A DNA stretch of 64,000 nt from NCBI GenBank assembly GCA_020059465.1, contig JAGVBZ010000030.1:62001-126000 (forward strand), read 5' to 3'. The stretch comes from Brevinematales bacterium (GTDB lineage: Bacteria; Spirochaetota; Brevinematia; Brevinematales; GWF1-51-8). The notes beneath the pieces are model-generated. The model did no database searches. It was given only the letters and a program-made list of their open reading frames with translations, and was not told the origin of the DNA. Made by a program: the position numbers and the translations under genes. Below, piece by piece: positions 1-64,000 of this stretch (its first letter is position 1; each line of letters begins with the position of its first letter).

Positions 1-1
1 T

Positions 2-106
2 TAAAGTATTATAGATACGACGAGATTTAAGATCGGTGAATATGCATACGAAGCTGAATACCGCCAGTACGCCGTACCGAAGATAATCCACCCATTCGAA
101 ACTCAT
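2..106 (-). CDS. Prepilin peptidase, N-terminal fragment (A24 family, TadV/CpaA-like)
   Basis: Partial gene running off the left edge; only the first 35 residues are present. It begins ATG at 106 and reads MSFEWVDYLRYGVLAVFS and then a hydrophobic stretch ending in FTDLKSRRIYN. The D-x5-I-x-N pattern after a first membrane helix is the first catalytic-aspartate motif of A24 prepilin peptidases, which cleave the leader of Flp-type pilins in the inner membrane. It lies 34 bp downstream of the Flp pilin gene on the same strand, the usual tad order. The family call is an inference from a short fragment plus this neighbour; the second catalytic Asp lies outside the window. Confidence 0.72.
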   Translation of the reverse strand, partial: MSFEWVDYLRYGVLAVFSFVCIFTDLKSRRIYNTL

Positions 107-140
107 ATTACCCCGCAGTGATCAAGCGGTAAAAATCTAT

Positions 141-335
141 TTATTTAACCGGCTCGCCGGAGTTTGTGATGATAACGCTTTCGTTGGTCGCCTGTCCCGA
201 CGCTTTCTCGATCTGCGGTTTCAGGATCGCGAACACCGCGATGATGACCGCGACTATAATCGCGACTATCAGTATATATTCGACCATGCCCTGTCCTTTC
301 TCATCTTTAAATATTTTCTTAATGAAGCCCTTCAT
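141..335 (-). CDS. Flp/Fap-type IVb pilin subunit
   Basis: A 64-residue protein with the layout of a Flp pilin, the main subunit of Tad pili. A short basic leader (MKGFIKKIFKDEKGQ) is followed by G-MVEYILIVAIIVAVIIAV, the conserved Glu five residues after the cleavage Gly and the hydrophobic assembly helix. The processed product would be about 50 residues, typical for Flp. The start is supported by an AGGAGG ribosome-binding site seven bases upstream. It is followed by the prepilin peptidase fragment, so this is the edge of a tad locus whose ATPase and secretin genes would lie to the left of the window. Confidence 0.92.
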   Translation of the reverse strand: MKGFIKKIFKDEKGQGMVEYILIVAIIVAVIIAVFAILKPQIEKASGQATNESVIITNSGEPVK

Positions 336-393
336 TTACGCCTCCTAAACCTGAATAAGTGTAATGCCTCATGGGCAAGATGTCAAGTAATAC

Positions 394-1542
394 TTACTGC
401 CCCGCGTTTATCTGAAACCCCAGGTAGATCGCCTTCGTTTTCAATATCCGGTAAACCGCGTCATCCACCATCGTGGAATTGAGCAGGCCTTTTTTCAGGT
501 CGCCGACCATCGACTGATAAACCTTCTCGACCGGGATTTTCATGAGGTACGGCCGTGTTATCAGCAGGATATCCGCGCCAGCCTCTATCGCAAGCCTGCA
601 CGCCTCCGGGATGGAATAGTTCTTCTTGATGGCGTCCATCAGAAGCTCGTCGGTAATCACGATACCGTCGAATCCCATATCGTTCCGCAGGAGATTCCGT
701 ATGATGATTTTCGATAACGTCGCGGGATGATTTGCATCGAGCATGGGGTAAAGTATATGCGCCATCATGACGGCGGGCAATCCCTTCTCCATCGCCTTAT
801 AATACGGGATAAAATCCTTCGCCTTGAGCGCCGCAAGGGACTTTTTTATAATCGGCATCGTCTTATGCGAATCCTTTGTCGTACCGCCGTGCCCGGGGAA
901 ATGCTTCGCCACCGGGATAATCCCGTATGCATTAAACATATCGACCACAATCGCGGTGTACTCGGCGACTTTCTCAGGGTCTGTCCCGAACGTGCGGTCG
1001 CCCATAAATCCCTTGCCGTCCGTGCGGTCGACGTCGGCGACCGGGTAGAAGTTCATATTGATGCCCCACCCCGCGAGGTCTTTCGCCATCGCCTCCGCCA
1101 TATCCCGTATGACCTGCGGGCCGCCCTTCGACGCGAGGGTCAGGGCGGGCGGAAATGTTTTACCGAGCTTGATCGGCATAAACTTATCGCCCGGTTCGTG
1201 ATCGGTCGCTATGAATAACGGGATACCCAGCCTCGTTTTTAACGCGGTTTCCTGCATATCCGCCGTCAGTTTCGCGAGCTGTTTCGAGCTTGCGGCGTTC
1301 TTCCCAAATATGGCGAGCCCGCCGATATAGCGTTCCCCGATCCATATCCGCATCTCGTCGGTAATCTCCTCGCCGGAAAGGCAGAGCATGAACAACTGCC
1401 CGATCTTCTCCTCCGGGGTCATCCGGGCGATATATTCCCGCAGCGCCGTTTCGTCCGGCACCATCGCGGAATGCCCGTAGGTGCATGTCTCTAATGTCAT
1501 CCCTGTCAGGAAGAGCAGGAGTCCTGTCACTAATTTTCGCAT
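394..1542 (-). CDS. Glycoside hydrolase family 3, NagZ-like beta-N-acetylhexosaminidase, exported
   Basis: A 382-residue GH3 enzyme, the single-domain NagZ type that removes N-acetylglucosamine from peptidoglycan fragments. The family hallmark KHFPGHGGTTKDSH starts near residue 213 (the Asp-His of this loop is the acid/base dyad), and the nucleophile Asp lies in GIVITDELLMDA near residue 297. The N-terminus is a signal peptide (MRKLVTGLLLFLTGMTLETC); the Cys could be lipidated, but LETC is a poor lipobox. Classical NagZ is cytoplasmic, so this copy probably acts outside the inner membrane. The -10 box ends only six bases before the ATG and no ribosome-binding site is present, which implies leaderless translation. 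Confidence 0.9.
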   Translation of the reverse strand: MRKLVTGLLLFLTGMTLETCTYGHSAMVPDETALREYIARMTPEEKIGQLFMLCLSGEEITDEMRIWIGERYIGGLAIFGKNAASSKQLAKLTADMQETALKTRLGIPLFIATDHEPGDKFMPIKLGKTFPPALTLASKGGPQVIRDMAEAMAKDLAGWGINMNFYPVADVDRTDGKGFMGDRTFGTDPEKVAEYTAIVVDMFNAYGIIPVAKHFPGHGGTTKDSHKTMPIIKKSLAALKAKDFIPYYKAMEKGLPAVMMAHILYPMLDANHPATLSKIIIRNLLRNDMGFDGIVITDELLMDAIKKNYSIPEACRLAIEAGADILLITRPYLMKIPVEKVYQSMVGDLKKGLLNSTMVDDAVYRILKTKAIYLGFQINAGQ

Positions 1543-1548
1543 GGGAGT

Positions 1549-1576
1549 ATTATAAAGTATTGGACGAAATAGTCAA
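1549..1576 (-). promoter_or_regulatory. Promoter of the NagZ-like gene (leaderless)
   Basis: On the minus strand TTGACT (1571-1576) is separated by 16 bases from TATAAT (1549-1554). Transcription would begin at or next to the A of the ATG at 1542. Confidence 0.75.
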
Positions 1577-1581
1577 TCCTT

Positions 1582-1668
1582 CGGCATCCCGCTTTTTGCG
1601 GGACAAGCGCTCATCCTTTGACACCCCTCCCTGCCATCGCGAAGCAGGGGCGAAGCCGAGGGATGCCG
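1582..1668. repeat. Palindromic intergenic element (MITE/REP-like)
   Basis: Bounded by a 9-bp inverted repeat, CGGCATCCC (1582-1590) and GGGATGCCG (1660-1668). Two internal hairpins are visible: CCCGC/GCGGG (1588-1602) and CCCTGC/GCAGGG (1629-1649). It fills most of the non-coding gap 1543-1776. No coding potential is credible here. Confidence 0.6.
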
Positions 1669-1741
1669 CAGACGTACTCCTCATGGGAATTTTAAGAGTG
1701 GAAGAACTTACCATTTTGTTTATTTTTTACAGGTCGTTTAT

Positions 1742-1747
1742 TATAAT
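1742..1747 (+). promoter_or_regulatory. -10 box for the Fic/antitoxin pair
   Basis: A consensus TATAAT ends 29 bases before the antitoxin ATG. The -35 is weak: TTGTTT lies 20 bases upstream, or TTTATT lies 17 bases upstream. Confidence 0.45.
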
Positions 1748-1776
1748 GAAGAACAGACTGAAAAAAGAGGATCGAA

Positions 1777-1959
1777 ATGAATATTGTGAAAGAAAAAGAG
1801 GAATTTATCAATGCGATAAAAGAATTGCCCGACGATGTATTCGCCGAGATAAGAGATTTCACGGAATTTATTATTCAGCGTAAAAAAATCAAGCTATCCC
1901 GTTTTACCGAAAAAATTATTTCCGAGGATCACGGTTTATTAAAAAGGCTCGCGGAATGA
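1777..1959 (+). CDS. Small antitoxin-like protein (DUF2281-like)
   Basis: A 60-residue acidic/basic helical protein with the pattern IKELPDDVFAEIRDFTEFI followed by a basic tail. This resembles small DUF2281-type antitoxins, which bind and neutralise a toxin encoded just downstream. Its stop codon overlaps the next start by four bases (ATGA at 1956-1959), which ties it to the Fic/Doc gene by translational coupling. No DNA-binding motif is obvious. The antitoxin role is inferred from size, order and overlap; the Fic inhibitory motif (S/T)xxxE(G/N) is not evident, so the mode of inhibition is unknown. Confidence 0.65.
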   Translation: MNIVKEKEEFINAIKELPDDVFAEIRDFTEFIIQRKKIKLSRFTEKIISEDHGLLKRLAE

Positions 1960-2333
1960 TCGATATCGATGAAGTAATCGCTATCCATGATAGATTGATC
2001 GACGAATTCGGAGGACGAAAAGGTCTGAGAGATAACGGTCTATTAGAAAGCGCCCTTTGGCGTCCGTTTCATACCTATGAAGGAAAAGATTTGTATACAG
2101 ACCCGATTGAAAAAGCATGCGCGCTTCTAGACGGTATTGTAAAAAACCATCCGTTTGTAGATGGAAATAAAAGAATCGGCTACTTTTTATTTCGCGCATA
2201 CCTGATGTCTGAGAATATCAGTATTTCCGCGTCGGAGGATGAAAGATATACTGCAGTTGTAAATACCGCATCCGGTATATGGAATGTAAAAGAACTTATT
2301 TCATGGACAAGATCGAAAATAGCAAAACCATAG
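1956..2333 (+). CDS. Fic/Doc family toxin
   Basis: A 125-residue single-domain Doc-type protein. The catalytic loop HPFVDGNKRIGYF near residues 67-79 keeps the HPFx(D/E)GNxR Fic motif: the His base, the acidic metal ligand and the NKR anion-binding residues. The N-terminus (IHDRLIDEFGGRKGLRDNGLLESAL) is the usual Doc start. Doc toxins modify translation factors (phage P1 Doc phosphorylates EF-Tu) and other Fic proteins AMPylate targets; which chemistry applies here cannot be read from sequence. It overlaps the upstream antitoxin gene by four bases and forms a two-gene module in a repeat-rich accessory patch. Confidence 0.9.
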   Translation: MIDIDEVIAIHDRLIDEFGGRKGLRDNGLLESALWRPFHTYEGKDLYTDPIEKACALLDGIVKNHPFVDGNKRIGYFLFRAYLMSENISISASEDERYTAVVNTASGIWNVKELISWTRSKIAKP

Positions 2334-2396
2334 TCATCCCGAAAAATCACTGAACTTTCCCCATTACCCAGAGCCTGTTCCTTCAAGGGGCATCGC

Positions 2397-2434
2397 CGAA
2401 GGGTGTATATACCCGCCCGATTATTTTATTTTTC
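2397..2434 (+). repeat. 38-bp direct repeat, copy 1
   Basis: Identical over 38 bp to 3722-3759. It starts CGAAGGGTGTATATACCC (a small palindrome, GGGTGTATATACCC). Weaker similarity continues through the -10 region to about 2463. The two copies bracket the DUF2283 gene and the AT-rich orphan. Confidence 0.9.
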
Positions 2435-2454
2435 TACTATCTCAAGTTAGAATA

Positions 2455-2463
2455 TGCTATACT
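2455..2463 (+). promoter_or_regulatory. Extended -10 promoter for the DUF2283 gene
   Basis: TGC-TATACT is an extended -10 box inside the degenerate continuation of the direct repeat. No clear -35 is seen. The matching position of the second repeat copy is the TATAAT before gatB. Confidence 0.4.
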
Positions 2464-2479
2464 TAATTTGAGGGGTATT

Positions 2480-2695
2480 ATGGCAGCGCTAAAAGTCGCG
2501 GATAAGATGAATAATATCCAATGGGATTACGATTCCGACGGGGATGTGCTCAATATTTCCATCGGCAGTCCCGGCAACGCGGAGGGTGTGGATATCGGGG
2601 ACGGGATGATCGCGCGCATCAGCGGCCATGAGGTGGTGGGTATTACTATCATGAATTTTTCGCAGAGGACGCTGAAGGGGATTGTTGATAAGTAG
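2480..2695 (+). CDS. DUF2283 domain protein
   Basis: A 71-residue protein. The core WDYDSDGDVLNISIG followed by GMIARISGHEVVGITIMNFSQ matches the DUF2283 (YuzE-like) family of small beta-rich proteins, often found near toxin-antitoxin genes and with no established function. I chose the ATG at 2480 because GAGGGG lies four bases upstream; a TTG at 2468 in the same frame is a less likely start. It sits between the two direct repeats with the AT-rich orphan downstream. No partner gene is evident. Confidence 0.75.
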   Translation: MAALKVADKMNNIQWDYDSDGDVLNISIGSPGNAEGVDIGDGMIARISGHEVVGITIMNFSQRTLKGIVDK

Positions 2696-2785
2696 AAATA
2701 TCATTATGTTTCACAATATTTTATAAAATCTGCATAGATATTTTTATAAAATACTATTAAATACAATCGATAAGATAGGCACACG

Positions 2786-3520
2786 ATGAAAAAAAGAAGG
2801 TATCGATATTTGTCTAAAAAACAGCTATCAAAGAAAAAACATAAATATTTCACAAAAGCTATATTTGTCGTAATCGCGGTAATAAACTTATGCATTGCAA
2901 TATTTTCAGCCATTGCCGCAATTAAAAGTTCAGACATTGCAGATAAACTATATCGTTCTGAAAACGAAGAAAAAATAGCATTTCATTTACAAAAATTAGA
3001 AGATAATAATTTTATTGGGGGGAGAGGTATTATTCCCGGAACCGGATTATTATTTACCAGATGGAAATTCATAATAATAAATAATGGAAAAATTCCAATT
3101 ATTATCAAAGAATTAAAAACATCCATATCTTCACCGATATCAGGTTATTCATTAGTACAGGATTTTATGATAGACTTACAAAGAATAGGCTTAAAAGGAA
3201 TAATAATTATTATTAAACCATTCTCATATCAGGAACTTGAACTCAATCTGAAAATCGAAATATCTTCAAACTTCTATTCAAATTGTTCTGCAAAAGGATT
3301 AACGTATAAATTTCTATCTGATCTAGAGATATTTCAATTATTATATGAAAATGAACTAGATATGTTTGGAAATCCTTTATTCTCTTCTAATATTAACTCA
3401 TTAAAAACAAAAAATAATATGCAAAAAATAGAAACAAATCAACCAGTTATCACTATTACTATGCATACTATGTTGTCACAATTCAGTACGAATTTCGAAT
3501 GGTATTCAGTTTTTCATTAA
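2786..3520 (+). CDS. AT-rich orphan protein with one N-terminal membrane helix
   Basis: I do not recognise this 244-residue protein. A very basic start (MKKRRYRYLSKKQLSKKKHK) precedes one hydrophobic helix at about residues 24-48, then a possible short coiled coil, then a Ser/Ile/Asn-rich domain predicted to be outside the membrane. Codon use is strikingly AT-rich (many AAA, ATA and TTA codons) compared with the GC-richer genes on both sides, suggesting recent acquisition. It lies between 38-bp direct repeats and is followed directly by short tandem repeats. No ribosome-binding site better than GATAAGATAGG is seen, so the start is tentative. Confidence 0.6.
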   Translation: MKKRRYRYLSKKQLSKKKHKYFTKAIFVVIAVINLCIAIFSAIAAIKSSDIADKLYRSENEEKIAFHLQKLEDNNFIGGRGIIPGTGLLFTRWKFIIINNGKIPIIIKELKTSISSPISGYSLVQDFMIDLQRIGLKGIIIIIKPFSYQELELNLKIEISSNFYSNCSAKGLTYKFLSDLEIFQLLYENELDMFGNPLFSSNINSLKTKNNMQKIETNQPVITITMHTMLSQFSTNFEWYSVFH

Positions 3521-3530
3521 ATTAAAAATG

Positions 3531-3590
3531 TAGAGATACAGTAATTACCTGTACAGATACCGTAATTTGTACAGATACCGTAATTACCTG
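3531..3590 (+). repeat. Short tandem repeat, three units of 18-21 bp
   Basis: Three near-copies of TACAGATACCGTAATT, two followed by ACCTG (units about 3531-3551, 3552-3569, 3570-3590). The first unit differs by a few bases. It begins ten bases after the stop of the AT-rich orphan. The rest of the gap 3521-3805 holds a REP-like sequence, the second direct repeat and the gatB leader. Confidence 0.8.
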
Positions 3591-3710
3591 ACATTTACCC
3601 ATCATCTATCTCCCCTCCCTGCCCTTACTAAGCGTGGGTTTCCTCCGCGCCTCTGTGGCAAACTTATTCCCCAGCGTTACGTATACCCCGTCGTCATCCC
3701 GACCCGTCGC

Positions 3711-3728
3711 CCTGAGCTTGTCGAAGGG
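3711..3728 (+). repeat. REP-like dispersed sequence CCTGAGCTTGTCGAAGGG
   Basis: Matches at 17 of 18 positions the reverse complement of 42323-42340, at the end of rsmI. A GTCATCC-like sequence precedes both copies. It runs directly into the 38-bp repeat. Confidence 0.7.
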
Positions 3729-3759
3729 TGTATATACCCGCCCGATTATTTTATTTTTC
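3722..3759 (+). repeat. 38-bp direct repeat, copy 2
   Basis: Exact match to 2397-2434. Similarity continues weakly into the -10 region of gatB (about 3785). Confidence 0.9.
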
Positions 3760-3772
3760 CTACATTATGAGT

Positions 3773-3778
3773 TATAAT
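3773..3778 (+). promoter_or_regulatory. -10 box upstream of gatB
   Basis: TATAAT 27 bases before the gatB ATG. A weak TTTATT lies 17 bases upstream inside the repeat. It is the probable promoter of the 3.8-10 kb operon. Confidence 0.5.
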
Positions 3779-3805
3779 ATTGCTCGACGGAAACCGGAGG
3801 CGAAC

Positions 3806-5254
3806 ATGGAATACGAGGCAGTCATCGGGCTGGAGGTGCATGTCCAGCTCAATACCGCGACTAAAATCTTCTGCAGCTGTTCTACCGAATTCGGCGCAGC
3901 CCCCAATTCGCATGTGTGCGAGATATGTATGGGACAGCCGGGCGTATTGCCCGTACTGAACCGCGAGGCGCTCGACAAGGCGGTCAAGGCCGGACTCTCC
4001 CTCAACTGCGGGATATCCGACTACTCCAAGTTCGACCGGAAGAATTACTTTTACCCCGACCTCCCCAAGGGATACCAGATATCTCAGTTCGATTACCCCA
4101 TCTGCGGTAAGGGATACCTCGATATCGACCTGTCCGACGGATCGACAAAACGTGTCGGGATCACCCGCGCGCACCTCGAGGAGGACGCCGGGAAACTTGT
4201 GCATACCGAGGGCGCGGGCTATTCGCTGGTCGACCTGAACCGCGCGGGAGTGCCCTTATTGGAGATCGTGTCCGAACCGGACATGCGTTCCTCCGAGGAG
4301 GCGTTCCACTACCTTAAGTCCCTGCGGAATATCATGAAATACATCGGCGTGAGCGACGTCAACCTCGAAGAGGGGAGTCTCCGCTGTGACGCCAATATCT
4401 CCATACGCCCCAAAGGCGACGATAAGCTCGGCACGAAGGTCGAGGTCAAGAATATGAACAGTTTCAACGGCGTACGCAAGGCGATCGACCATGAGATAGA
4501 ACGGCAGATATTCGCCGCCGAAAACGGCGAACGGATCGTACAGGAGACCCGTCTCTATGACGCCGCCGCAAACAAGACCCATCCCATGCGGAGTAAGGAG
4601 GAGGCCAACGATTACCGTTACTTCCCCGAACCCGACCTTCCGCCGGTCTGTGTGACCCCGGAGGAGATCGATAATATCCGGAAGACACTTCCCGAACTGC
4701 CGCGTGAAAAAATGCGCCGTTTCGAGAAGGATTACAATATCACCCGGCAGGACGCGATTACGCTCACCGACGATTTCGATCTCGCGGCGTATTTCGAGGA
4801 GTGCCTCAAGGGATACAAGGGCGAGCCGAAAAAAGCCGCCAACTGGATACAGGCGGAGGTCATGGCGGTGCTCAACGAGCTTTCGATGGGGATTACCGAG
4901 TACGCCGCTAAAATGATGCCCGCGACGCAGATCGCCGAGCTGCTGAATTTTGTCGAAGACGGCACGATCACCGGAAAAATGGCGAAGGACGTGTATGCGG
5001 CAATGGTCGACACCAAGAAGACGGCGAAACAGGTGATCGACGAGAAGGGGCTGAAACAGGTCAGCGACAGCGGCGAACTTGAGAAAGTTGTCGATAAAGT
5101 TATTAACGATAACCCGGGGGAGGTCGAGAAGTACCGTTCCGGGAAAAAGAACGTCATCGGGTTCTTCGTCGGCCAGATCATGAAAGAGACCAGAGGCCAG
5201 GCCAACCCGAAGATGGTAAACGATATACTGACGAAGAAATTGGATCAAGCATAA
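3806..5254 (+). CDS. gatB: Aspartyl/glutamyl-tRNA(Asn/Gln) amidotransferase subunit B
   Basis: A 482-residue GatB, the subunit that activates mischarged Glu-tRNA(Gln) or Asp-tRNA(Asn) so that ammonia from GatA can amidate it. The N-terminus EYEAVIGLEVHVQLNT is diagnostic. Zinc-type cysteines CSC and CEIC lie at about residues 23-41, and the kinase-like motif DRKNYFYPDLPKGYQISQ at 77-94. The C-terminal YqeY-like tail ends VGQIMKETRGQANPKMVNDIL. Start ATG 3806 follows CCGGAGG by five bases; upstream in-frame codons fall in the repeat and are not coding. gatA and gatC are not in this window. It heads a co-directional operon. Confidence 0.98.
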   Translation: MEYEAVIGLEVHVQLNTATKIFCSCSTEFGAAPNSHVCEICMGQPGVLPVLNREALDKAVKAGLSLNCGISDYSKFDRKNYFYPDLPKGYQISQFDYPICGKGYLDIDLSDGSTKRVGITRAHLEEDAGKLVHTEGAGYSLVDLNRAGVPLLEIVSEPDMRSSEEAFHYLKSLRNIMKYIGVSDVNLEEGSLRCDANISIRPKGDDKLGTKVEVKNMNSFNGVRKAIDHEIERQIFAAENGERIVQETRLYDAAANKTHPMRSKEEANDYRYFPEPDLPPVCVTPEEIDNIRKTLPELPREKMRRFEKDYNITRQDAITLTDDFDLAAYFEECLKGYKGEPKKAANWIQAEVMAVLNELSMGITEYAAKMMPATQIAELLNFVEDGTITGKMAKDVYAAMVDTKKTAKQVIDEKGLKQVSDSGELEKVVDKVINDNPGEVEKYRSGKKNVIGFFVGQIMKETRGQANPKMVNDILTKKLDQA

Positions 5255-5269
5255 AATTTGGGAGGAATC

Positions 5270-6355
5270 ATGAGAATCTTTGCAACGGTTTTAACGTTAG
5301 CGGTCGCGTTCTACAGCGCGGCAAACGGCGTCACCCTCAAGAAAATCGCGACATTCAACGGAATGGGCGCGCCGAAAGCGGTCGAAGTATCGCCCGACGG
5401 GACGTGGGTGACTGTGATGAATTTGGAAGGGATGGATGTCACCATTATCGACCCGAAAACCCTTTCGATAATCAAGGTAGTCAACTTCGCGCCTTATAAA
5501 ACATCGGCTCAAGGACACAACTATGCCACCCATCAGCCTATCTCCTCGTTTGCCGAAAAGCCCGTCGAATGCGGCTTTTCCCCCGACGGCCAGTACGCAT
5601 GGGTATCGTTCCATAACGGCGCATGCGTGGTGCGTATCGACAAGAACGAACTCGATCCGCCCGACGGTGTTGACGTTCAGAAAGCCAAGATCGAGGATAA
5701 GGTCAATAAAAAGTCCTATGTAAAAACTTTGGCGAAAGTAAAAGTCCTGAGCACCCCGAAAGTCGTGCAGGTGACTCCCGACGGGAAATATGTTCTGGTC
5801 GCCAACTGGTTCGGTCAGTCGATCTCGGTGATCGACACAGCGTCGATGAAGAAGATTAAAGATATCAAGACCGGGGATAATGTCATTCCCAGAGGCATCG
5901 CGATCACATCCGATTCCAAGACCGCCTATGTTGCAAATATGAAGGGCGGATCTATCGCGATTATCGACCTTGTCAAACTCGAAAAAGTAAAGAACCTTTA
6001 TATCACCTCGAATCCCCGTCATATCGTGCTCTCGCCGGACAATAAGTTTCTCTATATCACCGATAATTCCGGCGGAAAGGTGATCAAGTACGATCTCGAA
6101 GCGGGTAAGACAGTCAAATCTCAGCATGTCGGATCGCAGGCCCGCACGGTCGCGATTACCCCCGACGGGAAATACCTGATCGCGGCGGCGCACGGTTCCG
6201 ACGAATTAGTCGTACTCAGTTCCGACGATCTGAAAATCCTGACTAAAGTCGGCTTTGTTAAGCCGATGGGGATTTCCGTATCGCCAGACGGGAAACAGGT
6301 CTGGGTATCGAGCTACGGCGGGGGATATGTGAGCGCGTACGAATTTCAGGAATAA
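5270..6355 (+). CDS. Exported YVTN-type beta-propeller protein
   Basis: A 361-residue secreted protein with a signal peptide (MRIFATVLTLAVAFYSAANG) and about seven beta-propeller blades. Repeats carry the SPDG/TPDG...V-N...S-ISVID pattern, for example TPDGKYVLVANWFGQSISVID and SPDGKQVWVSSYGGGYVS. Such YVTN/lactonase-like propellers bind partners or ligands at the cell surface; no catalytic set can be assigned. The ATG at 5270 is preferred over an earlier TTG because GGGAGG lies four bases before it. It begins 15 bases after gatB and ends 11 bases before gpsA, so it is probably cotranscribed with both. Confidence 0.85.
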   Translation: MRIFATVLTLAVAFYSAANGVTLKKIATFNGMGAPKAVEVSPDGTWVTVMNLEGMDVTIIDPKTLSIIKVVNFAPYKTSAQGHNYATHQPISSFAEKPVECGFSPDGQYAWVSFHNGACVVRIDKNELDPPDGVDVQKAKIEDKVNKKSYVKTLAKVKVLSTPKVVQVTPDGKYVLVANWFGQSISVIDTASMKKIKDIKTGDNVIPRGIAITSDSKTAYVANMKGGSIAIIDLVKLEKVKNLYITSNPRHIVLSPDNKFLYITDNSGGKVIKYDLEAGKTVKSQHVGSQARTVAITPDGKYLIAAAHGSDELVVLSSDDLKILTKVGFVKPMGISVSPDGKQVWVSSYGGGYVSAYEFQE

Positions 6356-6366
6356 CGGATAATCTA

Positions 6367-7356
6367 TTGAAAATATCGGTGATCGGCGCGGGCGGCTGGG
6401 GAACAGCGCTTGCGATACGCGCCTCGAAGCGCCACGATGTCGTGTTATGGTCGTATTCCGGCGCCGAAGCGGAGTCGATCCGTTCCGCGCGCGAAAATAC
6501 CGACTATCTTCCGGGCGCGCCTATTCCCGATAACATTTTTATAACCAGCGACCGTACCGCGGTAAAGGAGTCCGATATGTGGCTCTTCGCGGTGCCGTCG
6601 CATTTTTTCCGGAGCACTGTCCGGCTATTCTCCGGTATGCCCCGCGCCGGCCGAATTCTGGTCAGCGCGACCAAGGGCTTCGAGTTCCCGTCGGAAAAAC
6701 GGATGAGCACCGTTCTCGCCGAGGAACTATCCGGCGGCGGCAGTATCACGGTTATCTCCGGGCCCAGCCATGCCGAGGAAGTCGCGCACGGCCAGCCTAC
6801 CGGTATCGCGGCGGCGTCCGGCGATGAAGCCTGCGCACGCGCGGTGCAGGAAGCTTTCTCCGATGAAACATTCCGACTCTATACGAACGACGATGTACTC
6901 GGCGTCGAGGTTTGCGGCGCGGTAAAGAACGTCATCGCTATCGCGGCGGGAGTCCTCCGCGGACTCGGGTTCGGCGACAATACGATGGCCGCGCTTATTA
7001 CGCGCGGGCTTGCTGAAATCCGCCGTCTCGGTCTCGCGTTAGGCGCGAAGGAAGCCACTTTCTCCGGCCTCGCCGGAATGGGCGACCTGGTCGTGACCTG
7101 CACGAGCAAGCACAGCCGTAACGGGCGCACCGGCGAACTTCTTGCCGCCGGAAAGACTATGGAACAGATCACCGGCTCGATGAAAATGGTCGCCGAGGGA
7201 GTCGAGACAGTCAAAACAGCCGTAAAATTCGAGGAAGAACTCGGTATCCCCATGCCCATATCGAGGGCGGTCTTCCAGATGCTCTATAAACAATCAGACC
7301 CTCTCAAAGAACTCAGTTCACTCATGACCCGTCCGTTAAAAAGCGAAACTATCTAA
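6367..7356 (+). CDS. gpsA: Glycerol-3-phosphate dehydrogenase [NAD(P)+]
   Basis: A 329-residue GpsA that reduces dihydroxyacetone phosphate to sn-glycerol 3-phosphate for phospholipid synthesis. The nucleotide-binding loop GAGGWGTALA is at residues 7-16; SGPSHAEEVA, the catalytic-lysine region CGAVKNVIAIAAG and the SGLAGMGDLVVTC-SKHSRNGR segment are all present. The start is TTG at 6367, since the GxG loop is at the expected distance. It lies within the gatB-coaX operon. Confidence 0.97.
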   Translation: MKISVIGAGGWGTALAIRASKRHDVVLWSYSGAEAESIRSARENTDYLPGAPIPDNIFITSDRTAVKESDMWLFAVPSHFFRSTVRLFSGMPRAGRILVSATKGFEFPSEKRMSTVLAEELSGGGSITVISGPSHAEEVAHGQPTGIAAASGDEACARAVQEAFSDETFRLYTNDDVLGVEVCGAVKNVIAIAAGVLRGLGFGDNTMAALITRGLAEIRRLGLALGAKEATFSGLAGMGDLVVTCTSKHSRNGRTGELLAAGKTMEQITGSMKMVAEGVETVKTAVKFEEELGIPMPISRAVFQMLYKQSDPLKELSSLMTRPLKSETI

Positions 7357-7366
7357 GGAGAGCGTT

Positions 7367-8140
7367 ATGCTTCTCACTATCGATATTGGAAATACGAATA
7401 TTACATACGGTTTATTCGACGGCGGCGGGGAAGTAGTTCATTACGCCAACTCGAAAACCGATAAACAGATGACGACCGACGACCTTGCGGTGCATTTTTT
7501 CCGCCTCCTCGACCTTTGGGAAGTCGCTAAAACCGGCATCCGGGGCGCCATTATATCGAGCGTCGTGCCGCGCCTCGATTATCCGTTCCAGCATATGTTT
7601 GTGAAATACCTGAATATTACCCCCGTTTTTATCGGCCGTTCCCAAATACCTGTAAAGATCGAATACGATAACCCCAGCGAGATCGGAGCCGACCGTATTG
7701 TGAACGCATACGCGGGAATATGCCTCTGCCCCGGAAAGAATCTTATCATCGTCGATTTCGGCACCGCCACCACATTTGATGTGGTCTCCGCGGAAAAAGT
7801 CTATGTCGGCGGACTGATCGTCCCCGGTATTCTTACGTCCCTGAGCGCTATGGAGGAAAAAGCTTCCAAGCTTCCGCATATCGACCTCTCCATCACTCCT
7901 AAACTGATCGCTAAAAACACGGTCGACGGCATCCGTTCGGGGCTTCTCAACGGAAGCGGAGCGATGATGGACGGCGTGAACCGCCGCATCATGGACGAGA
8001 TGAAGTGGAAGGAATGTGTTGTCATCGTGACGGGAGGTCTTAGCGAGCTAATCCAACAGTCATCTACGTCGATAAATATTATAGACAAACACCTTACTCT
8101 GAAGGGTTTGTACTATATATGGAAGTTAATGAATGATTAA
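7367..8140 (+). CDS. coaX: Type III pantothenate kinase
   Basis: A 257-residue CoaX, which phosphorylates pantothenate in the first step of coenzyme A synthesis. The ASKHA-fold motifs are clear: DIGNTNITYG (6-14), GADRIVNAYAG (from 107) and DFGTATTFDVV (130-140). The length is typical. An AAGGAG site precedes the ATG. Its last eight bases overlap the amidase gene, showing tight coupling. Confidence 0.97.
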   Translation: MLLTIDIGNTNITYGLFDGGGEVVHYANSKTDKQMTTDDLAVHFFRLLDLWEVAKTGIRGAIISSVVPRLDYPFQHMFVKYLNITPVFIGRSQIPVKIEYDNPSEIGADRIVNAYAGICLCPGKNLIIVDFGTATTFDVVSAEKVYVGGLIVPGILTSLSAMEEKASKLPHIDLSITPKLIAKNTVDGIRSGLLNGSGAMMDGVNRRIMDEMKWKECVVIVTGGLSELIQQSSTSINIIDKHLTLKGLYYIWKLMND

Positions 8141-9443
8141 AAAGGTTTCAGTACTCTTCCTTATACTATTGACCGGCGCGTTTTACAATTTGACCAGCGC
8201 GGACGTATCCCCCGGCAAGGGCGCGGTGCCTCTCGTCCAGTTCTGCAAGGAATATAATCTTCACCTGAAAATCAATCTCGACCTCGGGTACTGCGACCTG
8301 GTAAACGACGGCGTTCAGATTCGTCTTTTTCTCACCATGCCCTATCTGGTCCATCAGAATAAAGTCTATTATTTCGACGTGCGTCTCGGCGCGGATAACT
8401 CCGGAGGCATCCTGCTGCCGAAAACCTATGCGGACACGCTGATTAAAATAGTAAAAAAGTACACCGAAAAAAATCCCCCGCTGAACGGGAAAGTGATCGA
8501 AACCGAACATTTCGTAAATATCGAGAAACTCACCAATACCCAGAAGAAAACGAACGCCGTTTCGGTGAAACCGGGAATACATGAAAATTTTATTCAAATC
8601 GAGCAGGGCGTTACCAATCAGAAATCCGGTATTACTGTGATCGAAGAGATAAAACCGGTGAAAATGACCAACCAGAAATCGACCAACGGTTTAAAGAGTG
8701 ACAAAACCCCGCCGACTTGTTATAATAATGACGGTTTCGTACCGATCAACGCAGTCATCATAGACGCAGGGCACGGCGGAAACGATCCCGGAGCGCTCGG
8801 AAAGGCCGGCGGCAAAGAGAAGGACATTGTCCTGAAGCTCGCGAAAATGGTCTATCAGCATTTTAAGTCGGAACAAGGAATGAAGGTATTCCTTACCCGC
8901 AAGTCGGATGTGTTTGTCACGCTCGAAGACCGGGTCGCTTTCAGTTCGAAGGTCGCAAAGGATTACCATGCGGTATTCGTCAGTCTGCACGCCAACGCCA
9001 GCCCGATGAAAACCGCGCAGGGTATCGAGGTCTACTACCTGTCGGACAATGTTTCCGATATGGAGGCCACTCAATTGGAAATATACGAGAACGCGGGGTT
9101 TTCCAAAACGGATGTGGAGAAGACTGAAGTGCTCTATTCGATCATCGCCGACCTGATCCATGACGGCATCAAGCTCGAATCCGAGCAGATGGCGAACTTC
9201 GTGTATAAGACGCTGGTCAATATAACAAAGGCGCCCGGACGCGGCGTAAAGGCGGGAAATTTTTATGTGCTGAAATACAACCCCATCCCAGCGATACTTG
9301 TCGAGGTCGGGTTTATTTCAAGCAGGGAAGAGGAACAGCGCCTGCTGACGACGGACTACCAAATGCTGGTAGCCAAAGGCTTGTTCTACGGCATTAAGAA
9401 GTATGTTTCAGAGTATAATAAAACGAAAGGATTCTGCCAGTGA
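8133..9443 (+). CDS. N-acetylmuramoyl-L-alanine amidase (Amidase_3), exported
   Basis: A 436-residue periplasmic peptidoglycan amidase of the AmiC/CwlD type. A signal peptide (residues 1-23) is followed by an N-terminal domain of about 175 residues rich in Lys and Asn that I do not recognise, perhaps AMIN-like. The zinc amidase domain covers about residues 205-430: DAGHGGNDPGA with zinc ligand His214, Glu229 in GGKEKDIVLKLA, His286 in VSLHAN and the catalytic Glu in ILVEVGFIS. It cleaves the stem peptide from MurNAc, usually at division. It overlaps coaX by eight bases and the following gene by four (GTGA). Confidence 0.93.
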   Translation: MIKKVSVLFLILLTGAFYNLTSADVSPGKGAVPLVQFCKEYNLHLKINLDLGYCDLVNDGVQIRLFLTMPYLVHQNKVYYFDVRLGADNSGGILLPKTYADTLIKIVKKYTEKNPPLNGKVIETEHFVNIEKLTNTQKKTNAVSVKPGIHENFIQIEQGVTNQKSGITVIEEIKPVKMTNQKSTNGLKSDKTPPTCYNNDGFVPINAVIIDAGHGGNDPGALGKAGGKEKDIVLKLAKMVYQHFKSEQGMKVFLTRKSDVFVTLEDRVAFSSKVAKDYHAVFVSLHANASPMKTAQGIEVYYLSDNVSDMEATQLEIYENAGFSKTDVEKTEVLYSIIADLIHDGIKLESEQMANFVYKTLVNITKAPGRGVKAGNFYVLKYNPIPAILVEVGFISSREEEQRLLTTDYQMLVAKGLFYGIKKYVSEYNKTKGFCQ

Positions 9444-9973
9444 AAGTAAAAAGGTGGATAGAGGATCATAAGATCCCGTTAATACCGGTAAGCATTATTG
9501 TAGTCGCTCTGGGAGTCGCCGCATGGCTGATTATCCGTTTCCTGATGCTGAGCGGGATGCATTACACGTTCTATTACCCGAATATGCTGTTCCAGAGAAT
9601 GGAAACGGAACCGCGTTCGCTGAAAATCAACCCGGTGACGGATTATTTTGAGCAGAAGATGGTTCAGGATTATTTCCTCGGCCCGTTGAAATACGAGCTT
9701 CGTTTACCGATAGGCGACGATTTGAAGGTATCGGATGTATGGCTGGTACGCGACAATAAATCGTCGGGAATTGTGGTCAATTTCAGCGAAAAACTCACGA
9801 CCTATATCCGGGAAAAGAACGACGCGATGGAATGGCTGATAATGGGACTGCTGATGACGCTGAAACATAATACCGATGTGAAGCAAATCGTGATTCTGGA
9901 ACGCGGAAATAAGATCCCTGAAGGATTATATATCGGAAAATGGCAGCCCGCCTACCCGATACTCGTTGAATAA
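9440..9973 (+). CDS. GerMN-domain-like membrane-anchored protein
   Basis: A 177-residue protein with one N-terminal membrane helix (about residues 14-37) and a single soluble domain. The run YFLGPLKYELRLPIGDDLK, then SGIVVNFSEKLTTYI, then a C-terminal TLKHNTDVKQIVIL, follows the GerMN pattern: LL-GP, P-GT-L, V-LS, TL-P-V--V. GerMN domains are small envelope-associated modules, often beside amidases. The start is GTG at 9440, overlapping the amidase stop. It is the last gene of the operon; the following 183 bases are AT-rich and hold the flaA promoter. Confidence 0.72.
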   Translation: MKVKRWIEDHKIPLIPVSIIVVALGVAAWLIIRFLMLSGMHYTFYYPNMLFQRMETEPRSLKINPVTDYFEQKMVQDYFLGPLKYELRLPIGDDLKVSDVWLVRDNKSSGIVVNFSEKLTTYIREKNDAMEWLIMGLLMTLKHNTDVKQIVILERGNKIPEGLYIGKWQPAYPILVE

Positions 9974-10071
9974 AATTTTTTTGATAAAGTATTAAACTTA
10001 TCAAGCGCGGAAGTCGATGATAATAATGCGCATTTTACAGACTCTTTTTACGAAAAGTTAATCAGAAATGC

Positions 10072-10100
10072 TTGACTTTTTAAGAAAAAATAGACAGAAT
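10072..10100 (+). promoter_or_regulatory. Candidate promoter of flaA
   Basis: TTGACT (10072-10077), 17 bases, CAGAAT (10095-10100). A better -10, TATACT (10100-10105), is 22 bases from that -35 and may be used instead. No sigma-28 motif is seen here, in contrast to flgM. Confidence 0.5.
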
Positions 10101-10156
10101 ATACTATTAGAATATTAAATCTACGGAAGGAAAATATTATTTCAAGGAGTGGAGAT

Positions 10157-11131
10157 ATGCGGACAAAAATTCTCGGCGCAGCGGTTGCTCTGGTAGCTTT
10201 TTTCTTCGGCAGCGTTTACTCTGCCACGGAAAAGGTTCTGATCGATTTTACAGAATTTGAAAAGAATATGACTCAAGTTCTGGATAAGGATAAGCAGATT
10301 CACAAGGAAGAAATAACCAAACATCCTGAACTTGATTTCGCTCAGTACGGTTATCCGACAGTCGAATTTTCAATCAACGATTGGAAGCTCGAAATGTGGA
10401 GAATCAAACTGAACTCTTCGGCGAATACTGTAAAAAACAATCTGGACTCATACTGCCAGAAAGTTGAAAGTAAGAGATTCGGCACTGTTATGGGTGTCAG
10501 AATCCATTTCCCGGAATGGAAATTCCTTTCCTGGGCGATGGTTTCGCCTCCCTACGAATTTTTCGCCTATTACGATAACGGTTCCTATGTGAACCAGCTT
10601 ACCGCTGACGGCGAAAATGAAATGCCTATGGGCGTTTTGGTCAACGTCGGGCAGATCAAGTATATTCAGGCTTGGGTTTACGGCTTGAACTATACGCATC
10701 AGGTCGCTCTTCGTCTGAAAGACCGTGACGGCAATATTCAGGAATATTTCCTCGGGCATACCCAGTTCGACGGATGGCGCCAGCTGACATGGGTCAACCC
10801 TGTCTATGCTGACGATATACGCGACCGTATTTTACAGCGTATCCCGTTGTACCCGTTGAGCTACCCGTATGTTAAGTTCGACTCATACGTTGTGTACAAA
10901 CCAGAAACCGATAAAGGCGGAGACTTCATCATCTACTTTAAAGATGTTAAGCTCGCTTTCGACCGCGCGATTGTCCGTGAAAGTTTGGATATAGAAGATG
11001 AAAAATGGTGGGGGATCCTCGCTCAGAAGACGTTGGATCAGAAATTATATGAACTCAAGACCATCGGCGAACAGCTGCACCTGATGAAGCAGGAACAGAT
11101 GAGAATGTCGAATCAGATTGCCCCCAAGTAA
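10157..11131 (+). CDS. flaA: Flagellar filament outer layer (sheath) protein FlaA
   Basis: A 324-residue FlaA, the secreted protein that coats the periplasmic flagellar filament of spirochaetes. It has a signal peptide (MRTKILGAAVALVAFFFGSVYSA), FTEFEKNMTQ at the mature N-terminus, and the conserved blocks GVRIHFPEWKFLSWAMVSPPYEFFAYYD, IKYIQAWVYGLNYTHQVALRLKD and WRQLTWVNPVYADDIRDR-LYPLSYPYVKF. FlaA is exported by Sec, unlike FlaB. GGAGTGGAG precedes the ATG. It is transcribed alone and ends at a strong hairpin terminator. This gene is the best single indicator of a spirochaete. Confidence 0.96.
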   Translation: MRTKILGAAVALVAFFFGSVYSATEKVLIDFTEFEKNMTQVLDKDKQIHKEEITKHPELDFAQYGYPTVEFSINDWKLEMWRIKLNSSANTVKNNLDSYCQKVESKRFGTVMGVRIHFPEWKFLSWAMVSPPYEFFAYYDNGSYVNQLTADGENEMPMGVLVNVGQIKYIQAWVYGLNYTHQVALRLKDRDGNIQEYFLGHTQFDGWRQLTWVNPVYADDIRDRILQRIPLYPLSYPYVKFDSYVVYKPETDKGGDFIIYFKDVKLAFDRAIVRESLDIEDEKWWGILAQKTLDQKLYELKTIGEQLHLMKQEQMRMSNQIAPK

Positions 11132-11172
11132 TACTCGCTGTTAATCCGGAGGGGATTAAACCATATACGATA

Positions 11173-11205
11173 AAAGAGACCGTCTTCGGACGGTCTCTTT
11201 CTTTT
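11173..11205. terminator. Bidirectional terminator between flaA and the endonuclease-IV-like gene
   Basis: A 12-bp perfect stem AAAGAGACCGTC/GACGGTCTCTTT with a TTCG tetraloop, followed by CTTTTA. The A/T flanks let it serve both convergent genes. Confidence 0.93.
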
Positions 11206-11221
11206 ATACGACAATCTGTTT

Positions 11222-12055
11222 CTATTTGAACGAATCGTAGATCAGTTTCAGCATTAAGAGGTCGCCCTCGATATTCGGGCTTTCGCAGACTAATACTCCG
11301 CCTACATCGTAATCGTAGAGCACCTTCAGTATCTCGCGGTAACGGACTCCGCATTTGCGGAAGATCGTATGCCGCTTCTCCCCCGCCCCACTGAATTCTA
11401 TCCCGGAAAAATGAATGTGCATATTTTTCAGCACGTCTTCGCCTATCCCGCGGTCGATCATTTTCAGTATCCGTTCCACCTCGTCGTAGGAATTATTCTT
11501 CCCGGTGCGCGCGTGCCAATGCGACAGGTCGATGCAGGGAAGAATACTGCCGCCGAGATTACCGCTCAACTCGACTAGCTCGTACAGCGTTCCGAACTGG
11601 GACTTCTTACCCATCAATTCGGGGCGTATCCAGACCTTGAGGGCCTCCTTCCCGGCGAGCTGTAGGATTCGTTCAATATGTTTCTGAATACGGGGGAAAA
11701 CGAATTGAGGCTGATCCTCGAGATAATACCCGGGATGAAAAACCATGCTCCATCCCCTCGCGACATCGAGGGCGCGGGCAGTCTCAAGTATCGCCTGATA
11801 ACTCTTCTCGATTATCTTCGGGTCTTTGGAATTCAGATTGATATAATACGGGGCGTGAGCGGTCAGCACCAGCCCGAGCTGCGCCGCGAGATCGCCGACC
11901 TGCTTCATCAGGGGGAAGTTCTGACGGATGCCGCGCCCGAACTCAAGCTCCATCCCGTCGAGGCCGAGCGATTTTATACGCTGAAGCCCGTTCAGCAAAG
12001 TACGCGGACGGGCTGAAATCGGGATTCCCGCCGTAATGAAACATAGCCGATCCAT
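11222..12055 (-). CDS. Endonuclease IV-like TIM-barrel (AP endonuclease family 2)
   Basis: A 277-residue protein of the Nfo/xylose-isomerase-like barrel family. Metal-site motifs appear in the right order: LTAHAPYYINL, VFHPGYY, IRPELMGKKSQFG, CIDLSHWHAR and MHIHFSGIEF. The overall pattern fits the archaeal/bacterial endonuclease IV relatives that incise abasic DNA; a sugar-phosphate isomerase is the alternative. It is the last gene of a minus-strand operon, nine bases after the NUDIX gene, which fits a shared role in handling damaged nucleotides. Confidence 0.82.
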   Translation of the reverse strand: MDRLCFITAGIPISARPRTLLNGLQRIKSLGLDGMELEFGRGIRQNFPLMKQVGDLAAQLGLVLTAHAPYYINLNSKDPKIIEKSYQAILETARALDVARGWSMVFHPGYYLEDQPQFVFPRIQKHIERILQLAGKEALKVWIRPELMGKKSQFGTLYELVELSGNLGGSILPCIDLSHWHARTGKNNSYDEVERILKMIDRGIGEDVLKNMHIHFSGIEFSGAGEKRHTIFRKCGVRYREILKVLYDYDVGGVLVCESPNIEGDLLMLKLIYDSFK

Positions 12056-12064
12056 GGACTGCGG

Positions 12065-12481
12065 TTAGAAGAGGCTGAGAAGCGTTTCTTTAGACGGAAA
12101 AAATGTATCGGCCGATTCCCGTATCGATTCCTCGGAGAAAAATGATACAGATTTTATAGACTCGCCCTGTGCGACAACAGTAACCCCGGCAAGCGCTTCG
12201 TCGGGCACATCGGTAAGGAACGCTACAAGAACGATATGCCGCTCCTGCTCCGCGCTGATATATTCGTCGATAAAAACCAACTCCATAACATCGGAATTTT
12301 CTAATCCGAGCTCTTCCCGAAGCTCCCGTTTGAGAGCGTCTTCCATCGTCTCACCGAATTCCACTTTCCCGCCGGGCAACACCCAGTAACGGTTTCCGTT
12401 CTTTTCATGGCAGGCTAATAATAAAGCGTTATCGTTCCCGAATATCGCAGCCTGTACCCGCACTTGCACTACCGGTTTCAT
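12065..12481 (-). CDS. NUDIX hydrolase
   Basis: A 138-residue single-domain NUDIX protein. The full box is present at residues 38-60 (G-x5-E-x7-REL-x-EE-x-G-L), with PGGKVEFGE at its start. NUDIX enzymes cleave nucleoside diphosphates linked to another group; the substrate cannot be predicted. It may be a MutT-like sanitising enzyme given the endonuclease-IV-like gene directly downstream. Confidence 0.94.
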   Translation of the reverse strand: MKPVVQVRVQAAIFGNDNALLLACHEKNGNRYWVLPGGKVEFGETMEDALKRELREELGLENSDVMELVFIDEYISAEQERHIVLVAFLTDVPDEALAGVTVVAQGESIKSVSFFSEESIRESADTFFPSKETLLSLF

Positions 12482-12524
12482 ATCTCGATCCTTACAATTT
12501 ATTCCACAATATAAATATCGGCAT

Positions 12525-14507
12525 TTATAGCGAAGGGTCTAATACCGAAATAGCCTGATACTTTTTTCCATTTTTCAGGAATTTCAGCACCACATAAGAA
12601 AACGGTTTGCCGTTTATATACTTGAATGCCTGAATATACAACTCGTTATCCTTCACATTGACCGTATCGAAAACTAAAGTAATATCGGGATGTATGGACG
12701 CGGACATCTTCCGGTCTACGGTCAGGGTTTTCCATGTCACGTCCTCCTTTTCCACCTGCGTCTCAATAGGGTCCTGTGTCCCGATAATCAGCATTTTCTG
12801 ATCGAACGGCAGATTCCGGTAAAACAGGTTGACCTGATCGTTCAGGATATTCAGCCATGTTTTCGTCATGTCGATACGGTTATCATAGAGACAGTATTCC
12901 AGGATCGAGCAGGAAGATTCGAGATAGACCGATGCGACCTTGTCGTCGATGAAAAAATTCGTTACCAGCCCCTTCTCGAACGTCACCGAGTTGGATAATA
13001 CGTTTGTCGTCGTCAAATAGATCATAGTCGCGGATACGGGGATCGGGAACGTGTTTTGCAGGGTTATCAAATATTTTGAATGTTTCACGCCATTCGTCGC
13101 ACCTTCTTCGGCGAAATTCAGGCTCAGGTTGTACATCTGGAGCGGCCGTAAAAGCGAAAGGGCGTCCGTATTTATCAGCGTATACCCGTTCTTTGGCTTC
13201 GCCCCGATCTGCATCGCCTTCGCTGTTGCGATCAGTTCGTTCAGCCTGATCCGTGTAAACTGGTACTTCTTGTAAAGTATTTCCACGAATTTAAAGAATC
13301 TATCCCCGGTATCGTCGAACGCATACCCGATCGTGTTCACCCCGCAGAAGAAATCCCAGATCGGGTTTTCAGTCTGGCTTTTCATATAGAGGTTTTGCAG
13401 GATAAACCTGTTCCGTTCAAGCACTTTATCATAAAGGCCGGAGTATTTCGCCTTCAGTACCATCGATCCGAGGTACTCTGTGATACTTTCCGCTAAAAGG
13501 TGGGAGTCGTCCTCAAAACGGATGAGTGTCGAGAAATAGGAGTGCGATATTTCATGTGCGAGTATCTCGAACAGCTTGAGTTCGCTGTTTTTCGGCAGGA
13601 ACGGGATGGCGGAATAAATCACCTGCTTCTCGCCCTGCAGCCCCTGAAATGAAAATATTCCCGGCGATACATGGATACAGTTCGCAAAATATTCGCCGTC
13701 GATAAACATTTCCATCCCTTTATATTGGGAAATCTGATTGACCACATGCATTTCAGTGAACGGAAACCCCCCGACCTTTTCACGCAGGGTCGCCAGGGTA
13801 AAGCTCGTGTACTCGAGGATTTTATCGATATTCTGTCCGCTATCAGTATAAAGGTAAACATCCCCCTGCTGGTACCGTTTCAACGGAGCGATGAATAGGC
13901 TTCCCGTGAGAATCGGGAACGGAACTTCACTATCCCATTTGGTAATCCGGTCGGTATCGTTGACATCCTCCGCGGAAAGCTTTCCGCCCATGACAGGATA
14001 ATAGTTTTTCGGGGTTTTAACGGTCAGCGAGTAATTAAAGTTGGGGACTTCGGCAAACGGGAGAGGGAGCCATATCTTTTTTGAATCCAAGAAAAGATAA
14101 TTCTTTGAGATAACAAAACGGTCTTCATAGAGCGGGCCCTGTACTTTAAAAATCAATGACAGCGATGTAGTCTGGTCGCGCTGGAGAGGGGGGATTTTTA
14201 TCCGGTAGATGCCGTACCCGTAACCGATGCCCTGCTCGAAACCGATGGCTTTACCCAAGTAGAAAACGGTATCCAATACCACTGACGGATGCGAGATCAG
14301 ATAGACCTCGTCTATCGCAGTGGAGCGAAAGTTTTTTATTACATAATCGATTTTGCCGGCAAGTAACGATTTTTCAGGATTAAATTCAATAGAACCGCTG
14401 ACCGAGATAAGCGAAACGGTTCTTTTGAGAAAGAAGTCTTCACAAGAAGATAAATGGAGAAAAAATAAAAGAAGAACTCCTCCGGCGAGAAGGCGAACTG
14501 TTTTCAT
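12525..14507 (-). CDS. Lipoprotein with M1-like gluzincin metallopeptidase domain
   Basis: A 660-residue predicted lipoprotein (lipobox LSSC, Cys22). The first ~200 residues form a beta-rich domain like the N-terminal domain of M1 aminopeptidases. The zinc site HEISH starts near residue 317, and a Glu in LLAESITEYLG follows 17 residues after the second His; M1 enzymes normally have 18, so the loop is one shorter. The exopeptidase GxMEN motif is represented only loosely by YKGMEMFID. A surface or periplasmic protease is likely but the substrate is unknown. It lies in the operon between the ParB-like and NUDIX genes. Confidence 0.78.
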   Translation of the reverse strand: MKTVRLLAGGVLLLFFLHLSSCEDFFLKRTVSLISVSGSIEFNPEKSLLAGKIDYVIKNFRSTAIDEVYLISHPSVVLDTVFYLGKAIGFEQGIGYGYGIYRIKIPPLQRDQTTSLSLIFKVQGPLYEDRFVISKNYLFLDSKKIWLPLPFAEVPNFNYSLTVKTPKNYYPVMGGKLSAEDVNDTDRITKWDSEVPFPILTGSLFIAPLKRYQQGDVYLYTDSGQNIDKILEYTSFTLATLREKVGGFPFTEMHVVNQISQYKGMEMFIDGEYFANCIHVSPGIFSFQGLQGEKQVIYSAIPFLPKNSELKLFEILAHEISHSYFSTLIRFEDDSHLLAESITEYLGSMVLKAKYSGLYDKVLERNRFILQNLYMKSQTENPIWDFFCGVNTIGYAFDDTGDRFFKFVEILYKKYQFTRIRLNELIATAKAMQIGAKPKNGYTLINTDALSLLRPLQMYNLSLNFAEEGATNGVKHSKYLITLQNTFPIPVSATMIYLTTTNVLSNSVTFEKGLVTNFFIDDKVASVYLESSCSILEYCLYDNRIDMTKTWLNILNDQVNLFYRNLPFDQKMLIIGTQDPIETQVEKEDVTWKTLTVDRKMSASIHPDITLVFDTVNVKDNELYIQAFKYINGKPFSYVVLKFLKNGKKYQAISVLDPSL

Positions 14508-14539
14508 GAAGCACCCCTGCCATACCAGAGCGCCTGAGC

Positions 14540-14917
14540 TTACCGAATTCCGAAAATCCGTTTGATAAAATTCCAGATCCTTTGGAATATATTCGGCGAA
14601 ACCAGACTCTTTTTCTTCTTCATTCCGTCCAGAAGTTCATCCTGACTGAAGTCCTTCCGGATCATGTTTTCTTCCATTTCCATCTCGAGGAATTCTATAT
14701 TATCCTTCGGATCGATTATTTTCGCTTCGATTTCTTCATAACCCAGCTCTCTCGCGGCGGTCAAACGGCGGTATCCCGCGATCAGTTCATTATCCGCAGT
14801 CAACAGCACGGGATTCAATAAACCGTGCTTCTTGATACTTTTTTTCAAATTCGACAGATCACCGAGGTCTTTTCGAACTCTTTTGCCAATCCTTATGTCC
14901 TTGATTTTTACGACCAT
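14540..14917 (-). CDS. ParB/Srx-like nuclease-fold protein with cationic C-terminal helix
   Basis: A 125-residue protein. Residues 1-75 have the ParB N-terminal (ParBc) pattern: KIKDIRIGKRVRKDL, LKKSIKKHGLLNPVLL, ELIAGYRRLTAARELGYEEIEAKI and EMEENMIRKDFS. It lacks the helix-turn-helix and dimer domains of chromosomal ParB. The tail (SPNIFQRIWNFIKRIFGIR) is a strongly amphipathic, basic helix that could dock on a membrane. The start ATG at 14917 is chosen for GAGGTG upstream and a strong promoter. It leads the minus-strand operon 14917-11222. ParB-fold CTPase or nuclease activity is possible but not shown. Confidence 0.75.
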   Translation of the reverse strand: MVVKIKDIRIGKRVRKDLGDLSNLKKSIKKHGLLNPVLLTADNELIAGYRRLTAARELGYEEIEAKIIDPKDNIEFLEMEMEENMIRKDFSQDELLDGMKKKKSLVSPNIFQRIWNFIKRIFGIR

Positions 14918-14948
14918 CGTGCACCTCATTATAGAATTACCGATTTTT

Positions 14949-14977
14949 ATTATATAGGAAAATCCCGGTTTAGTCAA
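14949..14977 (-). promoter_or_regulatory. Promoter of the ParB-like operon
   Basis: Minus strand TTGACT (14972-14977), 17 bases, TATAAT (14949-14954); about 25 bases of leader to the ATG. Near-consensus. Confidence 0.85.
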
Positions 14978-15087
14978 TTTTCGAGCGTGTACTCACAGAA
15001 TTTCTGGCATCTACCCTCGTTTTACTTATGCACTCGAAATATTTTCCGACAACATATATAGGACGTATTTTTTCCAAGGAGGGCCAT

Positions 15088-16284
15088 ATGGCAAGGCTGT
15101 TGAGGGGAATCTTGCCTTTCGTTCTGTTTATGCTTCCCGCCGTTTCGTCGTATCCCGTAAAAATCGAGTACAATATCGTCAAGGGAATGAAATACCGGAT
15201 GAAAATCGTGGTCTATCAGGATATCTACCTGAACGGGAAATATCATTCGAGCATCGAATCGATGAACAAGGCGCTGCTCGAAGTTCTGTGGGTTACGAAC
15301 AATGTCGGTTTCTACCGTGGTAAGTTCAATTATTACCAGAAGAAAGCGAACTCCGATATGTCGATGCAGCTTATGACAGTGTACGATTCCGAATTCTACC
15401 GGAACACGCAGGGGCAGATGAAGGTGCCGAAACAGTTTATCATGCCCACCCTTCGAGGTATCCCGTCATTCCCGACGAACGACCTGAAGGTCGGCGATAC
15501 GTGGTGGGCGGACGCGGAGGAACTTCACGAGGGAATCCTGACCGGCGCGAAAAACATCCTACGCTTTTCTCTCAACGTGCATTACACTTATATGGGTCTG
15601 CAGACCAATACCGCGGGTATACTCCTCGCGCATTTCTATGTCGATTATCACGCCATCCAATACCCGAAGAACGACCCCGATATCATGAGTTTCACCGGAT
15701 TCTCGCATATGGACTTCTATTGGGACATGCTGTTGGGCGGGCCTTTCGGATACACCGAGGAATACTCGCTCATGTTCACGTTCCACGACGGCCAGACGGT
15801 ACTTTACAACGGGACTACTTCGGCGACTGTCGATTATCTGACAGATGTTACCAATACCGCGAAACTGAAACTCGCGCAGGAGATATCGAATAAGCTCGGC
15901 CCCGCCTCGGGCGCCGGGCTGAAAGAGACCTCCGACGCTCTGATTGTCAACCTCGGCAACATCCTCTTCGATTACAATCAGGCAACATTGAAGCCCGAAG
16001 CGAAGACGATCCTCGATAAGGTGGCGGAAGTGCTGATCAAGCATCCCTATCTCGACATCGAGGTATCCGGGCACACCGACAACACCGGTAAACCGGAAAA
16101 TAATATGACGCTGTCCGAACTCCGCGCGAAATCGGTCGTCGATTACCTGATCTCGAAGGGGCTTGACCCGAAACGCCTATCGTACATCGGCTACGGGAGT
16201 ACGAAGCCGATCGCGCCGAATACGACCGAGGAAGGACGCGCGCTGAACCGGAGGGTGGAAATAAAGATTATCACTAAGGAATAG
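15088..16284 (+). CDS. OmpA-family outer-membrane/peptidoglycan-binding protein, paralogue 1
   Basis: A 398-residue exported protein. A signal peptide is followed by a ~250-residue beta-rich domain I do not recognise, with the segment PTLRGIPSFPTNDLKVGDTWWADAEEL shared with the next gene. A C-terminal OmpA domain (about 290-395) has NILFDYNQATLKPEAKTIL, DIEVSGHTDNTG and LSELRAKSVVDYLISKGL with NRRVEIKI. The OmpA domain binds peptidoglycan, linking the outer membrane to the wall. ATG at 15088 follows AAGGAGGG; earlier in-frame codons lack support. A tandem paralogue lies 236 bases downstream. Confidence 0.93.
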   Translation: MARLLRGILPFVLFMLPAVSSYPVKIEYNIVKGMKYRMKIVVYQDIYLNGKYHSSIESMNKALLEVLWVTNNVGFYRGKFNYYQKKANSDMSMQLMTVYDSEFYRNTQGQMKVPKQFIMPTLRGIPSFPTNDLKVGDTWWADAEELHEGILTGAKNILRFSLNVHYTYMGLQTNTAGILLAHFYVDYHAIQYPKNDPDIMSFTGFSHMDFYWDMLLGGPFGYTEEYSLMFTFHDGQTVLYNGTTSATVDYLTDVTNTAKLKLAQEISNKLGPASGAGLKETSDALIVNLGNILFDYNQATLKPEAKTILDKVAEVLIKHPYLDIEVSGHTDNTGKPENNMTLSELRAKSVVDYLISKGLDPKRLSYIGYGSTKPIAPNTTEEGRALNRRVEIKIITKE

Positions 16285-16320
16285 GACTCTTATTCGGGTG
16301 CAGATAAATAATTACGCCTT

Positions 16321-16359
16321 GTCACTGCGAACCCCGCGGCGCATTTTTATACGCGGGGT
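16321..16359 (+). repeat. Dispersed GTCACTGCGA element with hairpin
   Basis: GTCACTGCGA followed by an 8-bp stem ACCCCGCG/CGCGGGGT (16331-16359). It shares its start with elements at 40591 and 55047. The remainder of the gap 16285-16520 shows no gene. Confidence 0.6.
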
Positions 16360-16520
16360 GCAGCAGTCTATTTTATTCGTTAGATGATAATGATAGATTG
16401 CCTCCTTAATCCTGCCGGATTAATTCGCATAACAATGGGTGTTTTTTATATGATTCTGTGAACCCTTATGTAAAACGGATAAATTCCGAGAATCAATAGG
16501 TAGAAGCAACGGAGCGTAAT

Positions 16521-17696
16521 ATGAGGCGATTCGTGGTAGTATCCCTTTTAGCGCTGGTATCCGTTCCCATGTTCGCGGTCAAGCTCGAGTTTAAAGACCC
16601 GTTGGGACGCAAATACCGCATTAAAAGTATGATCACTCAGAAAATCTATTATAAGAACAAACTGGTCGGTTCTGAAGAAACCATGTTCAAAACCGTCATG
16701 GAAGTCATCAATGTATCGGGCAAGACCGCACATTTTGCAGGGAAATACTTCGATCTGTCCAAAAAAGCGGACTTTCACGAATCCTATAAACTCCAAAACC
16801 AGTACGAGACCACAGAATTCTACCGCGACAATCTGGGAGTGATGAAGGTTCCGCCAAAATACCTTCTGCCTACCCTGCGCGGCATCCCAACATTTCCGTC
16901 ATACGATCTGACCCCCGGTATGTCGTGGAAAGCACCCGCCGAGGAATTGATCCTGGGTACTGCGTCGAACGATATCCATGTCAGTATGAACGTTTCGTAT
17001 AAGTTTGTGGGGATAGTGACCAATAACGGCAAACCTCTCGCGTTTCTGCTGATCGATTATCATATCGCTCACCATCCCGAAAACGACCCTCAGCTTGCCT
17101 CCTTCACGGGATATTCGCATATCAATTACTTGTGGAGCATGGAATACGGCGGCCCTTACTCCTACTCCGACGAGTTTAATTTTACGTTCACCTATAAAAA
17201 AGGCGATACATGGCGCATCGAGGGTACGTCCGAGGCGGTTGTCGAACTGGTCGAGGATGTCACAAAACCCGAAAAAGCCAAGCTGGTCACCGAGATCAAC
17301 GAAAACCTGAAAAACAAGCCCGGCGCGGAGATCAAAACTACCGACGACGGGATTATCGTCAATATGGGGCAGATCCTGTTCGATATCGATAAGGCCTCGC
17401 TGAAACCGGAATCGAAGGCCGTACTCGATAAGCTCGCCGAAGTCCTGCGGAAGTATCCGCAATTGGATATTCAGGTCTCGGGGCATACCGATATCACGGG
17501 GAACGAGAAATGGAATCAGACGCTGTCCGAACTCCGCGCGAAGACGGTCGCGGATTATCTGGTCTCGAAGGGATTATCGCCCAACCGTATTTCGTACGTC
17601 GGCTGCGGGAGCACAAAACCGATCGCGCCGAACAATACCGAGGAAGGACGTATGCTGAATAGACGTGTGGAAATTAAGATCATTACGAAGGAATAG
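16521..17696 (+). CDS. OmpA-family protein, paralogue 2
   Basis: A 391-residue paralogue of the preceding gene with the same architecture: signal peptide (MRRFVVVSLLALVSVPMFA), a long N-terminal domain with PTLRGIPTFPSYDLTPGMSW, and a C-terminal OmpA domain with GQILFDIDKASLKPESKAVL and IQVSGHTDITGNEKWNQTLSEL. The last 60 residues are almost the same as in paralogue 1, whereas the N-terminal domains differ more, so ligand specificity may have diverged after duplication. CGGAGCG precedes the ATG. flgF starts 13 bases after its stop, so the two are probably cotranscribed. Confidence 0.93.
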   Translation: MRRFVVVSLLALVSVPMFAVKLEFKDPLGRKYRIKSMITQKIYYKNKLVGSEETMFKTVMEVINVSGKTAHFAGKYFDLSKKADFHESYKLQNQYETTEFYRDNLGVMKVPPKYLLPTLRGIPTFPSYDLTPGMSWKAPAEELILGTASNDIHVSMNVSYKFVGIVTNNGKPLAFLLIDYHIAHHPENDPQLASFTGYSHINYLWSMEYGGPYSYSDEFNFTFTYKKGDTWRIEGTSEAVVELVEDVTKPEKAKLVTEINENLKNKPGAEIKTTDDGIIVNMGQILFDIDKASLKPESKAVLDKLAEVLRKYPQLDIQVSGHTDITGNEKWNQTLSELRAKTVADYLVSKGLSPNRISYVGCGSTKPIAPNNTEEGRMLNRRVEIKIITKE

Positions 17697-17709
17697 ACGG
17701 GAGGACATT

Positions 17710-18558
17710 ATGGTTAAGGGTATTTATACGGGCGCGAGCGGAATGATCGCCACAGAACACGAACTCAACTCTGTCGCTAACAACCTCGCAAACGTGAACA
17801 CCGACGGATATAAAATGGAGACAAGCGTCCTTAAAGCGTTCCCGGAGATGCTTGTGAAACGGCTGAACGACGACGGACTTGTGGTGTTTCCGCTCGGTTC
17901 GTACGACCTCGGCCCGGTGGTCGGTAAAATGGGCACGGGTGTGGAGTTCAACGAGGCGTTCATCCGTTTCGAGCAGGGCAACCTCCAGCAGACCGGCAAC
18001 GAGTTCGATATCGCGCTCGAGGGACAGGGCTTCATGACAATCATGACATCCGACGGGGAGCGCTATACCCGCGACGGCAATTTTAAAATCAGCACGGACG
18101 GCTTCTTAGTCGATAAAGAGGGAAATAAAGTGCTCGGCGAGAACGGCCCTATCCAGATAGGACGGAATAATTTCGCTATCGACAACTACGGCAACGTGTA
18201 TATCAATACGGATATCCCGTGGGATCAGTTCACCGACAAGACGGGCAACGATTGGAAAAACATGATCAAGCTCGACAAACTGAAGATCGTCGATTTCGAC
18301 GAGAAGCGCTATCTGAAGCGCGAGGGATACAGCCTTTACGCCGCGACCGAGCTATCCGGCCCCCCGCTCAATATGCCCGATAATCTAAAACCTAAAGTCT
18401 ATCAGGGGTTTGTCGAGAAATCGAACGTCAACCCCGTATGGGAAATGACCCGCATGATAGAAATCCAGCGTCTGTACGAGGCGAACCAGAAAGCCATCCA
18501 GACCGAGGACGAGATGCTGAATAAAGTGGTGAATCAGGTCGGACGCGGAATGGCATAA
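17710..18558 (+). CDS. flgF: Flagellar basal-body rod protein FlgF/FlgG family (FlhO-like)
   Basis: A 282-residue rod protein. The N-terminal rod motif GIYTGASGMIATEHELNSVANNLANVNTDGYK and the C-terminal SNVNPVWEMTRMIEIQRLYEANQKAIQTEDEML are typical of the FlgF/FlgG family. The segments DLGPVVGKMGTGVEFNEAF and FDIALEGQGFMTI resemble the spirochaete FlgF (FlhO) more than FlgG, so FlgF is the better call. It is exported by the flagellar type III apparatus without a signal peptide. GGGAGG precedes the ATG at 17710. A flgG partner would normally follow but the gene ends at a terminator. Confidence 0.85.
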   Translation: MVKGIYTGASGMIATEHELNSVANNLANVNTDGYKMETSVLKAFPEMLVKRLNDDGLVVFPLGSYDLGPVVGKMGTGVEFNEAFIRFEQGNLQQTGNEFDIALEGQGFMTIMTSDGERYTRDGNFKISTDGFLVDKEGNKVLGENGPIQIGRNNFAIDNYGNVYINTDIPWDQFTDKTGNDWKNMIKLDKLKIVDFDEKRYLKREGYSLYAATELSGPPLNMPDNLKPKVYQGFVEKSNVNPVWEMTRMIEIQRLYEANQKAIQTEDEMLNKVVNQVGRGMA

Positions 18559-18577
18559 TAATAAGCGAGATAAAAAT

Positions 18578-18606
18578 AGCCCCCACCTATCGAGATGGGG
18601 GCTTTT
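18578..18606 (+). terminator. Terminator after flgF
   Basis: An 8-bp stem AGCCCCCA/TGGGGGCT with a 10-base loop, then TTTT. Confidence 0.88.
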
Positions 18607-18622
18607 CTAATAGACGGCCGGA

Positions 18623-19705
18623 TTACCGATACATTTTGTATAACTGTTCGACTTCCATCGCGCTCAAATCGCGGTTATAGAAGAATACTTCGTCGAGGAT
18701 ACCCCTGAAATAATTACATCCACCCGACCAGAAAGTACCTATCATCAGCGGTTCGTCATTCCATGATGCGGTATAGTAGGGTAAAACCACACTAAGAAGC
18801 CCAGTTCTTTCGATCTTTACGTTATTCACATAAAGACAAGCCACTCCCGTAGTTTTGTTATAGGTCGCAGCAATGTGGTAGAATACATTATTACTGATTG
18901 CTGTATTATTGGTTATCGACCATGCAGGAGCGCCGGGAGCATCGAGCATAAATACAATTTTATTATTGGCTGTTTTAAAGAGATACCAACCCGCAGAACT
19001 GTCGTTCGCATGTCTTCCCATAATAGAACGAGCTTCCGTTTGCGCGGAATTTACCCACAGCGAAACACTGAAGGCAGTGCTGATATTTGTAATTAACGGA
19101 CTGGTTCCGCAGTTGAAAGCCGCCCCGATACCCGTGCTGATATCGCCTGTGCCGTTAAAATAGTAGGCGCTGTTCGCATTCCCGATAACACCGTTGGTCA
19201 GCGTAACGCCGCCGCCGTAATTCACCCCATGCAGGTTATTCCCGCTCCAATCGTTGGCATTCCCTACGAACGGGTAATATGCCACAAGCCCTTCGTCGGA
19301 AATCACGCCGCCGGTTACCGAGCCGAGACGAATCTTGATCGTGTAGTTATACCCGCTTCTGACAAACAGGTTTGTAGATGCGGTATTCGTGTTATTTGCC
19401 GAATCCACATCGGTGACTGTGATGCTATAGATCCCAGTCCGTTTCCCGTTAAAAACAAAAGTCGAAGCAGCCCCGGGCGTCCATGTTTTCACCTGTAAAA
19501 TTCCCTTCGGATCGGTGACTTCGATCTTCGCGAAATTGATCGGAAGCTGGTCGATTTCGATAGTGCTTAAAACAGACATCGCCTGAGGAGACGCGCCTGC
19601 AAGCTCAACTACGATCGCCGAATTTCCATCCCCCTCGTCACTCAACTGACATCCGGTAAAAACCGCCAGCATGACAGCAAACGCAATCAAAAGACCCTTT
19701 CTCAT
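18623..19705 (-). CDS. LamG-like (concanavalin A-like) lipoprotein
   Basis: A 360-residue lipoprotein (MRKGLLIAFAVMLAVFTGC; lipobox FTGC). Residues ~30-135 look like a beta-sandwich. A LamG_3 domain covers about 140-360: GLVAYYPFVGNANDWSGNNLHG, AYYFNGTGD, FSVSLWVNS, WYLFKTANNKIVF, YHIAATYNKTTGVACLYVN and a final LDEVFFYNRDLSAMEVEQLY. LamG domains bind glycans or proteins, so this is likely a surface adhesin. The start at 19705 follows GGAGG, better than an ATG four codons earlier. It has its own promoter. Confidence 0.9.
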   Translation of the reverse strand: MRKGLLIAFAVMLAVFTGCQLSDEGDGNSAIVVELAGASPQAMSVLSTIEIDQLPINFAKIEVTDPKGILQVKTWTPGAASTFVFNGKRTGIYSITVTDVDSANNTNTASTNLFVRSGYNYTIKIRLGSVTGGVISDEGLVAYYPFVGNANDWSGNNLHGVNYGGGVTLTNGVIGNANSAYYFNGTGDISTGIGAAFNCGTSPLITNISTAFSVSLWVNSAQTEARSIMGRHANDSSAGWYLFKTANNKIVFMLDAPGAPAWSITNNTAISNNVFYHIAATYNKTTGVACLYVNNVKIERTGLLSVVLPYYTASWNDEPLMIGTFWSGGCNYFRGILDEVFFYNRDLSAMEVEQLYKMYR

Positions 19706-19732
19706 CTGAACCTCCATATAAAATTTGCCAAT

Positions 19733-19761
19733 ATTATAATGCTTTGGTAAAAATACGTCAA
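19733..19761 (-). promoter_or_regulatory. Promoter of the LamG lipoprotein gene
   Basis: Minus strand TTGACG (19756-19761), 17 bases, TATAAT (19733-19738). The rest of the gap to 19878 is very AT-rich and holds nothing else I can name. Confidence 0.85.
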
Positions 19762-19878
19762 TTATTACAATATAACGTATGTTATTGTTTCATACATATG
19801 TAATAGTTATATGAATATGAATATATTATTCTATCTCAATAATATATAGATAGATAGGAACAAATAGAGCCTACGTTA

Positions 19879-20646
19879 TTATTTCGTTAGAAGAATAAAG
19901 AAATCCAATGATGTGTTATCGGGGTCTTTTTCAGTGATACTGAAATCACCGATGCTTACCGGGGTATCTTCGGGGTTTTCAGTCGATTTGACGGGAGAAA
20001 ATAATCTCTGTAAAAAACTTCTGATAAAACCGGGCAGGATAATACGTACCCATGAGGGATATCTACGAAGATTTCGATTTGCCTCAAGAGAAGTCCTGAC
20101 AATGCATTCCTGAACATCTTTCCGCGCGCATACGCCTTTTATCTCATATTTCTCAAAGATGCCGTTTATCATATTTTCTATCATTGCATAATCGTATTCC
20201 CGAACATGAAGATAGTTCCACGGTTTCTGGCCTTTTTCGAGCCGGAAATTCCTGTTAACCGTTGTCAGTATAGCAGTTCCGCCCTTTTTTAAAACACGTT
20301 TTATTTCGTGAAGATAACCTTTATCGTCCGGAATATGCTCGATTACCTGAAACCCGAACACAATGTCCATCATCCCGTCGGCAAACGGTATCTTCGTCCC
20401 GTTATAGAGAGAATAATGAATATTTTCCGCAGAATTGTTCCTGACCGAATACTCGTATGCCTTCCGGGAAATATCGATCGCATAGACTTCACGGGCGCTG
20501 GCGGAGATTTCCTTGGTATAATTCCCCTCGTTAAATCCTATTTCCAGAACCGTTTTATCTTTAACCATATCTCTTATCCAATGATAAGGAAACTGATGGC
20601 GATAAAATTCCGCGCGTGCCAGCAATGATTGCTTTTCCTGTTTCAT
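19879..20646 (-). CDS. SAM-dependent methyltransferase (class I)
   Basis: A 255-residue class I methyltransferase. Motif I is KTVLEIGFNEGNYTKEIS, with Asn in place of a usual Gly; the acidic end of strand 2 is VYAIDIS; the post-motif region is FADGMMDIVFGFQVIEHIPDDKGYLHEIKRVLKKGGTAILTTV. The acceptor is probably a sugar or lipid-linked intermediate, judged by the surrounding glycosyltransferases. It is the last gene of the minus-strand half of the polysaccharide locus (25272 to 19879). Confidence 0.88.
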   Translation of the reverse strand: MKQEKQSLLARAEFYRHQFPYHWIRDMVKDKTVLEIGFNEGNYTKEISASAREVYAIDISRKAYEYSVRNNSAENIHYSLYNGTKIPFADGMMDIVFGFQVIEHIPDDKGYLHEIKRVLKKGGTAILTTVNRNFRLEKGQKPWNYLHVREYDYAMIENMINGIFEKYEIKGVCARKDVQECIVRTSLEANRNLRRYPSWVRIILPGFIRSFLQRLFSPVKSTENPEDTPVSIGDFSITEKDPDNTSLDFFILLTK

Positions 20647-20655
20647 TTCATCCCC

Positions 20656-21408
20656 CTACGGCATTTTTACTATTAGCATCAAACTTCCGGCAGTCATCGG
20701 GAAGACCTTTGATACCCACGGCACTTTCAACCCATACCACCCCATCGCGATCTCCTCGACTTTCATACCGGCATGATTTTCGATCAGGTTGACCAGCGAA
20801 TGAAGGGGATATTCACGCAGATGATCGGGATGCACCAGCGAGACGTTCATGAGCGATGCTAAAAACCCGTCCATCCGCACGGCGTTCGGCACGGTCAGAA
20901 GGAGTCGGGTATCCTTTTTCATCATTTCGCGGATATCACGCAGGAAGTCGACGTCGTTTTCCACATGTTCGAGAGTTTCCGCGAGGACTATCACATCGCA
21001 GGGGAGTTCTTTCAGTTTTTTAATATTCTTTTTTATATCGCCGATAACCGTGACATCAGAGGGGTATTTTTTATGATAGATATCTGCGCTCTCCGCCTCG
21101 ATATCCACGCCCGCGATCTTCCCGCAGACCGCTTTCAATTCCTGGTGCAGGAGCGTCCCGGCGTTCATTCTCTCCTCGGTATAAGGATAGTCCAGAAATC
21201 CAAAATGCACGACGTCTTTTCCGGTACAGTACCTGATGATAAATTCTTTCCTCGGGTAAATCTTCAGTTTCTTCCCGAAACTGTGAAGCGCGTCGCTCTT
21301 ACCCCCGAGAGCCGCCTTGAAAAGGAAAAATATCAGTTTCCCGGCGAGAAAGTAAAAAAACAGAGCAAGGTTGATAAAAAAAGTTCCGATTGATTTTAAT
21401 ACCCGCAT
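20656..21408 (-). CDS. SAM-dependent methyltransferase with N-terminal membrane helix
   Basis: A 250-residue protein. A hydrophobic helix at about residues 9-35 precedes a methyltransferase-like fold with DVVHFGFLDYPYTEER in place of the Gly-rich loop, IAGVDIEAESADIY, and LPCDVIVLAETLEHVENDVDFLRDIREMMKKDTRLLLTVPN. The weak loop leaves activity uncertain. Its ATG directly abuts the stop of the upstream glycosyltransferase, which signals translational coupling. A membrane-bound glycan-tailoring enzyme is a reasonable inference. Confidence 0.78.
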   Translation of the reverse strand: MRVLKSIGTFFINLALFFYFLAGKLIFFLFKAALGGKSDALHSFGKKLKIYPRKEFIIRYCTGKDVVHFGFLDYPYTEERMNAGTLLHQELKAVCGKIAGVDIEAESADIYHKKYPSDVTVIGDIKKNIKKLKELPCDVIVLAETLEHVENDVDFLRDIREMMKKDTRLLLTVPNAVRMDGFLASLMNVSLVHPDHLREYPLHSLVNLIENHAGMKVEEIAMGWYGLKVPWVSKVFPMTAGSLMLIVKMP

Positions 21409-22659
21409 TCAGTGTTCCGCCATATTTTTTATTTCTTTCACAAACGCAGGGAAATTTATTCCCGCGTTATACTTCTCTTTCCATGTCTGATAGGCATTCT
21501 TCCGAACCGCAGTCAGGCTTTTTTCATCCATCGCGGCAAAGCGTTCGAACACCTCCGCAAGCACATGGGGATCCTTCGAGTACGGCAGAAGTACCCCGTT
21601 GGTATCGTTTACCAGTTCTCCGTTTCCGCCGACATCGAACGCGGCCGCCGGAATACCGAAACTCATCGCCTCCATCCCGGAGACAGGAACCCCTTCGCTC
21701 GAACTGGCGTTGACAAACAGATCGATCTCTGCGTAATTAGTATGATAGAACCCCATCACCTGATCGTGGCTCATCGCGCCGTGGAACACGAAACGGATAT
21801 TTCCGCCTGTCAGCAACTTCTCCGCAAGCACACGGTAAACGCTTTCACTCGCCCCGCCGCCCAGATGTTCCCATACTATCGGGCGCGTACCTTTATAGTG
21901 CGCGAGGGCATGAATAATATAATCGACCCGCTTCCTCGGCTGCAGGCTCGAGCATGAAACAATTCTCAACTCCGCGCCGTCGATTTTCCGGGAGGGAGAA
22001 GCGCCGGATATATTCCCGCCAACTCCCAAGCGCGAGACCCTGAATTTTTCGCTATACTCAGGGCAGTACGCCTTCAGGTATTTTTCTCCTGTTTCTGAAA
22101 TACTGTATATCCGGTCAATTCTGCCGATGATCCACTTTTTTTGGGGCATCGCGCCCCAAAAAAAATCGTTAAACAGGTCGTAACGGTGCGCGCGGCTGAC
22201 CAACCCGGCTTCCGGGTAAAGATTCCGTTTAATTTCCGCCCCGGTGAACGCATGCGCCCACAGCCAATAAGAATATATCAGATCGACTTTTTCGGTATTG
22301 TCTTTAAAGTAACTCCGTACATTCTCGATCTGCGTCCAGCCCTGAAAAAACAGATAGAGCTGCCGGATAAAATATCCCGGAAATATCATTTTCCATATGC
22401 CTTTCAGGAATGATTTCCAAAAGCCCTTCGCTTTGCGGGAAAACAGATATTTAAAGAACGCGCCTGCATAATTAATTTTTTTCCGGGGAATAATCGCCGC
22501 ATTCTCAGGAATCGGGAATACTATATCGCTGCCCGATGGATTTATCGTAAGAATAAACACCTTACCGAACCCGCGGGCTAATAGATTGATTTCCTCCCTT
22601 AGAAAGGGTTCCCCCCCTGCATATGGAAACCCGGAGACTATCAGTAAAATGTTTTTCAT
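21409..22659 (-). CDS. Glycosyltransferase family 4 (GT-B fold)
   Basis: A 416-residue GT-B glycosyltransferase. The N-terminus LLIVSGFPYAGGEPFLREEINLLARGF is the acceptor-side Rossmann start. The C-terminal donor domain has ELRIVSCSSLQPRKRVDYIIHAL and SSSEGVPVSGMEAMSFGIPAAAFDVGGNGELV, the E-x7-E motif of GT4 enzymes. It probably adds a sugar to the surface polysaccharide. The gene lies 30 bases after the YfhO-like gene and abuts the methyltransferase gene. Confidence 0.9.
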   Translation of the reverse strand: MKNILLIVSGFPYAGGEPFLREEINLLARGFGKVFILTINPSGSDIVFPIPENAAIIPRKKINYAGAFFKYLFSRKAKGFWKSFLKGIWKMIFPGYFIRQLYLFFQGWTQIENVRSYFKDNTEKVDLIYSYWLWAHAFTGAEIKRNLYPEAGLVSRAHRYDLFNDFFWGAMPQKKWIIGRIDRIYSISETGEKYLKAYCPEYSEKFRVSRLGVGGNISGASPSRKIDGAELRIVSCSSLQPRKRVDYIIHALAHYKGTRPIVWEHLGGGASESVYRVLAEKLLTGGNIRFVFHGAMSHDQVMGFYHTNYAEIDLFVNASSSEGVPVSGMEAMSFGIPAAAFDVGGNGELVNDTNGVLLPYSKDPHVLAEVFERFAAMDEKSLTAVRKNAYQTWKEKYNAGINFPAFVKEIKNMAEH

Positions 22660-22689
22660 CTAGCCCGGTCCATCAGAGCGCCTCCCGGA

Positions 22690-25272
22690 TCATGAACGGC
22701 CGTCTGCTTGAGTTTCTTCTTCTTTATTAATGCCGCGTAAAAACACTATCAGGTAAAAAATCCCGTATACCGCGCCGGCAAGCATTCCGCCCCATATTGC
22801 GATCAGCGACAGGTTCAGCAATCCTGTTTCCGGTTCAAACTTGAACTCCACCGTGCAGTCTCCCGCCTCAAGCATGACTCCCTGCATGATATAATTAGCT
22901 TTCAGGAGCTTGGCGGGTTTCCCGTTCACATATACTTTCCATTTCGGATCATACCGCGTATCGCTGAGCAGAAAACCGCCTTTATTCGATACCACCTGAC
23001 ATTTGATATACCCTAATTCATATTCGACAATGGTTTGCGGTATTACAGGCGCCGTATTGGTGGTGAGATCGGGGAAATCCCCCTGCACCACAACAACTTG
23101 ATGGAAATCGAAATAAGGATTGCCTATATACTTTAAAGCCTCGTCGTTATTGGTTACAGCTAAATAGTGGTGATAAAGCCCGATTCTCGGGAGGACATTC
23201 TTTACCCCGAAAATGTAATGCATACTGTTATACGCTCCGGGAGCGTTCGCTATATATGAAAAATTCGTATTATTCGTCAGCGCATACACCAGCACCTGGG
23301 GCTGCTGGCCCGCATAAACATAGCCGTCGGTTATCAGGTATTTTACGTTTGCGATCTGGAATAGCCGAACATTCAGATTGATCAGGTCGTCTACCGACTG
23401 AATCATCCCGCCGTTCACACCCGTCATTACCGCCTTGAAAAACGCATCATACTCCGGATCAACCCGCGACATTGCGGGAACATCCATAGCCTCGATATAA
23501 TAATAGGGGAACGTGTAGGTGAGGTAATGTCCCCGAACGGCTGTCACGGGAATAGGCGCGAATTGCCCGTTCGCATAGATATGTAAGGAGGTTGCCACAC
23601 GGAAATGAGACGGGTCTTTTGTCAGAAAATCGACCACCCCGTCTTTCTGGAAAAACTCGGCCGGTTTGAAATAGGACTTATTGATAAAAAAGAGGTTGAT
23701 GCTCCATGCCTCGAACAGCAGAAGGATTGTGAACGGTACAATATACGCCGGCCGCACCATTTTCTCTTTTTTCAGGCTCCATACCGCGTAGAAAACCGCG
23801 AGGGTAAGCAGGGAATATATATTCATACGCAGTAACGCGCCGGTCATATTGTCATACTGCAGTTTTCCGAGGCTCGCGATGATCCCCGTACCGGACATCA
23901 TCACCCCGACCATCCAGAGGAACCCTGCCGCAAGAAACGCGGTCATAAAATACATGATAATATTGAAATCTTTCTGTTCCGGGGTCTGCGCAGTTTTTTT
24001 GGCGTCGCGCGAATCCTCCGGCTTCTTGTATTTCCTGATAGCCTGCAATACCCATTGGAATCCGAACGCGGCGATTATCGAGAACGAGAACGCAAACACC
24101 GAGACAAATTTTGCCGGCGCGCGCAGTTTATCCATCATCGGAAGATGATACCACAGCCAGAATAACGGGGAGCCGGGAGGAAATTTCCCGAACGAGAGTA
24201 AAAGTCCCGCTATACCGGCAATGAAGAAAAATTTAACAGTGAAGTCTTTCCGTTTGAACCCGAATATTATCCCTAAAATAGCGAATATCATCACAAAATA
24301 TCCGACCGATTCGCTGTTCCCGGAATACGGCTTGGTCCCCCAATAGGGCATCTGCGGATCGCCGGAAACAGTGCCGTGATATCCGAACGCAAAATTATCG
24401 AGCACCTCGCGCGGGTCCATCGACCATTGCGTAGCAAAATCCCATTTCTGTGCTTCGCTCAGCTCGGATTCGCCCGCGGATACGCCGGCCTGTTTGCCTT
24501 GCACTGAGGTCGAGCCTAACACCCCCATCAGATTGTATGAATATGCCAGCAGGAAAACCGCTCCAAAAATAGCGATTCTTCCCACATCGATCAGCACCCG
24601 TTTCGCCTCGATCTTTTCATCCGGCTTATCGGGCGATCTCCTGAACATGAGAAATAATGTATAGACCGCGATCAGCACGGCAAAATACATCCCGCGCTGG
24701 GGGTCGTTCCCGATCATCATGGCGGCGGCGATACCGGCGAGTATCAGCGATACTACGGTTTTTACTATCCCGGATTTCGCGCGTTCGAACGCAATATGGA
24801 AAAAATACAGGATCATCGGGGGATACGGCAGGAAACTCACCACACCGACATGTCCCGCGTAGATATACGACACGAACTGCGGGGCGAACGAGTACACCAT
24901 AGCGCCGAATAACGCGGCGTACCATTCCGCGCCGAGCTTTTTCAGCATCAGATATGCAAAAATGATGGACAAAGAAATCGATACCGCATAGGTCAGTGTC
25001 TGAGAGAGGTCGGGCGGGAATATTTTATTGAAAAATATCCAAAGGATGGTGGGGAAATTCCCCATGCTCATTCCCAGCCAACTGATGCCGTTCCACGCCG
25101 ACATTGAGCCGTTCATCATCGCATCACGGTACATATTCCGCATCGCGTAGTTGCCGTCAATCCCTAAAATCGCTTTCCCGAGAAAGATAGAATCGAAAAA
25201 TAAAAACAATGGCAACAGGATAGAAACAGCGATGACCGCCGCGGTTATCCAGAACGATGTCGATTTTTTCAT
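22690..25272 (-). CDS. YfhO-family multi-spanning membrane protein
   Basis: An 860-residue inner-membrane protein with about a dozen or more hydrophobic helices in the first ~550 residues and a periplasmic domain near the C-terminus, closed by a final helix. The C-terminal signature GGFLLSDTRYDPKWKVYVNGKPAKLLKANYIMQGVMLEAGDCTVEFKFEP is that of YfhO proteins, GT-C-like enzymes proposed to glycosylate lipid-linked or teichoic-type polymers. DGNYAMRNMYRDAMMNG between helices 1 and 2 is the usual GT-C acidic loop position. It is first in the minus-strand operon behind a near-consensus promoter. Confidence 0.88.
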   Translation of the reverse strand: MKKSTSFWITAAVIAVSILLPLFLFFDSIFLGKAILGIDGNYAMRNMYRDAMMNGSMSAWNGISWLGMSMGNFPTILWIFFNKIFPPDLSQTLTYAVSISLSIIFAYLMLKKLGAEWYAALFGAMVYSFAPQFVSYIYAGHVGVVSFLPYPPMILYFFHIAFERAKSGIVKTVVSLILAGIAAAMMIGNDPQRGMYFAVLIAVYTLFLMFRRSPDKPDEKIEAKRVLIDVGRIAIFGAVFLLAYSYNLMGVLGSTSVQGKQAGVSAGESELSEAQKWDFATQWSMDPREVLDNFAFGYHGTVSGDPQMPYWGTKPYSGNSESVGYFVMIFAILGIIFGFKRKDFTVKFFFIAGIAGLLLSFGKFPPGSPLFWLWYHLPMMDKLRAPAKFVSVFAFSFSIIAAFGFQWVLQAIRKYKKPEDSRDAKKTAQTPEQKDFNIIMYFMTAFLAAGFLWMVGVMMSGTGIIASLGKLQYDNMTGALLRMNIYSLLTLAVFYAVWSLKKEKMVRPAYIVPFTILLLFEAWSINLFFINKSYFKPAEFFQKDGVVDFLTKDPSHFRVATSLHIYANGQFAPIPVTAVRGHYLTYTFPYYYIEAMDVPAMSRVDPEYDAFFKAVMTGVNGGMIQSVDDLINLNVRLFQIANVKYLITDGYVYAGQQPQVLVYALTNNTNFSYIANAPGAYNSMHYIFGVKNVLPRIGLYHHYLAVTNNDEALKYIGNPYFDFHQVVVVQGDFPDLTTNTAPVIPQTIVEYELGYIKCQVVSNKGGFLLSDTRYDPKWKVYVNGKPAKLLKANYIMQGVMLEAGDCTVEFKFEPETGLLNLSLIAIWGGMLAGAVYGIFYLIVFLRGINKEEETQADGRS

Positions 25273-25367
25273 AAAATTCTCCGACTACAGTTTTTAAAAG
25301 CCCGGTCAGAAATCCGAAAGACCGCCGTGTGTGCATTCCGTCTATCGGCCGCATCCGGCATTCCGTT

Positions 25368-25396
25368 ATTTTAATACGCCGTTTGCCGTTTGTCAA
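25368..25396 (-). promoter_or_regulatory. Promoter of the minus-strand polysaccharide operon
   Basis: Minus strand TTGACA (25391-25396), 17 bases, TAAAAT (25368-25373); leader about 90 nt. Confidence 0.85.
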
Positions 25397-25418
25397 TTTA
25401 CCGGAATGCGGCGCTATT

Positions 25419-25447
25419 TTGACTTTTCCCGCCAAGCTGCTTAAAAT
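25419..25447 (+). promoter_or_regulatory. Promoter of the plus-strand methyltransferase gene
   Basis: TTGACT (25419-25424), 17 bases, TAAAAT (25442-25447). It is back-to-back with the minus-strand promoter; the two -35 boxes are 22 bases apart. Confidence 0.82.
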
Positions 25448-25471
25448 AATAAAATTTTTTGGGGCGGTATT

Positions 25472-26179
25472 ATGTCCGAAAGGCAAATCATAGAGGAATT
25501 TAATAACGAACGATACAATAACGATGAGAGCATGAATCTGGAATTCTTATCCAATCTCCAGCGTTATGAAATCATTTTAAAGAAAGTGGAAAGCATAATT
25601 CAGGCAAATGCAATAAAGAACCCGCAGATCGTCGATTTGGGATGCGGCCCGGGGCACTTATGCAAGTATATTTCTGAAAAGGGATATCCCGTCACGGGAG
25701 TGGATATTTCAGATAACTCGCTCGAATTAGTGCGGCAAAAAGGGATCAAGGCAGTCAAAGCAAACCTGCAGGAAAAGCTGCCCTTTGAGGATAACGAACT
25801 GGATATTGTGATCGCAACCGAAGTCATCGAGCATATCTATGATACCGAATCTTTCATGGAAGAGATCAAACGGATCACTAAGCCGGGCGGGTCGATTATT
25901 ATTACCACCCCCAATGTCGCTTCTCTAGCGAGACGCTTCATGCTCTTTTTCGGTAAAAATCCTTACCTCGATTATAAGCTTTCCGGAACAGCCGGCCATA
26001 TCCGGTATTTTACGTTTAGAAGCATGAAGGATTTCATGCGCCAATTCGGACTGCAGATTGTTTCATTGGAGACGGAAGCGGTCAATCTCTCCGGTTCGGG
26101 AAAACTGAATTCCCGCTTTCTGGGCAGGATTTTTCCGAGACTTGGAAAAACGATTATCTGTGTATGTAAAAAAACGTAG
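25472..26179 (+). CDS. SAM-dependent methyltransferase (UbiE-like class I)
   Basis: A 235-residue class I methyltransferase with a textbook motif I, IVDLGCGPGHLCKYI, then VTGVDIS and LPFEDNELDIVIATEVIEHIYDTESFMEEIKRITKPGGSIIITTPN. The C-terminal third (AGHIRYFTFRSMKDFMRQFGLQIVSLE) is of the kind seen in sugar O- or N-methyltransferases of capsule loci. It starts the plus-strand half of the polysaccharide locus. Confidence 0.9.
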   Translation: MSERQIIEEFNNERYNNDESMNLEFLSNLQRYEIILKKVESIIQANAIKNPQIVDLGCGPGHLCKYISEKGYPVTGVDISDNSLELVRQKGIKAVKANLQEKLPFEDNELDIVIATEVIEHIYDTESFMEEIKRITKPGGSIIITTPNVASLARRFMLFFGKNPYLDYKLSGTAGHIRYFTFRSMKDFMRQFGLQIVSLETEAVNLSGSGKLNSRFLGRIFPRLGKTIICVCKKT

Positions 26180-26290
26180 CTTAATATTATTCCCTTTCTG
26201 CGATAATTGATAAACGTAACTCACTCAAAACAAGCGGGACATTTCATTCCCTGCTTCGTTTTTTTTACCGGGCGTAATAAAAGCGGAACC

Positions 26291-26319
26291 TTGACTTTTC
26301 AACGACCCATCATTAATAT
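26291..26319 (+). promoter_or_regulatory. Candidate promoter of the second plus-strand methyltransferase gene
   Basis: TTGACT (26291-26296), 17 bases, TAATAT (26314-26319). An overlapping TATAAT at 26317 has a 20-base spacer. Confidence 0.6.
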
Positions 26320-26347
26320 AATCCAATCATATTTCAGCGGAGATCAA

Positions 26348-27115
26348 ATGGATAACACGACAATGCAGATAGAATCATTCGATGACCGCAGCAAATACGC
26401 GGTCTGGAATCTTCGGTATAGATTAATGTATCAGGAAGCGCATTCTATCCTCAAACGTATAAAAAAGGACAATCCTGCATTGATCGATTACGCGGTCTGC
26501 GGCGGGGAAGTACTTTCCGAGATAAAAAAAATCTATCCCAAGAGTTACACTTTCGGCGTTGACCTTGTTCCCGATACAGTAAAAACGTTAAAAACCATCG
26601 GGATCGACGGCGCGGTCGCCGATCTGGAAAACACATTCCTGAGCGATAAAAAATTCGATATCGCCTTAGCCGGTGAAATTATCGAGCACCTGCTCCTTCC
26701 CGACAACATGCTCTATTCGATCAATTCCAACCTGAACGATAACGGATACCTCATCCTGTCGTTTCCGAATTCGGCGCATTTTATCTCGATTATCATGCAG
26801 TGGATTTTGGATCTACCCCCCTACCTCGGCGCAAGATACCGTTCCGTGCATATCCGGAATTATACCTATCGGATCATCAAACTCCTCCTGCAGGCGCACG
26901 GATTTAAAATAGTCAAAAGGCTGGGAACCGAGATACCGTATTTACCGGATTTTATGAGCGCGTTTTCACGTGTATTCCCGCGTCTCGGCAGGCATATTAT
27001 TGTCGTCGCCCGGAAAGTCGCTCCGCCGAATAAAAAGTTGATTGAAGATACCAGCGTTATCGGGGATGCCGGGCGCTTGGTGGATTTCCTGAAAAAAAAT
27101 AAGCAGTGGAAATAG
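26348..27115 (+). CDS. Methyltransferase-like protein with degenerate SAM loop
   Basis: A 255-residue relative of the preceding gene (RSVHIRNYTYRIIKLLLQAHGFKIVKRLG aligns with its C-terminal part, as do the final RVFPRLGRHI residues). The expected Gly-rich loop reads ALIDYAVCGGEVLSEI, keeping only two glycines, whereas TFGVDL and FDIALAGEIIEHLLLPDNML are normal. It may bind SAM weakly or act as a partner of an active enzyme. The start at 26348 is chosen because CGGAGA lies six bases upstream and the N-terminal extension otherwise reads through a promoter. Confidence 0.75.
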   Translation: MDNTTMQIESFDDRSKYAVWNLRYRLMYQEAHSILKRIKKDNPALIDYAVCGGEVLSEIKKIYPKSYTFGVDLVPDTVKTLKTIGIDGAVADLENTFLSDKKFDIALAGEIIEHLLLPDNMLYSINSNLNDNGYLILSFPNSAHFISIIMQWILDLPPYLGARYRSVHIRNYTYRIIKLLLQAHGFKIVKRLGTEIPYLPDFMSAFSRVFPRLGRHIIVVARKVAPPNKKLIEDTSVIGDAGRLVDFLKKNKQWK

Positions 27116-27221
27116 CCTCTTTTACGCAACTACGATTCTCCGGTTTCCATCAGGCAAAACAGACGGCGGTTACGTGCTATTCCCTTACCATTCCATTAAA
27201 ATAATTAGATACAGGTGAATC

Positions 27222-29537
27222 ATGCGTATCACTGAAGCAGATATCCGGCAGGCCGGTCCGCTGAAAAAGCAGACCGTGAGCTTCGATACTGTCAACCTCA
27301 TTGTCGGGAATAACGAGCGGGGAAAGACCACCCTGTCGGACGTACTGATCCGCGAACTGTTTTCGCCGTCTAAAGGAAAATCCAAATCTCCCGCCGATAC
27401 CGTCATCAACCCGCGTTTTCAGGATACATGCGACGTAGGGATCAAATTCGGCGGCGACCCGTTACCCGAGCATCTCGCCGACTACGCCTCCCTGCTCGTT
27501 ATCCGCGAGGGAGATATAAGTTGGTCGTGGAAATCGGGCAAGGACATCGAATCGAAGGATTACTGGAATACGGATATAAAAGAAGTGCTCTACGGCCGCG
27601 ACGGGATATTCACGAAGATCAGCGCCGAGTTGGGTGAAATCCTCGGGGTGCGTACCAACGCGAGCTGGCTTATGCAGCTCAGGAAAAACGCCGCGCAGTA
27701 CCGTGAGGCGGTCTCCCATGCATGCGGGGAAATCGGGCGCGCGAAGGAGTCCCGTGAACGGCTCGCCGCGCTTTCGTCGGAATACGCTGAAGTTCGCGCC
27801 GAATGGGAACGCCAGCAGGCGGGCCTCCAGGTCAACGACCTCCAGCGGAAATACGACGCGGGATTCACCTACTTCCGGCTGATCGACGAGAAAAAGAAGA
27901 CCGCCGGGGAACTCGCCGACCTTGAGGCGCGCGGCCCGGAAAAGATTCGCACGGACTGGATTAATACCGAACGGGAGTCCGTCCGTCTGGACGGCGAGAT
28001 CGCCACCGAAGAACAGAAACTGGGCCGGCTCCGCGCGGACGGCGATAACCTCGCCGAATATAATAAAAATATCGCTGAAAAGGAAGAGTACCTCCATAGG
28101 AAACAGGCTGAACTGGACGGGATTTCTTCCGCGCATCATGCAAAACCCGCGGCTCCCAGGACATTGTTGACCATCATCGCATCAGTTTTCACTTTCATCG
28201 GCATAAGCGGAATTGTCCTGACTGTCCTCGCAATGATGAAAAAACTCGAGTTCGACCCCGTCATCCTTCTGCTTCTTTCTATCGCGTTCTTTCTCCCGGG
28301 CACTGCGGGAATCATTTTCGCAATCGCCGCGCCCAGTGCGGCACCGCCCGGCAGCCCTAATCCTGACGTCAATATACAGGCCGGCCTGCTGAACGAAACT
28401 ATCCGCAATACCCGCGCGGAAATCGACGCGCTTGTCCGCCGGCGGGACAGTATAGAGGCCGCGCAGTCGGAAAACACCCCCGCGTCGATAGAAGCGAAAC
28501 TCGCCGGACTGCGCGCGAAACGGTCGGAAACCGACGCGGTCAAACGCGAACTGCGCCTTGTGTATGCGTCGATGGAGCAGGTCGAGGCGGCGTGCCGGAG
28601 ACTTTCCGAACTTCGGGGGCGTACGTCCGAAATCGACAGTTCGCTCGAAAAGACACGGCTTGCAGTGGAGGGCTTTTTCGGCAACGATACCGAATCTTAT
28701 ATCCAAAACGAGATGAAGAACCTGCAGAAGGAAATTTCGAAAAAGACCGGCGGGACGGACATCAAATATATCGAGGAACAGTTCGCGGAACTCGGCGGAC
28801 GGAAGAACAGCCTCGAAGCGGAGATATCGTCGCTGCGGGAGTCGATCGAAAGAGCGGCCTCCGGGGCGTGTTCCGGGGCGCAGACCGCCTACTCGGCATT
28901 CCTCCGCGATCTGGGGAAGAACGCCGACCGCGTCCGTTCGTTCTACAGCGAAACAGACCGCGTCATCCCCGGTGAAAACCCGTACCTCCTCTTCGATATC
29001 GCCGAGACTCTCGCGGAATGGGAACGGAGACTCGACACGGATATCCGTTACTCCCAGATCACCGATACGGCGTTCACGGGAATCCAGTCCGATGTGGATA
29101 CGTTCCTAAACGGCGTATTCCGGAGCGAGGGATTCAGGAAGGCGCTCACTGCCGTCTCCGGAGGGTTCTATACCGGAGTGGAAACCGTCATCAAATCCAG
29201 CGCCTCGCGCGGCGGGAACGATATCGGGATCAGCGGGATCACCTCATCCGGCGAAAAATACCGTTTCGGCGACCTCAGCACCGGAGCGCGGAACCTGTTC
29301 TATTTCGCTATCCGTATGGGAATCGCGATCGACCGTTTCGAGGGACATCCGCATATTTTCCTTCTGGACGACGCCTTCCTGTCGTTCGACCATGACCGCC
29401 GCCGGAACGCCCTGACTCTGCTGAAAGAGTACTCCGTCGCGGGATGGCAGATCATCTATTTCAGCGTCAACGACCTGTCGATGGAAAACACGTTCGCCGA
29501 GGTCTTCGGTGACGGATTCATGAAGCTCGTCCTATAA
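27222..29537 (+). CDS. YhaN/Rad50-like coiled-coil ATPase with internal membrane hairpin
   Basis: A 771-residue SMC/Rad50-type ATPase. Walker A GNNERGKT is at 29-36. Coiled coil covers roughly 150-310 and 390-560. The ABC signature is LSTGARN (about 685) and Walker B is IFLLDDAFLSFD (about 711). Between the coiled-coil arms, at about 314-336 and 343-365, lie two hydrophobic helices that would form a transmembrane hairpin where Rad50 has its hook. This is the layout of Bacillus YhaN, which works with the nuclease-like YhaO. No SbcD/YhaO-type gene is present here. A membrane-tethered DNA repair or anti-mobile-element ATPase is possible. A terminator follows directly. Confidence 0.82.
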   Translation: MRITEADIRQAGPLKKQTVSFDTVNLIVGNNERGKTTLSDVLIRELFSPSKGKSKSPADTVINPRFQDTCDVGIKFGGDPLPEHLADYASLLVIREGDISWSWKSGKDIESKDYWNTDIKEVLYGRDGIFTKISAELGEILGVRTNASWLMQLRKNAAQYREAVSHACGEIGRAKESRERLAALSSEYAEVRAEWERQQAGLQVNDLQRKYDAGFTYFRLIDEKKKTAGELADLEARGPEKIRTDWINTERESVRLDGEIATEEQKLGRLRADGDNLAEYNKNIAEKEEYLHRKQAELDGISSAHHAKPAAPRTLLTIIASVFTFIGISGIVLTVLAMMKKLEFDPVILLLLSIAFFLPGTAGIIFAIAAPSAAPPGSPNPDVNIQAGLLNETIRNTRAEIDALVRRRDSIEAAQSENTPASIEAKLAGLRAKRSETDAVKRELRLVYASMEQVEAACRRLSELRGRTSEIDSSLEKTRLAVEGFFGNDTESYIQNEMKNLQKEISKKTGGTDIKYIEEQFAELGGRKNSLEAEISSLRESIERAASGACSGAQTAYSAFLRDLGKNADRVRSFYSETDRVIPGENPYLLFDIAETLAEWERRLDTDIRYSQITDTAFTGIQSDVDTFLNGVFRSEGFRKALTAVSGGFYTGVETVIKSSASRGGNDIGISGITSSGEKYRFGDLSTGARNLFYFAIRMGIAIDRFEGHPHIFLLDDAFLSFDHDRRRNALTLLKEYSVAGWQIIYFSVNDLSMENTFAEVFGDGFMKLVL

Positions 29538-29542
29538 TTATA

Positions 29543-29575
29543 AAGCGGGGCAGTTGATGCCCCGCTTATTTTATT
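29543..29575 (+). terminator. Terminator after the YhaN-like gene
   Basis: A 9-bp stem AAGCGGGGC/GCCCCGCTT with a 7-base loop, followed by ATTTTATT. Confidence 0.88.
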
Positions 29576-29637
29576 CTTCTGCAATTCCCGATTTAATTTA
29601 AGTTGTTTTTATCAACATTAAATGTTTTGCTATAGAC

Positions 29638-29666
29638 TTGATTTGTGAATATTTCTATGTTAAAAT
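29638..29666 (+). promoter_or_regulatory. Promoter of the gmd operon
   Basis: TTGATT (29638-29643), 17 bases, TAAAAT (29661-29666) with an extended TG. Leader about 70 nt. Confidence 0.8.
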
Positions 29667-29741
29667 AACCTTCCAATAATACAATGAAAGTATTAATAGA
29701 AAACGTGAATAAATAATTGATTGCCATATCAGAGGTAAAAA

Positions 29742-30719
29742 GTGAAAACAGCTTTTATCACAGGTATAAACGGACAAGACGGCAGCTATCTTGCCGAGCA
29801 CTTACTTTCTCTAGGATATACGGTTATTGGACTATTGCGAAGAAGTTCATCACCCAACCTGAAACGTTTAGGTAAAAGTATCGATAAAATCACCCTCGAA
29901 TACGGGGATTTGTTGGATGAAGTGTCTCTTCAGAGAATTTTTAAAAAATATGAAATACACGAAGTATATAATTTAGCCGCGCAAAGTTTCGTCGGACTTT
30001 CATGGGAACAGCCCATATACACCTCTGACGTCAACGCGATGGGTACCTTAAAACTGCTCGAAGTCATTCGCACTACTTCCCCACAGTCGAAATTTTATCA
30101 AGCTTCTACCTCCGAAATGTTCGGCATGGTGCAGGAAGTCCCCCAGAACGAAAATACCCCTTTTTATCCTCGCTCCCCCTATGGAGTTTCAAAATTATAC
30201 GGTCATTGGATGTCCGTCAACTACCGCGAGAGCTATAACATTTTCGCATGCTCGGGTATTCTTTTCAACCATGAAAGCCCCAGGCGCGGGAATGAATTCG
30301 TTACTAAAAAGATAATAAATGGTATAAAAAATAATGAAGTCTTACGTTTAGGCAATCTCTATGCGAAACGGGATTGGGGTTACGCCAAGGAATATGTTGA
30401 AGTAATGTACAAAATGCTCCAGTTGAACAGTCCGGAAGATTTTGTTATCGCTACCGGTGAAACTCATACAATAAAGGAATTTGCCGAAACAGCATTTGCC
30501 TTTTCAGGTGAGGAAATCCACTTTGAGGGAACAGGGCTTGATGAAAAGGGATTTACAAAAAGCGGCCGTCTGGTATTGGAAATAGATAAGCAGTTTTATC
30601 GGCCTGCGGAAGTAAACCTGCTTGTCGGTGATGCATCAAAAGCAAAACGGTTACTAAACTGGGAACCGAAGGTAAAATTTAACGAATTAATTGAAGTGAT
30701 GCTGAAAGCCGACGAATAA
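29742..30719 (+). CDS. gmd: GDP-mannose 4,6-dehydratase
   Basis: A 325-residue short-chain dehydrogenase/reductase of the Gmd type, which converts GDP-D-mannose to GDP-4-keto-6-deoxymannose, precursor of fucose, rhamnose or perosamine. TGINGQDGSYLAEHLL (7-22) is the NAD(P) site with the Gmd-specific QDGSYL; the RRSS loop, NLAAQSFVGLSWEQP, ASTSEMFG and the catalytic Y-x3-K in SPYGVSKLYG follow, then FNHESPRRG. The start is GTG at 29742 behind AGAGG. No reductase or aminotransferase to finish the sugar is in the window. Confidence 0.96.
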   Translation: MKTAFITGINGQDGSYLAEHLLSLGYTVIGLLRRSSSPNLKRLGKSIDKITLEYGDLLDEVSLQRIFKKYEIHEVYNLAAQSFVGLSWEQPIYTSDVNAMGTLKLLEVIRTTSPQSKFYQASTSEMFGMVQEVPQNENTPFYPRSPYGVSKLYGHWMSVNYRESYNIFACSGILFNHESPRRGNEFVTKKIINGIKNNEVLRLGNLYAKRDWGYAKEYVEVMYKMLQLNSPEDFVIATGETHTIKEFAETAFAFSGEEIHFEGTGLDEKGFTKSGRLVLEIDKQFYRPAEVNLLVGDASKAKRLLNWEPKVKFNELIEVMLKADE

Positions 30720-30780
30720 TCACCGCCCCTTCGAAAAAATAGATTAGAAAACAAATCTGGTTATTTTCACGGAAGTTTTT

Positions 30781-32010
30781 ATGAATGAAAAGATAAAAAA
30801 GATCAGGATATTCGTCCCGGGGGTCGGTTCCGGCCTGAAATCCGGCATGTGCGGCGGCGGGACACGTTTCAACGAACTGGTCAGGGCGATGGTACGCGAC
30901 GGCGGATTCGACATAACGATCGGGTTCACTGCGGGCGGCCACGAATCCTTCCTGAATTATTTCGCGAACGATCCCGGGGTTATCGACGCGGTCAATGTCA
31001 TCCCGATTCGCGCGTCTCTCTTCCTGAAGAAAGAGCCGTTCCGCCTGTTCCGGGCATGGTCGTATTTCATCTCGACATTGCACCTCAACAGCCTTTCCCG
31101 CCGGAAAGACTTCGGCCCTTTCGATATCGGGCTGTCCACCAGCGACTTTTTCTATCATGTCGGCCCGCTGGTAAAAATGAAGAAAAAAGGAAAGATCGAT
31201 AAATTCTTCTCATTGAGTTATCACCGTTACCCGAAACCCGGCGAACGCAAAGGAATTTATCTGATCAACTGGTTCATGTACCGCCAGCAGCGGAAGGTTT
31301 TCCGCCAGATCGGTAAATACTCGGACACCGTTTTCATCAACGGGAGCGCCGAGGGACAGGAGATTATGAAAGAGATGGTTTCGTCCGGCTATACGGGAGA
31401 GCCGGTGTTTGTCGATCTGGGTGTCGATAAGGAGTTTATCGACAATATCCCCGCCGACCCGGATAAAAATTTTACCCTCATTCATATCGGGATGCGGACC
31501 AATAAAGGCATCTACGACCTCCCGCAGATATGGGAAACCGTACTTGCGAAGTTTCCCGACGCGACGCTTGGGATGATCGGGGGGATTTCCGCCGAGGATA
31601 AATTCAAACTGACCGCGGAGTTCGAGAAACGCGGCGCGAACCGTAACCTCGAATACCTCGGATATATTTCCGACGAGCGGAAATTCGCGCTCCTGAAATC
31701 GGCGAAAATGTTTATCGCGCCGTCCCACGAGGAGGGATGGGGGATCGCGGTCGGCGAGGCTATGGCATGCGGCATCCCTGTCGCAGGGTACGACCTGATC
31801 GCCTATAAGAGCGTATACGGTAACTCGATCAGCTACGCCCGTTCGTTCGACATCGGCGAGTTCGGGAAAAAAGTCTGCGCCCTGCTATCCTCCGCAAAGG
31901 AGTACGAATCTTATCAGACTAAGGGCGCCGAAACCATAGCGAAATATGACTGGAAAAAAATCTTTGCCCGCGAACTTGAATACTATAAGATCGACCCTAA
32001 GAAAGGATAA
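30781..32010 (+). CDS. Glycosyltransferase family 4 (GT-B fold)
   Basis: A 409-residue GT4 enzyme. The N-terminal acceptor domain has VGSGLKSGMCGGGTRFNELVRAM; the donor domain has FTLIHIGMRTNKGIYDLPQIWE and PSHEEGWGIAVGEAMACGIPVAGYD near residue 316, the E-x7-E motif. The unusual Gly/Cys-rich loop near residue 17 would sit by the acceptor. It is three bases upstream of the flippase gene, so the pair is cotranslated. Confidence 0.9.
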   Translation: MNEKIKKIRIFVPGVGSGLKSGMCGGGTRFNELVRAMVRDGGFDITIGFTAGGHESFLNYFANDPGVIDAVNVIPIRASLFLKKEPFRLFRAWSYFISTLHLNSLSRRKDFGPFDIGLSTSDFFYHVGPLVKMKKKGKIDKFFSLSYHRYPKPGERKGIYLINWFMYRQQRKVFRQIGKYSDTVFINGSAEGQEIMKEMVSSGYTGEPVFVDLGVDKEFIDNIPADPDKNFTLIHIGMRTNKGIYDLPQIWETVLAKFPDATLGMIGGISAEDKFKLTAEFEKRGANRNLEYLGYISDERKFALLKSAKMFIAPSHEEGWGIAVGEAMACGIPVAGYDLIAYKSVYGNSISYARSFDIGEFGKKVCALLSSAKEYESYQTKGAETIAKYDWKKIFARELEYYKIDPKKG

Positions 32011-32013
32011 CCT

Positions 32014-33351
32014 ATGCAACTCCCGTTCAAGAATATCATCAATAGGCTATTTAAGGACGAATACTTCCGCAACAGCATTATCCTTTTTATTTTTACAATG
32101 GCCATCAACGTTTCCCAATATGTGTTCAAAATTTTCGCAAACCGCAATCTATCCAAGGGAGAGTACGGCCTCCTCGGCACACTTCTTTCCCTTATCCAGA
32201 TCGTTGGGATTGTCAGCGTCGTACTGAAAACATGGAGCACCAAAGCGTTCTCGCAGATTCATTCCTACGGAAACCACCGGGCTATTCCGGAAACCCACCG
32301 TTATTTTTTTAAAATCATCGGGATATTTCTCGCGGTATTCGCCGTCCTTTTTCTCGTATTCCTCGACCCGATCATGAAAATGTATAAAGCCGCCGACACG
32401 ATGCCGTTTTATCTCCTGATGGGAATTATCGTATTCGAGTATGTGAAAATCCCGCTGCACTCGTTTCTCGAAAGTTTCGGGAATTTTTTAGGGCGTTCCA
32501 TCGCGCTTCTCAGCACGATCGTGGTAAAGGTCGGCCTGCTCGGTGTATTTCTCTTTTTCAGCCTCGACCTCACGAAAACAATGTGGGCGATCCTGATCGG
32601 GTATATCTTCGGATTCGCCCTGTTTATCGTTTTCTCCCTCCCGAAGGTGTCCAAGGTCGATTTTCAGAAAATGGACTCCCCCGATAAGGAAATCACCCAG
32701 AAGAATTTCTCGTTCTTTTATAAAATCGGTCTCGCCATCGTTTTCAGCACTCTCCTTCAGGCAATCGACATGCAGCTTGCGCGTATCCGTCTGGATGAAG
32801 CTATCTCCGGGGATTTCGCAACCGCCCGCGATCTGGGTAGCATCGTGTACTGGTTCGGGACAATCACCCTGCCCCTGTTCTTCGTATCGATCAATACCGC
32901 GTTTCATAAGAAACAGAATTATCTGCCGGTGTTCATCAAGGGTCTTTTAATCGTGTTGGGAGTGACTGCCGTAGGGCTGTTCGGATTTTTAATCGCCATC
33001 CGTCCGTTCGTAAACTTCTACAATCCGATCTACCTCAGCGCGATCGACGCCATCCGTTATTACGCGATCTCGTCAATACCGTATATCCTGATCAACGTTA
33101 TGCTCCAGTTCTTCGTATCGCTCGACCGCTACAAGATATTTATTCCTCTCTCGATACTCGCTGGCGGACAAGCCGCGCTTTTCTACTTCTTCGGTCTATC
33201 CATCGGTTCCATGATCGATATCCGTTTCTACTCCGGATTTGTTATTCTCGGTTTCATGATGATCTACTTTATCATCATGCGGAATAAATTCTATAAAGCC
33301 GAGACTGCCGAGCAGATCCCCGTAGCTCCGATCGAAGAAGACGTGCTTTAA
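32014..33351 (+). CDS. Polysaccharide flippase (Wzx/MATE-like, MOP superfamily)
   Basis: A 445-residue inner-membrane protein with about 12-14 hydrophobic helices. The N-terminal NSIILFIFTMAINVSQYVFKIFANRNLSKGEYGLLGTLLSLI is typical of oligosaccharide flippases, which move lipid-linked repeat units across the inner membrane. AAAGGA precedes the ATG. The neighbouring glycosyltransferases supply the expected substrate. Exact subfamily (Wzx or RfbX-like) cannot be set. Confidence 0.88.
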   Translation: MQLPFKNIINRLFKDEYFRNSIILFIFTMAINVSQYVFKIFANRNLSKGEYGLLGTLLSLIQIVGIVSVVLKTWSTKAFSQIHSYGNHRAIPETHRYFFKIIGIFLAVFAVLFLVFLDPIMKMYKAADTMPFYLLMGIIVFEYVKIPLHSFLESFGNFLGRSIALLSTIVVKVGLLGVFLFFSLDLTKTMWAILIGYIFGFALFIVFSLPKVSKVDFQKMDSPDKEITQKNFSFFYKIGLAIVFSTLLQAIDMQLARIRLDEAISGDFATARDLGSIVYWFGTITLPLFFVSINTAFHKKQNYLPVFIKGLLIVLGVTAVGLFGFLIAIRPFVNFYNPIYLSAIDAIRYYAISSIPYILINVMLQFFVSLDRYKIFIPLSILAGGQAALFYFFGLSIGSMIDIRFYSGFVILGFMMIYFIIMRNKFYKAETAEQIPVAPIEEDVL

Positions 33352-33380
33352 CGGTCTGTATACCGCATCGGATACTTTAA

Positions 33381-33409
33381 TTGACTTAATAAACCCTGCT
33401 TGCTATAAT
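33381..33409 (+). promoter_or_regulatory. Promoter of the wlbB-wlbA-GT2 operon
   Basis: TTGACT (33381-33386), 17 bases, TATAAT (33404-33409) with an extended TGC. One of the strongest promoters in the window. Confidence 0.9.
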
Positions 33410-33448
33410 TATTCCCATGTTACAAATAACTGATACGGAGTACCCCAA

Positions 33449-34051
33449 TTGGGTGAAATGATCCCTGTGAAAACAGACGGCGGCGAATACCTGAAGCACG
33501 AATCCTCCTATATCGACGACGGCGCTGAGATCGGCGCAGGGACCCGTGTATGGCATTTTTCGCACATCATGAAAGGGGCGAAGGTCGGCTCGAACTGCTC
33601 CATCGGACAGAACGTCAATATAGCCGCGAGGGCGGTTATCGGGAACGGGGTAAAAATCCAGAATAACGTCTCGCTGTATGACGACGTCATTTTAGAGGAC
33701 GGGGTGTTCTGCGGCCCGTCGTGCGTATTTACCAACGTCCTGACCCCGCGCGCGTTTGTCGAACGGAAGAACGAGTACCGCGAGACCCGTGTCATGAAAG
33801 GCGCGTCTATCGGCGCGAACGCCACCATCGTTTGCGGCGTGACCCTCGGGAAATACTGCTTCATCGGCGCGGGCGCAGTGGTCACAAAAAACGTGCCCGA
33901 CTATGCGCTCGTCATCGGTAATCCGGCGAGGCCGCGCGGGTATGTCTGCGAATGCGGGGTGAAGCTCCCGGAGAATATGCTGTGCCCCCGCTGCGGAAAA
34001 TCATACGCCAAAGACGAAACCGGGGCGATCGTACCCAACGATAATCCATAA
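33449..34051 (+). CDS. wlbB: Left-handed beta-helix acetyltransferase (WlbB/WbpD-like)
   Basis: A 200-residue hexapeptide-repeat N-acetyltransferase. [40 protein letters not shown] is the diagnostic start of the WlbB/WbpD group that acetylates UDP-2-acetamido-3-amino-2,3-dideoxyglucuronate. Repeats run to [16 protein letters not shown]-terminal CxC...CPRC ribbon may hold zinc. The start is TTG at 33449 behind CGGAG at good spacing; ATG at 33458 is an alternative. The WlbA-like dehydrogenase gene follows 12 bases later, supporting the pathway call. Confidence 0.88.
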
Positions 34052-34063
34052 CAGGAAGAATAT

Positions 34064-35164
34064 ATGAAATACCGAGTTGCGCTCATCGGCTGCGGCAGAA
34101 TCAGCGCCAAACATATCGAAGCCTATCTTGCGAATTCCAACGATATAGAGCTGGCCGGCCTCTGCGATCTGATTATCGAACGGGCTGAGGAAAAAGCCTC
34201 GCTCTACCGCAAACAAATTCCCGACGCGAAACTGAAAATTTATACCGATCACCGCCTGATGCTCGACGAGCTGAAGCCCGACTTTGTGACGATCGCCTCC
34301 GAAACTGGCTATCACCCTCAAATCTCGATTGACAGCATCGAGAGCGGCTCGCATGTCATCGTAGAAAAACCGATGGCGCTTTCCACATCCGACGCGCTTC
34401 GGATGATCGAAGTATCCCGTAAGGCGGGAAAAAAGCTCGCCGTCTGCTACCAGAACCGTTTTAATACCGCGTCCCGAAAACTCTACAACGCCATATACGC
34501 AAACCGTTTCGGGCGTATCCTTCACGGTATGATACAGGTGCGTTGGAACCGCAACACGGAATACTACAAGCAGGCGCCCTGGCGGGGGACATGGGAACTC
34601 GACGGGGGGACACTGATGAACCAGTGCTCGCACGGCATCGATCTGCTCCATTGGACGATGGGCGGGAATGTGCGCTCGGTTTACGGGGCGACCCGCCGGT
34701 ATCTGAAGCCTATCGAGGCGGAGGATTTCGGGAGCGCGATCGTCGAGTTCGACACCGGTGCGGTCGGGATAATCGAAGGCACCGCAGACGTATTCCCTAA
34801 AAACCTCTCGGAAAACCTGAGTATATTCGGCGAAAAAGGCACGGTCGTACTGGGCGGCCTCGCGGTGAATAAGATAGAGACATGGCGTTTTGCCGACAGC
34901 GAAACACTGGGCGAGACCGAAGCTGAGATGATAAAGCAGTCCGAGGAGGACCCCCCGACCGTCTACGGGTTCGGGCATACCCCGCTTTTCGCGGACTTCA
35001 TCGGCGCGCTCCGGGAAAACCGCGATCCGTTAGTGACCGGCGAGGAAGGATACCGTTCCGTACAGACCATCCTCGCGATTTATCAGTCGACAAAAGAAGG
35101 ACGGCGGGTCGAAATGCCCGTCGATTTCGATACCCGCCGAATGAGCGGTTTCTTTAAAAGCTAA
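34064..35164 (+). CDS. wlbA: Gfo/Idh/MocA oxidoreductase (WlbA-like sugar-nucleotide 3-dehydrogenase)
   Basis: A 366-residue NAD(P)-dependent oxidoreductase. VALIGCGRISAKHIEAYL (5-22) is the Rossmann loop; EKPMALS begins at residue 100 and carries the catalytic Lys; AVCYQNRFN and GGTLMNQCSHGIDLLHW complete the family pattern. QNRFN after the EKP motif is characteristic of WlbA, which oxidises UDP-GlcNAcA at C3. With WlbB next door it suggests 3-amino-uronic acid synthesis. The C6 dehydrogenase and the aminotransferase are not in the window. Confidence 0.86.
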   Translation: MKYRVALIGCGRISAKHIEAYLANSNDIELAGLCDLIIERAEEKASLYRKQIPDAKLKIYTDHRLMLDELKPDFVTIASETGYHPQISIDSIESGSHVIVEKPMALSTSDALRMIEVSRKAGKKLAVCYQNRFNTASRKLYNAIYANRFGRILHGMIQVRWNRNTEYYKQAPWRGTWELDGGTLMNQCSHGIDLLHWTMGGNVRSVYGATRRYLKPIEAEDFGSAIVEFDTGAVGIIEGTADVFPKNLSENLSIFGEKGTVVLGGLAVNKIETWRFADSETLGETEAEMIKQSEEDPPTVYGFGHTPLFADFIGALRENRDPLVTGEEGYRSVQTILAIYQSTKEGRRVEMPVDFDTRRMSGFFKS

Positions 35165-35175
35165 ACGGAGCGCAA

Positions 35176-36135
35176 ATGATAAAAAAAGTATCGATCATAT
35201 CCCCGTGCCTGAACGAGGAAAAAAATATCAACCGTTTCCTCGACGCTATCGGCGCGCAGGATTATCCTCATCACGCGATCGAAGTTCTGATCGCCGACGG
35301 GATGTCCTCCGATAAGACGCGCGAACTGGCCGCAGCATGGACAAAAGCGCACGATATCGATGTGAAAATTGTGGATAATAAGCGGGTGATCGCTGAATTC
35401 GGCAACGCCGAGGCGCTGAAAGTCGCGTCCGGGGACTATGTTTACCTGATGGGCGCTGACGAGGAAATGGCGCAGACCGATATGATTTCGGCGTTCGTCC
35501 GGGCGTTCGAGGTATTCCCCGATATAGTCGGGGTCGAGCAGGAATTCCTGCATATTCCCGGCGGCCCCCTTATCAATAATTTTCTCTCCGTGATCCATAT
35601 CGGCGACCTTCTCGCACGCGATATCGCGATCAAACCGCGTCAGGTCGAGAAGAAGGTCATCGACGGGAGAGTCTTCCGGAAGTACGAATTCTACCCGGGA
35701 TATCCCTCCACCATGTTCCTGAAGCGTGAGGCGATCACCGGATTTATCGGCGGGGACACCTACGAGGAGGGGCAGGTCACTCTCAGGCTCGCGCTCGAAA
35801 AGAATAATAAAATGGCGATGATCGATAATTACGGGGTCTACCATTACAGTATCAAATCGTTCGGACATTACCTGCGGAAACTCCGCCGGATCGCGCTCAA
35901 GCATACGACCCGTATCCAGGAACGGAAAACTTGGGTTAGCTATACCGGCGCGCGAACCTATATCTTCGCGTTCCTGCATATCACTCTCGTGTTCCCTATC
36001 CTGTTCGCGATTGCCAAGGCGATACAGAAACGGAAGCTGTTATGGCTAATGTACGCTCCGATGGCGGTCATCACGACAGTCGTATACTCATGGAACTGGC
36101 TCAAGCTCAAGATTACGAAAAAGAAGGCTTGGTAG
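35176..36135 (+). CDS. Glycosyltransferase family 2, membrane-associated
   Basis: A 319-residue GT2 enzyme (GT-A fold). ISPCLNEEKNINRFLDAIGAQDYP and EVLIADGMSSDKTRELA hold the nucleotide-binding Asp, and DYVYLMGADEEM the DxD-like metal site. Two helices near residues 255-300 anchor it to the membrane, as in many lipid-linked saccharide transferases. It is the last gene of the polysaccharide locus, 11 bases after wlbA. Confidence 0.9.
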   Translation: MIKKVSIISPCLNEEKNINRFLDAIGAQDYPHHAIEVLIADGMSSDKTRELAAAWTKAHDIDVKIVDNKRVIAEFGNAEALKVASGDYVYLMGADEEMAQTDMISAFVRAFEVFPDIVGVEQEFLHIPGGPLINNFLSVIHIGDLLARDIAIKPRQVEKKVIDGRVFRKYEFYPGYPSTMFLKREAITGFIGGDTYEEGQVTLRLALEKNNKMAMIDNYGVYHYSIKSFGHYLRKLRRIALKHTTRIQERKTWVSYTGARTYIFAFLHITLVFPILFAIAKAIQKRKLLWLMYAPMAVITTVVYSWNWLKLKITKKKAW

Positions 36136-36148
36136 ATAAAGACGCGAG

Positions 36149-36177
36149 TTGACAAATTTTCGCTGAAATGGTATATT
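36149..36177 (+). promoter_or_regulatory. Consensus promoter of the MazEF-type pair
   Basis: TTGACA (36149-36154), 17 bases, TATATT (36172-36177), then AAGGAGG before the ATG. Confidence 0.92.
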
Positions 36178-36203
36178 CTTTCAGGCTGTAAGGAGGAATT
36201 ATT

Positions 36204-36437
36204 ATGGTGGCATTCAAGCAAACTGTTAGAATCCCTGAAAACCATAAAATCTCAATCGATATTCCGGAAAGTGTCTGTACCGATCAGGTTGGCGAAATCA
36301 TTCTGATAATAAAGGATAAAAAGTCTTCCAGTGAAAATGTTTCCAATCTGAAACAAGCAATGAATGATCCCGTTTTTGTTAGCGATCTCAACGAAGTTAG
36401 TCTGGATTTTAAAGATATTGATTCCCACGGCTGGTAA
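36204..36437 (+). CDS. Antitoxin-like protein upstream of MazF
   Basis: A 77-residue protein. The N-terminal half (FKQTVRIPENHKISIDIPESVCTDQVGEIILIIKDK) is a short beta-rich pattern common in small proteins encoded before RelE or MazF toxins; the C-terminal half is acidic and would wrap the toxin. It starts behind a near-perfect promoter and ribosome-binding site and ends one base before the toxin start. DNA binding is not evident, so autoregulation is uncertain. Confidence 0.72.
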   Translation: MVAFKQTVRIPENHKISIDIPESVCTDQVGEIILIIKDKKSSSENVSNLKQAMNDPVFVSDLNEVSLDFKDIDSHGW

Positions 36438-36438
36438 T

Positions 36439-36783
36439 ATGAAATTCAGGTGGAATATTTTTCTAGTAAACCTCGACCCCATAGTCGGTTCGGAGCAGGG
36501 GAAGACAAGACCCGCCCTTGTTATTAGTGAAGAAGATATAAATCAGATTTTGCCGGTGGTAAATATCCTCCCTATTACATCTCTAAAGGAAGGCCGACGG
36601 GTTTATGCAAATGAGGTTCTAATCCGTTCTATGGAATCCCATCTGGAAAGGGACTCGATAATACTATGCTACCAGATTAGAACAGTCGATAAATCACGCC
36701 TCATGAAAAAAATCGGTGAAATTGAATCGGAAGATATCAGACAGGAAATAGTCGAGGCGCTTTCTTACCAGTTAGGAATCTAG
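36439..36783 (+). CDS. mazF: MazF/PemK-family mRNA interferase toxin
   Basis: A 114-residue MazF/PemK protein. WNIFLVNLDPIVGSEQGKTRPALVISEE is the family signature, with the catalytic Arg in TRPALV; PVVNILPIT and the C-terminal RTVDKSRL complete the fold. Such toxins cut mRNA at short sequence motifs. It is coupled to the antitoxin gene one base upstream. ATG 36439 is the only start consistent with the family N-terminus. The pair lies at the end of the polysaccharide locus. Confidence 0.93.
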   Translation: MKFRWNIFLVNLDPIVGSEQGKTRPALVISEEDINQILPVVNILPITSLKEGRRVYANEVLIRSMESHLERDSIILCYQIRTVDKSRLMKKIGEIESEDIRQEIVEALSYQLGI

Positions 36784-36859
36784 GAGACCGTTTTCTTAAA
36801 ATCAATATAATTGATATGTATTTCCCTTCTTTAGCCCGCCAAAAATATCTCATTCCGCT

Positions 36860-39800
36860 CTATTCCTTCCCGGACATATATTTCTGGATAAGTTTCTTAT
36901 AGTATTCGCCGATCGCGGTATTGGGTATGGACGACAGGTCGATCTTTTCCTGATAGAATTTCTCGTTCTCCTTCGGGGTTAACGCCTCATAAATCTTAGC
37001 CGTTTCCGCCTCGCGCTCCTCGCTGATCCCCTTCGACTGCAGGGATTTCTGCGAATCGAGGAGCTTCTCCTCTATCTTTTTACTTTTATCGACCATATCC
37101 TTATCGACCTGATAGCTCTGGAGCCCCTTGATCAGCTCGTCCATCATCTTCCCGGCTTCCTGCCCGCCGGAAATAATCCCCTCGCCTGTCTTCCCCATCA
37201 TCTGCTTGAGATTGTCCTGTATTTCCTTCTGGAGCGCGGCGAGCTGGTCCATCATCTGCTTCATCCCCGGCGTCAATTGCCCGTTCTGCTGGAGCTGCTG
37301 CATCAGGCTCTGGAGCGACTGGCTCATCATCCCCTGCATCTGGAGAAGGTCGTCCATCTTGAACGACATCTGCTGCTGCCCATTCTGCCCGGACTGCATG
37401 CTCTGCATCTGCTGTTCGAGCGCGGCGTTGACCTTCATCAGGTAGAGCGACACAAGCCCGAGGTAGTTGCCGTTGATATCGAGGCTCATCTTGACTATAT
37501 CGTAACGCTTGTCGCGGATGCTCGCGAGGATAATTTCCATCACTTTTCGGTGGTTCTCGAGCTGCGCGGCGATCTGCGCCTGCGTATCGCTTTTGAAAAT
37601 CAGCCCCTCGAGCGCCTCGTCGATACGTTTCCCGATATCGCGGGTCGATACGTCGAGTGCGTTGATCTTCTCCACCAGCTCAGGCTGATCGCCCCATACT
37701 CCCGGCGATTGCTGCGTCAACGGGATATTGTCCGCCTCTCGGATGAGCAGTACGTCGAGGAAAAGTTCCTCGATGATCGCCGTCAGTTTATCCATCCGCT
37801 CCTTCATCTGGTTCTGCCCTGCCTGATCGAGCATCTCCTTGACCGCGTTCTTCATCTGCGACATCAGGCTGTCGGACTTCTCGAACGTCGACTGGTCGCC
37901 CATTTTATACTGCATCGATTCTGCGGAAAGCTCCTTGGAGAGGTCGGATATTTTTCCGGTCTGGGACTCCTTCATATCGCCGAGCTGTTTCTGGAACGAC
38001 TCCTTCGTTTTCTGGAACTTGGAGGTATCGTTATCGGTCTCCTTCAGGAGATCGTAGGTGTTTTCGAGGATTTTAAAGCTGTTCAGCATCTCGGAGAATT
38101 TCTGGTAATACTCGAGGTTCTTCAGCATCGCCTTGAGCTGCTTGAGAAGCCCGGGTATCTGTTTCTCGTCGATCGCCATTTCCTTTTGTCCGGCGTCGGG
38201 CTTCTTGTTATACTCCATCATTTTTTTCATCAGTTCGGTCTGCTCGGAGAGTTTCTGGGTAATCTCCTTCATCTGCGTCATGGTGTCTTTTATATCCTGA
38301 ATAGCCCCCTCGTCCCCGGCATACTGTTCCTTCAGCGACGCCGCCGTTTGCTGAATCTTTTCCGCCTGTTTTTCCATTTCCTTCATCTTCTGGTTCGCCC
38401 CGGCAAGATTGTTATCCGCGAGGTCTTTCTGGAACTCGGAATAAGTGTTCGACAACGCCTGCGCGGTATCCTTGAGTGTTTTCTGATCGGCGAGCCGTTC
38501 CTCCATCAGAAGCGACATATCGGGCGATATGATCTTAAATGTCGCCTTCGGGGATTTCGCTCCGAACGGGTCTACAGCAACCATCTCGATCACCGCGACA
38601 TCTCCCGGCAGGAGGTCGATCTGCCCCGAATCGAATTTCAGCGCTTTCTTCAGGTAACGCGGCATATCCGGCACCTGCATATTCCCGTGCATAATCACCC
38701 CGTACACGTCGCTCAGGTACGGGTCGCTGTTCGTGACAGTCACCTGATACTCGAAGCGTACGATTCCCTGATCGTCCTCCGCCTCGACCAGCGACATCAC
38801 CGACCACTTCGTCCCGCCGAGAACGATATCCTTCACGGGATACAGGAGTTTAAGGGACGGCGGAGTATTCGGAAGGGTCTTGACTGTAAACTCCGGGGAT
38901 TGGAGAAAATCGCCGTCGACCGAGATAAACTGCGCGCTGTACTTGGATGTCCCCGACGGATGGAACGCGATGTGGAAGTCAGCCCCGTTCGCGCCGGTCT
39001 CGGCCTTCACGCCCGGCTGGAACTTTATTTCCTGTATATCCTTGGTCAGGTTGCCGCCGATAATCACCTTGCCCCCCGCCCATACCTCGATATCCTGCAG
39101 TTCGGGGTATTCCTCGGTCTTGAACGGGTAGACTACTGTCATCGACATCCGGTTCGGCAGGAGCCTGGTCGTACCGATCAGCTTCGCGGCCAGCATCGGG
39201 CGTTCTATTCCGTACTTTTCCGCGAACACGGTCACTGAGAGGAAGTCTCCTGCGGTCAGTTCCGCGCCGATGATGAAAATCCCGTCCGCGGATTCTATAA
39301 TCCTGTCCGCCGCCTTGAGAGTCAGTTTATCGTAATTCCCGGTATACCCGGACAGGTCAATTTTCAGGGCTTTTTCACGGATATAGTATACGGGCAGGAC
39401 ATACCCGGGTGTTTCGCTGAGGAACGCGTTGACTCTGCCGAATACCTGAAACGCGGGCGGCGCGATCATCGCAATCCCAGCGAGGAAAAGGACCGCTATT
39501 ACGGCGGATATGACTATCCGAACGGCCGCGCGTTTTTTCATATCGCCGGCATACCCCGCGAATCCCTCCCGCCAAACCTCGGTTTCGCCGTCTATCGCGA
39601 CACCCTTCCTGTGGAATTCGATATAAGAATCGAGCACAAGCCGCCGCGCGCCGAATACTTTTATTTCCAGCGTACGTACGAGGTTTTTCATCTCCCGCGT
39701 CCGGCGTACCCCGGTAATAATCAGGTAAACGATCAGTGCAGCAAACAATACTGCCGCGGAGATTAACCAATGAGGAATCCTATCGATCCAAAGCACGCCG

Positions 39801-39901
39801 CCGAGCGCGGCGAAAACAAAAAGCTCGACAATCACAAGCGCAAGCGAGAGAAATAAAAGACCCTGATTGCGTCTCAGGGTCGTTACGGCTTCCGAAATCA
39901 T
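36860..39901 (-). CDS. Large membrane-anchored coiled-coil protein (DUF4175-like)
   Basis: A 1013-residue protein. Two hydrophobic helices at about 13-63 and a third near 128-150 precede a beta-rich external region with AEDDQGIVRFEYQVTVT, the DDxG element typical of DUF4175-like proteins. From about residue 475 to the end it is charged coiled coil rich in Gln and Met (for example QQMSFKMDDLLQMQGMMSQ). The probable role is a structural or scaffolding envelope protein; no enzyme motif is seen. It lies 19 bases after the PsbP-like gene and probably shares its promoter. Confidence 0.78.
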   Translation of the reverse strand: MISEAVTTLRRNQGLLFLSLALVIVELFVFAALGGVLWIDRIPHWLISAAVLFAALIVYLIITGVRRTREMKNLVRTLEIKVFGARRLVLDSYIEFHRKGVAIDGETEVWREGFAGYAGDMKKRAAVRIVISAVIAVLFLAGIAMIAPPAFQVFGRVNAFLSETPGYVLPVYYIREKALKIDLSGYTGNYDKLTLKAADRIIESADGIFIIGAELTAGDFLSVTVFAEKYGIERPMLAAKLIGTTRLLPNRMSMTVVYPFKTEEYPELQDIEVWAGGKVIIGGNLTKDIQEIKFQPGVKAETGANGADFHIAFHPSGTSKYSAQFISVDGDFLQSPEFTVKTLPNTPPSLKLLYPVKDIVLGGTKWSVMSLVEAEDDQGIVRFEYQVTVTNSDPYLSDVYGVIMHGNMQVPDMPRYLKKALKFDSGQIDLLPGDVAVIEMVAVDPFGAKSPKATFKIISPDMSLLMEERLADQKTLKDTAQALSNTYSEFQKDLADNNLAGANQKMKEMEKQAEKIQQTAASLKEQYAGDEGAIQDIKDTMTQMKEITQKLSEQTELMKKMMEYNKKPDAGQKEMAIDEKQIPGLLKQLKAMLKNLEYYQKFSEMLNSFKILENTYDLLKETDNDTSKFQKTKESFQKQLGDMKESQTGKISDLSKELSAESMQYKMGDQSTFEKSDSLMSQMKNAVKEMLDQAGQNQMKERMDKLTAIIEELFLDVLLIREADNIPLTQQSPGVWGDQPELVEKINALDVSTRDIGKRIDEALEGLIFKSDTQAQIAAQLENHRKVMEIILASIRDKRYDIVKMSLDINGNYLGLVSLYLMKVNAALEQQMQSMQSGQNGQQQMSFKMDDLLQMQGMMSQSLQSLMQQLQQNGQLTPGMKQMMDQLAALQKEIQDNLKQMMGKTGEGIISGGQEAGKMMDELIKGLQSYQVDKDMVDKSKKIEEKLLDSQKSLQSKGISEEREAETAKIYEALTPKENEKFYQEKIDLSSIPNTAIGEYYKKLIQKYMSGKE

Positions 39902-39920
39902 TCTATTATATTAATACTTC

Positions 39921-40451
39921 CTATTTTGCGGTAATCTTAAAACTCTTCGCCATCTTCGATAAATTGCCGGCAAACCCCTTATCGGCGTTCTTAACAACTG
40001 ACTGGACATGCATATAATACTTTTTACCCTTCACGAAAATACTTATCGTAATAATCATATCATAATCGCCTTGACGGGTCTCAATCACGGCGACAGCGGC
40101 ATCAGCGGCTCCTGCGGCCTTGATCTCCGCAGAGGGAGGAATGATCTGGTTTTTCGGAAGCGTGTTCTGCGCTTCCAAATTGTCAAGAGTCGCCTCAAGA
40201 AGCGTAAGTGCGGTAATCTTTTTATCGTTCATCGGGTAGACATATACCCCGAACGCCGCAAGCCCGTCCGAAGACGAATACGTGACATTCGGCACACCCA
40301 CACTGTCGTCGACCGAGGCAGTCCAATCGTCGGGATAATCGAACTTGAAACCGGCCTTGTCCTGATAATTCAGCATCTTCGCGGACACGGCGGCCGCGGT
40401 CATCAGCATAATCGCGAACAATGAAACACACCCGAACAGCATTTTCCTCAT
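39921..40451 (-). CDS. Exported PsbP/DcrB-like protein
   Basis: A 176-residue secreted protein: signal peptide (MRKMLFGCVSLFAIMLMTAAAVSA), then the MogI/PsbP-type opening YQDKAGFKFDYPDDWTAS, and a C-terminal AGNLSKMAKSFKIT, the usual end of this alpha-beta sandwich (IFxSFRF-like). Such proteins are small periplasmic modules with varied partners. GGAGG precedes the ATG. It leads a two-gene operon with the DUF4175-like gene. Confidence 0.78.
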   Translation of the reverse strand: MRKMLFGCVSLFAIMLMTAAAVSAKMLNYQDKAGFKFDYPDDWTASVDDSVGVPNVTYSSSDGLAAFGVYVYPMNDKKITALTLLEATLDNLEAQNTLPKNQIIPPSAEIKAAGAADAAVAVIETRQGDYDMIITISIFVKGKKYYMHVQSVVKNADKGFAGNLSKMAKSFKITAK

Positions 40452-40488
40452 TTTAACCTCCGGAGATATTCATGAGATGTCTATTATT

Positions 40489-40516
40489 ATTTTAGCATAC
40501 TTTTATTATTATTCAA
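40489..40516 (-). promoter_or_regulatory. Promoter of the PsbP-like/DUF4175-like operon
   Basis: Minus strand TTGAAT (40511-40516), 16 bases, TAAAAT (40489-40494) with an extended TGC. Confidence 0.72.
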
Positions 40517-40590
40517 ATAGTTTTCACGTGTTAAAAATAAGGCGCTCCCGAAACAGTGCATTGACGAACTTAGAAATTTAGTACTTTTTA

Positions 40591-40695
40591 TCACTGCGAG
40601 TCCCGTGCTACAAAGATTTTTATAGTGCAGTAAAATTGTATCAATAATACTATATATTTACTTAACAGATTGTTTCGGTTTATGCCTCGCAATGA
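40591..40695. repeat. 105-bp element with terminal inverted repeats
   Basis: TCACTGCGAG at the left and CTCGCAATGA at the right are inverted copies with one mismatch. It occupies the middle of the 343-base non-coding stretch 40452-40794; the rest of that stretch holds only the two flanking promoters. GTCATTGCGAG-type palindromes recur in many bacterial genomes. Confidence 0.75.
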
Positions 40696-40748
40696 CAACA
40701 CTATTTAGTCATCAAGCCCGAAAGGGTGTGCCGACGAATTCAGAAATT

Positions 40749-40777
40749 TTGCGTTTTTCATCCGGACACGGTAAAAT
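40749..40777 (+). promoter_or_regulatory. Promoter of folD
   Basis: TTGCGT (40749-40754), 17 bases, TAAAAT (40772-40777). The leader would be only about 11 nt, so the ribosome-binding site CGGAGAG lies at the very 5' end. Confidence 0.65.
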
Positions 40778-40794
40778 ATTCGCGGAGAGTAAAA

Positions 40795-41655
40795 ATGATC
40801 TTAGACGGTAAGATGCTCGCGGCGATAGAGCGCGACAAAATAAAGGAAGAGACAAAAAAACTCGGCATACAGCCCGGCCTTGCGGTCGTGCTGGTCGGCG
40901 ACGATCCCGCGTCTCAGAGCTACGTCAACTCGAAGGAGAAGGCGTGCCAGGAACTGGGATTCCTTTCGCGCGTCATGCGTCTCCCCGCGACTACCCCGGA
41001 AGCGGAACTCCTCCAGATCGTCAGGGATCTGAACGCCGACAGAAAGATCAACGGCATCCTCGTACAGCTCCCGTTACCGGGGCATATCGACGAGAATATG
41101 ATAATCGACGCGATCGACCCGGACAAGGATGTGGACTGTTTCCACCCCTTCAACTTCGGCCGCCTGTTTATCGGCAGCCAGATCATCGAACCGTGCACCC
41201 CGAAGGGAATCATACGGATACTCGAACATTACATGATAGAGATCAAGGGCAAAAACGCCGTGGTCATCGGCAGAAGCAATATAGTCGGCAAGCCTATAGC
41301 GATGCTCCTGATGCAGAGGCACGCCACAGTCACGATCGCGCATTCGCGGACAATCGATCTGCCGTCGGTCTGCCGGAACGCGGACATACTGGTCGCGGCG
41401 GTCGGTAAGCCCCTCATGGTGAAGGGCGACTGGATCAAGGACGGAGCGGTAGTGATCGATGTCGGTACGAACCGTGTTCCGGACAGCACGCGCCCGAAGG
41501 GATACCATATGGCCGGGGACGTCGATTTCGCCGAGGTAGAGCCTAAGGTATCGGCAATCACTCCCGTACCGGGCGGAGTCGGCCCGATGACGATCGCGAT
41601 GCTGATGTCGAATACGCTCGCGCTCGCTAAGTACGCCCACGGGATCAGAGATTGA
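40795..41655 (+). CDS. folD: Methylenetetrahydrofolate dehydrogenase/cyclohydrolase
   Basis: A 287-residue FolD, the bifunctional enzyme of one-carbon metabolism. Motifs: LVGDDPASQSYVNSKEKACQELG with the catalytic Lys in YVNSKEK, NGILVQLPLPGHI, PDKDVDCFHPFNFGRL, CTPKGIIRILE, VVIGRSNIVGKPIAMLLM, GDVDFAEVEP and TPVPGGVGPMTIAML. ATG at 40795 follows CGGAGAG. Its TGA overlaps the TTG start of rsmI. Confidence 0.98.
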   Translation: MILDGKMLAAIERDKIKEETKKLGIQPGLAVVLVGDDPASQSYVNSKEKACQELGFLSRVMRLPATTPEAELLQIVRDLNADRKINGILVQLPLPGHIDENMIIDAIDPDKDVDCFHPFNFGRLFIGSQIIEPCTPKGIIRILEHYMIEIKGKNAVVIGRSNIVGKPIAMLLMQRHATVTIAHSRTIDLPSVCRNADILVAAVGKPLMVKGDWIKDGAVVIDVGTNRVPDSTRPKGYHMAGDVDFAEVEPKVSAITPVPGGVGPMTIAMLMSNTLALAKYAHGIRD

Positions 41656-42344
41656 ACGGCACGCTATATGTGGTCGCCACACCGATCGGGAACCTCGGAG
41701 ATATCACTCTCCGCGCGCTCGAAACCCTCAAGGCGGTCGATATGATCGCGTGCGAGAATCCGGTGCATAGCCTGAAACTGCTCAATCATTTCGGTATCAA
41801 GAAACGGTTATTGGAATACTCCCCGGCGAACGAGGCCAACAGCGCGAAGGGGATAGTCAGCCTGATGAAGGACGGTAAAAATATCGCGCTGGTCTCCGAC
41901 TCGGGAACACCGTGCGTATCCGACCCCGGCACCCGTCTGACGCGCCTCGCGGGAGAGGAAGGGATAACAGTCGTACCGATACCCGGGCCGTCTGCGCTCA
42001 CGGCGCTGATTTCAGCGAGCGGTTTCCCGGCGGACAGGGCGGTTTTTCTCGGATTCCTCTCGAAAAAGGAAGGCAAGGCGATGAAGGAACTCGCCGTGTT
42101 CCGGGAGATCGAATGCGTGATCGCTGTCTATGTATCGTCGCACCAGCTAAAAAAGATTCTCGGATGCGTTAATAATATCTTCGGAAATGTCGAAATTATA
42201 ATAGGAAGGGAGATGACTAAGGTGAACGAGGAGCTGATTCGCGGGCGCGCGGACGAGCTTCCCGAAAGGCAGATCACCGAAAAAGGCGAGTTCGCGATAC
42301 TGATCAACAATCACCGCGAACGCCCTTCGACAGGCTCAGGATGA
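41652..42344 (+). CDS. rsmI: 16S rRNA (cytidine-1402-2'-O)-methyltransferase, short form
   Basis: A 230-residue RsmI, the tetrapyrrole-methylase-fold enzyme that 2'-O-methylates C1402 of 16S rRNA. TLYVVATPIGNLGDITLRALETL, ALVSDSGTPCVSDPG and PGPSALTALISASGFP are diagnostic. Two oddities: the usual EDTR motif after DxIAC reads ENPVHS, and the protein ends about 50 residues early compared with typical 280-290-residue RsmI, without the C-terminal helical domain. The last residues (RPSTGSG) and the stop codon come from a dispersed repeat at 42323-42345. The start is TTG at 41652, overlapping folD by four bases. Confidence 0.88.
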   Translation: MNGTLYVVATPIGNLGDITLRALETLKAVDMIACENPVHSLKLLNHFGIKKRLLEYSPANEANSAKGIVSLMKDGKNIALVSDSGTPCVSDPGTRLTRLAGEEGITVVPIPGPSALTALISASGFPADRAVFLGFLSKKEGKAMKELAVFREIECVIAVYVSSHQLKKILGCVNNIFGNVEIIIGREMTKVNEELIRGRADELPERQITEKGEFAILINNHRERPSTGSG

Positions 42345-42345
42345 C
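42323..42345 (-). repeat. REP-like dispersed sequence inside the rsmI 3' end
   Basis: Read on the minus strand it is GTCATC then CTGAGCCTGTCGAAGGG, matching 3711-3728 at 17 of 18 shared positions. It encodes the final rsmI codons including TGA (42342-42344). A purine tract (about 42387-42420) follows. Confidence 0.75.
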
Positions 42346-42428
42346 AATGGCAGACCGGGCAGGAGAATGAATAAAAGACGCTTGTTCGGGAAAAGAAAAA
42401 GAAAAGAAAAAAGAGGCGTTTGAAAATA

Positions 42429-42456
42429 TAAAGAATATCGGGGTATCGGCCGATAA
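42429..42456 (+). promoter_or_regulatory. Sigma-28 (FliA/SigD) promoter of flgM
   Basis: TAAAGAAT (42429-42436), 12 bases, GCCGATAA (42449-42456). The -10 is an exact match to the known sigma-28 consensus and the -35 keeps TAAAG. Spacing is one base longer than the E. coli norm. It is located 25 bases before the flgM ATG. Confidence 0.88.
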
Positions 42457-42481
42457 TATATTGTGAAGAAGGAGGTTTCCT

Positions 42482-42772
42482 ATGGAAATCAACGGATTAG
42501 GCGGAATTAGACCGATTGACAATACCAATAAGCCGAATAAAGTGAACTTGAAAAGCGACAGCCTCGGATCGGGATCGGATAAATTGGAGATCTCCGAGGA
42601 AGCTAAAAAACTTGCCGAGCTTTCCAAGTATCAGCAGGTGGTGAACACCGCCCCTGATGTCCGCGAGGAAAAACTCGCCGAAGTGAAGGCTAAACTCGAG
42701 AGCGGCGCGTATAACAACGAAGAAGTGATGAACGCGGTCGCCGAGAAGCTGATGAAGGTATTGGGACTATAG
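42482..42772 (+). CDS. flgM: Anti-sigma-28 factor FlgM
   Basis: A 96-residue FlgM. The N-terminal half is unstructured and Asn/Lys-rich; the C-terminal half DKLEISEEAKKLAELSKYQQVVNTAPDVREEKLAEVKAKLESGAYNNEEVMNAVAEKLMKVL is the sigma-binding region. FlgM holds sigma-28 inactive until hook completion lets it be secreted. The gene has its own sigma-28 promoter, a strong AAGGAGG site and a terminator, so it is a single-gene feedback unit. Confidence 0.95.
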   Translation: MEINGLGGIRPIDNTNKPNKVNLKSDSLGSGSDKLEISEEAKKLAELSKYQQVVNTAPDVREEKLAEVKAKLESGAYNNEEVMNAVAEKLMKVLGL

Positions 42773-42842
42773 TGCCGTGATAAACCGGCCGCTCCACTCC
42801 AATCAGGCCGAATACAGATAAGACTAAACTTTTTTACTGATA

Positions 42843-42872
42843 AAGAGCCCCTCAGAACGGGGCTCTTTTTTT
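42843..42872 (+). terminator. Terminator after flgM
   Basis: A 9-bp stem AAGAGCCCC/GGGGCTCTT with a 7-base loop, then a T tract. Confidence 0.93.
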
Positions 42873-43005
42873 GTACTCCTTGGACGCAGCATATTTTTCC
42901 TGTTGAATACTTCCCGGTCACCGCAAAGAAAAGTATAAAATTCCGTTACGCGCCGCATTATTTTTCGTAATGTTAGCTTATGGTTAAGAATCCGCGTCTT
43001 TTTGG

Positions 43006-43034
43006 TTGTGATTTCCACGCTATGGGTGTATAAT
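43006..43034 (+). promoter_or_regulatory. Promoter of the CotH array
   Basis: TTGTGA (43006-43011), 17 bases, TATAAT (43029-43034), then AGGAG six bases before the ATG at 43062. It is the only clear promoter for the four CotH genes. Confidence 0.85.
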
Positions 43035-43061
43035 AAACCATTAGGGTGATAGGAGTTGGTA

Positions 43062-44870
43062 ATGATAAAAAAGTATATTGGGCGGTTTATTGCCGTTTCG
43101 GTTTCTTTAGGGATGATTGCAGCCGCGTCGTGCTCACAGCTTGCTTCCGGCGGGAGTTTTTCGGAGATTCCGAAAACATCTAAGAACACCAATCGAGTAA
43201 AAACATCCACCTATGTGTTTGACCTGAACGCAGTCCCGACTATTACTATCGAAATCAGTTCGAACGAATGGAATACTCTACTGACAAATTACGATAAAAA
43301 TGATAAAAATGAGACCATGGTTAAAGCCGATTTTAAATTTGAGAAAAACGGAACGATCTACACTTTCTCAAACATCGGTTTTCGTATCCGGGGAAATACC
43401 AGCCGGGAACGCCCCGAAGGAACAATCGGGCAGTTTCATAATCCCGGCGCTCCGGACTGGCATCACGCCCATTTTAAGGTCGATCTCGACCAGTTCGCAT
43501 CCGTCGGCACCAATTTCTTTAAACTCGACGGTTTTAACCTGAAATGGTGCAAGGACGACCCGGATTATGTCCGTGAAATCTACTGCTATAACCTTTTCCA
43601 GAAATTCGGGGTATGGACCGCGCCTCTTGCTTCTTATTGCAAGGTCTATATTAAAATAAAAGAAGACCCTGCCGCGGCGTATTTCGGAATCTACGAGATG
43701 ATCGAACCTATAGACCAGCGGTATATAAAAGCCCGTTTCCCGGATGAATTGGAGAACGGTTTCCTGTGGAAATGCCTTTGGGGCGCAAACCTCGGAACTC
43801 CGGGGGCAAGCGATATCGGAATAGAGGTTATCGATCCTAATAACGATGCCGCCAGTTATCGCCCGTGCTACGATCTGAAGACTCAGAAAACGAACTTCGC
43901 CGCCGCAAAGATTCAACTGGAAGCTTTCATCAATAACCTGAACACGAAAACAGGCGCCGATTTTGTCACATGGATACAGTCGGCGATGGACGTCGACCTG
44001 CTCCTCCGTACCTATGCGGTCAATAACCTTGTGGGAATGTGGGACGACTACTGGAAGAACAACGGGAATAATTATTACCTCTATTTCGACGACCTCGGAA
44101 AGTGCTATTTTATTCCTTATGATTACGACAATACATTAGGCACAGGAAGGTCTGAGTTTGGAAATCCCGGCACCGACCATATCGTGAACTGGGGCCCGGG
44201 TTCCGGCGCGGTATTATTGAATAAAGTCATGGGTGTTACCGAGTTTAGAAATACTTATATCAAGTATGTCTCCGAGCTGATCAATAAGACCAACGACCTG
44301 TTCGATTTTGTGAAAAGCACCAACCGGATAAAGACGTGGCAGGCAATGATATCCCCTTATGTCGCCAACGATACCGGAGAGGATATGGCTGTTTCCGATA
44401 CACTGGTCGCCGTATGGACGCACTTCAACTATTATAAACTGTTGTCCGGCGAGGTGGATGTTAATTTCTTCAAGACCCGTATCGTATACGCCCAGCTCCA
44501 GCTCGGCCTGCCGACCAACGCGAATTCATGGAACAGCGGCGGCGGAGGCGGAACAACAAACACAAACGCCTACATCAGTCCTGAAATCCTGTCCGGTTCC
44601 GTAATATTCCGTTATAAATATACCGGAGCTTCGATGGCCTCGACGAACATTTATCTCCGAGGCAACCCCGTAGGCAGTTGGAATCCCGGCTTACAGATGA
44701 CATACGTTGGCGGCGGAATGTTTGAAATAACGCGTCTTCGGCCTTCACAAACCGATTATATGGATCAATATAAATTTTTCTATAATAACGGCTCCGATGT
44801 TTGGATTACCGATCCGGTAAACCCATATTATACTGCTGATATAAATCAAAATTCGATAGTAACCAATTAA
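43062..44870 (+). CDS. CotH-kinase-family lipoprotein with C-terminal CBM48-like module (1 of 4)
   Basis: A 602-residue lipoprotein (lipobox AASC, Cys24). The CotH domain (about 45-475) has VFDLNAVPTITIEISSNEWNTLL, FRIRGNTSRERPEG, FNLKWCKDDPDYVREIYCYNLFQKFGVWTAP, GMWDDYWKNNGNNYYLYFDD and the metal-loop FIPYDYDNTLG. CotH proteins are atypical secreted kinases; B. subtilis CotH phosphorylates spore-coat proteins. A Gly/Thr/Asn linker (SGGGGGTTNTN) leads to a final ~90-residue module with IYLRGNPVGSWNPG, an AMPK/CBM48-type glycan-binding fold. It is first in a tandem array and followed by a terminator. Confidence 0.9.
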   Translation: MIKKYIGRFIAVSVSLGMIAAASCSQLASGGSFSEIPKTSKNTNRVKTSTYVFDLNAVPTITIEISSNEWNTLLTNYDKNDKNETMVKADFKFEKNGTIYTFSNIGFRIRGNTSRERPEGTIGQFHNPGAPDWHHAHFKVDLDQFASVGTNFFKLDGFNLKWCKDDPDYVREIYCYNLFQKFGVWTAPLASYCKVYIKIKEDPAAAYFGIYEMIEPIDQRYIKARFPDELENGFLWKCLWGANLGTPGASDIGIEVIDPNNDAASYRPCYDLKTQKTNFAAAKIQLEAFINNLNTKTGADFVTWIQSAMDVDLLLRTYAVNNLVGMWDDYWKNNGNNYYLYFDDLGKCYFIPYDYDNTLGTGRSEFGNPGTDHIVNWGPGSGAVLLNKVMGVTEFRNTYIKYVSELINKTNDLFDFVKSTNRIKTWQAMISPYVANDTGEDMAVSDTLVAVWTHFNYYKLLSGEVDVNFFKTRIVYAQLQLGLPTNANSWNSGGGGGTTNTNAYISPEILSGSVIFRYKYTGASMASTNIYLRGNPVGSWNPGLQMTYVGGGMFEITRLRPSQTDYMDQYKFFYNNGSDVWITDPVNPYYTADINQNSIVTN

Positions 44871-44893
44871 TTCTAGTACATGATTATATTTCG

Positions 44894-44919
44894 GGGGGAG
44901 TTAACGCTCCCCCTTTTTT
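44894..44919 (+). terminator. Terminator or attenuator between CotH genes 1 and 2
   Basis: A 7-bp stem GGGGGAG/CTCCCCC with a 6-base loop and six T. Only 25 bases separate it from the next ATG, leaving no room for a separate promoter after it; downstream genes would depend on read-through. Confidence 0.88.
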
Positions 44920-44944
44920 CTCTAAATAAATAGAGGATAAACTA

Positions 44945-47053
44945 ATGAAAAACATTATGGGTTGTCTGCTGTTATTCACCGTTATCTCGTGCGGGAGCGC
45001 GCTTCGTCCTACTGCCCCGGTATCCGTGAAAACAGGCGCCGATTACGTGTTCGACCTCAACTCCCTCCCGAAGGTGACGATCGCGGTTACCGTCGACGAA
45101 TGGAATAAGCTCCTCAAGTACTACGATATGAACCCGGAAAACGAAACAATGGTGCGCGCCGATTTTATATTCGAAAAGAACGGCGTGGTCGAAAAATTGT
45201 GCGGCATAGGCCTGCGTATCCGCGGGAATATGAGCCGGGAACGCCCCGAGGGCGATAGCGGCAAGTTTCACGATCCCGTCTCCCCTCAATGGAACCACGC
45301 GCATTTTAAGCTGGATTTCAGCGAGTTTGCGTCCGCGAAAACCAACTTCCACGACCTCGGCGGCCTCAACCTGAAATGGTTCAAGGACGACGGAAATTAT
45401 GTCCGGGAGATTTACTGCTATAACCTCTTCATGAAATTCGGGGTATGGACCGCGCCGCGTGTCGCGTACTGCCGTCTCTTTATAAAAGTCGAAGGCGACC
45501 CGAAACCCGCGTATTTCGGCATTTACACGATGATCGAACCGTTCGATAAATACTACCTCAAGGCGCGTTTCACCGATCCGTCGATGGGCGAGAACGGATA
45601 TCTATGGAAGTGCCTATGGGGCGCGACCCTTGCAAAAGCGGGCAAAAACGTCATGGGGATAGAATCCATCAATCTCACCAATAAGTCGCTCAGCATCAAA
45701 CCGCCCTACGACCTGAAAACAAAAAAGGCCGATATCGAGAACGCGAAGGCGCGGCTGTTCGACTTCATAGTCAACCTGAACACTAAGACCGGGGACGATT
45801 TCAAAAACTGGATCGTCGACGCGATGGACGTCGATCAACTGCTCCGGCTCTATGCCGTCAACGTTCTGGTCGGGATGTGGGACGATTACTGGAAGAATCA
45901 GGGAAATAACTATTACCTCTATTTCGACGAGAAAGGCAGGGCGTATTTTATCCCGTACGACTACGACAATACGCTGGGGATCGGCATCCAGAATTTCGGG
46001 AATATGGGCACCGAGCATGTCATCAAATGGGGGCCGAGTCCGAAACCCGTGCTGATGAATAAAATCCTCGCCGTGCCGGAATTCAAAGCCAAGTACAAAC
46101 AATACCTTGCCGAGTTGATCAGCCCCACCAACGACCTGTTCGACTTCACCTGCAGTACGAACAGGATTATAAAATGGCAGACTATGATCTCGCCGTATAT
46201 TTCCAACGATACCGGACAGGGTATGGTGATCGTCGACCGTCCGACCAGTTCATGGAGCGCGCATAATTATTTTAAACTCCTCTTCGGCGACGCAACCGGC
46301 AAATTTCCGTTCGCAAACTACTTTAAGACCCGTATCGTGTTCGCCCAGCTTCAATTGGGAATCCCCACCAACGGGAACGTATGGATGGAGAATAAAAAGA
46401 TTAACAGCGCCGACGTTACCCCGCCGAAATTTCTTGATGCCGGCCTGATGGCAGTAAAGAGCGACAGCCCATTTATTTCGGATATACCTATAAAAACCGA
46501 TGAGGACGGGGTGATTTATTATGTCGTACTGCCTGCTAAATCCCCGGCCCCCTCGATGGAACAGATAAAAGCGGGAAAGGACGGTAACGGCGCCCCCGCG
46601 CTGATGAAGAAATCGCTGATGGTCGACGCGGGTAAACAGAATTTGGCTATGATACACGGTACCGCCGCGAAGACCGATTATTCGTTATATATTATTGCGA
46701 TAGACTGGTCGCAGAATGTGCAGAAAACCCCGACGGTAATCCGTTTCACGACGCCCGCCCTGGCTTTTATCAGTCCGCAGGATAACGGCGATACCCTCAC
46801 GTTCCGTTTTCAGTCCTCCAAAACGAACACCGTATACATGAAGGGCGAGTTTAATAAGTGGAGCCTGAAAACTCCGCTGACGAAAGTATCCGCCGACATA
46901 TGGGAAGTAACGCTGCCGAAATCCGGACTGAAGAAAGACAGTTACTATATGTATAACGTATTCCCGTTCGGCCGCGACGACTGGTATATTGACAGTATGA
47001 ACCCGTCGAACTATGTACACATGAACGGGGTAATCTCCAGAATATGGTGGTAG
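44945..47053 (+). CDS. CotH-kinase-family lipoprotein with C-terminal CBM48-like module (2 of 4)
   Basis: A 702-residue lipoprotein (MKNIMGCLLLFTVISC, Cys16). The CotH domain covers about 33-485: RIRGNMSRERPEG near 91-103, LNLKWFKDDGNYVREIYCYN at 141-160, GMWDDYWKN at 310-318 and the metal loop IPYDYDNTLG at 336-345. Then come a fibronectin-like region (about 505-605, with DGVIYYVVLPAKSPAPSMEQIKAG) and a CBM48-like module (about 612-702, with TVYMKGEFNKWS). Closely related to gene 3 over its full length. Possible surface kinase that binds glycan. Confidence 0.9.
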   Translation: MKNIMGCLLLFTVISCGSALRPTAPVSVKTGADYVFDLNSLPKVTIAVTVDEWNKLLKYYDMNPENETMVRADFIFEKNGVVEKLCGIGLRIRGNMSRERPEGDSGKFHDPVSPQWNHAHFKLDFSEFASAKTNFHDLGGLNLKWFKDDGNYVREIYCYNLFMKFGVWTAPRVAYCRLFIKVEGDPKPAYFGIYTMIEPFDKYYLKARFTDPSMGENGYLWKCLWGATLAKAGKNVMGIESINLTNKSLSIKPPYDLKTKKADIENAKARLFDFIVNLNTKTGDDFKNWIVDAMDVDQLLRLYAVNVLVGMWDDYWKNQGNNYYLYFDEKGRAYFIPYDYDNTLGIGIQNFGNMGTEHVIKWGPSPKPVLMNKILAVPEFKAKYKQYLAELISPTNDLFDFTCSTNRIIKWQTMISPYISNDTGQGMVIVDRPTSSWSAHNYFKLLFGDATGKFPFANYFKTRIVFAQLQLGIPTNGNVWMENKKINSADVTPPKFLDAGLMAVKSDSPFISDIPIKTDEDGVIYYVVLPAKSPAPSMEQIKAGKDGNGAPALMKKSLMVDAGKQNLAMIHGTAAKTDYSLYIIAIDWSQNVQKTPTVIRFTTPALAFISPQDNGDTLTFRFQSSKTNTVYMKGEFNKWSLKTPLTKVSADIWEVTLPKSGLKKDSYYMYNVFPFGRDDWYIDSMNPSNYVHMNGVISRIWW

Positions 47054-47124
47054 AAAGACGATTGTCTGTCTGAAAAACCTGGGAATATAGTTCCCCCTTT
47101 TAATATAACACTAAGGATACTCCG

Positions 47125-49233
47125 ATGAAGATTTTTACGGGTTTTCTCCTATTATTCACCGTCGTTTCCTGCGGCAACGAGGTGCGTCCGGAATCTAAGA
47201 CCGCCGTAAAAACAGGCGCCGATTACGTGTTCGACCTCAACTCCCTCCCGAAAATCACTATCGAGGTATCGACGGAAGAGTGGAATAAGCTCCTGTCGTA
47301 CTTCGACCTGAACTGGAAGTACGAGACTATGGTGCGCGCCGACTTCACTTTCGAGAAGAACGGAGTGATCGAAAAACTGTTCGATATCGGCCTGCGTATC
47401 CGGGGCAACCTCAGCCGGAAACGCCCCGAGGGTTACTACGGCCAGCCTCATAATCCGGTTTCCCCTAAATGGAACCACGCCCATTTCAAGCTGGATTTCA
47501 GCGAGTTCGCGTCCGTAAAAACCAATTTTCACGACCTCGCTGGCCTCAACCTGAAATGGTTCAAGGACGACGGCAATTATGTCCGTGAAATCTACTGCTA
47601 CAACCTTTTCCAAAAATTCGGAGTATGGACTGCGCCGCTGGTCAGCTACTGCCGTCTCTATATAAAAATCAAGGAAGACCCGAAAGAAGCGTATTTCGGT
47701 GTGTACGCGATGATCGAACCGTACGATAAAAATTATCTCAAGGCGCGGTTTTACGATCCGTCTATGGGAGCAGGCGGATACCTGTGGAAGTGCCTATGGG
47801 GCGCGGTTCTCGCGGAGCCCGGCGCAAAGGATATCGGGATCGAATCGATCAATCTCTCCAACAGAACGCTGAGCTACAATCCCGCGTACGATCTGAAAAC
47901 GAAAAAAGCAGAATTGGAGACCGCGAAGGCGAATCTTTTAGTATTCATCTCGAACCTGAATTCCAGAACAGGGGATGACTTCACGAAATGGGCTCTCGAA
48001 GCGATCGATGTCGACCAACTGCTCCGTTTCTACGCGGTCAATATCTTAGTCGGCATGTGGGACGACTACTGGAAGGATCACGGCAACAACTACTATCTTT
48101 ATTTCGACGAGAAGGGCAAGGCTTACTTTATCCCGTACGACTACGACAATACGCTCGGCGTCAGTATGCCGAATTTCGGGAATATGGGCACGGAACATAT
48201 CGTCAACTGGGGGCCCTCCCCTACTCCCGTCCTGCTGAATAAAATCCTCGCCGTACCGGAGTTCAGGAGTAAATACATCCAGTATGTAACCGAACTGATC
48301 AGCCCCGCGAACGATTTGTTTGATTTCACGGCGAGCACGAACAGGATCATCAAGTGGCAGACCATGATCTCGCCGTATGTCTCCAACGATACCGGACAGG
48401 ATATGGTGATAGTCGACCAGCCGACCGGTTCATGGAGTACGTATAACTATTATAAACTTCTCTCCGGGGACGCGAGCGGCGAATTCCCGTTCGCCAACTA
48501 CTTTAAGACACGTATCGTGTTTGCCCAGATACAGCTGGGGCTTCCCACCAATCAGAACTCGTGGATGGGCAGTCAGGCAGGCAAGAAAATAGATACCCTT
48601 CCCCCTGCGTTTATCAGCACAGGCAACGCTGCGCTGAAAATCTTCAGCCCCTATTACGCATCGATGTCCGTCAAGATGAACGAGAGCGGGGTGGTTTACT
48701 ATGTCATTCTGCCGGAGGAATCCCCTGCGCCGTCGCCTGCCCAGATTATTGCGGGACATGACGCATCGGACAAACCCGCGAAACTTAAAGGCGCGTTTAC
48801 TATTAACGCATATATTCCCTTTTATCAGATTATCATGGGTACGCAGCCCGGCAGCGTCTATCGCGCGTACATGATCGCGCTGGATTGGGAGAAGAATATG
48901 CAGCCCGCCCCGGCCGTACAGAATTTCACCACACCCGAACTGAAATACATCAGCCCCCAGGATACGGGCGGCACTCTCACGTTCAGGTTCCAGTCCTCGA
49001 ATACGAATATTGTTTACCTGAGAGGCGAGTTCAATAAATGGGAAATCAATTACCCGATGAAAAAAGTGTCTGCAGATATGTGGGAAATTTCGCTTGAAAA
49101 ATCGATTCTCAAGAAAAACACCCGCTACAGTTTCAGTGTCCACCCGATGGGGCCGTCCGACTGGCACTTCGACCCGATGAACCCGTCGAATATTATCCGG
49201 TACGGCTATCTCAATTCCCTGATGTGGTGGTAA
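47125..49233 (+). CDS. CotH-kinase-family lipoprotein with C-terminal CBM48-like module (3 of 4)
   Basis: A 702-residue close paralogue of gene 2 with identical length and domain order: lipobox VVSC, CotH domain with FIPYDYDNTLG and GMWDDYWKDHGNNYYLY, fibronectin-like region (SGVVYYVILPEESPAPSPAQ), CBM48-like end (IVYLRGEFNKWEINYPMKKV). Some DNA blocks, such as the one encoding TGADYVFDLNSLPK, are nearly identical to gene 2, pointing to recent duplication or gene conversion. The C-terminal regions differ most. A weak GGGAA/TTCCC hairpin lies in the 71-base gap before it. Confidence 0.9.
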   Translation: MKIFTGFLLLFTVVSCGNEVRPESKTAVKTGADYVFDLNSLPKITIEVSTEEWNKLLSYFDLNWKYETMVRADFTFEKNGVIEKLFDIGLRIRGNLSRKRPEGYYGQPHNPVSPKWNHAHFKLDFSEFASVKTNFHDLAGLNLKWFKDDGNYVREIYCYNLFQKFGVWTAPLVSYCRLYIKIKEDPKEAYFGVYAMIEPYDKNYLKARFYDPSMGAGGYLWKCLWGAVLAEPGAKDIGIESINLSNRTLSYNPAYDLKTKKAELETAKANLLVFISNLNSRTGDDFTKWALEAIDVDQLLRFYAVNILVGMWDDYWKDHGNNYYLYFDEKGKAYFIPYDYDNTLGVSMPNFGNMGTEHIVNWGPSPTPVLLNKILAVPEFRSKYIQYVTELISPANDLFDFTASTNRIIKWQTMISPYVSNDTGQDMVIVDQPTGSWSTYNYYKLLSGDASGEFPFANYFKTRIVFAQIQLGLPTNQNSWMGSQAGKKIDTLPPAFISTGNAALKIFSPYYASMSVKMNESGVVYYVILPEESPAPSPAQIIAGHDASDKPAKLKGAFTINAYIPFYQIIMGTQPGSVYRAYMIALDWEKNMQPAPAVQNFTTPELKYISPQDTGGTLTFRFQSSNTNIVYLRGEFNKWEINYPMKKVSADMWEISLEKSILKKNTRYSFSVHPMGPSDWHFDPMNPSNIIRYGYLNSLMWW

Positions 49234-49257
49234 AAAATATAAGAAAAGGATAAGTCA

Positions 49258-50685
49258 ATGAAAGCAATCGTTTTCCTGATCATGTCCGTATTCCTGGTCT
49301 CGTGCGGGGCAATTGTCCGTCCCGCCGGCAAGACGATTATGAAACTCGGTGCGGAATATGTGTTCGACCTGAAATCTTTGCCGGAAATCGAAATCCAGGT
49401 CGACATCGGCGAGTGGAATAAACTGCTCGAGTATTTTTCGGCGAACAAGGAAAACGAGGAATATATCAAGGCCGACTTTATTTTTATTAAGGACGGTAAG
49501 AAAGAAGTCCTGATGAACGTCGGTTTCAGGCTGCGCGGTAACGCGTTCAGCCGGATTTCCCCGCAGGCCGGATCGGTTTATAAGCCCGGCGATACTAAAT
49601 GGCAGCAGAGCCATTTTCGTGTCGACTTCAACGAATATGTCAAGGGACAGTCGTTCCATACGCTGAAAGCTCTCAATCTTAAGGCGTTTAACGGCGATCC
49701 GGCATTTGTGCGCGAAATCTACTGCTTCGACCTTTTTCAGCGCTTCGGCGTACTGATCGCGCCCCGTTCGAGTTATGTCCGCCTGACGATCTATATCAAG
49801 GGTGACCCGAGTCCCGCATACTTCGGGATTTACCGTATGAACGAAAGTATCGATACGACTATGATGCGGGATCGTTTTCCGGGCGAGCCGGAGGGCTATC
49901 TATGGAAATGCTTATATCCCGCAAACCTAATCCATGCGGCGATGGAGGGAAGCATAGGTATGGAAAAAATCAGCGCGGAGAGCAAGCACCTCAGCGAAAC
50001 CTATCCCTATGACCTGAAAACAAAAAAGAACGAGTTTGAGAAAGCGAAGCAGCAGCTCCTCGATTTCGCCTATAACCTGAATTATCTCGAGGGAAATAAG
50101 CTGAAGGAATGGCTTGAGCAGAACTTCGATGTTCAGCTTTTCCTGAAGGCGTATGCCGTAAACGTCATGGTCGGAATGTGGGACGATTATTGGGTGAATA
50201 ACAATAACTATTATTTATACCAGCACTCGTCAGGGAAATGGTATTTTATCCCGTACGATTATGACAATACTCTCGGAACTTTCATCGGGAGTATCAACGC
50301 CACCCGCGACGTTTTCGATTGGGGCGGCGGCGGACTGGGTTGGGGCGGAGGTTCACCGGAACGCCCGCTTATCGATAAAATATTCTCGTTTCCCGAATAC
50401 TGCAGGGATTACTCGAATTATATCGCAATGCTGATCGACCCCTCCAAGGAACTATTCGACGCTAAGGCGAGTATCCTGCGTATCAAGGAATGGCATGAAA
50501 TGATATCGCCGTACATCGAAAACGACACGGTATCGGTTCAGACGATTAAAGACCGTCCTGCCGATTGGGGAAATTGCCATTATTACCGACTCCTCACCGG
50601 AGAGAACGATCTGCCCGCAAAGGAAGTGAATTATTTCCTCCAACGGATACTGTATGCCAAAGACCAGCTCAATCTGATTCCATAG
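49258..50685 (+). CDS. CotH-kinase-family lipoprotein, short form without CBM (4 of 4)
   Basis: A 475-residue lipoprotein (lipobox LVSC, Cys16) made of the CotH domain alone: GFRLRGNAFSRISPQ, LNLKAFNGDPAFVREIYCFDLFQRFG, GMWDDYWVNNNNYYLY and FIPYDYDNTLG are all kept, so it should share the core chemistry. It lacks the fibronectin-like and CBM48-like regions and has a Gly/Trp-rich insert (DWGGGGLGWGGGSPERP) not seen in the others. It begins 24 bases after gene 3 and ends at a strong terminator, closing the array. Confidence 0.9.
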   Translation: MKAIVFLIMSVFLVSCGAIVRPAGKTIMKLGAEYVFDLKSLPEIEIQVDIGEWNKLLEYFSANKENEEYIKADFIFIKDGKKEVLMNVGFRLRGNAFSRISPQAGSVYKPGDTKWQQSHFRVDFNEYVKGQSFHTLKALNLKAFNGDPAFVREIYCFDLFQRFGVLIAPRSSYVRLTIYIKGDPSPAYFGIYRMNESIDTTMMRDRFPGEPEGYLWKCLYPANLIHAAMEGSIGMEKISAESKHLSETYPYDLKTKKNEFEKAKQQLLDFAYNLNYLEGNKLKEWLEQNFDVQLFLKAYAVNVMVGMWDDYWVNNNNYYLYQHSSGKWYFIPYDYDNTLGTFIGSINATRDVFDWGGGGLGWGGGSPERPLIDKIFSFPEYCRDYSNYIAMLIDPSKELFDAKASILRIKEWHEMISPYIENDTVSVQTIKDRPADWGNCHYYRLLTGENDLPAKEVNYFLQRILYAKDQLNLIP

Positions 50686-50697
50686 ACGAAAAACCGC

Positions 50698-50731
50698 GCC
50701 CCTTCGGAGAACTGCTCCGGAGGGGCATTTT
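50698..50731 (+). terminator. Terminator after the CotH array
   Basis: A 12-bp stem GCCCCTTCGGAG/CTCCGGAGGGGC with one G-T pair, a 5-base loop, then ATTTTTC. Confidence 0.93.
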
Positions 50732-50754
50732 TCTGGAAAATAACGAATCAAACC

Positions 50755-50782
50755 TTGATAAATAATAATTCTACATTAAAAT
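50755..50782 (+). promoter_or_regulatory. Promoter of the lipid-kinase/HypF-like operon
   Basis: TTGATA (50755-50760), 16 bases, TAAAAT (50777-50782). Confidence 0.7.
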
Positions 50783-50821
50783 GATGGGGAATGGGACGGA
50801 TACGGACAATCGGGAGGTGCA

Positions 50822-51745
50822 GTGTCTATACCTGAGGGTAAATGGGCTTTTATCGATAACCCTGTCGCCGGAAGCGGTTTCGGCGGACGGTATCTTCCCC
50901 ATGTCCGCGAAGAAATCAAGCGTTATCATCCCGGAGCGGATATTTTTACCACGGAGTACCATGGGCATGCCATCGAACTGACCGCCGAACTCGTACGGAA
51001 GAAATACACCCATATTATCGCGGTCGGGGGCGACGGAACTATCAATGAAGTGGTGCAGAGTCTCGCCGGGCATCCGGATGTGATATTCGGCGCGGTTTCA
51101 GCGGGTTCCGGCAACGATTTTATTCATTCGCTGGGATTCCCGGAGCGTTTCACCGAAGAGGATTGGCAGACCCTTTTTCAGGCGAATACGACGTGTCTCG
51201 ACCTCTGCAGATGCAACAACCGTTTCTTTATCAATACGATCGGGATAGGTTTCGACGCGCAAGTGGCGGCCGATTTTAATAAAATGAAGATCAGAAACGG
51301 GAAAATCCGTTACTGGATCGCGCTGCTCAAGAACCTGCTTTTTTTCAAACCCGTACGGCTTAAAATAACGTCCGAACAATATTCCACCGAAGATAATATG
51401 TTTATGATCAGCATCGGAAACGGACGTTCCAGCGGCGGGGGTTTCACGTTACTGCAGGACGCGATGGTGAATGACGGGCTTGTAGACGCGAGCGTTTTCC
51501 TCGGCAACCGGCAGGGACTATTGAAACGTGTTTCTCTGCTGACAAAAGTCCTGAAAGGGACACATTCGCTCGACCCGACTGTCACCCAGTTCCGCTCGAC
51601 AAGGATAGTAGTGGAAACTGATCGGGAAGTACCGCTTCATATAGACGGGGAGCTTTTTCAGGAGACACGGCTGGATATCACGATTTTCCCGGCGTCGGTA
51701 AATGTTATATATCATCCCGGCCGGCCGAACTATTTAAAGGTGTAA
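50822..51745 (+). CDS. Diacylglycerol kinase catalytic-domain protein (DagK/YegS-like lipid kinase)
   Basis: A 307-residue soluble lipid kinase. FIDNPVAGSGFGGRYLP opens the fold; IAVGGDGTINEVVQSL (from about residue 67) is the GGDGT nucleotide site; FGAVSAGSGNDFIHSLG and the C-terminal GGGFTLLQDAMVNDGLVD and VPLHIDGELF complete the pattern. Such enzymes phosphorylate diacylglycerol or related lipids at the membrane. The start is GTG at 50822 behind GGGAGG. It is cotranscribed with the HypF-like gene ten bases downstream. Confidence 0.93.
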   Translation: MSIPEGKWAFIDNPVAGSGFGGRYLPHVREEIKRYHPGADIFTTEYHGHAIELTAELVRKKYTHIIAVGGDGTINEVVQSLAGHPDVIFGAVSAGSGNDFIHSLGFPERFTEEDWQTLFQANTTCLDLCRCNNRFFINTIGIGFDAQVAADFNKMKIRNGKIRYWIALLKNLLFFKPVRLKITSEQYSTEDNMFMISIGNGRSSGGGFTLLQDAMVNDGLVDASVFLGNRQGLLKRVSLLTKVLKGTHSLDPTVTQFRSTRIVVETDREVPLHIDGELFQETRLDITIFPASVNVIYHPGRPNYLKV

Positions 51746-51755
51746 GGTGTAAAAA

Positions 51756-53333
51756 ATGGAAAAGAAATACCTGCGGTTTCAGGGCGGAAAAACATTTTTG
51801 ATCTCTAAGGATGTTTCTAAAATAAAAAAAGACAGAACCCCGTACTTTCTGATCTTCGATCAGGATTTCCTCCTGTCGCATTTTCAGGTGGATACGAAAA
51901 TGAGCCAACAGGGATGCCGTTCGTTCTATGTGAAACCGTCGAAACTGGGGATGCGGCATATCACTCTGAAAGACGGGAAATTTCATGTAACACTCTGCTC
52001 GGAGGAAGCGTTCGATAAGTGTGAAAAAAACTGTATTATGGAAAGCCTGCGTGACGACCATAGCGAAGGGAAGTACGTTATCCTCAGCGAGGAGCACGCC
52101 GATCATCGGGATTCCATCGATTCGGATATTTCGATGCCCCCCGTATTCCAGTCATTCGTCCTCGACGAAATACTCCCGATCTCCTACTCCCCGTTTGCGT
52201 TCCATACCATACAGTTCCCGGAGAATAAAACTTCCCGCAGTATTCTGTCGTTCGGCGACGAAAACAGTTTCACCATGTCCTACCTCGAGGGGAACGAGAT
52301 ACATGTATCGCCGCTCCTCGAACGGCTGGAAACGTTCTACGAGATGGAGGAAATGGACCGCCTGATCAACATGATTGTCGGGCATCTCAATATCAAGGAA
52401 CTGACCCTGATCCGCGATTACAATAACTTTTCGCTCGTAGCGGATTACCTGAAGCGTTTTACGTCGGTGCACAAGGTCAATCACGTATTCGCGCATATGG
52501 CGAACGTGATGTACGATAACGGATTCGCGCAGAAAAAAGGAATCGGGGTAATCTACGATTCGAGCAGTTTCGGCCCGGAGGGCAATATACTCGGCGGGGA
52601 GCTTATCTACGGCAATATCGGAAATTTCGAGATAGTCGGGCGATGGAAAGATGTTCCGCTGCCGGGCGGGGATGTCGCAAATATTGAGCCGTGGCGAATC
52701 TCCATCGCGCTGATCAAGGAGGCTATCGGCGGCGACCTTTCCAATATGAGTCTCCCGCTGATCGGGAAGATTCGCGCATCGGAAAACACCGCTTACATAT
52801 TCGACGCGATCAATAAGGGCAATGTCACCTATACGTTATCGTCCAGCATGCATCATATTATCTCCGCGATCGGCGAGCTGTTATTCTACCAGGAGAAAAC
52901 ATTCGACCGCGACTTTTTCGAGAGCTTTATCAACGAACTGGTGCCGCTCGATTCCGTGCTGGATTTTTACACCCTCCCCATCGCGGAAGAAGACGGGTTG
53001 TTTATCATCAATACATATACTCTGATACAGAAGCTGGTCAGCGACCTCTTCGCGCTGGAAAATCCGGAGGGATTAGTCGGAAAACTGGTCGATACGATCG
53101 CACGGGCGACCGCAGACGCTGTTGAACGTATCGCCGAACGCTATCATGAGAAGAACGTGTTTCTCGGCGGCGAGTTTTTTACCAATCCGGCCTGCCTGAC
53201 CATTATCCATGACGAACTGAAATCGAGGGGGTTTCAGGTGTATATCCCGAAAACAATCCCGGCCGACAACAGTTCCGTTTCGGTAGGACAGTTAATCTAC
53301 GATTTCTTTCAGCAGAACATAAATATGCCGTAA
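51756..53333 (+). CDS. Orphan HypF/Kae1-type carbamoyltransferase-like protein
   Basis: A 525-residue protein whose C-terminal ~370 residues match the Kae1-like part of HypF: NHVFAHMANVM (His243, His247; HypF has QHHHAH), GIGVIYDSSSFGPEGNILGGEL (Asp268), VPLPGGDVANIEPWR, then NVFLGGEFFTNPACL and PADNSSVSVGQL (Asp504). The four metal ligands of the family are thus kept. The acylphosphatase, zinc-finger and YrdC parts of HypF are absent; the first ~150 residues are unrelated to anything I know. No hydrogenase or hyp genes are near. Probable role: ATP-dependent carbamoyl or adenylyl transfer to an unknown acceptor. Confidence 0.75.
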   Translation: MEKKYLRFQGGKTFLISKDVSKIKKDRTPYFLIFDQDFLLSHFQVDTKMSQQGCRSFYVKPSKLGMRHITLKDGKFHVTLCSEEAFDKCEKNCIMESLRDDHSEGKYVILSEEHADHRDSIDSDISMPPVFQSFVLDEILPISYSPFAFHTIQFPENKTSRSILSFGDENSFTMSYLEGNEIHVSPLLERLETFYEMEEMDRLINMIVGHLNIKELTLIRDYNNFSLVADYLKRFTSVHKVNHVFAHMANVMYDNGFAQKKGIGVIYDSSSFGPEGNILGGELIYGNIGNFEIVGRWKDVPLPGGDVANIEPWRISIALIKEAIGGDLSNMSLPLIGKIRASENTAYIFDAINKGNVTYTLSSSMHHIISAIGELLFYQEKTFDRDFFESFINELVPLDSVLDFYTLPIAEEDGLFIINTYTLIQKLVSDLFALENPEGLVGKLVDTIARATADAVERIAERYHEKNVFLGGEFFTNPACLTIIHDELKSRGFQVYIPKTIPADNSSVSVGQLIYDFFQQNINMP

Positions 53334-53336
53334 AGC

Positions 53337-53365
53337 TTGAGAATTTTACAGATTCGGGTTATATT
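53337..53365 (+). promoter_or_regulatory. Promoter of the outer-membrane-like gene
   Basis: TTGAGA (53337-53342), 17 bases, TATATT (53360-53365). Confidence 0.82.
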
Positions 53366-53412
53366 ATGTGAAATATCTTTCGCGGCAGGTTGCCGATAAA
53401 AGAGGAGGTTAT

Positions 53413-54981
53413 ATGAAAAGACTACTTGTTGTTGTATCTATTGTCGCCGGATTATTCGGAATCTCTTATGGGGCCGATCCCGAAGTATCCAAGAAAAGCG
53501 AAATAGCGGTTTTCGGTGTGTATTCTTCTTATAATATGCCGAGCGCGGCGGTCGCGTATTTCGACGACCAGATGATCGGTGTGTTTAACGATCTGAAACG
53601 TTTTAAAGTCATCGGGTTCCAGTACCGTATGGACACCGCGTCCGCAGATAAGTTTATCAAGAAGATCAAAGATCTGAAAAAGGAGAACATTCTCAACGAT
53701 AAAAACCTTATCGACGAGGATTTCGGTGTAGTCGTAATCCCCGCGGTCGACCTTGAGAAAATGGCGAAATCATTCTTTATCGCTATTCCTATGGTCAGCG
53801 GATGGTCTGTCACAAAAGTCCAGATCGAAAAGAAGTCCAAGGACCTGAAGGGAAATACCACATCGAAGTGGGTATGGGTCTATAAAGCAAGCGTCAACGT
53901 TTCTATCCGTCTCATCGACGCGGACGGAAATCTGGTCGATGTTTACAGTAAAGACCAGAACTATGAATCCGAGACCGGCGAGCAGGATGCATACCAGCAC
54001 GCTATCAAAGACGCGGTATGGGGCCTGACGTTCTTCCTCCGCAATATGGATCAGTTTAAAATCAAGACCAAAGTACTCGAAGTACCCGGCCCCGGCACCC
54101 TTTATATGGAGCTTGGAAAGGATATGGGAGTTAAACCCGGATATGAATTTATTATCGAAAAATCGTCCGCTCTCGGCGCGACCGGTAAAACCATCAAGAT
54201 GGAATCCGGCCTCGTACGTGTGGAAAGCATCGGCGCGGATTATTCGATCGGTAAGGTCATCTTCGGCTCGCCTATAGTAAACGACCAGCTGGTCGAAGCC
54301 CCGATGATGGGCGGACGTCTCACGCTCGGCGGCGGAGTATCGATGGTCGATATCAAAGCCGGTAACGTGTTTATGCTTTACAACGACGACTCCCCCGCCC
54401 CCGATTATTTCAGCAATACTTTCTCGTTTGCCGCTCAAACCCTTGTGCCAAAAATAAATTTATCCTATGAAATAGAAATCGGCTATGCTTTATTAGGCCG
54501 CGCCCAAATCGGTCTGTATATTTCCGATCCCCTCGGGTTGAACCTCGATCTTGGAGTGGGATACGAACTCTATCTGGGTGCTTTCAGTATTGTTCCTTCC
54601 ATAGACCTTTCTCTTATCGGAAATTACTTTGATCTGGGAACGATGAAGAACCAGACCGGGTATATTGAAGTAAACGATCAGAAATACTATAACGATGTAA
54701 AAGTCAGCATGATGGGATTGTCGATCGGCGCAAAGCCCGGATTATCGTTCAACTTCCAATTCTCGCAGGGCTTTAAGCTCCGCATTTTCGGCGGATATAC
54801 ATTCACCTTCTTGCCGATATACTCGGTTAAATTCGAAGACGTTAACGATTCGAATAAAACTTCTTCCGAAAACCTGAGCGACCCTAACTTTAAGTTCCTT
54901 GTCAACGGTGTCGAACAGAAAACACTGCCAATCAATTTTAGCGGTGCGTTCGGCGGTTTGGAATTCATCTTCCGCTTCTAA
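53413..54981 (+). CDS. Predicted outer-membrane beta-barrel protein, unknown function
   Basis: A 522-residue exported protein with a signal peptide (MKRLLVVVSIVAGLFGISYGA). The first ~250 residues form a soluble alpha/beta domain (EIAVFGVYSSYNMPSAAVAYFDDQM and FKVIGFQYRM, loosely like CsgG/FlgT-type nucleation domains). The last ~200 residues are alternating amphipathic strands ending in EFIFRF, the C-terminal Phe typical of outer-membrane barrels. The ATG at 53413 follows GAGGAGG. I cannot name the family. It is a single-gene unit with its own promoter and terminator. Confidence 0.7.
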   Translation: MKRLLVVVSIVAGLFGISYGADPEVSKKSEIAVFGVYSSYNMPSAAVAYFDDQMIGVFNDLKRFKVIGFQYRMDTASADKFIKKIKDLKKENILNDKNLIDEDFGVVVIPAVDLEKMAKSFFIAIPMVSGWSVTKVQIEKKSKDLKGNTTSKWVWVYKASVNVSIRLIDADGNLVDVYSKDQNYESETGEQDAYQHAIKDAVWGLTFFLRNMDQFKIKTKVLEVPGPGTLYMELGKDMGVKPGYEFIIEKSSALGATGKTIKMESGLVRVESIGADYSIGKVIFGSPIVNDQLVEAPMMGGRLTLGGGVSMVDIKAGNVFMLYNDDSPAPDYFSNTFSFAAQTLVPKINLSYEIEIGYALLGRAQIGLYISDPLGLNLDLGVGYELYLGAFSIVPSIDLSLIGNYFDLGTMKNQTGYIEVNDQKYYNDVKVSMMGLSIGAKPGLSFNFQFSQGFKLRIFGGYTFTFLPIYSVKFEDVNDSNKTSSENLSDPNFKFLVNGVEQKTLPINFSGAFGGLEFIFRF

Positions 54982-55001
54982 GTCAATAGTACAGTAATAT
55001 A

Positions 55002-55031
55002 AAGGACGGGAAAATTCCCGTCCTTTTTTTA
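55002..55031 (+). terminator. Terminator after the outer-membrane-like gene
   Basis: An 11-bp stem AAGGACGGGAA/TTCCCGTCCTT followed by T5. The downstream arm and the next ~24 bases recur at 55905-55936. Confidence 0.93.
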
Positions 55032-55048
55032 TTTCAACACTGTTCCGT
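55017..55048 (+). repeat. 32-bp direct repeat, copy 1 (terminator arm plus tail)
   Basis: Begins CCCGTCCTTTTTTTATTTC and ends CACTGTTCCGT; identical to 55905-55936. The two copies bracket the P13-like gene. Confidence 0.88.
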
Positions 55049-55137
55049 CACTGCCAACGGAGTAAAGCAGTCTCTTTCTCATCGATAGCTTCGGCAAATG
55101 TCTCGCCTGCCTTCTACGAAGGTAGACAGGCAATGAC
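55047..55137. repeat. 91-bp element with terminal inverted repeats
   Basis: GTCACTGCC at the left and GGCAATGAC at the right are inverted copies with one mismatch. An internal imperfect hairpin spans about 55105-55131. It is related to the elements at 16321 and 40591. It lies in the 329-base gap 54982-55310, which otherwise holds a terminator and a promoter. Confidence 0.7.
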
Positions 55138-55250
55138 CGCTTGTTCCGTATGCTTCTTTTTGCAATGCATATACGCCAAAAGAACACTGCCGTTCTTATT
55201 CCATTAAAAACTCAACCCGTCCCGGTTTTAAACTGTTTATTTGACACTTT

Positions 55251-55283
55251 TAAAACAATACGATAATCTATTGTGAGTATAAT
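55251..55283 (+). promoter_or_regulatory. Candidate promoter of the P13-like gene
   Basis: Perfect TTGACA (55251-55256) and TATAAT (55278-55283), but 21 bases apart, longer than optimal. Low basal activity or an activator is possible. Confidence 0.45.
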
Positions 55284-55310
55284 CATACAACAATATTTCA
55301 GGAGGAAAAT

Positions 55311-55850
55311 ATGAAGATTGCGTTTTTATCGTTATCCATGCTGTTTCTTTTCATTTGCGCCGGTTTCAGCGCAGGCAAGGCTGAGATCCAGTTGCATCTG
55401 GAGGAAAAAACGTTCCTGAATCCCGGGGGCCCCGAAGTTATTGCCACTATGGCCGGAGATATTTCATTTGAGGAAAAGATGTTATTCTACTCGATGTACA
55501 AAAAAGAGGACGCTGCCATAGGATTTGTCCTGAATTTTTTGATCCCGGGTCTCGGCATCGGGAATTATGTGATCGGTGATACCTCCGGCGGAACAATTAC
55601 TCTGGTAGGTTCAATCCTCTCTTGGGCCGTCTATGCAGTCGGTTTAAATATGATATATTCGACCGGTTATACCGGTTTATTAATCGGGTATGCAGGAATA
55701 GGCGGTGTATGCTTCTTCAGTATCCGCGGCCTCGTCAGCCCGTTTACCTATGTCGATCATTATAACAAACAGCTTAAGAAAGCTCTGATGATGGGTAACC
55801 TGTCGCTCGACGATGGTTTCCACATGGATTTGTTTTCTATCAGTTTCTAA
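55311..55850 (+). CDS. P13-like spirochaete membrane protein
   Basis: A 179-residue exported protein. After a signal peptide (MKIAFLSLSMLFLFICAGFSA) the segment EEKMLFYSMYKKEDAAIGFVLNFLIPGLGIGNYVIGDTSGGTITLVG closely follows the core of Borrelia P13 (EKLL-YE--K-DP-VPFLLN-FLGFGIGSF-QGD--GG). P13 is a channel-forming outer-membrane protein of Lyme spirochaetes. Two or three further hydrophobic helices follow (about 85-140). GGAGGA precedes the ATG. It is flanked by 32-bp repeats and ends at a terminator. Confidence 0.75.
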   Translation: MKIAFLSLSMLFLFICAGFSAGKAEIQLHLEEKTFLNPGGPEVIATMAGDISFEEKMLFYSMYKKEDAAIGFVLNFLIPGLGIGNYVIGDTSGGTITLVGSILSWAVYAVGLNMIYSTGYTGLLIGYAGIGGVCFFSIRGLVSPFTYVDHYNKQLKKALMMGNLSLDDGFHMDLFSISF

Positions 55851-55866
55851 TAACACGACAAATAAC

Positions 55867-55918
55867 AAGGACGGGACTTGTCTTCGGCGTAGCCGGAGAT
55901 AATCCCCGTCCTTTTTTT
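55867..55918 (+). terminator. Terminator after the P13-like gene, with branched stem
   Basis: Outer stem AAGGACGGG/CCCGTCCTT enclosing an inner stem around CTTCGGC/GCCGGAG, then a T tract. Confidence 0.85.
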
Positions 55919-55936
55919 ATTTCAACACTGTTCCGT
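55905..55936 (+). repeat. 32-bp direct repeat, copy 2
   Basis: Identical to 55017-55048. It is followed by GTCATTCCGAGCG, another degenerate palindromic repeat (about 55945-55975). Confidence 0.88.
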
Positions 55937-56000
55937 AGTGACCGTCATTCCGAGCGCTTGTCGGGAGACATCCCATAATGGGATTTGCCGTACGCAGTAC

Positions 56001-57209
56001 CTATATCTTCACTATCCCGTACTGGATGCGCTTTTTCAGCAGATAGAGGTCTGCCTGCGTGCGAAGCAATGTCAGTTCGGACTGCAGGAGCGAGTTCATC
56101 CGTATCTGGTACTCCGGGTAATCGATCTGGTCGGTCTGGTACTGATAGGTATAGAGCTTCTGGAGTTCGCGCTCGATCTCGACATTACCCTTGAGTACCG
56201 CGGTTTTTTTCTCCAGCACGCCGAGCTTCTGTATCATGATCTTCAGGGTATATTCGTATTCCACTCGGATATTGTCCACAGCCAGCTGTGTATTCGCCTT
56301 TTCGTAATTCAGCTTCGCGATCTTGTTCTCCCGCTCGAAGAAATCGAACGGGTTGAACGATATCCCTGCGCTGACCCCCCATGATGTCTGGTTTTCCCAC
56401 ATATCGTACCCGTAATTGAACGACAGGCTGAGCTGAGGGAGAAAATGCTCCCGTACCGCGAGGCCGATATCGACCGAATTATTCGCGAGGAGGAGTTCCT
56501 TCATTTTCAGGCTCAACTGGTACTGCGAGTTCGACCCCGGAGAATCCGGAACCCCCAGCGTATCGGGATTCCAAACCGGCGAGGCGGCCTTCTTGCCGAC
56601 AAGCTGGATAAACTGCGCCGACGCCTTGTCGTACTCCGCGGATTTCAGCGATAGTTCCTCGGCGGCGATCATGATATCGTTGGAAAGTTTTTTCGCATTC
56701 AGCGCGATCTCCTGCCCGTTCTTCAGCTTGGTCTCGATCACCTTGAGCGAGCTTTTCTGCGCGGCAAGATTGGCTTTCAGCAAATCGATCTCCTTGACAG
56801 TCACTCCGAGCTGGACAAACTGCTGGATCACATTGTCGATATAGCTCCGTTTATCGATCTCCGCCTGTATCTTATTGATATCGAGCTGGTTTCCGGCCTT
56901 GACAAGCCCCTGAATGATCGAGTCCACGTGCGAGAAGGATTTGGAGAAAGTGATACTTCCGCTCCAGTCGTCGGACTGTACGCTGCCCGATGCGCCGTTC
57001 TTATAATTCACGCCGGCCTGCAGTTCGGGTAGCAGCGAGAGATACGCCTCGGAGTAGCTGAGATGATTGATGCCGAGGGAATTCGATATCGTCTTCCCGG
57101 TCGCGGAATTCACGAGGCCGTAGCGTATCAGGTCGTCCAGTTCGTCCGCGTGAATAAACGGCCCGAACGATATCAGGACTCCTGTCAGAACGATGATAAA
57201 TTTATTCAT
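56001..57209 (-). CDS. TolC-family outer-membrane efflux protein
   Basis: A 402-residue TolC-like protein: signal peptide (MNKFIIVLTGVLISFGPFIHA), two long heptad-rich helical hairpins (about 100-210 and 290-395) and short barrel strands such as SLSFNYGYDMWENQTSWGVSAGISFNPFDFF. It would form the outer-membrane exit duct for the MacAB-like transporter encoded just upstream. The start at 57209 is set by GGTGGAGGCG and overlaps the permease stop by eight bases. At ~400 residues it is slightly shorter than E. coli TolC. Confidence 0.88.
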   Translation of the reverse strand: MNKFIIVLTGVLISFGPFIHADELDDLIRYGLVNSATGKTISNSLGINHLSYSEAYLSLLPELQAGVNYKNGASGSVQSDDWSGSITFSKSFSHVDSIIQGLVKAGNQLDINKIQAEIDKRSYIDNVIQQFVQLGVTVKEIDLLKANLAAQKSSLKVIETKLKNGQEIALNAKKLSNDIMIAAEELSLKSAEYDKASAQFIQLVGKKAASPVWNPDTLGVPDSPGSNSQYQLSLKMKELLLANNSVDIGLAVREHFLPQLSLSFNYGYDMWENQTSWGVSAGISFNPFDFFERENKIAKLNYEKANTQLAVDNIRVEYEYTLKIMIQKLGVLEKKTAVLKGNVEIERELQKLYTYQYQTDQIDYPEYQIRMNSLLQSELTLLRTQADLYLLKKRIQYGIVKI

Positions 57210-58494
57210 AGCGTAACGCCTCCACCGGCGGAAGTTTCGCCGCCTTGATCGCGGGGTAAAGCCCAGACAGCATACCGACAAACATCGAGAAGAACATCGC
57301 GAACACCCCCGCGTCGAACGAGAACTCCGGTTTCGCGCCGAACGACCCCTGAAGCATGGCGCTCAGGGCGGTCATACTGACCACATACCCGAAACCGAGT
57401 CCGATAAACCCGCCGATGATACAGATGACGATGGTCTCGACGATAAAGAGGAGAAAAATATCCAGATTACTCGCGCCGATCGCTTTACGGATACCGATCT
57501 CCCGCATCCTTTCGCGGAACGACGCAAGCATAACGTTCATAATGCCGATCCCGCCGACCATCAGCGATATCCCGGCGACAACTCCGAGTACTATATTCCA
57601 AATACCCGTAAACTCCTCCATATTGCTCATCCACTCCTGTACCGACCCCACCGTATAGATATCCATATCGTTGTGCGTCTTGAGCATAATATTCAGCACT
57701 TCGTCCATCGTTGACGGCACCATCTCGACCGATTTCGACTGGACGAAAATATTCAGCCAATTCTGCGAGGTATCCTGGCCGATGAAACGGGTGAGCGCAG
57801 TGGTGACTGGAATTAAGATGCGGACGTTTTTCCATTCCAGCGGATTCTTATTCTTACTGGACGAACCGGACTTCTTCGGCGCGGAATTCAGATTTTTTGC
57901 AAGCTCTGCGCCGTATTCGGTCAGTACGCCGATCACCTCGAAATAATCGTTCCTGATTTTTATCACCTTGCCGATCGGGTCGGCACTTCCAAACATCTCG
58001 GCCGCAACCGTTGAACCGAGCACACATACGCGCGCCGCGTTCTGCATATCGTATTCATTGATCTCACGCCCCTTAACCACAATATACTTATTCATAGGAA
58101 ATGTTGACGGTGAAACACCCAAAACCCTGTACTCTTTATTCTTTTCTTTATACTGCGTCATCTCGCGCAGGTTTATTTCTACCCCTACCGATTTAACAGT
58201 GGTCGCGTATTTTTTAATATTATTCATATCGTTCAGCGTCAGACGGTATTGTTTCATCGCAGAGGCGCCGAGGTCGCGGACTTTATGCCAATCGACGGAA
58301 ACCTGCACCATATCCTGCGATCCGAGGGATTCGATAAACGAGCGGTTCGCCACCTCGGTTCCTTTGACGATTGAAAACATCGCAGTCAGGTTCATTACCC
58401 CGAGAATAATCCCCACCACCGACAGAATCGACCGCATGACATGATACCTGATTTCGAGGATACCGTTAACAACCGCACTCCAGAGCTTTTTCAT
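57202..58494 (-). CDS. MacB-type ABC transporter permease
   Basis: A 430-residue MacB/FtsX-fold permease: one N-terminal helix (about 18-42), a large periplasmic domain (MacB_PCD) and three C-terminal helices containing GGIGIMNVMLASFRERMREIGIRKAIGAS, the FtsX-domain signature. Type VII ABC systems work as mechanotransmission pumps for lipoproteins, peptides or antibiotics. Its ATG overlaps the ATPase stop (ATGA at 58491-58494) and its stop overlaps the TolC start. Confidence 0.93.
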   Translation of the reverse strand: MKKLWSAVVNGILEIRYHVMRSILSVVGIILGVMNLTAMFSIVKGTEVANRSFIESLGSQDMVQVSVDWHKVRDLGASAMKQYRLTLNDMNNIKKYATTVKSVGVEINLREMTQYKEKNKEYRVLGVSPSTFPMNKYIVVKGREINEYDMQNAARVCVLGSTVAAEMFGSADPIGKVIKIRNDYFEVIGVLTEYGAELAKNLNSAPKKSGSSSKNKNPLEWKNVRILIPVTTALTRFIGQDTSQNWLNIFVQSKSVEMVPSTMDEVLNIMLKTHNDMDIYTVGSVQEWMSNMEEFTGIWNIVLGVVAGISLMVGGIGIMNVMLASFRERMREIGIRKAIGASNLDIFLLFIVETIVICIIGGFIGLGFGYVVSMTALSAMLQGSFGAKPEFSFDAGVFAMFFSMFVGMLSGLYPAIKAAKLPPVEALRYE

Positions 58495-59165
58495 TCCATC
58501 ACCTCCCCGTCGCGAATCTTGATAATCGAATCCGCGTATTCCGCGATCTCCATCTCATGGGTGACCAGTACGATCGTCCGGCTTTCGTCCTTCAGATCGG
58601 AGAGGAGAGTCATGATCTCTTTTTCGGTCTTGGTGTCAAGGTTTCCTGTCGGTTCGTCCGCCAGTATAACAGTCGGGTTCATAATCAGCGCCCGCGCGAT
58701 CGCCACTCTCTGGCGTTCCCCCCCGGAAAGTTCGTTTGGTTTATGATGAACCCGATGTCCTAACCCCACCTGTTCCAGAAGCTTGTTGATACGTTTTTTC
58801 CGGTCGGCGCTTGATACCTGCGAATAGGTTAACGGCATCTCGACATTCTTATATACCGAGTACCTCGGCAGCAGATTATATGCCTGAAACACAAAACCGA
58901 CTTCGCGGTTCCGGATATGCGCCTGCTGTCGATCCGATAATTTAGCCACATCCCGGTTATTCAGGAAATACTGCCCTGACGAGGGACGGTCGAGCAGTCC
59001 CAGAATATGCATCAGGGTCGATTTTCCGGATCCGGAGTGCCCCATAATCGCATAGATTTTATTGGTCTCTAGCGACAGGGTGACATTCTTCAGCGCATGA
59101 ACCTGAATTCTCTCATCTTTCTTTCCGTAGGTTTTACAGAGGTTGAATACTCGAATGCTTTCCAT
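58491..59165 (-). CDS. MacB/LolD-type ABC transporter ATP-binding protein
   Basis: A 224-residue ATPase: Walker A GHSGSGKSTLMHILGLLDRPSSG, Q-loop FVFQAYNLLPRYSVYKNVEMPL, signature LSGGERQRVAIARALIMNP, Walker B VILADEPTGNLD and the H-loop VTHEMEIAEYAD. It drives the permease encoded next. In classical MacB the ATPase and permease are fused; here they are separate, as in LolCDE or YknXYZ. Confidence 0.96.
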   Translation of the reverse strand: MESIRVFNLCKTYGKKDERIQVHALKNVTLSLETNKIYAIMGHSGSGKSTLMHILGLLDRPSSGQYFLNNRDVAKLSDRQQAHIRNREVGFVFQAYNLLPRYSVYKNVEMPLTYSQVSSADRKKRINKLLEQVGLGHRVHHKPNELSGGERQRVAIARALIMNPTVILADEPTGNLDTKTEKEIMTLLSDLKDESRTIVLVTHEMEIAEYADSIIKIRDGEVME

Positions 59166-59174
59166 AGATTATCC

Positions 59175-60368
59175 TTAATGCCCGCCGCCGGGGCCGCCCG
59201 GTCCGCCCTTGCCCTTTGTCTTATTCGTACTTTTATCGTCGGATGATATTATCTGATTTTCCTTGATTTCAAACGGTTTCTTGATGACCTTATCCCCGAG
59301 TTTCAGGCCGCTTTTTATCTCGATAGAATTCAAATCCCATCCCCCGGTAGTAATATAGAACTTCTCATACTTTCCCTCAACCTTTGAACTGGGCACCAGC
59401 ACGTAGTCCTTTTTCTTATCGGCGTCGCGGATCACCGAAGAGATCGGTATGATCGGCACATTGTCCAACGCGACGGTAAGGACTTTGATCTTCACCGACA
59501 TCCCCGGCTTTATCGTATTCGGGAGCGCCTTTTTCATTTCTATCTGGACCTTATATTTTTTTACATTATTCTCCGTGACAGGATTTGGAAAAACCCGGAA
59601 AACCTTCCCGGAGAAGCTATGCTCCTGAAGCGCGTCGATAGTAAAATCCACATCCGCCCCGTCGTTGATATTCAGGATATCGACCTCGTTAATCTTCGCC
59701 TCCACCAGCACGTCGGATATATCCGCTATCTCGAAGAGCACAGTCCCGCTCTGATAGGAGGAGGACGCGATCACGTAATCGCCGATATCCACAAGACGGC
59801 TAATCACTGTTCCCGCAATAGGCGAAACAACGCTCACTCCTTTCTTGCTCTGCACCGAGTCGCTTCCCTCGATAGATTCCAGTTCGAGGCGGGCTTTGAT
59901 CAGTTCCGATTGCCCGATCTTGTATTTATTCACCGAATCGTCGTACTTGGATTTAGACGCCATACCCTGATGGTAAAGCTCGGTAACCTCGGCCATCTCG
60001 TTGGAAAGTTTCTGGAGGGACGCGACCGCCTTCTGGTAGGCGATCTGCGCGGATGTAATCATCTGGATCTGGTTGATATCGGGATATACCTTAGCGAGCT
60101 TGTCCCCCGCTTTTACTTTATCTCCTTCTTCCTTGTAGATCCAGTCGATCTTGCCGGAAAAGTTAAATTTTACTTTCACGATAGTACGGGGTTTTATCTC
60201 GCCGTTTTCCTCGAGATAATTTCTGATAGTACCGGTCTTGACTTCTATCAGTTCGTTCTGCTTATCCCCGCTTTTACCCGGATTTAACTGCCCTTCTTCC
60301 GGTGGATTTTTACCGCCGCAGGATATGAAAAAGAAACCGCATAGGAATAGGATTAAGAATTTAGGCAT
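59175..60368 (-). CDS. MacA/HlyD-type periplasmic adaptor, lipoprotein
   Basis: A 397-residue membrane-fusion protein (lipobox FISC, Cys17). Order: barrel-sandwich half-motif (VKVKFNFSGKIDWIYKEEGDKVKAGDKLAKV), a helical hairpin (about 110-165), the second lipoyl half (KKGVSVVSPIAGTVISRLVDIGDYV), a beta-barrel domain and a membrane-proximal domain. The C-terminus is an unusual KGKGGPGGPGGGH tail. It bridges the permease and TolC. A GGGAGC/GCTCCC hairpin lies before the gene. Confidence 0.92.
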   Translation of the reverse strand: MPKFLILFLCGFFFISCGGKNPPEEGQLNPGKSGDKQNELIEVKTGTIRNYLEENGEIKPRTIVKVKFNFSGKIDWIYKEEGDKVKAGDKLAKVYPDINQIQMITSAQIAYQKAVASLQKLSNEMAEVTELYHQGMASKSKYDDSVNKYKIGQSELIKARLELESIEGSDSVQSKKGVSVVSPIAGTVISRLVDIGDYVIASSSYQSGTVLFEIADISDVLVEAKINEVDILNINDGADVDFTIDALQEHSFSGKVFRVFPNPVTENNVKKYKVQIEMKKALPNTIKPGMSVKIKVLTVALDNVPIIPISSVIRDADKKKDYVLVPSSKVEGKYEKFYITTGGWDLNSIEIKSGLKLGDKVIKKPFEIKENQIISSDDKSTNKTKGKGGPGGPGGGH

Positions 60369-60393
60369 TCTAAAACTCCTTGTTATTCAAACA

Positions 60394-60410
60394 GGGAGCC
60401 TTACGCTCCC
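60394..60410. promoter_or_regulatory. Hairpin upstream of the MacA-like gene
   Basis: A 6-bp stem GGGAGC/GCTCCC with a 5-base loop in the 80-base gap before the exporter genes. There is no good T tract, so it may be a partial terminator or an mRNA-stabilising structure. Confidence 0.45.
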
Positions 60411-60448
60411 GGATGATATTTATCATAAGCAATGATGCAGGATAAAAA

Positions 60449-61675
60449 CTAGAAATTGGACAGATGAGCGAGCCAAAAATCGCTTATCTGCTGCTTGGAT
60501 AACTCATAAATACGCAAAAAAGTTGCATCCTCGTCGGGAGAATATATCATTTCCATCAGCTTATTCCATCCGAATTTTTCCACAAGGAATGCCGCAACCG
60601 AATGCATTTCCTGGTAATGCACACGGTAAAGCTTTAAGTCGTAGCCTGTCCACAGACCTTTCTCAACCAGAGTAAACACCGGAGTGAGTTTACCGCCGTT
60701 TTTCATATAATATCTCAGGTCATTATTCACATTGTCCAGAAGGCCGTACCGGAAATAAAGATTGCATTTCGAGGTAATATACTCAGCCACTCCTTCGCCC
60801 CAATTATTGCCCACCCCCCGTGCGATTTCCCCGATGTTGGTCATAAAAAACGGCATGATGTATTTATAGAGCGCATCCGACATTTTACTTTCGTTCACAT
60901 GGTATTCCTTGGAATACGTTACCGGCGCCAACGGCCTCGTGATTCCTGTCAATCCCATGACCAAGTGAGTCAATTCATGGCTGAAAATGTAAGCTGAGAT
61001 AATATTGTAATACGCGGTTTTCAGACCGACTTCGGGTACAAACCTGTCGTTCTTCCAATCGATGGTATAGGAAAAATAACCGTCTGCAACCGATTTGCTC
61101 CCGGTCTGGCTTCTGTCCTCGAAAAGGTAGATATGCAGGGCATTCTCCTTAATCAGGGAAAAATTTGTCTTCAGCCGCTGCATCATGACCGAATCCGCCG
61201 CAAATATATTGGTGATTGCGGTAAAATACTTGTCGAGGAGATAACAGATCATCGGGAGGTCTTTTTCGGCGGCAGAGCCGGGAAAATAGTAGATGCGGAA
61301 TGCCTGAAAATTCGTCGAGATCATCGAAGAACTTTCCGAATACTTGAGGGGCTTCAGTAAAAAATACGCCTCCGACAGCAGTCCGTAAAATGTCTGATTA
61401 AACGTCTGGCGGGCGGAATCGGGAATGGAAACCCCATGCAGAGCTGTCTTGTAAAACTTAAGAAAATCTTTTTCGCCGAATCTCTGACGGATGTACTCGA
61501 ACATATAGTACAGACTTTTTGTGACAATCTTCCGATCCATATCGTTGTCGAACTTAAGGTTCGCCGCAAGGAGGTAGTCGTCCGCTTGTTCAATGGCGGC
61601 GGGAACATCCTCCAGAATTGCATAACGTGCGGTACAGGAGGTGAAAAATAAGGCGAGGAGTAGAAATTTTTTCAT
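60449..61675 (-). CDS. Predicted lipoprotein with HExxH metallopeptidase-like motif
   Basis: A 408-residue exported protein. The start MKKFLLLALFFTSC gives a lipobox (FTSC, Cys14). FSHELTHLVMG near residue 230 is a zinc-binding HExxH, and NWGEGVAEYITSK about 60 residues later supplies a likely third ligand Glu, the gluzincin layout. I do not recognise a named family; the conserved EGVAEY element resembles collagenase or thermolysin-like peptidases. It lies 21 bases downstream of the CBM48-like membrane protein gene in the same direction. The catalytic role is inferred from motifs only. Confidence 0.68.
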   Translation of the reverse strand: MKKFLLLALFFTSCTARYAILEDVPAAIEQADDYLLAANLKFDNDMDRKIVTKSLYYMFEYIRQRFGEKDFLKFYKTALHGVSIPDSARQTFNQTFYGLLSEAYFLLKPLKYSESSSMISTNFQAFRIYYFPGSAAEKDLPMICYLLDKYFTAITNIFAADSVMMQRLKTNFSLIKENALHIYLFEDRSQTGSKSVADGYFSYTIDWKNDRFVPEVGLKTAYYNIISAYIFSHELTHLVMGLTGITRPLAPVTYSKEYHVNESKMSDALYKYIMPFFMTNIGEIARGVGNNWGEGVAEYITSKCNLYFRYGLLDNVNNDLRYYMKNGGKLTPVFTLVEKGLWTGYDLKLYRVHYQEMHSVAAFLVEKFGWNKLMEMIYSPDEDATFLRIYELSKQQISDFWLAHLSNF

Positions 61676-61696
61676 TCATCATCCTGCGGATTTTAA

Positions 61697-62590
61697 TTAC
61701 TTAATTTTTATCACACTATAACTTTCGCCGAAATTATTATACTCGCGTTCGGGCACGCTCGGATCGGCGGTCACAAGGAATCCGTACCGGAATTGATAAC
61801 GGTAGATGCCCGGCGGCAGTTTGATATTATAGATATAAAAATCCCCCTCCTCGGTCATCGGCAAGTCCCGCCATAGCGAAAAATCGCCGCGAACCGAAGG
61901 GGGCTGGAAAAACATCGATTTCGGAATACGGAATTGCACCTGATTACCGATCACCACAGGGGCGGACGCGGGAAACGCCTTAAATTCTCCGCCGTCCATC
62001 GTAAAATCGACGCTGATATCGAATATCTGCGCCCCATTGAATATCCAATTATAGACAACGGAATTCCCATCTATCCTGTAATCGGCCACAGTTGTATAAA
62101 CCTTTTTTACCGCCGCGGTCTCGGGAAGGACGACTTTTTTCAGCTTTTTCGCAAGGTTTCTCTCCCACGAGATAAAATGCAGGGAATAATTCCCGTTCCC
62201 GTAATCGATAATATTCAGAAAAGGCGACGAGACGTATACCTCTGCCTTTATCTTCAATTCGACCATCTCCCCGTTATACACGGGATTTTTAAAAAAGACT
62301 ATCAGTTCCCGGATATTCAATACTTCGAAGCTCATGCTTTTTTCTTCCTTCGAACTGATGTGAACAATATTGGTAAAACCGGATGTGAGGAATATTTTCT
62401 GAACTGTAACGGGATATTCCGCGTCGTAGGTATATGAGTAATGCTTTTCGATAATAAATCGATCGGACGCTGCTTCGACATAATCGGTGAATTTCGGGAT
62501 TTTCTTGACCCGCAGAACAACAAACAACGCGATACCGCCGGCAATGATAAAAAACAGGACACTAAAGATAATCTTTCTATTCAGCTGCAT
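61697..62590 (-). CDS. Membrane-anchored protein with C-terminal CBM48/AMPK-like module
   Basis: A 297-residue protein with one N-terminal membrane helix (about 8-26) and an external part. Residues ~40-200 are beta-rich and unrecognised. The last ~95 residues (MFFQPPSVRGDFSLWRDLPMTEEGDFYIYNIKLPPGIYRYQFRYGFLVTADPS) have the AMPK/CBM48 pattern in which G-F--W is followed by a hairpin and PG-Y-Y-F. Such modules bind alpha-glucans or protein partners. It is 27 bases downstream of a second CBM48-like protein gene. Function unknown. Confidence 0.7.
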   Translation of the reverse strand: MQLNRKIIFSVLFFIIAGGIALFVVLRVKKIPKFTDYVEAASDRFIIEKHYSYTYDAEYPVTVQKIFLTSGFTNIVHISSKEEKSMSFEVLNIRELIVFFKNPVYNGEMVELKIKAEVYVSSPFLNIIDYGNGNYSLHFISWERNLAKKLKKVVLPETAAVKKVYTTVADYRIDGNSVVYNWIFNGAQIFDISVDFTMDGGEFKAFPASAPVVIGNQVQFRIPKSMFFQPPSVRGDFSLWRDLPMTEEGDFYIYNIKLPPGIYRYQFRYGFLVTADPSVPEREYNNFGESYSVIKIK

Positions 62591-62617
62591 GCGCGATCCC
62601 TTGTGCGTCTTTAACGC

Positions 62618-63931
62618 TTATCCTTCGATTTCGAAATTCAGTATCTTCCATTCGTTGTTGATACGCCCCACCAGAAGCCGTATCTTCCCCTTATTTTTAT
62701 TCTTCTCGATAAACTGGCAGGTCACAATAAATACCGAAGTGGTGTCCATAACATCGTATATTTCCGCGGAAAGCGCGACCGGTTCGGTCACTCTTACCGT
62801 GCTTTCTATCAGTTCAATACCCTGAAAATGCTTATCCTTAAAAAGACTGATGAGGACATAACCCGTCTTCACTTCCTCCAGCGGAAGGTATTGTTTGACG
62901 TAGCTCTGGTCGGATGTACTGACGGCCTTTATCCACGCCTTTAATATGACCGAGGCTAAATTCCCGTACTTCTTCTTCGCATCCTTCTGCTTGGCTTCAA
63001 GGAACTTGACCACAGGCTGAAGATGCATTTCCTTCAATAAATCATCCTTATACTGATAATTCTGAATAATATATATCTCTTCTTTTTTATACTTTGCGTC
63101 GTTCAGCGATATCCCGATAAAACCATCCGGCGGGATAATGAACAGGTCGTTGGCATGATAAAAACGCGCCTTCTTCAGGTAAAAAGTGTTATTGCAATTG
63201 ATATACGAGAGGTCCTCCTGAGAATTCGGCTGAACCTTTTTTTCCTCCAGATTCGACGAGATTGTACCGAAATATCCGGGGTTGAACCTCATAAATACGC
63301 CTTCCCCGTGGTTGGTGCGATATTCGTTCTCCTCCAGGGAAATAACCGTCGTTTGACCCCAGTATGTGATTCCCGTTACGCCGGCTTTCGTTTCCAAAAG
63401 ACGCGCAATTCCGTTCGAGAGAATTACTTCCAGATTGGTAAAATTAAGGCGCATCAGGCTGATGTAATAATTGCCTACCAACTGTACGGGATAAAACGTC
63501 GGAATCGTCTGGCTCATTATTTTCTCAAATTCCAGGGCGGAATTATAACAGTCATTATGCGCCCAATCGATAGTACCGTCATTATTGATATATAGAACCG
63601 AGTTAATCCCGCCGAAACCGTCCCCCTTCGTTAAGGGATTTGAATCGTCGCGAACCCACCGGCCGCCGATAGAATACTGGTATTCATATACCCCCGGGCC
63701 CAATTCCAAAGATACCGCATACAGGTTGGGGCTTTTTTTCTTGAATTGATACTTTCCCGACACCCATCTATTGAACGAACCGACTAAGAAACATTTCTCG
63801 CTTAAACTTCCGGCGCCGGTAAAGGAAAATACTACTTTATCCCCGTCTAAATAAGGCTGGATAAACTGAATCCCGAAAACCCTTCCGACTAATACGAGGA
63901 ATGACAGGACGGGGAAAATCCATTTAAACAT
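62618..63931 (-). CDS. Exported protein with N-terminal CBM48/AMPK-like module
   Basis: A 437-residue secreted protein (signal peptide MFKWIFPVLSFLVLVGRVFG). A CBM48-like module follows directly (about 28-110: VVFSFTGAGSLSEKCFLVGSFNRW, LELGPGVYEYQYSIGGRWVRDDSNPL). The remaining ~320 residues include a FecR/PEGA-like stretch (LEVILSNGIARLLETKAGVTGITYWGQTTVISLEE) and a C-terminal NTF2/Cif-like domain ending INNEWKILNFEIEG. The combination is not one I know. It heads the visible part of the minus-strand group that leads into the exporter genes. Confidence 0.68.
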   Translation of the reverse strand: MFKWIFPVLSFLVLVGRVFGIQFIQPYLDGDKVVFSFTGAGSLSEKCFLVGSFNRWVSGKYQFKKKSPNLYAVSLELGPGVYEYQYSIGGRWVRDDSNPLTKGDGFGGINSVLYINNDGTIDWAHNDCYNSALEFEKIMSQTIPTFYPVQLVGNYYISLMRLNFTNLEVILSNGIARLLETKAGVTGITYWGQTTVISLEENEYRTNHGEGVFMRFNPGYFGTISSNLEEKKVQPNSQEDLSYINCNNTFYLKKARFYHANDLFIIPPDGFIGISLNDAKYKKEEIYIIQNYQYKDDLLKEMHLQPVVKFLEAKQKDAKKKYGNLASVILKAWIKAVSTSDQSYVKQYLPLEEVKTGYVLISLFKDKHFQGIELIESTVRVTEPVALSAEIYDVMDTTSVFIVTCQFIEKNKNKGKIRLLVGRINNEWKILNFEIEG

Positions 63932-63945
63932 CCATCACCCCCGGA

Positions 63946-63999
63946 TTACGGATAACTGACATAATTAACATAGGCATAATTGGGCTTTGTGGAATAGTA
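63946..63999 (-). CDS. C-terminal fragment of a possible upstream gene
   Basis: An open frame enters from the right edge and stops with TAA at 63946, giving YYSTKPNYAYVNYVSYP. It ends 14 bases before the next ATG, as expected for an operon neighbour. The fragment is too short to identify. Confidence 0.35.
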   Translation of the reverse strand, partial: YYSTKPNYAYVNYVSYP

Positions 64000-64000
64000 T

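Follow-up and report, generated by a model that had tools for sequence, protein, structure and literature searches.

HypF is the carbamoyltransferase of [NiFe]-hydrogenase maturation (TIGR00143; PDB entries 3vth, 4g9i, and 3tsp). Besides its Kae1-like domain, it has an acylphosphatase domain, zinc fingers, and a YrdC domain, and it acts on the acceptor HypE. The carbamoyltransferases TobZ, GdmN, and NodU have the same sort of Kae1-like domain, and TsaD/Kae1 shares the ASKHA fold and the HxxxH metal site. In GdmN, iron is bound via H133, H137, D156, and D333 (PMC9633730). The YrdC fold is also that of Sua5 and TsaC. Here we describe a short protein that resembles one half of HypF. It is encoded in a 64,000-nucleotide stretch of contig JAGVBZ010000030.1 from a Brevinematales bacterium, and we will refer to the whole stretch as the window. 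(The coordinates given below for the HypF-like gene and its parts, the lipid kinase, the hairpin, and the promoter-like site are for the plus strand.)

A short protein related to HypF

The protein encoded by the open reading frame at 51756-53333 has 525 amino acids and is a homolog of HypF's Kae1-like half, with which it can be aligned along the full length of that domain. In Pfam, HypF_C matches residues 159-254 (52230-52517; 25 bits, cut-off 23) and HypF_C_2, the second subdomain of the Kae1-like domain, matches residues 264-512 (52545-53291; 94.8 bits, cut-off 27, E = 9e-27). No other Pfam match to the protein is significant, and the acylphosphatase, zinc finger, and YrdC families do not match it at all. 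Positions 377-738 of TIGR00143 align with residues 147-514, and the score of 128.4 bits is far under the curated cut-off for full-length HypF (466.1 bits). The protein starts at about the YrdC region of HypF. Its sequence matches in the PDB are to HypF chains only. An AlphaFold2 model of the full protein, built from six sequences (pLDDT 70.4, pTM 0.65), has HypF as its first Foldseek match (E = 1e-25), followed by Kae1/TsaD (E about 1e-6), so the model retains the ASKHA fold. Pfam, TIGR00143, and Foldseek thus bear out the first-pass annotation of a Kae1-like protein of the HypF type that lacks HypF's other recognizable parts.

The protein is not simply a known TobZ/NodU member. TobZ/NodU domains from Pfam do not match it at E up to 1, these families are not among the listed Foldseek matches, and it has no proven YrdC domain. 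Membership in TsaD can also be set aside: the TsaD/Kae1 models from Pfam and NCBIfam give no match at E up to 1, and the structural match to TsaD/Kae1 is far weaker than the match to HypF. We also rejected a defense or phage family, as there was no match in PADLOC and one insignificant match in PHROG.

The first-pass annotation also viewed the N-terminal domain (residues 1-150; 51756-52205) as novel and the YrdC part as missing, together with the acylphosphatase and the zinc fingers. The acylphosphatase and the zinc fingers are indeed absent, and a profile of the N-terminal domain alone has no match. But when these residues were modeled alone (pLDDT 69.8), all of the listed Foldseek matches with a probability above 0.1 were to YrdC-fold chains (from HypF, Sua5, and TsaC2). 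None of these matches is significant, and the resemblance to Sua5/TsaC is weak (TM about 0.44). The domain also has no match to PF01300. We compared the N-terminal profile to the YrdC part of HypF and to shuffled columns. Just 1 of 100 shuffles reached the local score, but the 11 matching columns are out of register, and 58 of 100 shuffles equaled the global score, so we discounted this as proof from sequence. Given the ranking of folds, we think it somewhat probable that residues 1-150 are an eroded YrdC domain, although the sequence profiles do not confirm this.

Distribution and conserved residues

To find relatives, we searched the proteins of 149 related genomes, and we used a profile to search 393 Spirochaetota genomes sampled across the phylum. 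The short form (512-525 amino acids) is present in eight genomes, all from one Brevinematales-type order: four members of the window's genus (G000-G003) as well as G005, G007, G008, and G010. (The copy in G001 is divided between two contigs.) There was no clear case elsewhere among the 393 genomes, where the remaining matches were to longer HypF frames or to fragments. Some of these are cut off by the end of a contig, and a fragment such as that from G177 (450 amino acids) may be a further short form. We also scanned 84,980 species genomes with a motif pattern, which tolerates hardly any deviation, so that more divergent members would escape it. The scan found five loci, in Spirochaetes GWF1_51_8, GWF1_49_6, and three Brevinematales MAGs, and all five belong to the short family. 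In a phylogenetic tree, the short family forms a single, fully supported clade, which a long branch separates from the HypF proteins of spirochaetes; because the tree is midpoint-rooted, it does not place the ancestry of the family. We propose that the short protein descended from HypF. The proteins from G007 and G010 are only about 27% identical to the window's protein. Between members of the window's genus, dN/dS for this gene is 0.05-0.11, which indicates purifying selection.

We compared the seven full sequences of the short family to 26 HypF rows from the phylum, which represent 23 genomes (three were fetched twice). To select the HypF rows we filtered for motifs (HHxAH-like, GGE/GHE, and PxR), and the constancy of these motifs is therefore in part a product of the selection. 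Our argument rests on positions 269, 271, 366, 367, 370, 473, 477, and 505, which lie outside the filter. Among the 53 positions that are invariant in HypF (at least 92% constant across the rows), 14 are kept in all seven short sequences, including H243, H247, D268, G472, P502, and G511; two have a new invariant residue (Y226S and R367H); and the other 37 vary. Many of the variable positions surround the nucleotide and metal site (G269, G271, G305, G366, D370, G473, and N477). We take D370, G473, and N477 to lie at the nucleotide site, as in Kae1/TsaD. The short family also has invariant residues of its own: N250, S362, S363, M365, H367, and S506. S506 replaces a glycine, and residues 362-365 read SSSM.

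The metal site of HypF (His, His, Asp, and Asp) is mostly kept. His243 and His247 (in an HxxxH motif at 52482-52496) and Asp268 (52557-52559), noted as ligand positions at first pass, align with invariant residues of HypF and are also invariant in the short family. The fourth ligand had been placed at Asp504, which is off by one: in four alignments that agree, P-x-N-D-G-G of HypF aligns with P-A-D-N-S-S, so that the ligand position is 505 (53268-53270). Residue 505 is asparagine in the window's genus and aspartate in the other families of the order. The PLPGGD and GGE elements are both present in the window's protein, but PLPGGD is not conserved across the family (the G007 and G010 proteins carry PVPGHAS/PVPGNAS).

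A lipid kinase next door and the likely function

Just upstream of the HypF-like gene, and separated from it by 10 nucleotides, is a lipid kinase gene (50822-51745). The kinase belongs to the YegS/Rv2252/BmrU family (175.7 bits for TIGR00147, cut-off 118.65), and its DAGK_cat and YegS_C domains are above Pfam's cut-offs. The suspected association with a lipid kinase is conserved: the kinase lies directly upstream of the HypF-like gene in six of the eight carriers (G000-G003, G007, and G010), across two families that are about 27% identical. In a small survey of 14 related genomes, which are not phylogenetically independent, the kinase was found in 6 of the 7 carriers that were surveyed and in none of the 5 members of the order that lack the HypF-like gene. 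As to the exceptions, no kinase was detected in G005, and in G008 the two genes are on different contigs.

The kinase gene is preceded by a terminator-like hairpin that would end the preceding CotH-domain gene (50698-50726; a 12-pair stem and a run of T) and by a promoter-like site (50755-50782; 10 of 12 matches). Both are consensus matches only, and the promoter scan is weak, with 6 sites found and 3.3 expected. We infer that the kinase and the HypF-like gene are cotranscribed. As to other neighbors in the window, four CotH-kinase-type genes lie in a row upstream of the kinase (43056-50685), and the two that we scanned both match CotH. Positions 55311-55850 encode a small membrane protein that matches the Borrelia P13 family (32.4 bits, cut-off 25). 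In G007 and G010, a second lipid kinase gene immediately follows the HypF-like gene (L087:8122-9054 and L088:8043-8999), which places it between two kinases. G004, which shares its genus with G007 and G010, has no copy of the HypF-like gene, and no lipid kinase was detected there either; it looks as though the entire cassette had gone at once.

The partners of HypF appear to be gone as well. Across 13 genomes (G000-G012), which include all of the carriers, HypD was not found and HypE had no hit above the cut-off; both are present in G013-G017, from the same class. Full-length HypF was not found in genomes with the short form. In the window's genome, the search for YrdC proteins turned up only Sua5, which is a separate gene. 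Because the acylphosphatase and zinc fingers are absent and the YrdC domain is gone or worn down, the protein probably does not make its own carbamoyl-adenylate. It is also unlikely to transfer carbamoyl groups, because no acceptor was found, there is no recognizable adenylating domain, and the pocket for nucleotide and acceptor is poorly conserved. The best reading is that the protein no longer carbamoylates HypE. The parts and residues for the original chemistry of HypF have been lost, the metal site is mostly kept, and the gene is paired with a kinase; therefore this shortened descendant of HypF probably has a new job.

What might that job be? We tentatively propose, at slightly less than even chances, that the protein holds a metal, does not carbamoylate, and serves as a partner or regulator of the lipid kinase whose gene precedes its own. 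On this proposal the Kae1-like domain would still bind a metal with its three retained ligands and an Asp or Asn in fourth place. In its favor, most HypF-invariant positions vary within the family while H243, H247, and D268 do not, the kinase gene recurs directly upstream, HypD and HypE were not found, and three carriers have no [NiFe] large subunit. The missing kinase in G005 and the unlinked kinase in G008 count against it, and so do the low number of full sequences (seven), the small survey of related genomes, and the residues that are invariant only in the short family, as these could mean a new active site. Because of these residues, the main rival is a re-tooled enzyme, in which the retained metal site and the new invariant residues make up a changed active site for another transfer or a hydrolysis. 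Its target might be what the kinase uses or what it makes. Several of the new invariant residues lie near HypF motifs (R367H, S506, and SSSM), and the low dN/dS is consistent with an enzyme. But G269, G271, G305, D370, G473, and N477 differ between the families, which is not expected if they share one chemistry, and we consider this rival less likely than a kinase partner by a good deal.

Other explanations seem improbable. The first-pass annotation suggested that the protein transfers a carbamoyl or acyl group that comes from elsewhere; candidate donors would be free carbamoyl phosphate or, made by Sua5, threonylcarbamoyl-AMP. The Kae1-like fold, the retained ligands, and the presence of Sua5 fit with a transferase that is fed in trans, but the positions expected to hold the adenylate are not conserved and HypE was not found, which makes the idea unlikely. 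A further possibility is that the protein still works alongside the HypC-HydE fusion described below to mature [NiFe] hydrogenase, which is no more probable than that and perhaps slightly less so. In its favor, the window's genus and G005 have [NiFe] large subunits, but HypD, HypE, and full-length HypF were not found there. However, G007, G008, and G010 retain the HypF-like gene without any [NiFe] large subunit, so maturation is not our leading idea; nor is the gene near hydrogenase genes. Finally, the loss of most HypF domains and of many conserved residues might suggest a decaying pseudogene, but this is contradicted by intact frames in seven genomes, by purifying selection, and by the well-supported clade, and we give it almost no weight. 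If the proposed partnership with the kinase is correct, then a carbamoyltransferase scaffold has been reused after the loss of its pathway, and the lipid kinase gains a likely partner protein.

[NiFe] hydrogenases and a HypC-HydE fusion

The HypF-like gene had been said to lack any hydrogenase context. This is true locally, but another contig of the same genome contains a [NiFe] hydrogenase operon, which is group 3b-like (L035:8047-13837; L089 and L090 hold such operons too). It encodes, in order, the large subunit (with RICGIC and DPCISC, and so all four cysteines), the small subunit, a maturation protease, and a protein that joins a HypC domain to a HydE-like radical-SAM enzyme. The fusion protein is just under both of the NCBIfam cut-offs (245 vs. 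254.6 for HydE and 41.4 vs. 48 for HypC), and it exceeds Pfam's cut-offs for HypC and radical SAM. The window's genome also has separate HydE and HydG genes that score above their cut-offs. All of the genomes with these operons contain HydE and HydG, and HypD, HypE, and full-length HypF were not found in them.

Six of the 393 sampled genomes encode the HypC-HydE fusion: G000, G002, and G003 from the window's genus, G005 (L148:2192-3499), G042 (L169:8707-9999), and G019 (L170:8880-10193). Neither HypD nor any HypF longer than the short form was found in these six. The fusion has no hydrogenase gene beside it in G019 or G042. In the literature that we searched, which covered few subscription journals or preprints, we found no report of such a fusion and no paper on Brevinematales together with hydrogenase.

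This gene content suggests that the iron ligands may be made by a HydG/HydE-type route, without HypD, HypE, or HypF. The genomic context poses a sharper question than the HypF-like protein does, namely how [NiFe] hydrogenases obtain their cyanide and CO ligands without these three proteins, and we view possible maturation without HypD, HypE, and HypF as the more striking lead. A more speculative scenario, which we think is rather unlikely as a whole, joins the two: the lineage dropped HypD, HypE, and HypF, HydG and the HypC-HydE fusion supply the iron ligands of the [NiFe] enzyme, and the freed descendant of HypF became a metal-dependent co-worker of the lipid kinase.

G005 and G003 also encode a second large subunit, which is NuoD/group 4-like and contains both RICGIC and DPCISC (L091:3271-6660 and L092:6662-8811). 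It adjoins HypA in both genomes and also HypB in G005.
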